From an uncultured Bacilli bacterium (GTDB taxonomy: Bacteria; Bacillota_I; Bacilli_A; RF39; UBA660), in the NCBI GenBank assembly GCA_944350335.1, contig CALVOQ010000004.1, positions 1-33,128 of the forward strand: 33,128 nucleotides of DNA, given 5' to 3'. The notes beneath the pieces were generated by a model that did not search any database, was not told the origin of the DNA, and saw only the letters and a program-made list of their open reading frames with translations. Made by a program: the position numbers and the translations under genes. Numbering within the stretch: position 1 is the stretch's first letter; each line of letters starts with the position of its first letter. Shown piece after piece: positions 1 to 33,128 of this stretch.

Positions 1-1
1 A

Positions 2-406
2 GCACATGTTTTTTTGATACACCTATCACAAAAACACCCAGAATATTTTAATCCTGATTTGATACAAAAAAAACAAACACAATATCAAAACAGAAAGAAT
101 GGAACTTATGGCAATTTTGGAGCCAATCCACGAGAAGCATTTTTAGAATTAATAAGTGATATAAGAAAAACGTATGAAGAAAATAAAAATGAAGAATCAC
201 TTACTTTTATAAAAACAATGTTAGAAGAAATAGAAATTTTAGATAAAAAATCACAACCACTAATAGAACAATTACAAATTCAAGGCATATCTGAAAAAGG
301 TTGGGACAGTTATTATAATTTATATTTAAAATCATTATATCAATTTGATGGTGAAAATATTATATTTAGTAATGAATTACAAAACAGATCATCAAAAGGA
401 ATTTAA
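2..406 (+). CDS. Unknown protein, C-terminal part (cut by left edge)
   Basis: The reading frame is open to the left edge of the window, so this is the C-terminal 134 residues of a longer protein and the true start is not visible. The visible part is hydrophilic and rich in Gln, Asn, Lys and Glu. It has no membrane segment and no motif I recognise; the middle third (from about residue 50 to 95) looks strongly helical. It is followed after 27 bases, holding an AAAGGAAG ribosome binding site, by another unrecognised protein gene, so the two are probably co-transcribed. A TTG codon at 14-16 could be read as a start but has no ribosome binding site and is simply part of the open frame. Coding status is supported by length and by typical AT-rich codon use; function is unknown. 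Confidence 0.7.
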   Translation, partial: AHVFLIHLSQKHPEYFNPDLIQKKQTQYQNRKNGTYGNFGANPREAFLELISDIRKTYEENKNEESLTFIKTMLEEIEILDKKSQPLIEQLQIQGISEKGWDSYYNLYLKSLYQFDGENIIFSNELQNRSSKGI

Positions 407-433
407 TGTAATAAAAGAAAGGAAGAAAACAAT

Positions 434-1249
434 ATGGGTATAGAAGAAATAAAAGAATTATACATTAATAATAATCCAGAAGCAGATATTAGAGCGGAAT
501 TATGGAGCAAAAATTTATTTGGTGTTAATGTGAATGGGGAAACATTTTGGAGTATAGGAATTGACTATATTAGTGAGTTAATAAAATTATTAGGACATAC
601 AGAAAATTACGATAAATTATCTATTGAAGCAATAGAACAAATTTTAAATGATGAAATAGAAATAAAAGAAATGTTAAACAAAGTAAATCCTAATGATTTT
701 AATAAATTGAATGAAGTATTAACTCTTACTGACACTGTAAAAGATATGTTATGTAAATATATAATAACTAAAATAACAGAAAAAAAATTAAAAATATGGA
801 GAGAAAATTTAAGAACTAATAGTGAAAATTCATTAACAGAAATAGAATATTTGGAATTAACTAAAAATAGTTTTAAACAAGAAAGCGAAAGAAAATACGT
901 AGCAAACAATGTGGTGTTTTGTAATTTAAAAATTGAAAAGGTAGAACTTTTGGGAGAATTAGAGCTTGAATTTGAAACATTGACTAAAGTAAAACAATTA
1001 TATGGTGATAAAGATCTTAAAAAAATGTGTATTGAAGGAATTGTTAGAGATTGTTCTGATTGGGACGACAGAATTACTACTGAAGAAGAAGTATCTAAAT
1101 TTTTAACAGATGTAGCACTTTTAATGGATGTATATAATGGCCACGCTGGTATTTGGTTTAATACAACAGAATCAGACTTGTTCGGAGGACATAATCCAAA
1201 ATTATGTTTTGTACCTGATAAAAATTATACTTGTGTGGGGATGGAATAA
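434..1249 (+). CDS. Unknown helical protein, probably frameshifted at its 3' end
   Basis: A 271-residue protein with no signal peptide or membrane segment, opening with ATG behind AAAGGAAG. It is acidic and mostly helical by composition, with a Glu/Lys/Leu-rich stretch at residues 60-150. I do not recognise a family. The C-terminal part contains a less repetitive segment with Trp, Gly, His and Pro (about residues 235-265), which looks like the edge of a folded domain. The ORF ends abruptly at TAA 1247-1249, just after a run of four G at 1237-1240. The -1 frame continues without a stop for a further 109 residues or so. The simplest reading is one longer protein interrupted by an indel, either a real mutation or an assembly error; two overlapping genes is the alternative. 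Neighbours on both sides are also unrecognised. Confidence 0.65.
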   Translation: MGIEEIKELYINNNPEADIRAELWSKNLFGVNVNGETFWSIGIDYISELIKLLGHTENYDKLSIEAIEQILNDEIEIKEMLNKVNPNDFNKLNEVLTLTDTVKDMLCKYIITKITEKKLKIWRENLRTNSENSLTEIEYLELTKNSFKQESERKYVANNVVFCNLKIEKVELLGELELEFETLTKVKQLYGDKDLKKMCIEGIVRDCSDWDDRITTEEEVSKFLTDVALLMDVYNGHAGIWFNTTESDLFGGHNPKLCFVPDKNYTCVGME

Positions 1250-1575
1250 TTACGAATATACTGAATCCAATAAATATTATTTCTTCAAATAAACTTCAAT
1301 TAGAAATTTTTAATACAATTTTTAAAAAAGATAAAAATGATAGATTTATTGAACTTGTTGATACAATAAATTCTAATATATCTTTTACTGGAAAAAAAGA
1401 ACAAGAATTAAATAGCGAAGAATATTTTTCACTTACACTATTGAAAGAAACTGTTGCAAAATACTTATTAAAGTTTGATGACGAATATAAAATTGTTAAA
1501 TTATTAATTTCAATTCACGATTCGCATTTAAATTATATTGATTATATAAAGCTACAAATGACAATAAAAGACTAA
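1231..1575 (+). CDS. Small unknown ORF, likely the displaced 3' end of the preceding gene
   Basis: The frame is open from 1222, and the only start-like codon near its beginning is TTG at 1231, with no Shine-Dalgarno sequence in front. It overlaps the preceding gene by 19 bases in the -1 frame. The 114-residue product is helical and hydrophilic, with the same Lys/Asn/Glu-rich character as its neighbour. Because it lacks an initiation signal, and a shift at the GGGG run (1237-1240) would fuse it smoothly to the 271-residue protein, I read it as the C-terminal part of that protein. Translational coupling or programmed frameshifting is possible, but no classical slippery heptamer is present. A good terminator follows, so this is the end of the transcription unit. 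Confidence 0.45.
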   Translation: MCGDGIITNILNPINIISSNKLQLEIFNTIFKKDKNDRFIELVDTINSNISFTGKKEQELNSEEYFSLTLLKETVAKYLLKFDDEYKIVKLLISIHDSHLNYIDYIKLQMTIKD

Positions 1576-1576
1576 A

Positions 1577-1602
1577 AGATGTTTCAATTTGAGACATTTT
1601 TT
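1577..1602 (+). terminator. Rho-independent terminator
   Basis: Stem ATGTTTC (1579-1585) pairs with GAGACAT (1591-1597), allowing one G-U pair, around an AATTT loop, and is followed by six T (1597-1602). It closes the transcription unit of the unknown genes from the left edge. Confidence 0.75.
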
Positions 1603-1630
1603 CTATTTTTAGTATCACAATACTAATTCT

Positions 1631-1661
1631 TTGTAAAAAATGCTAAAAACTATGTTATACT
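1631..1661 (+). promoter_or_regulatory. Extended -10 promoter for the 557-residue protein gene
   Basis: TGTTATACT at 1653-1661 is an extended -10 element. TTGTAA at 1631-1636 is a possible -35, although the 19-base spacer is longer than ideal. A ribosome binding site AGGTGG (1668-1673) and the ATG at 1678 follow at once, giving a very short leader. Confidence 0.55.
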
Positions 1662-1677
1662 TAATATAGGTGGTAAT

Positions 1678-3351
1678 ATGGAAAAAGAAGCAACTAAAAT
1701 ATTTGGAATTGTCTTAGATGATGCAGCTAGCATACATAAAGACATACAATTACAATTTTATAAAATTCTTGATTTAGACGGAAAAAAATTATCAATTTAT
1801 GAAAATGAAGATGTTAAAATCAAAGAAGAAATAAAAGCTAGTATTGAAAGGTTTTCATTTAACTTGCAAGAACTTAATTTTTTAGCTCAACTTAAACAAA
1901 TTATAGAAGAAGAAATGAAAAAATTACAAACTACTGGAAATTATGATTTAATTCAAGATAGTTTATTAGAAAGACTAAAAGGGTTAAAAAATATTGATAT
2001 ATCTTTGAGAGATGATTTTAAAGAATTATCTAGCAAAATTGCTAATCCTTATCTTTCACAAGAAAGTTTTTATAACTATTTTGTAGCGAGAGAAGAAATA
2101 ATTACTAATATGATTAAATCATATAATCAAACAATTATAAATTCATTAATTACTTTAACCCCACAATTAATTGAAGAATTAAAGAGTGAAAAACTAAAAG
2201 ATAACACGCAACAACAAACACAACAACAGGCAACAGCAACATCAGTTAATTTAGAAAATCTTATAGCTGATATTGATTCTAAAATTGCAGAAGTGAACGG
2301 CGAGAAGAAAAAAGATACTACATCACAAGAAATAAAACAAGCACCAACAACACCAAGTAATTTAGGGAATGTTATAGCTAATCAAGACCAATTAATAAAT
2401 GCTTGTAAAGTTAAATATAATGAATTACAAAGAAGATTGTCATATTTAGAAAATGGAAATTATGGATCAGGAAGTAAGATAAATGTTGAACGAGGACAAT
2501 TAAGATATGTAATATCACAATTAGATGATTTTATAAAAAGTTTATCTATGGGAAAACGCACTCAAGATTTGATCGACAAATATTCTAATGAAACAGATAT
2601 GAATAAAATGATTGAATCAATAATTAGTGAAGCAGTACCAAAACTAACAGAAGTTAGTCGTTTAGCAAGCGAAGTAGATCATATTTACGGAAAAAGAGCT
2701 AAAGCTGATTATAGTCAATATGAACTACCAGGCATAGATTTTGAAATGCTACATAATAGAATATTAACAGCAACTTCATTAAAAGATTTATTAGCAGGCA
2801 AAAAGATGATCGAACAATGGCTTGGCACTCTTGACTATGATACAAATCAAAGACTAAAAGAAGAATATGAGCTTTTAATAGATAAAATAATAACTTTGTC
2901 TATGGAAAATGAGAAAAAGAAAAATCCAAATCCTGAACCAACACCAAGTATTGATAATGCAGTTGGAAAGTCAAAATCTGATGTAGAATATTTAGTTAAA
3001 TCAAATAACTTTTATGGCGTATTACAAGGTATTAAAAGTACAGATTTAGAAAAGTATAAAGACTTTATTATGTTAGGATTTAATTCTATGATGAATAATT
3101 GGCAACAACAAGCTGAATTGTGTAATTCATTTATAGAAAGAGAAAAATCTTATCAAGATTTTGCTACACTATATGAAAATTTTAAAGACTATTTACCAGT
3201 AGAAATTGGAAATATGTTAAGACAAAATTTAGAAGAAATGAAAAAATATATAGAACAACAAAGAGCAAAGAATACTGAAATGGCCGGAGTAAGATATAAC
3301 ACTTCTGATGAAATGGCAAACACTCAAACTGTTTCAGCTAGAAAATTTTAA
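1678..3351 (+). CDS. Unknown 557-residue coiled-coil-type protein
   Basis: It starts with ATG after AGGTGG and has no signal peptide or hydrophobic segment, so it is predicted cytoplasmic. I do not recognise a family. The layout is modular: a helical N-terminal part (about 1-180) with heptad-like Leu/Ile/Glu/Lys spacing; a low-complexity Gln/Thr/Ala linker (about 187-200); a second Thr/Pro-containing linker near 215-230; a central helical part; a Pro/Asn linker near 415-425; and a C-terminal helical part rich in Tyr, Asn and Gln. Several long helices joined by flexible linkers suggest a structural or scaffolding protein rather than an enzyme, but that is inference. It has its own promoter and terminator, so it is a single-gene unit. 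Base composition and Gln/Asn richness match the unknown genes before it, suggesting one accessory block. Confidence 0.75.
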   Translation: MEKEATKIFGIVLDDAASIHKDIQLQFYKILDLDGKKLSIYENEDVKIKEEIKASIERFSFNLQELNFLAQLKQIIEEEMKKLQTTGNYDLIQDSLLERLKGLKNIDISLRDDFKELSSKIANPYLSQESFYNYFVAREEIITNMIKSYNQTIINSLITLTPQLIEELKSEKLKDNTQQQTQQQATATSVNLENLIADIDSKIAEVNGEKKKDTTSQEIKQAPTTPSNLGNVIANQDQLINACKVKYNELQRRLSYLENGNYGSGSKINVERGQLRYVISQLDDFIKSLSMGKRTQDLIDKYSNETDMNKMIESIISEAVPKLTEVSRLASEVDHIYGKRAKADYSQYELPGIDFEMLHNRILTATSLKDLLAGKKMIEQWLGTLDYDTNQRLKEEYELLIDKIITLSMENEKKKNPNPEPTPSIDNAVGKSKSDVEYLVKSNNFYGVLQGIKSTDLEKYKDFIMLGFNSMMNNWQQQAELCNSFIEREKSYQDFATLYENFKDYLPVEIGNMLRQNLEEMKKYIEQQRAKNTEMAGVRYNTSDEMANTQTVSARKF

Positions 3352-3356
3352 TAATT

Positions 3357-3392
3357 AAAAATAACCAATTCTAACGAAAAGGTTATTTTTTT
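3357..3392 (+). terminator. Rho-independent terminator
   Basis: AAAAATAACC (3357-3366) pairs with GGTTATTTTT (3381-3390), a 10-bp stem with a 14-base loop and a T run, five bases after the stop of the 557-residue protein gene. Confidence 0.85.
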
Positions 3393-3412
3393 ATTTCAAC
3401 AATTATCATTAA

Positions 3413-3421
3413 TGATATAAT
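3413..3421 (+). promoter_or_regulatory. Possible promoter reading antisense into the collagen-like gene
   Basis: Exact TGATATAAT, the extended -10 nonamer used in front of other genes here. It lies just past the preceding terminator and points toward the 3' end of the convergent collagen-like gene. No good -35 and no sense gene follow, so its activity is uncertain. Confidence 0.3.
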
Positions 3422-3459
3422 ACTAATAATACGTTTTAATCTTATATTAAATAAGGAAT

Positions 3460-3912
3460 TTAGCTTGAATCTATGATTATCCTATTTGAAGATTTAAACA
3501 ATCGTTCAGTTGGTCCTGTTGGTCCTGTTGGCCCAGTTATCCCTTGAGGTATAGTTAAATTCAAGAAAAAATTAGGTGATGTTCCAGTTATGCTTGCTTG
3601 AGCTAATGTTCCAGGACTACCAGTTTCCACCGTTCCTATTCCAATGTTTACGGATGCACCTGTTGGTCCCGTCGCTCCCGTTGCTCCTGTTGGTCCGGTC
3701 GCTCCGGTTGCTCCGGTTGCTCCGGTTGCTCCGGTTGCTCCGGTTGGTCCTGTTGGTCCTGTTGCACCTGTTGGTCCTGTTGGCCCTGTTGGTCCGCCAC
3801 TTGGTCCTGTTGGTCCTGTTGGTCCAAAACAACAATATGATATTATTTTTTGCTTATTATAATCTTTAATTTTATTTATTGCTCTTTGGTATGCATCATC
3901 GCATCTATTCAT
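3460..3912 (-). CDS. Collagen-like Gly-X-Thr repeat protein, probable spore-surface protein
   Basis: A 150-residue protein starting at ATG with a strong AGGAGGT site. Layout: N-terminal 29 residues ending in a Cys-Cys pair; collagen triplets at 30-87, mostly Gly-Pro-Thr and Gly-Ala-Thr, with one register break (Gly-Gly) near 39-40; a globular insert at 88-123 of the type found between collagen blocks in clostridial and bacillar exosporium proteins; a short second triplet block at 124-135; and a 15-residue tail. Collagen-like proteins of this kind (BclA family) form hair-like filaments on spores. There is no signal peptide, as expected for proteins assembled inside the mother cell. It seems short: family members usually carry a C-terminal trimerising domain, absent here, so the 3' end may be lost. 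A sigma-K-like promoter precedes it. Confidence 0.85.
3652..3825 (-). repeat. Collagen triplet tandem repeat tract
   Basis: DNA encoding residues 30-87 is built of 9-base units coding for Gly-X-Thr triplets. GCTCCGGTT (+ strand) is repeated five times without a mismatch at 3701-3745. The tract is far more GC-rich than its surroundings, and its periodicity leaves several frames open on both strands. Length variation by slippage or recombination is likely. Confidence 0.9.
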
Positions 3913-3929
3913 TTTTACCTCCTATAGTA

Positions 3930-3956
3930 TAATTTATGCGACTTTAATTAAATTGT
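3930..3956 (-). promoter_or_regulatory. Possible sigma-K-type promoter of the collagen-like gene
   Basis: On the minus strand, AC (3956-3955) is followed after 16 bases by CATAAATTA (3938-3930). This fits the known sigma-K layout AC-N16/17-CATANNNTA used for late mother-cell genes. It overlaps the -35 region of the divergent dacF promoter. The motif is short, so chance is possible, but the same layout occurs before the YjcZ-like gene. Confidence 0.4.
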
Positions 3957-3982
3957 ATTTATTTATGGCAATTTTTTATAAT
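3953..3982 (+). promoter_or_regulatory. Sigma-A-type promoter of dacF
   Basis: TTGTAT (3953-3958), an 18-base spacer, and TATAAT (3977-3982), 40 bases before the carboxypeptidase start codon. Confidence 0.6.
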
Positions 3983-4021
3983 ATATTATTAATTTATGCA
4001 TACCTTTTAATAGGTGAAATA

Positions 4022-5182
4022 ATGAAAAAAATTATGTTAAGTTTATTATTAATATTAATATCATTTAATTATGATCATGTATGTGCCAAAATTAATGTTG
4101 AATTAAATTCTAAAAGTGCAATTGTTATTGAAGAGTCAAGCAAAAAAGTATTATTTGAAAAAAATTCTAACGAAAAATTAGCACCCGCATCTATGACAAA
4201 AATAATGACGCTTTTACTAATAGCAGAAGCGATTGAAGATGGACGCTTATCTTTAGATAAAGAAGTTTTAGCAAGTGAATATGCTGTCTCAATGGGTGGA
4301 AGCCAAGTATATTTAGAAGCTAATTCAAAATATAAGGTTAGTGAATTAATCAAAGCTATTGGTGTAGGAAGTGCTAACGACGCTGCTGTAGTGTTAGCAG
4401 AAGTAATCGGTGGTACTGTTGAGAACTTTGTCGCTATGATGAATGCTAAAGTTAAAGAATTAGGCTTAAAAAACACCAACTTTAAAAACCCTCATGGTTT
4501 AGACGAAGCCAATCATTATTCTTCAGCTTATGATATGGCTATAATTGCAAGTGAACTAGTAAAATATAGTTATATACTGGATGTCACTAGTACATATGAA
4601 GATAACTTCACTCACCCTAATGGAAAAAGTATATGGTTAGTAAATACAAATTCATTGATAAGATTTTATGATGGCGTTGATGGTTTAAAAACTGGGCACA
4701 CATCAGAAGCGGGTTATTGTTTAACTGCAACAAAAAAAGTTGGCGATATGCGTATTATAACAGTTACTATGAATGCAGAAACTAAAGAAGCTAGAAATAC
4801 TGATACAATTAAATTGATGGAAACTGCTTTTAGTATGTTTAATGTTAAAACAGTTATTAATAGCGCTAATTCTCTAGGACAAATATTTGTAGATAAAAGT
4901 CCTATAAAATATGTAGATTATTATTTAGAGGAAGATGCAAAAATCTTATTTGATAGTGAATTACGTGATATAAACTATGATTATGAAATAGAGCTTAATG
5001 ATTTGACTGCACCTCTTAGTTCAGGAGAAATAATAGGTAAGCTTAAATTGAAGTATGACAATGAAACTGTTCAATATAATTTAGTAGTAAAAGACGAAAT
5101 TAAAAAAGCCACATTTTTTCAAACAATAATATCATATTTTAAAGATGTGATAAGTGGAAATATTAACTTTATTAAAAACTAA
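4022..5182 (+). CDS. dacF: Serine-type D-Ala-D-Ala carboxypeptidase (DacF/PBP5 family)
   Basis: This enzyme removes the terminal D-alanine from peptidoglycan pentapeptides outside the membrane (peptidase family S11). The start used is the ATG at 4022 with TAGGTGAA upstream; it gives 386 residues with a signal peptide (about 1-22), whereas an upstream in-frame TTG lies inside the promoter. All three penicillin-binding motifs are present: S57-M-T-K60, S117-A-N119 and K223-T-G225. A beta-rich C-terminal PBP5-type domain follows from about residue 275, and the last 25 residues form a likely amphipathic membrane-binding helix. Length is normal. It has its own sigma-A-like promoter and a strong terminator. 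DacF versus DacA/DacB cannot be settled from sequence; adjacency to a spore-type gene is compatible with a sporulation role, but the promoter looks vegetative. Confidence 0.92.
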   Translation: MKKIMLSLLLILISFNYDHVCAKINVELNSKSAIVIEESSKKVLFEKNSNEKLAPASMTKIMTLLLIAEAIEDGRLSLDKEVLASEYAVSMGGSQVYLEANSKYKVSELIKAIGVGSANDAAVVLAEVIGGTVENFVAMMNAKVKELGLKNTNFKNPHGLDEANHYSSAYDMAIIASELVKYSYILDVTSTYEDNFTHPNGKSIWLVNTNSLIRFYDGVDGLKTGHTSEAGYCLTATKKVGDMRIITVTMNAETKEARNTDTIKLMETAFSMFNVKTVINSANSLGQIFVDKSPIKYVDYYLEEDAKILFDSELRDINYDYEIELNDLTAPLSSGEIIGKLKLKYDNETVQYNLVVKDEIKKATFFQTIISYFKDVISGNINFIKN

Positions 5183-5205
5183 AAGTTTTTCAAACTTTTA
5201 GTTTT
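5175..5205. terminator. Bidirectional rho-independent terminator
   Basis: A perfect 14-bp stem (5175-5188 with 5192-5205) around a TTC loop, with A-rich and T-rich flanks on both sides. It overlaps the stop codons of both convergent genes, dacF and the RDD protein gene. Confidence 0.9.
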
Positions 5206-5797
5206 ATTCTTCTACCACAGTAGTTTGACATATTATATCATGTAAACCTCTACCGTTTTTATTTATAATTGTTGTTATAATAATAACTAACTGTAAAATA
5301 TATTCAAAAACATTTACAAAATAAGATATATTATAATAAATGTTTTCATTCATGAATAATACACTTAATATTAACACTACATTAGAAAATATACCGGTAA
5401 GAAGAACTATCCTTAATATGTATTGCCATAGTCTAACATTAGAATCTTTTGAACTTATAATTCTTATACGCAATATTCTTTTACCTATAGTTTGACCTTG
5501 ATATAAACAATTAAATCCTACAAAATAGCTAATAGTTATTACAATATATATTGTAGAAGATATAATACTTAATTTTCCTAGATTATAATTATAAGTCACT
5601 GCTTTTTCGTTATATTCTTCTAAAGTCACTTTTTCTTCTAATGCATCATTATATAATTCAATGTACTGTGCATATTCTTCTTGATATTTATCTTTATATA
5701 TATTAATAAAATCAATCCTACTTAACGTTTCTGAAATTATAATCACAATAAACATATCAATAATAAATGCTACTAATCTTTTCAACAACTTTTTCAT
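5204..5797 (-). CDS. RDD family membrane protein
   Basis: A 197-residue integral membrane protein of the RDD family. The N-terminal helix carries the family Arg (R7) and Asp (D14). A GQTIGKRILRIRI segment follows the second long hydrophobic stretch, and RGLHD near the C-terminus supplies the last conserved Asp. Four hydrophobic segments are visible. An extracytoplasmic or loop segment at about 30-70 is acidic and larger than in minimal RDD proteins. RDD proteins are of unknown or varied function; some act as small-molecule or ion antiporters, others accompany membrane stress systems. It starts four bases after the MscS channel gene stops, so the two form one operon and may both deal with osmotic or ionic stress. 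The gene ends inside a terminator shared with dacF. Confidence 0.85.
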   Translation of the reverse strand: MKKLLKRLVAFIIDMFIVIIISETLSRIDFINIYKDKYQEEYAQYIELYNDALEEKVTLEEYNEKAVTYNYNLGKLSIISSTIYIVITISYFVGFNCLYQGQTIGKRILRIRIISSKDSNVRLWQYILRIVLLTGIFSNVVLILSVLFMNENIYYNISYFVNVFEYILQLVIIITTIINKNGRGLHDIICQTTVVEE

Positions 5798-5801
5798 TTG
5801 A

Positions 5802-6635
5802 TCACTTTCTTTTTGAGTCCTTGTTAATTACTTCAACATGTGGATAAGGTCTTTTAATGTTTTCCTTTTCAAAGGCTTTTTTAATTGAATAATTTAATTT
5901 GTATACGTTTTCATAAACTTCGCCCAAATCTTTTCCCCATACCCATGCTCTTAGTTTTATTCCTGAATCTTCCCATGAATATACTCTAACTTTTGGGAAT
6001 TCTTCGTTTTTATTTCTTCCTTTAGGATTAGGCCCAGATAATTTTTTCATCTCTTTTTGTATAATTTTAATCGCTTTGTCAATGTCTGTTTCATATGCAA
6101 TCATATAATCTACTAATTTGACTGATTCATTATCTTTATAATTAAAGTTTTCAATTGTATAGTAATTCATCTCTCCATTTGGAATTAATACTCTTCTATT
6201 ATTTACTGTTCTTATGACTGTATGTCTCATAGTGATATCTTCAACTGTTCCACTTACAGCTTTATCAGTGCACTCAATAAAATCGCCCACTTCGTAAGGG
6301 CTTCCCATAATTATGGATACAGTGCCAAAAAAATTCTTAAGGCTTTCTTGAGCAGCTAAACCTAATACAACCGAACCAATACCTAATCCAGATAACAGCG
6401 TTACAGAAAATGTGCTAAAAATCTCAAATGTTGATAAGCACACTATTATACCAATGGAATATAAAACAATTCTTTTTATTCTTCTAAAAAATAATAACAT
6501 TGTCGTCAAATTCTTTTTATTTTTTATTTTTATTGTTTTATAAATTATTATATCTATTATTTTATCAATAAGAAATGTAATTAAAATTATTAAACCTGTA
6601 TCTATTACCTTTTGAATTATATCTATAAAATTCAT
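5802..6635 (-). CDS. mscS: MscS-type small-conductance mechanosensitive channel
   Basis: A channel that opens under membrane tension and releases solutes during hypo-osmotic shock. It is 277 residues from the ATG at 6635, chosen because GAAAGGTAGG lies just upstream; a TTG six codons earlier is part of that ribosome binding site. Hydrophobic segments: about 10-31, 55-75 and the pore-lining third helix 77-108, with the Gly/Ala/Ser pattern typical of MscS. The beta domain follows, with PYEVGDFIE (113-121), an E-D-I-T-M-R-H-T stretch (132-139) and IPNGEM (151-156). The C-terminal domain has the usual alpha/beta character. Length matches short YkuT/YggB-like family members. It is the first gene of an operon with the RDD protein. 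Confidence 0.92.
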   Translation of the reverse strand: MNFIDIIQKVIDTGLIILITFLIDKIIDIIIYKTIKIKNKKNLTTMLLFFRRIKRIVLYSIGIIVCLSTFEIFSTFSVTLLSGLGIGSVVLGLAAQESLKNFFGTVSIIMGSPYEVGDFIECTDKAVSGTVEDITMRHTVIRTVNNRRVLIPNGEMNYYTIENFNYKDNESVKLVDYMIAYETDIDKAIKIIQKEMKKLSGPNPKGRNKNEEFPKVRVYSWEDSGIKLRAWVWGKDLGEVYENVYKLNYSIKKAFEKENIKRPYPHVEVINKDSKRK

Positions 6636-6658
6636 TTGTTTCCTACCTTTCAAATAGA

Positions 6659-6688
6659 ATTATATCATATTATAACTTGACATGTAAA
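6659..6688 (-). promoter_or_regulatory. Promoter of the mscS-RDD operon
   Basis: Minus strand: TTTACA (6688-6683), an 18-base spacer, and the extended -10 TGATATAAT (6667-6659), 24 bases before the mscS start codon. Confidence 0.6.
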
Positions 6689-6729
6689 CGTTACTTTGAA
6701 TTAAATATGTGCATTATAATTATTTTTAG

Positions 6730-6738
6730 TGATATAAT
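6730..6738 (+). promoter_or_regulatory. Extended -10 promoter of the VanY-type peptidase gene
   Basis: Exact TGATATAAT, 17 bases before the GTG start and just ahead of the GAGGTG ribosome binding site. No convincing -35 is seen, which fits an extended -10 promoter. It is divergent from the mscS promoter. Confidence 0.55.
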
Positions 6739-6755
6739 TAATATGAGGTGAACTT

Positions 6756-7724
6756 GTGAAAAAAAAATTTAAATTTAAGAAAAGTGTTAAAGTTTTCTTT
6801 TTTGTATTATTGGTTGTTGGTATATGTTTTGTAGCATATAATGTTATTATGAACAACGATAAGGATAATAATTATAATGAAGGTTTCGGTAATAATCAAA
6901 ATACTGACAAAATTGATGAAACTCTTTTAACTTTAGGATATTCTGAAGAAGACATTAGTGTTTTAAAAGCCAACTTATCTGATAGTGAGATTAGTTCTTT
7001 AGATATGTATGATGACAATGTTATTTCATTTGTGTCTAATAAATATTTTAATTTTAATAATTTAGAAAGATATATAACTTATAGTAAGAATAATAATTAT
7101 GACGTTGATGAAATTATTACTCATGTGAATATAAATATAGACAAACCTTTTTACAGTGAAATTAAAACTATAGAAGACCCAAGTAATTTGTTAGTGTTAT
7201 GTAATAAATATAATGCCTTACCTAGTGATTATGAACCAGAAGATTTAACTGAAGTTGGATCAAGTGGGATTTACATGAGAAAAGAAGCAGCTGAAAATAT
7301 GTATCAAATGGTGTTAGCAGCTGAAAGCGCTGAATTAAATGTTAATTTAGTAAGTGGATATAGAAGTTATGACTATCAAGTTGATTTATATCAAAGACAT
7401 GTAAGAGAACGTGGGCAAGAAGAAGCAGATCGTGTTTCTGCAAGGGCTGGACATTCTGAACATCAAACTGGATTAGCTATGGATTTAAGTAACGATTGGT
7501 CTTTAGAAAAATATTTTGAAGATACGGAATTATTTGAATGGTTGAGTGAAAATGATTATAAATACGGTTTTATTTTACGTTATCCTAAAGATAAAGAGTA
7601 TTTAACTGGTTATGATTATGAACCATGGCACTACAGATATGTTGGAGTAGAAGTTGCAACAGTAATTCACGAAGAAGACATCACTTATGAAGAATATGTA
7701 ATGAAATATTTAACGACTAACTAG
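6756..7724 (+). CDS. Membrane-anchored D,D-carboxypeptidase, M15B (VanY/LdcB-like)
   Basis: A zinc peptidase that trims peptidoglycan stem peptides outside the cell. It starts with GTG five bases after GAGGTG. It is 322 residues long: a Lys-rich cytoplasmic tip, one N-terminal membrane anchor (about 11-31), an Asn/Asp-rich linker, a helical region (55-150) with two copies of a small three-helix-like pattern, and the M15B catalytic domain (about 150-300). Zinc ligands are readable as S-E-H236-Q-T-G-L-A-M-D243 and E289-P-W-H292, with the family GYRSYDYQ stretch before them. Without a VanX/VanH neighbourhood this is a cell-wall maintenance enzyme rather than a vancomycin-resistance gene. VanY (D,D) and LdcB (L,D) specificity cannot be told apart from these motifs. 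Confidence 0.9.
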   Translation: MKKKFKFKKSVKVFFFVLLVVGICFVAYNVIMNNDKDNNYNEGFGNNQNTDKIDETLLTLGYSEEDISVLKANLSDSEISSLDMYDDNVISFVSNKYFNFNNLERYITYSKNNNYDVDEIITHVNINIDKPFYSEIKTIEDPSNLLVLCNKYNALPSDYEPEDLTEVGSSGIYMRKEAAENMYQMVLAAESAELNVNLVSGYRSYDYQVDLYQRHVRERGQEEADRVSARAGHSEHQTGLAMDLSNDWSLEKYFEDTELFEWLSENDYKYGFILRYPKDKEYLTGYDYEPWHYRYVGVEVATVIHEEDITYEEYVMKYLTTN

Positions 7725-8456
7725 TCGTTTTTTTCTGAATAAGATTTTGTAAAAAATTATTATAACGATTAATGATAATATTCCGATAGTAAACAAGGTA
7801 ATTATTTTTTCATTTTTTGTTAATGAAGTTTGACCAAAAATATTTTTTTCGTCAGTTATTTGGTTAAATGTTTTTATTGTTTTATTAACTTTTATTTTAT
7901 ATGTATTACTATACGATCCATCTTCTGAAATTACTTTTATTTCAATAATATTTTGGGATTTATTTAAGTTAGTACCTCCACTTTGTATTGTGTATGAATT
8001 TAAATTAAATGGTGTATAATCTATTACTAATTCTTCTACATTTTCATCTATATTTACTTGATATTCAAAAACATCGTATTTAAAGTCCAAATCTATCCCT
8101 TCAATTATTAATTCTCTTAAATAAGCATTGTCTTCACTTTCGTTAAACATACCCCTTTGTATATTTAATTTATATTCTATTGTGTTATTTTCATTATCTA
8201 ATACTTTAATTACGTGATATGTTATCTCATCATCTAAAGTTATAATTCCTTCATTTTCCACTTTTCTATCAGTCTCATCTTTTATGGTTTTTATCTCTAT
8301 TTGACTAATACTATCTGATACGTAAACATTATATTGGGTAATGTTTTTATCAAATGATGGAATTAATTCACCACTACTAAGTTCTATATCAGTTATGGCC
8401 TTTGCTTCAATGCATGAAAAAAAACATAATAATGTCATAAATATCAGTTTTTTCAT
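7710..8456 (-). CDS. Membrane-anchored protein with two cadherin-like beta-sandwich repeats
   Basis: A 248-residue exported protein with signal peptide (1-20), an ectodomain, a transmembrane segment (about 217-238) and a Lys/Arg-rich cytoplasmic tail. The ectodomain holds two copies of the cadherin-like beta-sandwich domain (Pfam type Cadherin-like): copy one at about 22-100, copy two at about 112-190. Each shows the typical order of a short Leu-rich opening, a Phe/Tyr-containing strand ending in Y-x-V, a hydrophobic strand, and a closing I-x-V or L-x-I strand. Such domains are structural or binding modules in Bacillota surface proteins. A good AGGAGC site sits in front of ATG 8456, nine bases after pdp ends, so it is probably the last gene of the ssb-pdp transcript. 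Any role in nucleoside metabolism is not evident. Confidence 0.75.
   Translation of the reverse strand: MKKLIFMTLLCFFSCIEAKAITDIELSSGELIPSFDKNITQYNVYVSDSISQIEIKTIKDETDRKVENEGIITLDDEITYHVIKVLDNENNTIEYKLNIQRGMFNESEDNAYLRELIIEGIDLDFKYDVFEYQVNIDENVEELVIDYTPFNLNSYTIQSGGTNLNKSQNIIEIKVISEDGSYSNTYKIKVNKTIKTFNQITDEKNIFGQTSLTKNEKIITLFTIGILSLIVIIIFYKILFRKKRLVSR
7712..7734 (+). terminator. Rho-independent terminator after the VanY-type gene
   Basis: AACGACT (7712-7718) pairs with AGTCGTT (7723-7729) around AACT, followed by a T run to 7734. The stop codon lies in the stem. The convergent gene on the other strand ends at 7710, within the same structure. Confidence 0.85.
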
Positions 8457-8465
8457 ATTCGCTCC

Positions 8466-9752
8466 TCATAATATTACATCTATTATTATGCTCTTTTCTT
8501 TACTCTTAATTCCTGTTATTTCAAAAGCATCGAGTATTTTTTCTCTTATCATTTCTTTTTTTATTGTTTTATTATAATATATAGTTGCTAACTTTTCACC
8601 ATTAGTTATTTTATCATTTATTGTCTTATTTAATACTATCCCTGCGGCGTAATCTACTTCAGTTCTTTTGTCAGTTCTACTAACGCCTATTTCACTACAT
8701 ATTTCTGCTAATTTTTCTGCATCAATATTATTTATAAAACCGTTTTTATCACTTATAACTTCAAAAGTGCTAGCTTTTTCTTTTAAATTATTTGGATTGC
8801 CTCCTTGTGCTTCAATCCATTTATTGAATACATCATAGGCCTCATTACTTTCTAAAACTCTTTTAGCATTTTTGTATGCTTCCTTTAAGGGTATATTATT
8901 ACCCAGACTTATCATGTATGATGATATTGTTAATGAGAGTGTTTCCAACCTTTTATCTCTATATTTTCCACTTAGAAAATCCATTGTCTCTTTTACTTCT
9001 AACGAATTACCAATGCTTCTTCCTAAAGGGACATTCATATCAGTCATTATAACTGCAACTAATTTGTTCCAATACTTTCCAATTTTTATCATAATTTTTG
9101 CAAGTTTCTTCGCCGATTTTGCATCTTTCATAAATGCGCCTTTTCCTACTTTTAAATCTATAATTATTACGTTTGAACCACTTGCAATTTTTTTACTCAT
9201 AATGCTACTTGCTATTAATGGAATCGAATCTACTGCACCTATTTTATCTCTTAATGCATATATTTTTTTGTCTGCTACAGCTACTCTCTCTGTCTGGCTT
9301 ATCACAGATACTCCTATATCGTTTACTTGTTTTATGAACTCTTCTTTATTTAGATTCACATTGTAACCATTTATACTTTCTAATTTATCTATTGTTCCTC
9401 CAGTTAATCCTAGACTTCTACCACTCATTTTAGCAACTCCTAAACCATTGGCAGCTACTATTGGCGAAACAATTAATGTTATTTTATCACCTACACCTCC
9501 TGTAGAATGTTTGTCGACAATTATTCTATTAAGGTCTTCAAATACAATGAACTCACCACTTTTAATCATTGAATTTGTTAAATATAGCGTTTCTTTATAT
9601 GATAGACCTTTATTATATATTAACATTAGAAAAGTAGACATTTCATCTTCGCTAATTTTTCCATTTGTAAAATTAGTTATTATATAATTTATTTCTTCAA
9701 ACTTTAATTTTTTATTTTTTTTCATTTTTTCTATAATTAAATCATAGTTCAT
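8466..9752 (-). CDS. pdp: Pyrimidine-nucleoside phosphorylase
   Basis: It cleaves uridine, thymidine or deoxyuridine with phosphate to base and (deoxy)ribose-1-phosphate in the pyrimidine salvage route. It has 428 residues, normal for the family. KHSTGGVGDK (81-90) is the phosphate-binding region. SGRSLGLTGGTIDKLE (110-125) corresponds to the family signature, but has Ser where Gly/Ala is usual and Leu (116) where His is usual. The substrate Arg/Ser/Lys elements are kept in YALRD and in SIMSKK further on, and a V-P-L-G-R-S-I-G-N-S-L-E-V-K-E segment is intact. Thymidine phosphorylase specificity (deoA) is the alternative. The gene follows ssb by 33 bases, and its start codon lies in a strong hairpin (separate entry). 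Confidence 0.92.
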   Translation of the reverse strand: MNYDLIIEKMKKNKKLKFEEINYIITNFTNGKISEDEMSTFLMLIYNKGLSYKETLYLTNSMIKSGEFIVFEDLNRIIVDKHSTGGVGDKITLIVSPIVAANGLGVAKMSGRSLGLTGGTIDKLESINGYNVNLNKEEFIKQVNDIGVSVISQTERVAVADKKIYALRDKIGAVDSIPLIASSIMSKKIASGSNVIIIDLKVGKGAFMKDAKSAKKLAKIMIKIGKYWNKLVAVIMTDMNVPLGRSIGNSLEVKETMDFLSGKYRDKRLETLSLTISSYMISLGNNIPLKEAYKNAKRVLESNEAYDVFNKWIEAQGGNPNNLKEKASTFEVISDKNGFINNIDAEKLAEICSEIGVSRTDKRTEVDYAAGIVLNKTINDKITNGEKLATIYYNKTIKKEMIREKILDAFEITGIKSKEKSIIIDVIL

Positions 9753-9776
9753 ATTATCACCTATGATTTAATTATA
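9732..9776 (-). promoter_or_regulatory. Perfect 16-bp inverted repeat enclosing the pdp start codon
   Basis: TATAATTAAATCATAG at 9732-9747 is repeated in exact inverted form at 9761-9776, with 13 bases between. In the mRNA the start codon lies in the loop, and the Shine-Dalgarno AGGUGAU straddles the end of the stem. The first codons of pdp form one arm. It could control translation initiation, or be a protein-binding palindrome in DNA. Confidence 0.7.
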
Positions 9777-9785
9777 TATTATTAT

Positions 9786-10145
9786 TTATTTTGATTCTAC
9801 ATTTTTCTTTGAAACTTGCTCTTCTACTTTTTTGCTGGACAAAAATGTGACTTTTTCTGCAATAATTTCAATTATAAACTTTGTCTCATTATTATCTGTT
9901 TCATACTTTCTACTTTCTATTCTTCCTTTGATTCCAATTACATCGCCTTTTTTACAATATTCACAAGTGTTTTCAGCAATACCATTCCATAAAACTACGT
10001 TTATAAAGTCAGTTTCATATTCACCATTATAATTTTTATAACTTCTACCTACAGCAATAGTTACTATTGTTCTTTTGTTACCTTTTTCAGTTTCAATTAT
10101 TTCTGGTTCTTTTACTAATCTTCCTACTAATAAAACATTATTCAT
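9786..10145 (-). CDS. ssb: Single-stranded DNA-binding protein, short form
   Basis: An OB-fold protein that coats single-stranded DNA in replication, repair or competence. It has 119 residues behind a near-perfect AAGGAGGTGAG site. The family opening MNNVLLVGRLVKEPE is followed by the strand F-I-N-V-V-L-W-N-G, a G-D-V-I-G-I-K-G-R-I-E-S-R strand pair, and I-I-A-E-K-V. The C-terminal end (105-119) is basic and polar, and lacks the acidic Asp-Asp-Asp-x-Pro-Phe tip by which the main SSB recruits partner proteins. This makes it more like SsbB or phage-type SSBs, so another full-length SSB probably exists elsewhere in the genome. It lies upstream of pdp in the same direction, not next to rpsF/rpsR where the main ssb usually sits. 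Confidence 0.93.
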   Translation of the reverse strand: MNNVLLVGRLVKEPEIIETEKGNKRTIVTIAVGRSYKNYNGEYETDFINVVLWNGIAENTCEYCKKGDVIGIKGRIESRKYETDNNETKFIIEIIAEKVTFLSSKKVEEQVSKKNVESK

Positions 10146-10251
10146 TTTCTCACCTCCTTAAAATGAACTTTATCATATTATTTTTTTATTATCAAACTAC
10201 CAAAAGTTATTTGTTGCGAGTTTTTATTTTAAAATACATATTTATTTATAT

Positions 10252-10283
10252 AAAAAAAGTATACTTTATAATATACTTTTTTA
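10252..10283 (-). terminator. Terminator after the cysteine desulfurase gene
   Basis: AAAAAAGTATA (10253-10263) pairs with TATACTTTTTT (10272-10282) around an 8-base loop. The A run gives a U tract on the minus strand, 19 bases after the desulfurase stop. It could work in both directions. Confidence 0.8.
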
Positions 10284-10301
10284 TATATTCTTTATTATTA
10301 G

Positions 10302-11492
10302 TTAAAAATCATATAATTTATATTTATCTTTAAGACAATATATTAAATAATCTATTTCTTCATATGTGTTATAAAAGTATAAACTTATTCTTACAGTATC
10401 ATCAAATCCGCTTTCATCTTTTAACATTTTCACACAATGTTTTCCACTTCTCACACATATTCCTTTACTATTTAAATATAAACCTACATCTCCCGCGAAT
10501 AAATCTTTAACTTTTATTAGTACTATTCCTGAATCACTTGTTGGATTCAAAACTTCTACGTATGGTATTTTCTTTAATTCTTTTATTAAATAATTTTTTA
10601 AATATTTTTCACTTCTTTCTATATTCTCTATTCCAACTTTTTCTATGTATTCTATTGCATGTTTGAATGCTATAATGCCATTTATATTTGGGGTACCCGC
10701 TTCAAATCTGTATGGAATTGTTGTTAGTTCGATTCCATGTTCGTCATAGCTTTCATTCATTCCTCCGCCTACTTTTTTAGGAATCATTTTTTTTAATAAT
10801 TCATATTTTCCGTATAGAACTCCAACTCCAGTAGGTCCACACATTTTGTGTGCTGAAAAAGCAAGAAAATCACAATCCAAATCTTTAACGTCTGTTTTTA
10901 TGTGTGGCACTGATTGTGCACCATCAACTACTACATAAATATTATTATTGTGCGCTAGTGTTGTTATTTCTTTTATATCTCTTTTATCTCCAATAACGTT
11001 TGTGATATGTGCTAGGGAAATTACTTTAGTATTTGTCGTTATTAGATTTTTTATATTATCAATTGTTATTTTATTTTCTTCATTTAAAGGTATATATTTT
11101 ATTTTTAAACCTTTTTTTAATGACAACATTATCCATGGTAATATATTGGAAGCGTGCTCTGACTTTGAAATTAAGATTTCGTCATCTTTTTTTAGCATTG
11201 GTTCAAAAAAATTATCAACTACCATATTTAATGAATCTGTCGCATTCGTGGTGAATATTATTTCTTCTTTGAGTTTTGCATTTATAAATCTTCTTACACT
11301 TTCTCTAGTTTTATCTATTTCATCATCAACTTTAAAACTTATGTTATAATCTCCTCTATGTGAATTTGCGGTAAAGTTAATGTTGTAATCAATAAGACTG
11401 TTTATAACTTTTTTGGGTTTAAATGTTGTTGCCGCATTATCAAAATATACTAATCCTTTTTTTAACATTGGAAAGTCTTCATTGTAATTCAT
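10302..11492 (-). CDS. sufS: Cysteine desulfurase, SufS/Csd type
   Basis: A PLP enzyme (aminotransferase class V fold) that takes sulfur from cysteine for Fe-S cluster or other sulfur-transfer pathways. It has 396 residues from ATG 11492, chosen because GGAGAG stands eight bases upstream; an ATG five codons earlier has no ribosome binding site. Key residues: FDNAATT (17-23), D190 in VVVDGAQ, PLP lysine K216 in SAHKMCGPTG, and active-site C353 in RSGKHC. The sequence around that Cys follows the SufS/CsdA pattern rather than the IscS loop. No sufBCDU genes are adjacent, so the partner acceptor is elsewhere. The gene stands alone between its own terminator and the divergent HIT gene. Confidence 0.9.
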   Translation of the reverse strand: MNYNEDFPMLKKGLVYFDNAATTFKPKKVINSLIDYNINFTANSHRGDYNISFKVDDEIDKTRESVRRFINAKLKEEIIFTTNATDSLNMVVDNFFEPMLKKDDEILISKSEHASNILPWIMLSLKKGLKIKYIPLNEENKITIDNIKNLITTNTKVISLAHITNVIGDKRDIKEITTLAHNNNIYVVVDGAQSVPHIKTDVKDLDCDFLAFSAHKMCGPTGVGVLYGKYELLKKMIPKKVGGGMNESYDEHGIELTTIPYRFEAGTPNINGIIAFKHAIEYIEKVGIENIERSEKYLKNYLIKELKKIPYVEVLNPTSDSGIVLIKVKDLFAGDVGLYLNSKGICVRSGKHCVKMLKDESGFDDTVRISLYFYNTYEEIDYLIYCLKDKYKLYDF

Positions 11493-11507
11493 ATTATCAC
11501 TCTCCAT

Positions 11508-11536
11508 ACTATAATTTATGGTTATTATTTTGTTAA
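11508..11536 (-). promoter_or_regulatory. Possible sufS promoter
   Basis: Minus strand: TTAACA (11536-11531), a 17-base spacer, and TATAGT (11513-11508). The match is good, but the -10 box is only 15 bases from the ATG, so the Shine-Dalgarno might be partly outside the transcript. Treat as tentative. Confidence 0.35.
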
Positions 11537-11587
11537 GTATATAGCAAATGTTGATTTTTTATATTATAATTAAAATGGTGATGGTAT

Positions 11588-11956
11588 ATGTGTAATTGTG
11601 TTTTTTGTAAAATTATTAGAAAAGAAATTGAGAGCAAAATTATTTATGAAGATGATTTGGTTGTTGCTTTTCTAGATTTAAATCAAGACTGTCCTGGTCA
11701 TTGTTTGATAATTCCTAAAGAACATGTTTTAAGTTTACATGACATAAGTGAATCTGTTTTAAACCATCTATTAAAGGTTGCAAATGAACTATATTATAAT
11801 TTTGAAAATAGTCTTAACTGTGATGGTTTAACTTTGCTTCAAAATAACGGATCTGCTCAAGACGTTAAACATTTTCATTTGCATTTATTACCAAAATATT
11901 TGAAAAAACCCGATTTATCTGTTGATGAGATTTATAATAAAATAATAACAAAATAA
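11588..11956 (+). CDS. HIT-family nucleotide hydrolase/transferase
   Basis: A cytoplasmic histidine-triad protein of the Hint/HinT branch; such enzymes hydrolyse purine nucleoside phosphoramidates and aminoacyl adenylates. It has 122 residues. The N-terminal CVFCKII (4-10) is the usual opening with two cysteines. IIPKEH (41-46) and a Q-N-N-G-S-A stretch (85-90) lead into the triad H95-F-H97-L-H99-L-L. Length and order are typical of HinT. The start is the ATG at 11588 with GGTGATGG upstream. It is divergent from sufS and ends in a terminator shared with the tiny spore-type genes on the other strand. Cellular substrate is not known from sequence. Confidence 0.93.
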   Translation: MCNCVFCKIIRKEIESKIIYEDDLVVAFLDLNQDCPGHCLIIPKEHVLSLHDISESVLNHLLKVANELYYNFENSLNCDGLTLLQNNGSAQDVKHFHLHLLPKYLKKPDLSVDEIYNKIITK

Positions 11957-11977
11957 AAGAGGAAATTTCCTCTTTTT
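11955..11977. terminator. Bidirectional rho-independent terminator
   Basis: A perfect palindrome with AAAAGAGGAAA (11955-11965) opposite TTTCCTCTTTT (11966-11976), with A and T runs at its ends. It overlaps the stop codons of the HIT gene and the convergent 43-residue protein gene. Confidence 0.9.
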
Positions 11978-12107
11978 ACCATCCTACAAAAGCACCAAAT
12001 ATAATTGCTAGTAAGATGAATAATATTAATATGATAAAAAAACTGTTTCCACAACTATTTGTACCACATCCACAAGATGTTGGTGCACAATTACAGTTAT
12101 TAGCCAC
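11976..12107 (-). CDS. Tiny Cys/Asn-rich protein with hydrophobic tail (YjcZ-like), 43 residues
   Basis: Starts with GTG after AAGGGGGTG at normal spacing and reads 43 codons to TAA. The N-terminal 20 residues contain five cysteines in a Cys/Gly/Asn/Ser-rich stretch (NCNCAPTSCGCGTNSCG). The remainder is one hydrophobic segment (about 23-41) ending in GAFVGW. This is the same architecture as the adjacent YjcZ-like protein, and as the small sporulation proteins of the YjcZ/CotU-like group in Bacillus, which associate with the spore. It lies 20 bases after that gene and is surely co-transcribed. Small size means it is easily missed by gene callers. Function is unknown; spore-coat or membrane association is inferred from the architecture. 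Confidence 0.75.
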   Translation of the reverse strand: MANNCNCAPTSCGCGTNSCGNSFFIILILFILLAIIFGAFVGW

Positions 12108-12127
12108 TTATTAACACCCCCTTAGAG

Positions 12128-12226
12128 TTAGATAAATGCTCCTAGTATGATTACTAATAATATGAATAATACTAAAGCGAATGCTGCACCGCCTACTCCG
12201 TTGTTGCAACCACAACCTGATTTCAT
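12128..12226 (-). CDS. YjcZ-like small sporulation-type protein, 32 residues
   Basis: Starts at ATG 12226, eight bases after a perfect AGGAGG; a longer in-frame reading to 12325 has no ribosome binding site and would cross the promoter region. The product has Cys5 and Cys7 in a Gly/Asn-rich head (MKSGCGCNNGVGG), then a single hydrophobic helix ending in ILGAFI. This head-plus-helix layout is that of YjcZ-family sporulation proteins. It is the first gene of a two-gene unit with the 43-residue relative. A sigma-K-like element lies upstream. Expression in the mother cell is therefore plausible, but is inference. Confidence 0.8.
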   Translation of the reverse strand: MKSGCGCNNGVGGAAFALVLFILLVIILGAFI

Positions 12227-12258
12227 AACACATTCCTCCTTTTTTATCTTTACATTTG

Positions 12259-12285
12259 TATTGTACGCAAAAAAGAGAAATATGT
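12259..12285 (-). promoter_or_regulatory. Possible sigma-K-type promoter of the YjcZ-like pair
   Basis: Minus strand: AC (12285-12284), a 16-base spacer, then CGTACAATA (12267-12259), one base off CATANNNTA. Spacing is the same as before the collagen-like gene. It lies 32 bases before the start codon. Confidence 0.38.
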
Positions 12286-12296
12286 GAGTGCTCATA

Positions 12297-12325
12297 TTGT
12301 GTTTTGTGTTTTTTTTTGTTATCAT
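12297..12325 (+). promoter_or_regulatory. Promoter of the PrsA-like gene
   Basis: TTGTGT (12297-12302), a 17-base spacer and an extended -10 TGTTATCAT (12317-12325), followed by the AGGAGG ribosome binding site. Confidence 0.6.
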
Positions 12326-12343
12326 AATTTATGAGGAGGAAAT

Positions 12344-13315
12344 ATGAAAAAAATACTTATAATTAGTTTGTGCGCTATTTTATGCTCGGGTTGTGGAAGT
12401 GTAAAATTAGACAATGGCGAAGAAGCGATAGTAAGTTTTAATAATGGTGAAGGAGTAACTGCTCAAGAATTATATGATCAATTAAAAGACATGTATGGTA
12501 TTGATTATTTGGTTAATTTAATTGATACTAAATTATTGGCTCTTGAATATGAAGAAACAACTGAAGAATTGGAGTATGTTCAACAAGTTGTTGATAGCAT
12601 TAAAGCTGAAAGCGGTGATGAATTTACATCTTATATTAAATATTACTATGGTGTAAATACTGAAGAAGCATTTGAAGATTATATTAGATTAAATTATCGT
12701 AGAAGTATGTGGATAGAAGATTATGCTAATGAACAAGTTACTGATAAACAAATTGAAGAATATTATAATGATGTTTATGTGGGAGATATGGAAATTAGTC
12801 ATATTCTTATAATGAGTGATGCAACAACTGATATGGATGATGATGAGAAAAAAGAAGCTGAAACGAATGCTTATAATGAGGCAAAAGAATTAATTGAAAG
12901 ATTGAATAATGGAGAAGATTTTGCAACATTGGCTAAAGAATATTCAGATGACTCTGGAACTGCTAGTGATGGAGGTGTAGTAGGAACTGTTAATTACGGA
13001 ATGAATTTTGATGAAGATTTTGTTGATGCTGCTGCTGCACTTGAAGAAGGTAAATATTCTGCGACTCCTGTAAAAACTCAATTTGGTTATCATATTATTT
13101 ATAAAACTGAACAAAGCGAAAAGAAATCTTTAGAGGATTCAACAGATACAATTAGAGATATTATTGCTACTGAGTCTTTAAATAATAATACATTGTTATA
13201 TTCTGAAGCTTTAGAAGCATTAAGAGAGAAATATGAAATGAATATAGTTGATAGTGATTTAAACAAAGACTATGAAGATTATTTAAGTGGTATAAACACT
13301 ACAACAACAAACTAG
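12344..13315 (+). CDS. prsA: PrsA-type foldase lipoprotein (parvulin peptidyl-prolyl isomerase)
   Basis: A membrane-attached chaperone that helps exported proteins fold outside the cell. It has 323 residues and starts at ATG after GAGGAGG. A lipoprotein signal peptide ends in LCSGC with lipidated C17. Helical SurA/PrsA-like N-terminal region at about 35-145; parvulin domain at about 151-256, with the opening ISHILIM, the segment EYSDDSG...DGG and closing FGYHIIY; C-terminal helical region to 323 ending in a Thr-rich tip. Length and order match PrsA. It has its own promoter and terminator. Given the many exported proteins in this window, including a very Cys-rich one, a general secretion-folding role fits. 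Confidence 0.92.
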   Translation: MKKILIISLCAILCSGCGSVKLDNGEEAIVSFNNGEGVTAQELYDQLKDMYGIDYLVNLIDTKLLALEYEETTEELEYVQQVVDSIKAESGDEFTSYIKYYYGVNTEEAFEDYIRLNYRRSMWIEDYANEQVTDKQIEEYYNDVYVGDMEISHILIMSDATTDMDDDEKKEAETNAYNEAKELIERLNNGEDFATLAKEYSDDSGTASDGGVVGTVNYGMNFDEDFVDAAAALEEGKYSATPVKTQFGYHIIYKTEQSEKKSLEDSTDTIRDIIATESLNNNTLLYSEALEALREKYEMNIVDSDLNKDYEDYLSGINTTTTN

Positions 13316-13341
13316 TTTACAAGTAATTTGTAAACTTTTTT
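13314..13341 (+). terminator. Rho-independent terminator after prsA
   Basis: AGTTTACAA (13314-13322) pairs with TTGTAAACT (13328-13336) around GTAAT, followed by a T run. The convergent recX gene ends at its edge (13340). Confidence 0.88.
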
Positions 13342-14104
13342 ATTGATTTAAATCTATAATTTCATTTATTTCTTCTGTGCTATATTGTTTTCTATATAAA
13401 TAGTTTTGTATCCTATATTTAAGTTCTTTATCAGTATACTTGTTATTATATTTGTCATATGCTTTTTTATAATCTTTTACTATTTCTTGCTTGTTATCAA
13501 TATTAATATTGTGTAATCTTTCATGGATAAGGTCTACCCTATATCCTAAAGTTAATAAATGTATATGTGTTTTATTAATAAAAGCATTTTTAGATAATTT
13601 GTTTATCTTTTTTCTTTTTTCTATTATTTTGTCTATCTTTCCTATCCAAATACTGTCATCTATTTTCTCTATATAACTCTTTATTAAGCTTTCATCAAGT
13701 CCTAAGGTTATAAGTTGGTTTTTTATTTTTTCTGGTCCGTCATAGCTCAAATTAATTTTGTCATTAATATATGATTTAATATAGTTTTCATTATTTATTA
13801 TATTTTGGCCTTTAAATTTTTCAATGACTTCTTTTATTTCTGTAATATCATATCCTTTATTTGTTAAATATTGTCTTACTTCGCTTTCACATCTCATTTT
13901 TATGTCTACATATGATAAAGCACTGTAATACGCTTCATAATATTTATTTTCTTTTAATAATTTGTCTAATTTTTTTAAATCAATATTTTTTTGTAATAAT
14001 AAATTGTATTTTAATATTACATCTTCGTATAAAATAACTTCACTATTATTCAAATACACTTTATATTTTGATTTACCTATCTTTTTAAATTTTTGTATAT
14101 CCAT
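13340..14104 (-). CDS. recX: RecX-family recombination regulator
   Basis: RecX proteins bind RecA filaments and dampen recombination. It has 254 residues, within the range of Bacillota RecX, and starts at ATG with AAGGTGATAATATG. The N-terminal region (1-55) is specific to the Gram-positive form. The first three-helix unit is at about 58-105, with the Ala-Leu-x-Tyr...Arg-x-x-Ser/Cys-Glu-x-E-V-R-Q-Y-L pattern and L-x-x-K-G-Y at its end. The second unit (about 105-155) has Y-I-x-x-Y-I-N-D-K and a G-P-x-K-I-x-x-Q-L-x-x-x-G-L pattern. A more diverged third repeat follows. It is very Lys/Ile/Asn-rich, as expected at this base composition. No recA is nearby. Confidence 0.85.
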   Translation of the reverse strand: MDIQKFKKIGKSKYKVYLNNSEVILYEDVILKYNLLLQKNIDLKKLDKLLKENKYYEAYYSALSYVDIKMRCESEVRQYLTNKGYDITEIKEVIEKFKGQNIINNENYIKSYINDKINLSYDGPEKIKNQLITLGLDESLIKSYIEKIDDSIWIGKIDKIIEKRKKINKLSKNAFINKTHIHLLTLGYRVDLIHERLHNINIDNKQEIVKDYKKAYDKYNNKYTDKELKYRIQNYLYRKQYSTEEINEIIDLNQ

Positions 14105-14165
14105 ATTATCACCTTCTTTTAATTAGAATACCAAAAAATAGTTTGCTTTTCAATTTAAAAAAAAT

Positions 14166-14363
14166 TTAATCCTTTATTTTGATTAAACCTTTTTCTAGTT
14201 CTTCTAAACTTCTTCCTAATTCTTTAGTAGATAAATAATCAGTTTCTTTCATTTGATAGTGATTGTTTTCTATCATTTGTTTTCCTCTTATAGCTGCAAC
14301 GTGTACTAATTTATATTTTGAATCCACTATATTTAATAGTTTATCTATTGAAGGATAAATCAT
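14166..14363 (-). CDS. rpoZ: RNA polymerase omega subunit
   Basis: A small subunit that helps assembly of the beta-prime subunit. It has 65 residues, typical for Bacillota omega, and starts at ATG with GGAGTGTGAT upstream. The family opening MIYPSIDKLL is followed by the conserved S-K-Y-K-L-V-x-x-A-A-x-R-G-K-Q-M (15-30) and a C-terminal E-L-G-R-S-L-E-E-L-E-K-G segment (48-59). Its usual neighbours gmk and priA/dfp are absent, so the locus is rearranged compared with model Bacilli. It lies between recX and the serine hydrolase gene, all on the same strand. Confidence 0.88.
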   Translation of the reverse strand: MIYPSIDKLLNIVDSKYKLVHVAAIRGKQMIENNHYQMKETDYLSTKELGRSLEELEKGLIKIKD

Positions 14364-14423
14364 AATGTATCACACTCCTATTATTAATATACACTAGTTA
14401 GTCTTTTTTTAATATATTTTCGG

Positions 14424-15566
14424 CTAAAGTTTACATTGTTTTTGACAAATTGACATGTAAATAGCTATACAATACAAGCCGACAATGTTTTTTAATTTGT
14501 GTAAATACAAAAAGAAATCTTTTGATTTTAAATCGGTTTCTTTATTTATTGCATCAACAAAAATACTAAAATGTATTTTTGTATAAAAATCATAAACGAC
14601 TATACTACCAGTGTATCCTTGATGTGCAATAGAAAGTTTTGAAAATGTATTTGGAATATAACAGTTATCATTATTGTCAGTCTTTAGATACATACCACTA
14701 TAACTTCGCTTTCTATTTTTTTCATCTAAAAAATAATATTTAAAAATTTTATTTAAATAGTTTTTATCAAAAAAACTATAATTAAATATTTTATTAGCAA
14801 TCTCTATAAAATCTTCTACATTTGAAAATAATCCAGCAGCACCGCTATAACCGTGGTTTATCCGTGTTTTTGGATCATGAGGCAAGTTGCCGTGATTTCC
14901 GTTGCCCAATATTTTATAATTACCCACCGGAACAAATTTCGTGTTTTTTAACTTTAAGTTTTTTAATAAATATCTATTTAAAATAGTTTTATAAGTTTCA
15001 TTTTTTTTATTTGATTTGTTAATTTGTTCACGAATTATTTCTGACAAAATAATAAATCCAATATCTGTATATACTGACTCATCATTTTTTGTATATTTTG
15101 CTGTATATAATCTTTTGGTAAAATCTAATTGATTTTTTGTTTCAGATAATTTACCGGTTGTTTCTATTTTATTTCTCATTTTTATGATATCTATAACTTT
15201 GCAATCATCCATATATTTAAATGGCAACATGTTTTTAACATATTTATTGTTATTTATTAATTTTTGTTTTTCTAAATCATAATATATCTTTAATGTAAAA
15301 AGTTTTGTTATACTAGCTATATCGAATAATTTAATCTCCTTTACTTTTGGTATTTCAATTATATCTTTTATATCTTTTACAAAAATGCCGATGCTTATAT
15401 TATTTACTCCAAATTTTTCGTTATCCAAGTATTTTGTCGCAATTTTTTTTAAATCCTCAATTAAAATTTCATGTGATTTCAAACTCAGTTTTTTTAATTG
15501 CTCTTTTTCTTGTTTAGTAAATATACATCCTTTATTTTCTAATTTATTAATTATTGTATCTATCAT
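14424..15566 (-). CDS. Cytoplasmic beta-lactamase-fold serine hydrolase
   Basis: A penicillin-recognising-fold serine hydrolase (Pfam Beta-lactamase group) with 380 residues. Motifs: catalytic S85-I-T-K88, Y166-T-D168 in the position of the Tyr-x-Asn motif, and H315-Q-G317 replacing the Lys-Thr-Gly box, as in class C-like esterases and D-aminopeptidases. A G-A-A-G-L-F-S-N-V-E-D-F stretch (242-253), typical of the family, is intact. There is no signal peptide, so unlike most relatives it should act in the cytoplasm, or leave by another route. Its ATG overlaps the stop of the DUF2779 nuclease gene by four bases (ATGA), so translation of the two is coupled and their functions are probably linked. 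Substrate unknown: amide, ester or D-amino acid peptide are all possible. Confidence 0.82.
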   Translation of the reverse strand: MIDTIINKLENKGCIFTKQEKEQLKKLSLKSHEILIEDLKKIATKYLDNEKFGVNNISIGIFVKDIKDIIEIPKVKEIKLFDIASITKLFTLKIYYDLEKQKLINNNKYVKNMLPFKYMDDCKVIDIIKMRNKIETTGKLSETKNQLDFTKRLYTAKYTKNDESVYTDIGFIILSEIIREQINKSNKKNETYKTILNRYLLKNLKLKNTKFVPVGNYKILGNGNHGNLPHDPKTRINHGYSGAAGLFSNVEDFIEIANKIFNYSFFDKNYLNKIFKYYFLDEKNRKRSYSGMYLKTDNNDNCYIPNTFSKLSIAHQGYTGSIVVYDFYTKIHFSIFVDAINKETDLKSKDFFLYLHKLKNIVGLYCIAIYMSICQKQCKL

Positions 15567-17392
15567 TTTACTAAATTTCTTAGCCCCCTTAATATTTCAA
15601 CCATTGCCCATGTATCTTGTTTGCAATATTCAATTAATGCTTTTCGTGATTTATCTAATTCTATTTTATTCATTTTATTAAACACAGCATATTCAACTAG
15701 TGCGTCCACTCCATTTTGTATTTCTAAATCGTTATATGTTAAGTTTGTAAATATAGGCAAAGTCTTCTTTATTGAGTAGCTTCCACTTTGCTCGTTGTTA
15801 TAGTAGTTAACTGTAGTAGAGTTATACTCATCAAATCCCAAAGACTTGTACAACGCCTTATTGTTGTCAATTATTTCTAGAAGGTCTCTGCCCGATTCAT
15901 ATATCTTCATTAATTCTCTTTTATATTGCGGATAAATAATACTTAATTCTTTTATTCTACTTTTTTCAAAACCTACATTTTGCGCTAGCATGCATCCACC
16001 ATTACTCAAATCTATTTTTTCCACAAGTTTTTTAACCAACGCTTCTCGCTGATCTTCTGCATTTGTTGTAGCTAAAAAGACATAATTATCTTTTTCCTTG
16101 TCACACACTCCAGGTTCAGTTTCTATATGTAGACTAAATTCAAAGCAGCTTTGTGTATAAGGTTTTTCTCCAACAAATCTTGGTAATGGGCACGGAAATG
16201 TTTCAAAATCTAAATGAAAAATTGGATATTCAAGACTATCTAAACCCGCTTTAATTTTTTCTTTATTTATATAGACTTTGTTTTCATCATAACATTCTCT
16301 TTGAATTAAATGATTATTGTTAGTAATCCATTCTTTTGGAACATCACCTAATTTGTAATATCCTTCATTTATTAAATCATATTTGTCATATTTTATTCCA
16401 TTATATTTAAAACAAATAAACCTTTTATAATTATAGCTTGCATTTTTTGAAGGAACTTTGTTAAAACATATTGATTTGAACTTACATTCTGTTCTCTTTT
16501 TAAGTTCGCAACTTTTACTTACTCTACATGGTCTGTCATCTATCTCATAAACATTTTTCTCTAAGCGTTCACGATCACTGTCAACGTATTTTTGGTATAA
16601 TTCTGTAATTTCATTCATGTCATATATATCTATTATATCGTTTCCATTTTTATCAGTTTCGTAAGTATTTTTGCCGTTAATAGTTTTGCCATTATATGTA
16701 TATTCACTATTTAAAACTGCTAAATAATAATTGATTTTTTTTTGGTTTTTAAAGTATTTATCTGTTATATATCTTTGAACTGCTAAGTCGTAAATATATT
16801 TTCCTTCCTCGCTATAACGATCTAATAGTTTTAATATCTTTTTATTATAGGTATCATTTGGAATACTTGGAATATTTAATTTGTTTATATATCCGCATTT
16901 GTAAAACAATGGTACTATCTCTTTGTCTATTTTATATGTCAATTCTTTATATTTCCTATTCGTTGTTGCTTTAACTTCTATTATATTTATTTCATTATTT
17001 GACTCATTATAAATGTCTACATAGCATAAATATTTTATTCCGTTTATATCAATGTCAAAGCTTTCTTGCATAAAGGTTTCTTTACTATATGTACTTTTTC
17101 CTCCAAATACTTTTTCTACATGTAGTGCGGCTAAAATTTCAATTTCTTTATAATAATCCATCATCGCTTCCAGTTGTTTATCTATCTTTTTAGTTAAATC
17201 TATGTCTTCGCCTGTTTCTTCGTCTGTTTCAAATAACATGGTTAGCATTTCTTTTATTCTTTCGTTTTTTTCTTCTTTTATATATTCTTCGACTGGTACT
17301 TTGCTCTCTAATTTTTCTTTTCTTATATTTTCAAGTGCTGGATATCTCCTGCACCTTGTGTAATTGATAAAATCCGTTTTTGTAATTGCCAT
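15563..17392 (-). CDS. DUF2779 protein: PD-(D/E)XK nuclease-like plus DEDDy exonuclease-like domains
   Basis: A 609-residue protein of the DUF2779 type, common in Mollicutes and related Bacillota. N-terminal part: C14 in NYTRCRR, then a PD-(D/E)XK-like core with D126 and E139-V-K141, then C289, C295, C303 and C309. With C14, the last three resemble the iron-sulfur ligands of Cas4/AddB-type nucleases. C-terminal part (about 390-605): an RNase H-like DEDD exonuclease with D395-F-E397, an N472-V-G-F-E476 second motif, and Y589-C-K-Q-D593, the DEDDy form. The protein may thus carry two nuclease sites; activity is unproven. It starts at ATG 17392 with AGGTGACAT, has a good promoter, and its stop overlaps the next gene. 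A role in DNA repair or foreign-DNA processing is inference. Confidence 0.85.
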   Translation of the reverse strand: MAITKTDFINYTRCRRYPALENIRKEKLESKVPVEEYIKEEKNERIKEMLTMLFETDEETGEDIDLTKKIDKQLEAMMDYYKEIEILAALHVEKVFGGKSTYSKETFMQESFDIDINGIKYLCYVDIYNESNNEINIIEVKATTNRKYKELTYKIDKEIVPLFYKCGYINKLNIPSIPNDTYNKKILKLLDRYSEEGKYIYDLAVQRYITDKYFKNQKKINYYLAVLNSEYTYNGKTINGKNTYETDKNGNDIIDIYDMNEITELYQKYVDSDRERLEKNVYEIDDRPCRVSKSCELKKRTECKFKSICFNKVPSKNASYNYKRFICFKYNGIKYDKYDLINEGYYKLGDVPKEWITNNNHLIQRECYDENKVYINKEKIKAGLDSLEYPIFHLDFETFPCPLPRFVGEKPYTQSCFEFSLHIETEPGVCDKEKDNYVFLATTNAEDQREALVKKLVEKIDLSNGGCMLAQNVGFEKSRIKELSIIYPQYKRELMKIYESGRDLLEIIDNNKALYKSLGFDEYNSTTVNYYNNEQSGSYSIKKTLPIFTNLTYNDLEIQNGVDALVEYAVFNKMNKIELDKSRKALIEYCKQDTWAMVEILRGLRNLVK

Positions 17393-17409
17393 TTATGTCA
17401 CCTAATAAA

Positions 17410-17438
17410 ATTATAACATGCTTAACATCGATAGTAAA
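17410..17438 (-). promoter_or_regulatory. Promoter of the DUF2779-serine hydrolase operon
   Basis: Minus strand: TTTACT (17438-17433), a 17-base spacer and the extended -10 TGTTATAAT (17418-17410), followed by AGGTGA and the ATG. Confidence 0.7.
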
Positions 17439-17730
17439 TTGTATGGGGACAGAAATTATTTTTTTACATTTATAATATAATTACGATTATTAGAAAATTA
17501 TTTGCTGGTGTTTATACAAATTATTAAAATTAACTACATGTATATTTTTTGGGTGAAGGCTCAATTATTTTCTTTTATCGTTATAGTTTGATTATTTACT
17601 CATCTTGCAAAACAATAATTATTAAAAACTGGCACAAAAAATAACAGTAAAAAGCACTGATGTGATGTGTCATCGCTAAATCCAGCATGAAATTTTAAAT
17701 TTTTTTACGATATAAAACTTATAATGTAAT
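17439..17730. other. Non-coding AT-rich gap
   Basis: About 290 bases between the DUF2779 promoter and the pilin-like gene terminator. I see no gene with a ribosome binding site, no tRNA and no convincing stable structure. A 30-codon ATG frame on the minus strand near 17600-17690 lacks a Shine-Dalgarno. This gap could contain the eroded 3' part of the pilin-like gene, but I find no matching frame. Confidence 0.5.
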
Positions 17731-17752
17731 TAAAAAAGAGTTTTGCACTCTT
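17731..17752 (-). terminator. Terminator after the prepilin-like gene
   Basis: AAGAGT (17736-17741) pairs with ACTCTT (17747-17752) around a five-base loop. The A run at 17732-17737 gives the U tract on the minus strand. The stop codon of the gene lies in the stem. Confidence 0.8.
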
Positions 17753-18365
17753 AACCATTAGTATTTTCAAAAGAAATATTATTATCCGTAATCATTTTAA
17801 CAACTAAAATGCCATCAATTTTGTAGACGCCCATAATTCGCCACATTACTCCACTATACCAAAGATAATTATTAGGATCACTTCCAACATAAAGACACGG
17901 ATTACTTTCAGTTATATTCTCACAATGTAAATCCTCTATAACCTTATCCACTAGTTCGGAACTAGTAGAACTACCAAGTTCTCCATCCCAAATAGCAATA
18001 ACTGTGTTTATATCTTTTTTTATTAGTATTTGGATGTCATTTAAACTTTTTTTATCAACAGGATTTATAACACACCCATATGAATCAGGACAATTGCTAT
18101 TATTTTGTTCCGAATCTTTTTCAATATAGTTAGATTCAACTAATTCACCCACAGTAACTACAAACTCATTTGGATTAAACAATTGTGGATTATCTTGACC
18201 ATAAAGTTCTGCAGCTACTAAAATAATATCTTTCTTGCCTTCTAATAATCTCTGATTAATTCTATTTCTAATAGCAATTATGCTAGGAACAGCAATAGCT
18301 ATAATAATACTAATTAGAACTATAACAACTATAACTTCAGTTAAAGTAAAACCTTTTTTATCCAT
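17751..18365 (-). CDS. Prepilin-like exported protein, apparently 3'-truncated
   Basis: It begins with a class III prepilin signal, MDKKG|FTLTE, with cleavage expected after Gly5 and the conserved Glu at mature position 5. One long hydrophobic helix (6-31) follows. Such proteins are type IV pilins or pseudopilins of competence or secretion machines. The ectodomain (32-204) has four cysteines, C92/C98 and C148/C157, spaced as two likely disulfides. The last 45 residues, with N-Y-L-W-Y-S-G-V-M-W-R-I-M-G (167-179), look like the start of a domain that in related Bacillota proteins runs on for over 100 residues after a W-Y-S-G-x-x-W-R-I motif. Here it stops at residue 204, right at a terminator. 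No pilus ATPase or prepilin peptidase is present. Truncation is inferred from memory of the family. Confidence 0.78.
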   Translation of the reverse strand: MDKKGFTLTEVIVVIVLISIIIAIAVPSIIAIRNRINQRLLEGKKDIILVAAELYGQDNPQLFNPNEFVVTVGELVESNYIEKDSEQNNSNCPDSYGCVINPVDKKSLNDIQILIKKDINTVIAIWDGELGSSTSSELVDKVIEDLHCENITESNPCLYVGSDPNNYLWYSGVMWRIMGVYKIDGILVVKMITDNNISFENTNG

Positions 18366-18615
18366 ATTATAGCACCTACCTACTGTAATTAATTATATTA
18401 CAAATATTAAAACTATTCAATACAAAACCAACAATACAAGTATATATTTAAAAAATGTAAGTCATTTAATTTACAATTAAAAAGTATTAAACGAAAACAT
18501 GCTTTTTTAATGCAAAATTTACATCAATATTTATTTAGAATTTATGTTGTTTTGTAACTATACAGCGCTGTTTGTTACTTTTGCTTCGCCCTTTTTATTG
18601 TTAAAATTATATTTT

Positions 18616-18637
18616 ATATTTAGTTGCAACTAAATAT
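18616..18637. repeat. Perfect 22-bp palindrome over the lipoprotein stop codon
   Basis: ATATTTAGTTG is followed directly by its exact inverse, with no spacer, centred between 18626 and 18627. Having no loop and no T run, it is a poor terminator. It may be a protein-binding site or chance. Confidence 0.5.
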
Positions 18638-19132
18638 TTTTTCTTCACTTACCCACTTATCAGATTTTTTTATTAATGTGTATTCAATTTCTTTTAACGT
18701 TATTGTTATTTTTTTTGATTTAATTTCATTTATTTTTACATCCTCTTCCATGTCTTCTCTAGCGGTATCTATTTCATATGGTAGAGGACATCCACCTACG
18801 CCAGTTGAATATAATTTTCCGTCAATATCTTTGTATTTTTTGTCAATTGTGTTTTTTAATTCTTCAGACACTTCACCATTATACCCTTTATCCACTTGTT
18901 CTTTTAATTCTTTAACGGAACCATAATTATCTGCTACACGATACCATGTTGTTCCTTCTTCTACAATTGTTTGATCTGCAAAAACCGCTAATCCAATACC
19001 GTCTGCAATATATGAAGCTTTATATGCATTTTCTAATGCATCTAATACTGCCACTTTTGCTTCATCATCATCTAATGTCGCACATCCAGTTAACATTATT
19101 AATGTAACTAAACCTAATAATAATTTTTTCAT
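18620..19132 (-). CDS. Small lipoprotein of unknown function
   Basis: A 170-residue protein starting at ATG 19132; a GTG three codons earlier is part of the GGAGGAGTG ribosome binding site. A lipoprotein signal peptide ends in MLTGC, so the mature protein is anchored to the outer face of the membrane. The mature part is acidic. An Ala-rich helical start (about 22-45) is followed by a V-E-E-G-T-T-W-Y-R-V stretch. Two further cysteines, one in GVGGCPLPYE and one at the penultimate position, could pair. I do not recognise the family. The neighbours are two prepilin-like genes in the same orientation, but with separate promoters, so a shared job is only a possibility. Confidence 0.75.
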   Translation of the reverse strand: MKKLLLGLVTLIMLTGCATLDDDEAKVAVLDALENAYKASYIADGIGLAVFADQTIVEEGTTWYRVADNYGSVKELKEQVDKGYNGEVSEELKNTIDKKYKDIDGKLYSTGVGGCPLPYEIDTAREDMEEDVKINEIKSKKITITLKEIEYTLIKKSDKWVSEEKIFSCN

Positions 19133-19293
19133 ATTTAACACTCCTCCATTACTATATATCTATCTTATCACATAATTAACATAAAATAAATAAACTTTGA
19201 AACTTTTCTAATAATTTTGAAAATTGCTTACTTATGTATTTGCATTCAATATCGTATTTTCTATTAATATTCTTACTTAATATAATTTATTAA

Positions 19294-19665
19294 CTATAAA
19301 GTAAATTCATGTACTATATTTCCATTTTCATCTAATGTTGAATACACACATAGAGTTCCACTAATTATCTCGTGAGTTATAGGATTTATTAAGTTTTTAT
19401 TTAACAACCCGTCATTTTGCAACATATAGAGCTTGGTACATATTGTGTCACCTGTATATCCTTTGTATAGTTCTTCCATAATATGTGGATATTTATTAAA
19501 ATACACATCTGTGGCATATTCAATCTGTTCAGTTAGCTCATTTAGCTTAGCTTGGTTGAACGACTGCACTGTTTTTGTAAACATAATTGTACCACTGGTG
19601 CTTACAGCTGCAATTACTGCTATAATAACGATAATTTCTATTAATGTAAATCCTTTTTTATTCAT
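19294..19665 (-). CDS. Short prepilin-like (pseudopilin) protein
   Basis: A 123-residue protein with class III signal MNKKG|FTLIE, Glu5 and a hydrophobic helix (6-28), behind AGGTGG. The body has a helical N-terminal half with the F-N-Q-A-K-L-N-E-L-T-E-Q-I-E-Y-A pattern seen in minor pilins, and two cysteines (in DTICTK and in GTLCVY). It is of the size of ComGC/ComGD-type or secretion pseudopilins. No assembly ATPase, membrane platform protein or peptidase lies in the window, so it must use a machine encoded elsewhere. It lies downstream of spoVS on the same strand, but a terminator separates them. It is probably full length, unlike the longer prepilin-like protein nearby. Confidence 0.8.
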   Translation of the reverse strand: MNKKGFTLIEIIVIIAVIAAVSTSGTIMFTKTVQSFNQAKLNELTEQIEYATDVYFNKYPHIMEELYKGYTGDTICTKLYMLQNDGLLNKNLINPITHEIISGTLCVYSTLDENGNIVHEFTL

Positions 19666-19703
19666 ATTTCCACCTAATACAAGAATAACATATTTTTTTA
19701 TAA

Positions 19704-19727
19704 TAAAAAAGAGGCTATTTTGCCTCT
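19704..19727 (-). terminator. Terminator after spoVS
   Basis: AGAGGC (19710-19715) pairs with GCCTCT (19722-19727). The A run at 19704-19710 gives the U tract on the minus strand. The spoVS stop codon lies in the structure. Confidence 0.88.
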
Positions 19728-19978
19728 ACAATTAATTTTATTGCCGTTCTTTCTTCTCCATCAATTTGTATGTCAGAAAAGGCAGGCGTGCATACTAAGT
19801 TTACTCCAGATGTTGCCAAGTAACCTCTTGCTATAGCAATAGCTTTTATAGCTTGGTTTAATGCCCCAGCCCCTACTACTTGCATTTCTACTTCTGTTTC
19901 GTTTTCTCGAAATAAATTGGCTATTGCACCGGCTACTTTTTGTGGTGTGCTTTTGCTTCTTACTTTCATTACATTCAT
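19715..19978 (-). CDS. spoVS: Stage V sporulation protein S
   Basis: An Alba-like small nucleic-acid-binding-type protein required for normal stage V spore development in Bacillus. It has 87 residues, the family length, behind a perfect AGGAGG. The conserved core is easily read: VGAGALNQAIKAIAIARGYL, then a serine-glycine-valine turn, C-T-P-A-F-S-D-I, and the almost invariant I-D-G-E-E-R-T-A-I-K-L-I-V-E at the C-terminus. The N-terminal third is more diverged. It is the clearest sporulation marker in this window and supports reading the collagen-like and YjcZ-like genes as spore genes. SpoVS homologues also occur in some non-sporulating phyla, so on its own it does not prove sporulation. Confidence 0.95.
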   Translation of the reverse strand: MNVMKVRSKSTPQKVAGAIANLFRENETEVEMQVVGAGALNQAIKAIAIARGYLATSGVNLVCTPAFSDIQIDGEERTAIKLIVEAK

Positions 19979-20035
19979 TTTTATTTCCTCCTACTAAATA
20001 TATGTTTAACTTAAAGATTTTAACAATAAAAAAAG

Positions 20036-20734
20036 CTATTTTTTAGCACGTTTTTTTGTGTTCTTTTTGCTAACTATAGCTGTTTTATTACTTGATTTAT
20101 TTACGATCTTATTTTTTTTAGTTAAATCTTTTTTTGAAATTGTTTTCTTTTCTTTTTCGCCATCTTCTATTATTTTTTTTACAATCTTATTAAAAGTAGC
20201 AGGACTTATAAATATTTTAAATAGTGGTTCAGTTATTAACATTATTCCTAATGTGACAAAATAATAACCTATTATTAACGTTTGTACAGATAATTCGTTA
20301 TATAAATTAATGATAGTTAGTATCCCTAAAAATGCTACTAAAAATGTAATTATAAACTTAATAATCCATAAGTAATTATTCTTCATTTTTAACTTATATA
20401 CGATATAACCTCTATTAACTACAATAAGTAATGTATATATTAAGATTGATGTTCCCAACATAAACGGAATATTTGTACTGCCTGCTGACATTAAAAATGA
20501 AGCAACGATTATGCTAATCAAAGAATTAAACAATAATTCATACTCTTTTTCTTCTCTCGTAGTAAAATAAGCAATGACTATAAAAAATGAATATATATAG
20601 AAAAGCGTAGCCAAATAAAATATTGGATCAATTAAACCAAATGCTGGAAATGACATAATTATTATGCCCATAATTATTAATACAAAATATAAAGCCGCTT
20701 CAATTATATTCTTCGTTTTTTCTTTTTTTATCAT
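20036..20734 (-). CDS. Integral membrane protein, HdeD/DUF308-like, with basic tail
   Basis: A 232-residue protein starting at ATG after GAAGGAGTG. Six or so hydrophobic segments fill residues 10-175 (roughly 12-32, 36-58, 70-86, 90-108, 122-145, 150-170), in the compact pattern of HdeD/DUF308 membrane proteins; that assignment is tentative. The last 45 residues are a very Lys/Asn/Ser-rich, highly basic cytoplasmic tail, which could contact nucleic acid or acidic lipids. It has a good sigma-A promoter of its own. A weak hairpin plus T run at its stop (about 20036-20050) may end transcription before spoVS, 57 bases further on. Function unknown. Confidence 0.7.
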   Translation of the reverse strand: MIKKEKTKNIIEAALYFVLIIMGIIIMSFPAFGLIDPIFYLATLFYIYSFFIVIAYFTTREEKEYELLFNSLISIIVASFLMSAGSTNIPFMLGTSILIYTLLIVVNRGYIVYKLKMKNNYLWIIKFIITFLVAFLGILTIINLYNELSVQTLIIGYYFVTLGIMLITEPLFKIFISPATFNKIVKKIIEDGEKEKKTISKKDLTKKNKIVNKSSNKTAIVSKKNTKKRAKK

Positions 20735-20763
20735 TAATAAACACTCCTTCTATTCTATATATA

Positions 20764-20792
20764 ATGATACAGAATATCGCATGATTTGTCAA
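20764..20792 (-). promoter_or_regulatory. Sigma-A promoter of the membrane protein gene
   Basis: Minus strand: consensus -35 TTGACA (20792-20787), a 17-base spacer and TATCAT (20769-20764), 30 bases before the start codon. It is the best -35 match in the window. Confidence 0.75.
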
Positions 20793-21365
20793 ATTAAAGT
20801 GTCTTTTTCATTAAACAATGTAGTAAAGAAATATTTCATCTTTAAAATTAATTTGAGACAACAAAAAATATAGTATTATTAGATCAATAAAATAAAACAC
20901 CTATAAATTCTTGTATAAGAAAGTTCTCTTATTGAAATGAAATTAATGATTCAATTTTTGATATAGTGGATTAAAAAGATAGATGGTACGCTTTTAAAAA
21001 TTTTCATTGACATTCTAATAAAAATATTTTATAAAAAGATATTTTTATCAAATTAAATCTCTTAATGAATAATTAACCACAACTATTTATATTGAAATTA
21101 CATATTGTAAAATTATTTACTCATATTCACATTTTAACAAGTTTTATTGTTGTATTAATAATCATGTATTTCTTAGCAAATATCATCATTTAAACCTTTT
21201 ATCAAAACCAGTTTTTTATATAACAAAAAACATGAAGAAACTGAAATTCTAGTTTTTTCATGTTCAATATTATACACAAAAGAATTAATAAAATATATTG
21301 TTGAGTTTTTACTTTAGTCAAAATTACATGCTATTAAGTATAATTGTTTTTATTTACGATATTTT
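20793..21365. other. Long non-coding AT-rich gap
   Basis: About 570 bases without a supportable gene. It contains the terminator of the surface operon (21225-21264) and an 8-bp AT hairpin near 21019-21049 of doubtful meaning. No tRNA-like fold, direct repeat or ORF with a ribosome binding site was seen. Confidence 0.6.
21225..21264 (-). terminator. Terminator of the Cys-rich surface operon
   Basis: AACATGAAGAAACT (21229-21242) faces AGTTTTTTCATGTT (21251-21264), a 14-bp stem with one mismatch in minus-strand RNA. The A run at 21225-21230 gives a U tract on that strand. It lies about 100 bases after the last gene of the operon. Confidence 0.75.
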
Positions 21366-21815
21366 TTAACAATTCTCACAACCATTTGGCCAAGCGGATT
21401 CAGGATATTTAGCTTCCATAATGCTTGACAATATCGTTGCTATTCCAAAATTCACCATATCTTCAGAGTCTATGCTTACAGAATATTCTCTAGTAGAAGT
21501 ACTGATTCTAACAGTTGCCTTAGGTGGGGATTCATAAATTTCAAAAAACTCCAATCGATAATCTTTGTTTGCCATAACGCTTTCAGAAAATCTCCTTATA
21601 AAATTTTCAACAAATTTTTCTTCAATTATTCGAATTTCTCCAGTAGTTCTATATATACCATAGTCGACAGAATCCACCATCGCTGCTTCCATAACTTCTT
21701 TCATCAAATAGTAATCTTCTTCTGCGGTTGAAGTCAAATCTTGTACAAGTAACATAGCCACTATTATAAATAAACCTAAAACTATTACTAAATACGTCCA
21801 AAAACTTTCTTTCAT
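21366..21815 (-). CDS. Small single-span membrane protein of the surface operon
   Basis: A 149-residue protein with one N-terminal hydrophobic helix (about 6-25) preceded by MKESF, then a helical stretch (about 30-85) and a beta-rich end closing in CENC. The layout, with a short start, a membrane helix and an amphipathic helix running into a small domain, recalls TadE-type pseudopilins, but I cannot assign a family. Two cysteines at the very end (146 and 149) form a Cys-x-x-Cys-like tip. Its ATG is two bases after the stop of the 993-residue secreted protein, with GGAAGAGGATAAG between them acting as ribosome binding site, so the two are tightly co-expressed. It may anchor or assemble that protein. 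It is the last gene before the operon terminator. Confidence 0.72.
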   Translation of the reverse strand: MKESFWTYLVIVLGLFIIVAMLLVQDLTSTAEEDYYLMKEVMEAAMVDSVDYGIYRTTGEIRIIEEKFVENFIRRFSESVMANKDYRLEFFEIYESPPKATVRISTSTREYSVSIDSEDMVNFGIATILSSIMEAKYPESAWPNGCENC

Positions 21816-21817
21816 TC

Positions 21818-24799
21818 TTATCCTCTTCCATATTTATAAAAATTATTATAATCGTCTGTCGTTTTGTTTCTTCCTATAGAAATATCAACATTATAAGCAT
21901 AATCTGTGTTAGTACTTATCGTCGTCAAAAATTTACTCCTACAATTTAGCGAAGAGTCACAATCTATAGAATAATCCATATAGTCAGTATAACTATTATA
22001 ATTTCTAATATTTCTAATATTTGTAGGTGACAAATCTATAACATATTGTGGTTGTTTTACAGTCCAAATATTTTCTCCCAAATTTTGAATTGCTTTAATA
22101 ACTTTTGTAGCGTTTTCCCAATTCATACCGATTTGTCTATTAGTTGGGAACAAATCCGTTAAATCTACACTTCGTACAATCATCCCTAACCCCGCTTTAG
22201 GATCATCATAATCATCACAAATTTCAATCCTTGGGTCACATTCTACAAAACAATTTTCTATACTAGGATCACACTCGAATATTGTAGTTTCATTTAAAAC
22301 ATCAAACGCACATTCAAATTTTTGATCTTCAATTTTAATGTTTTCTGGTCTAGTTGCAGCGCCAATATCCGAAATGTCTACGTACACCCCATAGCTTCCA
22401 TTTTGTTTATTTAAAGTTATTGGATATATATATTCATCTAAACCTATCCAATATCCTTGCCCATCAGGAGTTGGGCTAACTATTCCCGTATATAATTGTG
22501 TATAAAACTTTACACTTTGCCAAAAATGTTGTTCCTTACTTGTAGTTAAATTTGCTGCATGATTATCAGGTACAGAGGTGTCAACAATTTCACAGTTTGC
22601 ATCAGTTTCAGAACCATCGCAAACAATTCGCCTTAAATCCGACTTAGTAGACTTTGAGGAATTAATCTCTGGCTCAGCATTACAAGCGCCACAGTACGAA
22701 TCATAGTCACAATCTTTACACCAACCTTGCGTAGTATTGTGCTGAATTGGATCGTCATTATCTATTTCTATCATAGGACTATAATCATCTTCATATCGGA
22801 TATCTATAGTTGAATCAAAATCATAACCATCAACTATTTTATAATATGCTGTATCTTGTTCGCCAAAATTATATTTATAAGTTCCTGCTGACTCCGAAAC
22901 ATAATATGTCTCTGGTATATATGTAAAATCGCTGTATTTCAACAAATTACAATTTTGAATATCCATCAATAATTTTTCTCTTCGTTCCAATGCTGCTTTA
23001 TAACTGTTTACAGCAGCGTTATAACTATTTCTTACTAAATTTATATTACCCTGTGTAGCATCCTGAGTTTCACAATTTTCACAACAACTTATACAATAGC
23101 CATTACTATCATAACCACAACAGCTTCTATCCCATGCCAGTGCTTCATCTCCAGCATCAAATGCCTCTGCTGAACCATTACCGCATGATACACTAGAATT
23201 TCCGGATAAATGGCAACTAACATATGGCCATGGACCACTCCATATATATTTCCAATTTGAAATTCCCCTTCCGTAATCTCCGCAACAGTTAGGCTCGGAA
23301 TCCGGCTCCGCTATTGTTTCAGTAGGTTCACCACCACCGGTATTATTATATATTGTTTCCCAAAATTTTAAAGTTTCCCAAGCATTAATAACTGCATTGT
23401 CAGCTGCTAAATAGTCTGATTCCCATTTTTCATATTTTATTTCTGGAGAAGTACAATCTCTCGTACCATATATAACTGTACTAAGCATTTGTGTTGTGGC
23501 AATTCTGCTATTAACGTCATATTTAAATTGTCTACCAGCAATTACTTCAGTTCTATCCATAAATGTAAAATCAATTTTTTCTCTGCAATATACTGTGCAA
23601 TATTCTTTATTCAAACCGAATTCTGAAGTAAAATCATAACTCGCTTGTTTGCCTTTATCACATGCTTTTATTATTGTGCACATTTCTGGGTCTTCAACAC
23701 TACCTTCGGTGCTTTCGTCACACGTCAAAGGAATATTTTCTTGAATTCTCATGTCGGGACAACAATCATCATTTTCTCCCTCACACCACTCATACTGAAT
23801 AGGATATTTATTTTCAATTGATTCAGTAGAATAAGTTAAAAAATACTGTGCTTGTGCCCCAGCTGGTTTATATCTTTTTATAGATCCTAAAGTGTACCTA
23901 GGATCTTGAAAAATAATATCAAAATTAATTAATATGCATTCTTCTGCACTAGGAACGTTTATAGTAATTGTTATCGTACATCCGGAATCGCAATTACTAA
24001 TGCTACTATTAATTGGATATCCAGAAACGCTGTTCGGAATAGTTATAACAGTATTAGAATTAAAATTAGTGTTTAAGGTAAATGTAACATTTCCATTGTC
24101 GTCTCTATCTGTGTTTGCCAAATCAATTTCCGGCTCCCATTTACTCTCACCACCACCAGACATAACTTTTTTGAAAAGTTCAATCCCTGCTTTTAAATCT
24201 GCGCCAACACTACCTTCAGCATAAAGAATGTTTGCACAATTGTCCTTAAATTCACCAGATGAATTTAAACATTGACTATAATTATCAACGTTATATCCTG
24301 ACTCCATTACAGCATGCGCTGTATTTTGATAAATTTTAGCACGTGTTGTAAGACCAGTTGAAGCATCATACCAACCATCCGAACCGCTCATTTCACTTGC
24401 TGCATCAACCGAATACGCAGCATATAATTTAAGTGCTGTTTCTGTTGCCAAATATGAATAGCCATTTGCTAAGGACTCTGCCAGTATAGTGGCAAGACCG
24501 CATTCATGAGTAAAATTAGAATTACAATTAGAAACATCAAATTCTTCATCTTCATAATATGTCAAACCACCACTACCAGGTCCTTTACGTCCTGGATGCA
24601 AACAATATGCTTCAGCACCACTTGCCTGATATTGTGCTAAATAAACATCTACCCTATTGCCCGATTCATCAACATAATAAACACCACTATCTTTAGAACC
24701 TCCCGTAGAGTTAATAACGGTTTGATTGCTAGCACTAATTTCATTTGGAAAATAAAACGATGTAAACAAAACTAAAAATAAAATGATTAATTTTTTCAT
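21818..24799 (-). CDS. Very Cys-rich 993-residue secreted protein, possible thioester-like N-domain
   Basis: Signal peptide at 1-23, then an ectodomain with about 41 cysteines, unusual for a Gram-positive secreted protein. Many sit in pairs or clusters (CC at 354-355 and 525-526; C-C-x-x-C groups near 570-590 and 700-715), suggesting extensive disulfides or metal binding. The N-terminal region (about 40-150), with A-Y-C66-L-H-P-G, a Tyr/Glu-rich stretch and L-A-T-E-T-A-L-K-L-Y (117-126), recalls thioester adhesin domains, but the Gln partner position holds Glu. A helical segment with A-A-V-N-S-Y-K-A-A-L-E-R-R-E-K-L-L lies near 610-630. There is no C-terminal membrane segment or sorting signal. 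Its start overlaps the upstream gene by four bases (ATGA). Function unknown; adhesin or surface-layer-like structure is inference. Confidence 0.75.
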   Translation of the reverse strand: MKKLIILFLVLFTSFYFPNEISASNQTVINSTGGSKDSGVYYVDESGNRVDVYLAQYQASGAEAYCLHPGRKGPGSGGLTYYEDEEFDVSNCNSNFTHECGLATILAESLANGYSYLATETALKLYAAYSVDAASEMSGSDGWYDASTGLTTRAKIYQNTAHAVMESGYNVDNYSQCLNSSGEFKDNCANILYAEGSVGADLKAGIELFKKVMSGGGESKWEPEIDLANTDRDDNGNVTFTLNTNFNSNTVITIPNSVSGYPINSSISNCDSGCTITITINVPSAEECILINFDIIFQDPRYTLGSIKRYKPAGAQAQYFLTYSTESIENKYPIQYEWCEGENDDCCPDMRIQENIPLTCDESTEGSVEDPEMCTIIKACDKGKQASYDFTSEFGLNKEYCTVYCREKIDFTFMDRTEVIAGRQFKYDVNSRIATTQMLSTVIYGTRDCTSPEIKYEKWESDYLAADNAVINAWETLKFWETIYNNTGGGEPTETIAEPDSEPNCCGDYGRGISNWKYIWSGPWPYVSCHLSGNSSVSCGNGSAEAFDAGDEALAWDRSCCGYDSNGYCISCCENCETQDATQGNINLVRNSYNAAVNSYKAALERREKLLMDIQNCNLLKYSDFTYIPETYYVSESAGTYKYNFGEQDTAYYKIVDGYDFDSTIDIRYEDDYSPMIEIDNDDPIQHNTTQGWCKDCDYDSYCGACNAEPEINSSKSTKSDLRRIVCDGSETDANCEIVDTSVPDNHAANLTTSKEQHFWQSVKFYTQLYTGIVSPTPDGQGYWIGLDEYIYPITLNKQNGSYGVYVDISDIGAATRPENIKIEDQKFECAFDVLNETTIFECDPSIENCFVECDPRIEICDDYDDPKAGLGMIVRSVDLTDLFPTNRQIGMNWENATKVIKAIQNLGENIWTVKQPQYVIDLSPTNIRNIRNYNSYTDYMDYSIDCDSSLNCRSKFLTTISTNTDYAYNVDISIGRNKTTDDYNNFYKYGRG

Positions 24800-25446
24800 T
24801 TAGAATCACCCCTTTTTGCCTTATGGATGTATATCGCAATGCCATAGCCTAAAGAAACAAGTATTATAGGTACCAAAGCATATAGATAGTAATCTTTTAT
24901 AAATGCATATACCTTATCCCAAAAAGACATGTCCTTTTTTTCATTGTATTTTTGTATTTCTTCATAAAACTCTTCATCAGTTTGTTCTTCTCCTATAGGT
25001 GGTTCATAAAAAGGATCGCATTTTTCATAGTCCGGATTTTCTTCACAACTAACATATCCATATCGTTCATTAAATTTTTTAGTATTAACTTTAATTTCGT
25101 TTAAAGATTCATCAGCGCAACCGTCAATAGTTGAATATACATTTATTGTGTAATATACTTTTTCATAAATATACCAGTGTTCAATTTCAATCGTGCCATT
25201 TTCAGAATCATCATATTTATATGTAGTAGTCGTATCATTATCATCTTCATGTATGGTAATATAAATATTTGGGGTAAGATTTGATATCTTAATAACATAA
25301 TAAATCAAATCCTCTGTCATAGGAATTGCTTCAACTTTTACATTTTTGGCATCTAATAACACTTCGTCATTACATTCAGCTTTACATACTAAACTATTAG
25401 AAAATAGAATAGAAATAACAATCAAGACAACTGACAATTTTTTCAT
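24796..25446 (-). CDS. Exported membrane-anchored protein, paralogue A
   Basis: A 216-residue protein with signal peptide (about 1-23), mature start E-C-N, a beta-rich domain (about 28-125), a Cys-containing region (C-E-E-N-P-D-Y-E-K-C), an acidic linker, one membrane span (about 190-210) and a short basic tail. Matching landmarks show that it is a paralogue of the product of the next gene upstream: I-N-V-Y-S-T-I-D-G-C with E/D-x-L, F-N-E-R-Y followed by a Cys, and W-D-K-V-Y-A-F-I-K-D-Y-Y-L-Y-A before the membrane span. It is translated just ahead of the 993-residue secreted protein (ATGA overlap), so it is probably a membrane partner of it. It has an extra internal promoter. Family unknown. 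Confidence 0.75.
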   Translation of the reverse strand: MKKLSVVLIVISILFSNSLVCKAECNDEVLLDAKNVKVEAIPMTEDLIYYVIKISNLTPNIYITIHEDDNDTTTTYKYDDSENGTIEIEHWYIYEKVYYTINVYSTIDGCADESLNEIKVNTKKFNERYGYVSCEENPDYEKCDPFYEPPIGEEQTDEEFYEEIQKYNEKKDMSFWDKVYAFIKDYYLYALVPIILVSLGYGIAIYIHKAKRGDSK

Positions 25447-25470
25447 TTTACACCTCTACTTTATAATAAA

Positions 25471-25498
25471 ATTATAACATAAAAATTCAATATTACAA
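25471..25498 (-). promoter_or_regulatory. Internal promoter of the surface operon
   Basis: Minus strand: TTGTAA (25498-25493), a 16-base spacer and the extended -10 TGTTATAAT (25479-25471). The -35 box overlaps the stop codon of the upstream paralogue gene. Confidence 0.6.
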
Positions 25499-26131
25499 TT
25501 TGTGTTTAACTTTTCTATAAACAACACTATAAATTGATACGCTTAAAATAGTACTTACAGTAGATATTATAGCACCCAAATAATAATCATTAACAACTCT
25601 AATTATGCGATCATACCATTTAACATTTTCAACGTCATTAGGTTTTTCTTCTTCTTTATTTAAAGTAAATTCATGATTATTTAGTAACAAAATAAACGTT
25701 TCATTTGAAATTGGATAATCTAAAAATCTGGCATTACATATATCTAAAGTTTCGTGACCATCGCATAAAATACTATTGTAAAATCTGTTAAAATAAGGAA
25801 TTGAAACGTAAAGTACTCTGAGGTGTTCATCATAACATTCATTTTCTACTGTAGAGTACACATTAATTGATAATCTACTACCTGGTTCTATATTTTCAAA
25901 AACAACTTTTCCGTTCTCTGGATTTAATACAAGATTTTCATATCTAATTTCTAATTTTTCATCAATGTTTGTTAATGTTAAAGTAAACAAGCCTCGTTCT
26001 TCGTCATAATCATAATTGTAATCAATATAACTTGACATAGCATTTAGCTCATATTTTTCTTTATAAGTGCACTGCGCATCTACAAAAAAAGGCAAAACTA
26101 ATAAAATTATGAAAAACAGTCCTTTCTTCAT
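25493..26131 (-). CDS. Exported membrane-anchored protein, paralogue B
   Basis: A 212-residue protein with signal peptide (1-19, ending V-D-A), mature start Q-C-T, a beta-rich domain (about 25-130), four more cysteines, a membrane span (about 185-203) and a basic tail. It shares with paralogue A the I-N-V-Y-S-T-V segment, the I-P-Y-F-N-R-F-Y-N-S-I-L-C stretch and the W-Y-D-R-I-I-R-V-V-N-D-Y-Y-L-G-A pre-membrane segment. The pair arose by tandem duplication, though overall identity looks low. It is the first gene of the four-gene surface operon, behind AGTAGGTGAG and an extended -10 promoter. No function can be assigned; a heteromeric membrane receptor or anchor for the Cys-rich protein is a guess from gene order. 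Confidence 0.75.
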   Translation of the reverse strand: MKKGLFFIILLVLPFFVDAQCTYKEKYELNAMSSYIDYNYDYDEERGLFTLTLTNIDEKLEIRYENLVLNPENGKVVFENIEPGSRLSINVYSTVENECYDEHLRVLYVSIPYFNRFYNSILCDGHETLDICNARFLDYPISNETFILLLNNHEFTLNKEEEKPNDVENVKWYDRIIRVVNDYYLGAIISTVSTILSVSIYSVVYRKVKHKL

Positions 26132-26154
26132 TGTCTCACCTACTATCTGAAAGT

Positions 26155-26183
26155 ATTATATCACATCCAAAATAATTAATAAA
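26155..26183 (-). promoter_or_regulatory. Promoter of the surface operon
   Basis: Minus strand: exact extended -10 TGATATAAT (26163-26155), with a weak TTTATT -35 (26183-26178) at 17 bases, 24 bases before the first gene. It is divergent from the herA-like promoter. Confidence 0.6.
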
Positions 26184-26189
26184 TAAAAA

Positions 26190-26218
26190 TTGAAAAAAAC
26201 GTATATTTATGATAACAT
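26190..26218 (+). promoter_or_regulatory. Promoter of the HerA-like ATPase gene
   Basis: TTGAAA (26190-26195), a 17-base spacer and TAACAT (26213-26218) with TG at the extended position (26210-26211). Confidence 0.55.
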
Positions 26219-26244
26219 GTAGTTAAATTAAAGGGATGGTAAAT

Positions 26245-28017
26245 GTGTTTGACAAAATTGAAATGATAAGCAAAAACTTTGCAATTGTTAGTCTAGTTCA
26301 TACAGAAGTCTTAATGAAAGATCTTTTGAATGTACATGTAGTCTTTGAAGATAAAGACAAAAAAATTTTGGGAGAAGTTGAAGAAATAAACAAAGATAGC
26401 ATAAAAATAAACTTTTTAGGTGAACTTACAAACGACAATTTCATAGGTGGTATTCTTAAAAAACCAAGTCTAGATGCGAAAGTTAGAGTAATAACTGAGG
26501 AAGAACTAAGGATCATCGTTGGTAAAGACAAAGAAAGTTTAACTTTAGGTGTTAGTCCCTTATATAAAGATTATCCATTAAAAGTTGACTTAAATGATTT
26601 ATTTTCTAATCATACAGCTATATTTGGCAATAGTGGAAGTGGTAAAACATACGGAATATGTAGAATATTTCAAAATCTATTTAAGAATCAAAACGATTTA
26701 CCTTATAAAGCAAACTTATTCATATTTGATTCATATGGAGAATATATAAATGCATTTAAAAACTTAAATGAAATAAATCCAAACTTAAACTATAAATTAA
26801 TATCTACAAGTGCTAAACAAAAAGACAAAACATTATTAGAGTTACCAGTACATTTATTAGAAATAGAAGATGTATTAAACTTACTAGATGCAACAAAATA
26901 TTCGCAGATTGCAATTGTAGAAAGCGCAATAGAATTAGCAAAAATATTTGCATCAAACGACCCAGAAGTAAACGCATATAAAAATCATCTTTTAGCTAAA
27001 GCAATAACATCAATTATGTATACAAACCAAACATCTGCTAAAATTAGAGACCAAATTTTTGATATTGTATCTAACACTTATACTCATGAAATAAGTTTAC
27101 AATCAGTAGTTCCAGGCATAGGATTTACAAGAATATTTAGAAACTGTTTTGACATAGATTCAGAAGGTAGATTTGCTGAAAGAACGATAATAGCAGAATA
27201 TATAGAAAGTTTTATACAAGAAGAAAAAGTGTGGAACATAAATACAAGAAATGTAAAATACGGACTAAAAGATTTACAAATTGCACTTAATTTCACTCTA
27301 TTTAGTGAAAGATACCTTTTGAACGAAGACATGTATGATGAAGCAATTTCTTTAAAAGTAAAATTAGCAAACCTTATTAATGGTCCATATGCAAAATACT
27401 TTACTAAAGAAAAGTATAATTCCATCACAGAGTTTATAAATGACTTAGTATTAATAAATGGTAAAAAAGCTCAAGTAATAAATATAAACTTAGAAGATGT
27501 TGATGATAGATTTGCTAGAACACTAACAAAAATATATAGTAGAATGTTTTTAAAATTCACAAAAGCATTAGAACCAAGAGCAAGTTTTCCAATGCATATA
27601 ATATTAGAAGAAGCACATAGATACGTTGTCCCAAACGATGACGTTGACTTGATAGGATATAACATTTTTGAAAGGATAAGTAAAGAAGGAAGAAAATACG
27701 GATTAATTTTAGACTTAATAACGCAAAGACCAACGGATCTAAATAGTAACGTTATAAGCCAAGCAGCTAACTTCTTAATATTCAAAATCACTCACCCACA
27801 AGATTTAGACTACATCACAAAAATGATTCCTAATATAAGTTCAGATATTATAGAAAAACAAAAATCACTACAATCAGGCACTTGTGTAGCATTTGGAAGA
27901 ATATTTAAAATACCAATGATTGTAAAAATGGAAAAAGCTAGTCCACCACCAGAAAGTGCAAACTGCGATATATTTGATAATTGGATGATTAACCAAAAAA
28001 ATATTAATAATTTTTAA
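26245..28017 (+). CDS. herA: HerA/DUF87-type ATPase
   Basis: A hexameric-type ATPase of the HerA/FtsK superfamily. The start is taken as GTG 26245, seven bases after AAGGGATGG; an ATG at 26236 lies inside that ribosome binding site. It has 590 residues. N-terminal beta-barrel region (about 1-100) of HAS-barrel type; Walker A GNSGSGKT at 128-135 in A-I-F-G-N-S-G-S-G-K-T-Y-G; Walker B with H-I-I-L-E455-E456-A-H-R-Y; and the downstream L-I-T-Q-R-P-T-D-L segment with the arginine typical of the family. HerA normally works with the nuclease NurA in DNA end resection, and in bacteria with defence partners such as SIR2 or DUF4297. No such partner is adjacent here, so it stands alone between its promoter and terminator. 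Confidence 0.88.
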   Translation: MFDKIEMISKNFAIVSLVHTEVLMKDLLNVHVVFEDKDKKILGEVEEINKDSIKINFLGELTNDNFIGGILKKPSLDAKVRVITEEELRIIVGKDKESLTLGVSPLYKDYPLKVDLNDLFSNHTAIFGNSGSGKTYGICRIFQNLFKNQNDLPYKANLFIFDSYGEYINAFKNLNEINPNLNYKLISTSAKQKDKTLLELPVHLLEIEDVLNLLDATKYSQIAIVESAIELAKIFASNDPEVNAYKNHLLAKAITSIMYTNQTSAKIRDQIFDIVSNTYTHEISLQSVVPGIGFTRIFRNCFDIDSEGRFAERTIIAEYIESFIQEEKVWNINTRNVKYGLKDLQIALNFTLFSERYLLNEDMYDEAISLKVKLANLINGPYAKYFTKEKYNSITEFINDLVLINGKKAQVININLEDVDDRFARTLTKIYSRMFLKFTKALEPRASFPMHIILEEAHRYVVPNDDVDLIGYNIFERISKEGRKYGLILDLITQRPTDLNSNVISQAANFLIFKITHPQDLDYITKMIPNISSDIIEKQKSLQSGTCVAFGRIFKIPMIVKMEKASPPPESANCDIFDNWMINQKNINNF

Positions 28018-28030
28018 GTTAATATTTTTT
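27996..28030. terminator. Bidirectional terminator between herA-like and sortase genes
   Basis: AAAAAATATTAA (27996-28007) pairs perfectly with TTAATATTTTTT (28019-28030), 12 bp with an 11-base loop. The herA-like stop codon is in the loop, and the convergent sortase stop is at the far edge. Confidence 0.8.
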
Positions 28031-29606
28031 ATTGAACTAATTTTGCATGTAACACAAGTCTTCCATTATCGTTTCCCGAACAAGTAGATAAAGTTAAAAC
28101 AAAATCATCTTTGTCCACTTTGACACCAAAATTGTATACACTACGACTTTTTATTAAGTCCGCAAATTCTAAAAAGTCTTCATCATCAAAGAAATCTACT
28201 TTTATATAATCAGTTGTATAAGGAGTTTTATATATACTAAATACTTGCCACTTCATTTCTACACCCAAACTATTAAAAGTAATAAACATGTTTTCATCAT
28301 TTTTATACCATGAACTTTTAATAGTCTGCCTTAAATCCCCAAACATGTATCCACTGAGTAATGCATGTCCATATATCACAGTATTCTTATTTAAATTAGT
28401 GGGATTATTTCTATAATCCATAAAAATCCAACCGTTTGCCGTTCTGTTACCGTAAAAATCTCTATTCAAATAATAATCATTATCATCAGCTTGAGTTACT
28501 GGGTAATTGATCTTTGTGTTATTAACAGAAAGCCAACCAACAGTATCATCATTCATTTTCACTAAAGTACTTAAGTTAGTAGGAATGTTAGCATAGGGAT
28601 TAACATCTTCCTCTACTTCTTCATCAGATGGAAGCGCTGGTGACTCTTCTCCATTATCAACAATTATTTCACTAATAGTTTCATTAGTAGACAAACTATT
28701 CATAATAGAATTAGAATTAAACCATGTTACATAATCATTGTAACTATTTGATATTAATAAAACAAATGCTAAATATAAAATAATTGCGGAGCAAACTTTT
28801 AAATTACTATAAGTCAATTGTTTAAACAAATTATTTTTAACAAAATCATCTGAAAAAACAAATTTAATTTCTCCTTTGTTCTTTTTATACTTTCTATTTA
28901 ATTCTTTTAATTTTTTTATATTGTTATTTAACAAATCAATATTAGATTCAGTTTGATGAATTAAAATAATATAAGGATTAGAACCTAATATATCTAATAA
29001 CTTTTCGACTATACCACTCTTATATTCATAAATATGAATTAATTTTAAATGTTTATTAATCTTTAAAAAAATTTCAAAATCTTTTAATGTTTCAATAGTC
29101 ACTTCAATATTTCTTTTATAATATATATTTTTCATATCCTTTAGACTATTTAACTCTACAAATAATTTAGAAAACTTTTCTTTAAACGAAAAATACACAT
29201 TTACATTTTTTACTGCAAAAGAATGAACAAAGTTTTCCGGCATAAAATAACAAGTAATTGAAGATAAATACTTAACTTTTAATAATTTTTTATATGTTTG
29301 ATAAGTTAAAGACTCATTATTTTTAATAGTAATATTTTTAGCACAATTCAAATCATTTACAAAATCTATACATTTATTAAAAGTTAGTTCATTATCATAT
29401 ATAAAATCACCTTCAAAATCACATTTAACATATTTATTTATTACTTGTTTAACTTCGTCTTTATTTTTAAGTAAATATGAAAAAGAATATAATAATTCAT
29501 TATTATATATATTGTTTGAGTTAAGAAAATTACTTAAATTTTTACTATTTTTTTCTTGTGAAAAAAATATTTTATTACTAGAAAATCTTACTTTAAGCAA
29601 TTTCAT
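28029..29606 (-). CDS. srtB: Class B sortase with a large N-terminal cytosolic domain
   Basis: A transpeptidase that links surface proteins to peptidoglycan. It has 525 residues, about twice the usual sortase length. The C-terminal part (about 340-525) is a complete class B sortase: N-T-V-I-Y-G-H414, L-S-T-C509-S and N-G-R516. One membrane helix (about 267-287) precedes it, with an acidic Ser/Pro-rich linker at 310-335. Residues 1-266 precede the helix and have no signal peptide, so they should face the cytosol. They alternate hydrophobic strands and Lys/Asn-rich helices, contain four cysteines (62, 79, 88 and 119), and belong to no family I recognise. The divergent gene encodes a protein with an NPKTG sorting signal, the likely substrate. 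It starts at ATG with AAGGTGAT. The cytosolic part may sense or recruit something. Confidence 0.88.
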   Translation of the reverse strand: MKLLKVRFSSNKIFFSQEKNSKNLSNFLNSNNIYNNELLYSFSYLLKNKDEVKQVINKYVKCDFEGDFIYDNELTFNKCIDFVNDLNCAKNITIKNNESLTYQTYKKLLKVKYLSSITCYFMPENFVHSFAVKNVNVYFSFKEKFSKLFVELNSLKDMKNIYYKRNIEVTIETLKDFEIFLKINKHLKLIHIYEYKSGIVEKLLDILGSNPYIILIHQTESNIDLLNNNIKKLKELNRKYKKNKGEIKFVFSDDFVKNNLFKQLTYSNLKVCSAIILYLAFVLLISNSYNDYVTWFNSNSIMNSLSTNETISEIIVDNGEESPALPSDEEVEEDVNPYANIPTNLSTLVKMNDDTVGWLSVNNTKINYPVTQADDNDYYLNRDFYGNRTANGWIFMDYRNNPTNLNKNTVIYGHALLSGYMFGDLRQTIKSSWYKNDENMFITFNSLGVEMKWQVFSIYKTPYTTDYIKVDFFDDEDFLEFADLIKSRSVYNFGVKVDKDDFVLTLSTCSGNDNGRLVLHAKLVQ

Positions 29607-29670
29607 ATAATCACCTTACTATTATAATGATAACATAAATGAAGAAATAAAAGAAGAAATTATTAATGTA

Positions 29671-29724
29671 AAATATTTAAAATATTTAAAAAAAATATTT
29701 AAAAATTGAAAAATGTGATATAAT
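29671..29724 (+). promoter_or_regulatory. Promoter with A-tract upstream region for the NPKTG protein gene
   Basis: Exact TGATATAAT at 29716-29724, then AAAGGAGG and ATG at 29751. No clear -35. Upstream, 29671-29700 holds three near-copies of AAATATTTAA, resembling an UP element that would contact the polymerase alpha subunits. Confidence 0.55.
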
Positions 29725-29750
29725 ATAGATAATAATAAAGGAGGATTTAA

Positions 29751-30875
29751 ATGAAAAAGACAAGAAGACTAGTTATTATTACTTGCATTTTAATGATTGG
29801 ATTAATAAATATGCCAATTTTAAGTGCAGCAAATAATAGACTAGAAATTGTTCAAAAAGCAAAACAGTATTTATTCAAAACTGATGAAGGAGAAACAGTT
29901 GGTACTTTAAGACAAGAAATAGTTGAGCAAGACTTGGTAAATGGCAATATAACTATTGAATTGACATTAAATAACGCTAGAAATACTGAAATAATGTATA
30001 TATTCAATGGTTCAAATGATGAAACAACTATTAGTAGTTTTAAAGAATTAACAGAAGATGTATTTACTAATCTTGGAACAGAATACACTAAAATTGGTTC
30101 AATATTAGTATCTGAGCCACTAGTAACAAAACCATTTGCGCAAACAATTTCAGAAGTTGCAACGGGGTTAGATGAGTTAAAAGCCGTAAGTGTTACTGCA
30201 GGCACTACTGTTAATCAAGCTGTAGAATCAGCATTAACTTCATTTAGTAGTGATAGCGACAACAAGATAATAATAGTTGTTGATACAACTAATGATGCAT
30301 CAACTTTAAAATCACAAATTACTGCTAATACTAGTGATGCAACATTAATACTTTATACAACTGCTACAGCAAGTGTGGAAAATGCTATAAGTGTATCAAA
30401 TGTTGAGGAAACAAACGCAGCAATTAATGCGACATTAATTCCTGCAAAAAATGGCACAAGCATTACAATGCCACTAGCCACATATATTGTTGAAAATTTT
30501 GATGTTGCTTTAGTTGGTAACCCTACAAATGCTACACTAGATGAAACAACAAAAGCAATACAGTGGAATGTTGGAGATGTAGCATCTAACCAGGTAGAAA
30601 AAGTTAGGTATAGTTTAAGCTTAAAGTCAGTTGTTGACGATAGTCTAATAGGTTTAGAACTAGTTATAAATGAAGCACCAACAATAATCTTTAATGGAAA
30701 TACTGTTCAAAATACTGATGCTAATCAATGTAGTCCAGTTATTAAAATATTAAACGAAACTATAGATAATCCTAAAACTGGAGTAGCAAGTTACCTTATA
30801 TTTGGTTCTACATTACTAGCAATTGGGACAATAACTTACATAATTTCAAAAAAGAAAAAAGTTGAAACATTATAA
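29751..30875 (+). CDS. Cell-wall-anchored surface protein with NPKTG sorting signal
   Basis: A 374-residue protein with signal peptide (about 1-26, ending L-S-A-A), a long Thr/Ser/Asn/Val-rich ectodomain, and a C-terminal sorting signal: N340-P-K-T-G344, a hydrophobic stretch (about 347-365) and a Lys-rich tail. NPKTG resembles the NP(Q/K)TN-type motif of class B sortases, and a class B sortase gene is divergently adjacent. The ectodomain at about 75-205 follows the strand-helix order of a von Willebrand A domain, with I-M-Y-I-F-N-G-S-N-D (81-90) where the metal-binding D-x-S-x-S would be, so the metal site is degenerate. Residues about 235-310 look like an Ig-like or pilin-type beta domain. 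It has a perfect AAAGGAGG site. A minor pilin or adhesin role is inferred. Confidence 0.82.
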   Translation: MKKTRRLVIITCILMIGLINMPILSAANNRLEIVQKAKQYLFKTDEGETVGTLRQEIVEQDLVNGNITIELTLNNARNTEIMYIFNGSNDETTISSFKELTEDVFTNLGTEYTKIGSILVSEPLVTKPFAQTISEVATGLDELKAVSVTAGTTVNQAVESALTSFSSDSDNKIIIVVDTTNDASTLKSQITANTSDATLILYTTATASVENAISVSNVEETNAAINATLIPAKNGTSITMPLATYIVENFDVALVGNPTNATLDETTKAIQWNVGDVASNQVEKVRYSLSLKSVVDDSLIGLELVINEAPTIIFNGNTVQNTDANQCSPVIKILNETIDNPKTGVASYLIFGSTLLAIGTITYIISKKKKVETL

Positions 30876-30901
30876 AAGAACTTAATTACAAGTTCTTTTT
30901 A
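30874..30901. terminator. Rho-independent terminator after the NPKTG protein gene
   Basis: AAAAGAACTT (30874-30883) pairs with AAGTTCTTTT (30890-30899), followed by T. It is positioned to serve the convergent thioredoxin-like gene too. Confidence 0.88.
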
Positions 30902-31408
30902 TTAGTCTATTGTTAAGTAACTATCAACAATAACATTAAAGTCATTTACTGTTATTGTTCTTTTTTCTGAATCAATAATTTTTTCCGCTTTTCCATCTTT
31001 GATATAAATCAACATTGGGATTGCATTAATATCATCACTTAAATTATCAAAAAAACTTTTTAATACATCAATAGTTTCTTTTTCAGAAACATCACCGACA
31101 TTCATATAATAAAAATAATCATTTAATTCGTTTGCATTTACTCTTTGTAAAATATCATTATCTAGTTCATAATTTACGTCGTTGGCTATATAAAGTATTG
31201 CCACGGTAGTTTCAGACATTGTAACTTCAAGATCACTTAGAGTTATTTCTTGCACCAAATTTGCCATTGGACTTATATCATTACTTATTTTATAAGTTTT
31301 TATCCACGCATTCACATAAATTGTAATTACTGCCGTTACAATAAAAATAATTATTAGTATAATATAATTTTTAACTGGTATTACTTTTTTTTCACTTGTT
31401 TTCTCCAT
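30902..31408 (-). CDS. Membrane-anchored thioredoxin-fold-like protein without Cys-x-x-Cys
   Basis: A 168-residue protein with one N-terminal membrane helix (about 14-34) and an extracytoplasmic domain. The order of the domain (a strand V-A-I-L-Y-I-A, a helix, a strand D-Y-F-Y-Y-M-N-V, a helix, then A-I-P-M-L-I-Y-I-K-D-G-K) matches a thioredoxin fold, the proline in I-P-M being the cis-proline position. The redox Cys-x-x-Cys is missing, and in fact the protein has no cysteine. It may bind a partner rather than do redox chemistry. It starts at ATG behind TAGGAGG, 38 bases after queG, and ends at a terminator shared with the NPKTG protein gene. Related membrane-anchored thioredoxin-like proteins of this size occur widely in Bacillota with no known role. 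The fold call is from pattern only. Confidence 0.6.
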   Translation of the reverse strand: MEKTSEKKVIPVKNYIILIIIFIVTAVITIYVNAWIKTYKISNDISPMANLVQEITLSDLEVTMSETTVAILYIANDVNYELDNDILQRVNANELNDYFYYMNVGDVSEKETIDVLKSFFDNLSDDINAIPMLIYIKDGKAEKIIDSEKRTITVNDFNVIVDSYLTID

Positions 31409-31446
31409 TGAATACCTCCTACATTAAAATATTATCATAAATCCAT

Positions 31447-32322
31447 TTATTTTTCTAGTTTTTGTTTATAAATATTAATGTTTCTTTCAAAAACATTTCT
31501 CCCACGCCAAGAAAAAGCGTAATTTTTATATTTATTATTAAAATTTCTGTTACTCATATGTTTATAATTCTTTACATCTATTAGTACTCTTTCATCCTCA
31601 CAAATAGTAACCTTATCATTGTGAGGACAAACTTCTGCACATATATCACAACCAAAAATACATTGATTAATAAATCTTTCTTCCCTACTCGTCATATTCT
31701 TTTTCTGATTTATATAACTAACGCAACTCTTTCCATCAAACATACCATTACCTTTAATCGCTTCACCTGGACAGTTTTTGATACATTTTCCACATTTTAA
31801 GCACTCCTCACCCTTCACTTCATCATATTCAAATACTGCATCAGTTAATATTACTCCTATAAAAAAATACGTACCATATTCTTCATTAATCAACAAATGA
31901 TTCAGACCATAAAAACCTAATCCAGCTTTGTATGCTAAATACCTTTCATCTAACTCATTGTTATCAACACATATTTTTGCTTTAAAACCAAGTTTTAATA
32001 AAAAATCGGAAATAAGTTTTAACTTATCTTTAAGTATAATATGGTAATCAATGCCACAAAAACTAGATGCTACGTAAGCACAATCAATTTTAACATTACT
32101 TGAATACCTTTTATATGGCATAAGTACAACTATTGCAGAGTTAAACAAAGTATTATTTTTAAAGGTTTTATCATCAACATTTCCAACTTGAAATTCAGTT
32201 TTATACTCATATTTATATTGCAAATAATACGTTTCTTCTAACTCCTTAAAATATTCTAATTTAACAAATCCAATTTTTGATAGTCCCTCTTCTTTAAATA
32301 ACTCAATAATTTCATTTCTCAT
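31447..32322 (-). CDS. queG: Epoxyqueuosine reductase
   Basis: The cobalamin-dependent last step of queuosine synthesis in tRNA, reducing epoxyqueuosine. It has 291 residues from ATG 32322; an ATG three codons upstream is the alternative, and neither has a Shine-Dalgarno. The catalytic region has E-L-D125-E-R-Y-L-A-Y-K-A-G-L-G-F-Y-G, with the family Asp. Two 4Fe-4S motifs are complete: C174-x2-C177-x2-C180-x3-C184-P and C221-x3-C225-x2-C228-x3-C232-P. C-terminal F-S-W-R-G-R-N-V-F-E-R-N (about 271-282) is also typical. The length is that of the short QueG form without the HEAT-like tail. No other queuosine genes are in the window, so it may serve salvage of the precursor. QueH is the alternative enzyme type, but its motifs are absent. 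Confidence 0.88.
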   Translation of the reverse strand: MRNEIIELFKEEGLSKIGFVKLEYFKELEETYYLQYKYEYKTEFQVGNVDDKTFKNNTLFNSAIVVLMPYKRYSSNVKIDCAYVASSFCGIDYHIILKDKLKLISDFLLKLGFKAKICVDNNELDERYLAYKAGLGFYGLNHLLINEEYGTYFFIGVILTDAVFEYDEVKGEECLKCGKCIKNCPGEAIKGNGMFDGKSCVSYINQKKNMTSREERFINQCIFGCDICAEVCPHNDKVTICEDERVLIDVKNYKHMSNRNFNNKYKNYAFSWRGRNVFERNINIYKQKLEK

Positions 32323-32329
32323 GAGTATC

Positions 32330-32338
32330 ATAGTAACA
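32330..32338 (-). promoter_or_regulatory. Extended -10 element directly before queG
   Basis: Minus strand TGTTACTAT (32338-32330). Only seven bases separate its end from the queG ATG at 32322, so transcription would begin at or next to the start codon, suggesting a leaderless mRNA. It fits the absence of a Shine-Dalgarno sequence here. Confidence 0.4.
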
Positions 32339-32461
32339 CAAAATTAAAAATAATGCTATAGATGGTTTTGGCTTGCTTTAATAACACATATCTAAATAGA
32401 TTATTTTCAACTTTTATTATATAATTAATACAAGAATTAGAAAAAGATGAAAGGAATAAAT

Positions 32462-32947
32462 ATGATTATTGTTATAGAATGTATAATACTATGTGCATTA
32501 TTTACTATTATGGTATACATTATGTCTAGAAATCCAATAAAGACATTGTATAATTATCCACCTAAAATACAAGAAAGAGTCAAGTCGTTAAGCGAATATA
32601 GAGATAAAATTCCAACAAAAAATGATAAAATACTTGCCAAAAGTTTAGTTTCAATATTTATTATAATCATTATTAGTTTAATATTAAGATACATAAATGG
32701 ATATACAACATTTAAAGAAGGATTTGGATATGGCTTATTAATATGGACAGTTGTAAATATCTATGATGCTTTAATCATAGATATTTGCTGGTTTTGTCAA
32801 TCAAAGAAGTTTGTATTTAAAGGGACTGAAGATATGAAAAAAGAATATCACAACTACTGGTTTCACATCAAAGAAAGTTTAAAAGGCGAATTAATAGCCT
32901 TAATAATTTGTTCATTAGTTGGTCTAATTATACAATTTATTCTTTAA
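32462..32947 (+). CDS. Unknown four-helix membrane protein
   Basis: A 161-residue protein. The ATG at 32462 is preferred because AAAGGA stands at the right distance; an ATG five codons earlier overlaps that site. Hydrophobic segments at about 1-20, 62-78, 90-112 and 140-160. Between the first two is a basic cytoplasmic or external loop with N-Y-P-P-K-I-Q-E-R-V-K-S-L, a stretch that looks conserved in similarly sized Bacillota membrane proteins sometimes labelled as ABC transporter permeases. I cannot confirm that label, and no ATPase gene is nearby. A second loop (about 115-138) has several aromatic residues and E-Y-H-N-Y-W-F-H. TATAAT at 32420-32425 is a likely -10 box. Function unknown. Confidence 0.7.
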   Translation: MIIVIECIILCALFTIMVYIMSRNPIKTLYNYPPKIQERVKSLSEYRDKIPTKNDKILAKSLVSIFIIIIISLILRYINGYTTFKEGFGYGLLIWTVVNIYDALIIDICWFCQSKKFVFKGTEDMKKEYHNYWFHIKESLKGELIALIICSLVGLIIQFIL

Positions 32948-33022
32948 TTTAAAAGAATTAAATATGGAAAAATTAAATTTAAACAACATTGTCCAACAGT
33001 ATAGATTATTTTCTGTTTTAAT

Positions 33023-33128
33023 GATATAATTAGCACAACAAACAAATCGTTAAATAGTAATTTGTGTAATAAACTAAAACTAAACTAAAGGTTTATTAAA
33101 GTAAACTAACTGTCGGTTGAGTTTGTAA
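33023..33128 (+). promoter_or_regulatory. Promoter and structured leader running off the right edge
   Basis: Exact extended -10 TGATATAAT at 33023-33031, then about 90 bases of untranslated sequence to the window end. It contains AATAAAC/GTTTATT (33069-33075 with 33093-33099) and AAACTAAC (33103-33110) facing GTTGAGTTT (33117-33124, one bulge), plus an A/C-rich stretch with ACTAAA repeats. No start codon with ribosome binding site follows before the edge. It is probably the 5' leader of a gene outside the window; a regulatory leader is possible. Confidence 0.45.

Follow-up and report, generated by a model that had tools for sequence, protein, structure and literature searches.

A conserved cytosolic domain on one clade of class B sortases and a shared C-terminal tail on their candidate substrates in a family of uncultured Bacilli

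Results

The sortase gene and its product

The window, that is, the whole stretch of DNA analyzed (33,128 nucleotides), carries on its minus strand a gene for a class B sortase (SrtB), in which a long N-terminal part precedes the membrane helix. The features of the gene and of its product are listed below.

28029..29606 (-), class B sortase gene with an N-terminal cytosolic domain; open reading frame of 525 aa, matched by TIGR03064 and by Pfam Sortase PF04203
28809..29606 (-), conserved N-terminal cytosolic domain, residues 1-266, defined by profile A1
28746..28802 (-), single membrane helix, residues 269-287, at the hydropathy maximum
28587..28745 (-), linker presumably outside the membrane, residues 288-340, acidic and poorly conserved in the alignment
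28032..28586 (-), sortase catalytic domain, residues 341-525, from profile matches and catalytic residues
28365-28367, 28080-28082 and 28059-28061 (-), codons of the catalytic residues H414, C509 and R516
29612..29617 (-), Shine-Dalgarno sequence AAGGTG of the sortase gene, 5 bases 5' of the ATG

Assignment to class B is based on the SrtB equivalog model TIGR03064, whose cut-off of 153.75 is exceeded by the score of the protein (167.7 bits); the Pfam match covers residues 359-524. The catalytic His, Cys and Arg fall within motifs conserved across 17 aligned long SrtBs of the family, and the complete sortase core described in the sequence-only reading was found as described. The same reading had placed 266 residues, lacking a signal peptide, ahead of a single membrane helix, and this is borne out by the 525-aa frame and by the hydropathy profile, which shows a single hydrophobic helix (about 269-287), preceded by no other membrane-like segment. 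The positive-inside rule fits only 33 of 62 cases and is not decisive for the topology; the orientation, with the catalytic domain presumably outside, is taken from sortase function.

A second SrtB is encoded in the genome of the window (G000:C18). It is an ordinary enzyme of 283 aa, with a short cytosolic tail and no extra domain.

Spread and conservation of the N-terminal domain

Profile A1 found matches in 100 out of 291 genomes of the family, distributed over 51 of its 150 genera. In all of the 62 loci checked the match was followed, within the same reading frame, by a sortase domain, always of class B. Alignment of the 17 long SrtBs shows conservation from residue 1 up to the helix. The beginning of the domain coincides with the predicted start, or lies within a few residues of it, in the majority of relatives. 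Homologues consisting of the sortase part, with residues 1-266 left unconserved, had been named beforehand as the outcome that would speak against the proposal; the domain is, instead, conserved in the family.

Outside the family, in overlapping class and phylum samples of 395, 392 and 296 genomes, no good matches were obtained, but only a few fragments at E values of about 5e-4; viral contigs contained no relatives of the domain. A weak match in one genome (G009) proved to be a metallo-beta-lactamase (RNase J-like) protein, matched by chance. Neither standalone copies nor fusions to other effectors were found in the family, class and phylum samples. The expectation of a module recurring on different effectors was thus disappointed: since it is found only on one SrtB clade, the domain is specific to that clade, not a module that moves between proteins.

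Within-genus dN/dS values range from 0.17 to 0.47 for the domain, versus 0.03 to 0.16 for the catalytic part; the domain is under purifying selection and evolves faster than the catalytic part. Nearly invariant positions are Y44, N48, C119, F149, N153, K164, F180, N184, L187, I190 and N259. The four cysteines pointed out in the sequence-only reading (C62, C79, C88 and C119) are all present in the window sortase, but have no meaning in common, since C119 is the only one kept by 90% or more of 60 relatives. A conserved cysteine or metal site was ruled out on the same ground, C119 being conserved alone.

Similarity and fold searches

Searches of Pfam, NCBIfam and PDB sequences gave no consistent or credible match for residues 1-266, and the domain keeps the label of unrecognized that it had been given from the letters alone. 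The analysis confirms that SrtB is fused here to a conserved cytosolic domain of an unrecognized kind.

Structure prediction and fold search, proposed earlier as a check, yielded poor models and no fold match. Two AlphaFold models were built, each from a two-sequence alignment, and both are of low confidence (pLDDT 54.1 and 48.8; pTM 0.38 and 0.40). Their common ground is limited to strands alternating with helices over residues 67-266; the strand/helix alternation noticed earlier is therefore seen in both models, although these low-confidence models are its sole support. The two PDB fold searches run with them disagree, and no match was found at E<1e-3. The leucine-rich repeats of SKP2 appeared as a sub-threshold match by profile (E 0.48) and, with a TM of 0.32, in the fold search run with a poor model, but were absent with the second one; no clear internal repeat was found in the domain profile. 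A leucine-rich-repeat or ribonuclease-inhibitor-like (LRR/RNI) fold is suggestive but unproven.

History of the two SrtB clades

In a tree of 88 sortase catalytic domains from the family, the domain-less sortases fall, except for two long outliers, into one clade of 24 (98% SH-aLRT). The presence or absence of the domain changes only twice along the tree, against a mean of 22.5 changes for shuffled labels, so that one fusion or one loss is sufficient to explain its distribution. These data show a single ancient SrtB clade to which the domain is fused and with which it has been inherited.

A few SrtBs of the ordinary clade (L051:7212-9182 in G011, L057:233-1864 in G024 and L058:6092-7327 in G030) have a cytosolic domain of another kind, about 150 aa long and without relation to the first, with two copies in L051 and a weak membership for L058. 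SrtB may therefore have acquired cytosolic domains on more than one occasion in the family.

The adjacent substrate gene and the surrounding genes

A second gene, divergent from that of the sortase, encodes a secreted protein ending in a sorting signal, which is the probable dedicated substrate. Its features, and those of the genes downstream of the sortase, are the following.

29607..29750 (no strand), intergenic region of 144 bp, flanked by the divergent genes of sortase and substrate
29739..29744 (+), Shine-Dalgarno sequence AGGAGG of the substrate gene
29751..30875 (+), divergent open reading frame, probable dedicated substrate; secreted protein of 374 aa with a signal peptide and a sorting signal
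30768..30872 (+), cell-wall sorting signal made of NPKTG, a hydrophobic stretch and a basic tail; model A5, E 1.3e-9
30849..30872 (+), cytosolic C-terminal tail KKKKVETL, with the motif K-V-E-T-L-COOH, from the tail comparison
21366..26131 (-), sortase-downstream genes on the same strand for secreted or membrane proteins of 212, 216, 993 and 149 aa; homologues in L148, L154 and L155

Promoter-like matches in the 144-bp intergenic region were no commoner than in shuffled sequences.

The arrangement is a frequent one. The upstream neighbor of the domain-bearing sortase is a secreted protein with an NPxTG-type sorting signal in 37 of 57 loci, and is divergent in 33; the 37 signals comprise 32 strict PxTG and five variants, such as NAKTG and NSKTG. 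In the other 20 loci no adjacent substrate was found. The divergent position and the sorting signal are conserved across genera, while the ectodomains differ between them. Members of the ordinary SrtB clade lie near NPxTSD, NPxTAD or NPNTYD signals with other tails (L062, L063, L066, L051, L020, L021, L027, L053). In one genome (G146), three domain-bearing sortases are present (L118, L119 and L120), each adjoining its own sorting-signal protein; another genome (G205) has two such sortases. No cytosolic partner gene is conserved beside all the loci across genera.

Homologues of the 212-, 216- and 993-aa proteins are found directly behind the sortase, on the same strand, in L148, L154 and L155, which come from other genera; in the window, a gene for a HerA-type ATPase is interposed. 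Together with the 149-aa protein, they are probably members of the surface module of the sortase. The 993-aa secreted protein (window 21818-24799, minus strand) has a YCLHPG stretch near its N-terminus and no Pfam match. The membrane proteins encoded at window 25493-26131 (minus strand), L148:3701-4351, L154:3565-4191 and L155:5620-6543 have cytosolic tails ending in RK-[IVL]-KH-[GK]-[LI], another conserved tail of the sortase cluster. In one subclade, a very large protein of 1008-1397 aa, whose kind was not recognized, is encoded on the same strand 8-59 bases behind the sortase (L045:10681-14406, L116:5601-9794, L128:5574-8600 and L130:1755-5786).

A shared cytosolic tail

The candidate substrates of domain-bearing sortases have in common a C-terminal tail of the form K-[FLIVM]-x-[KRQN]-[IVLA]-COOH. 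Position -5 is K in 36 out of 44 tails, position -4 is F, L, I, V or M in 39 and position -1 is a hydrophobic residue (I, V, A, L or M) in 43, while K, R, Q or N occupies position -2. Signals were collected by using model A5, a sorting-signal model trained on the adjacent signals and deprived of the last five residues. At E<1e-4, it found matches in 19 of 20 genomes with the domain and in none of 20 without it; when only genera outside the model building were considered, the figures were 5 of 6 and 0 of 20, respectively (Fisher p=9e-5). One genome (G026) has the domain and yet no strong A5 match.

The motif was derived from the adjacent signals, 28 of 32 of which conform to it, before being applied to the held-out set, made of signals located elsewhere in domain-bearing genomes. 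Nine of the 12 held-out tails contain the motif, and the last residue is hydrophobic in every one of the 12. Among LPXTG controls from other families of the class the motif was found in 0 of 30 (p=5e-7 versus the held-out signals), and among signals of the same family, belonging to ordinary SrtBs or to domain-less genomes, in 1 of 13 (p=0.001), the held-out set being small and the sequences being related by descent.

Discussion

Sortase specificity is thought to reside in the pentapeptide exposed outside the membrane, with the basic cytosolic end of the sorting signal regarded as no more than a stop. A retention function has been described for this charged tail (PMC4591827), and the same source reports that SrtB of Clostridioides difficile cleaves SPKTG/PPKTG signals. 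The family may belong to the order RF39, to judge by its many genera, small genomes and retained sortases: RF39 keeps srtA/B, while RFN20 and ML615J-28 are without them (PMC10868615). In the open literature, no paper was found that describes a SrtB with a folded domain in the cytosol, or the reading of sorting-signal tails.

The sortase described here shares with the class B enzymes of TIGR03064 the catalytic domain, the His-Cys-Arg residues and, by genomic association, NPxTG-like signals; it differs in the conserved 266-residue cytosolic domain placed before the helix, where the ordinary SrtBs of the family have a short tail. Its candidate substrates have the motif, hydrophobic stretch and basic tail of the LPXTG_anchor (TIGR01167) and Rumino_NPXTG (NF033846) families, but most of those tested score under the cut-offs of these models, and their tail ends in a conserved hydrophobic residue following K-[FLIVM]-x-[KRQN].

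The reading that we favor, tentatively and with somewhat less than even confidence, is that of a dedicated class B sortase, whose inside domain would bind the tail of the substrate and thereby separate two SrtB routes. During recognition, a substrate exported by Sec would still be retained in the membrane through its hydrophobic stretch; its short C-terminal tail would be bound by, or docked onto, the cytosolic domain, and this step on the inner side would bring enzyme and substrate together. The extracellular catalytic domain would then cleave between the threonine and the glycine of NPxTG, as SrtB enzymes do. Tail reading would keep the domain-bearing route apart from the ordinary SrtB route of the same cell, with its NPxT[S/A/Y]D signals and plain basic tails. 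It is possible, if a shade more tentative, that the sortase checks its substrate twice, the active site reading NPxTG outside the membrane and the domain reading a tail of the K-F-x-K-I type inside. Binding of the tail by the domain is the simplest mechanism, because both are located on the cytosolic side of the membrane and have a common distribution. Against it, lysine-rich tails are to be expected in any sorting signal of AT-rich genomes, and both the 20 loci lacking an adjacent substrate and the genome lacking a strong signal match fit it poorly. Moreover, the domain and the type of tail have been inherited along with the sortase clade, and the tail may therefore follow the clade for another reason.

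The chief rival, which we consider somewhat unlikely, is a positioning role: by binding a partner in the cytosol or the membrane (translocase, divisome or lipid II synthesis), the domain would locate the sortase so that anchoring takes place at the right site, the tails being read by the partner machinery or serving membrane retention only. Kline et al. (2009) reportedly found that, in Enterococcus, both the localization of sortases and their short cytosolic tails matter. The lack of a partner gene conserved beside all loci also agrees with positioning through a housekeeping protein, for which it would be expected. What is left unexplained is a hydrophobic tail C-terminus conserved only where a domain-bearing sortase is present. 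The localizing tails of Enterococcus SrtC and SrtA are similar in that a cytosolic part of the sortase may set the working site (in part, PMC10107303), and different in being short and charged, compared with a domain of 266 aa.

It is improbable that the domain acts as a scaffold, making the sortase oligomerize or tying it to the 212-, 216- and 993-aa proteins within a multi-protein surface structure: their genes do follow the sortase on the same strand in three other loci, but this cluster occurs in few loci only, and the domain in 51 genera.

We regard as quite improbable the idea, put forward in the sequence-only reading, of a domain that senses an internal signal or ligand and turns the sortase on and off from the other side of the membrane. 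A large, conserved and globular-looking domain, with N48, N153, F180, N184 and N259 invariant or nearly so, would suit a sensor; however, it matches no ligand-binding or signaling family, a single helix is available for signaling, and the conserved residues show no catalytic or metal-binding pattern. No evidence was found for the proposed coupling to an internal signal or to the secretion machinery, and the conserved cytosolic tail of the substrates is favored instead.

Finally, an annotation artefact, with the true start just ahead of the membrane helix, where ordinary SrtBs begin, is refuted by the Shine-Dalgarno sequence at residue 1, the conserved start, the homologous domain across 51 genera and dN/dS values well below 1; translation begins at residue 1.

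If tail reading by the cytosolic domain were true, a sorting signal could contain a further address that is read on the cytosolic side. This would explain how several sortases of one cell stay separate, with the two class B routes unmixed, and would offer a genetic handle on the surface proteins of a large family of uncultured Bacilli.

Other genes of the window

Two genes at a short distance from each other encode prepilin-like proteins with N-termini of the GFTL-E type (17751-18365 and 19294-19665, both on the minus strand), and are perhaps part of a type IV pilus or competence-like locus. A collagen-like protein with G-x-T/G-P-T repeats, encoded at 3460-3912 (minus strand), recalls the collagen-like proteins of spore surfaces.
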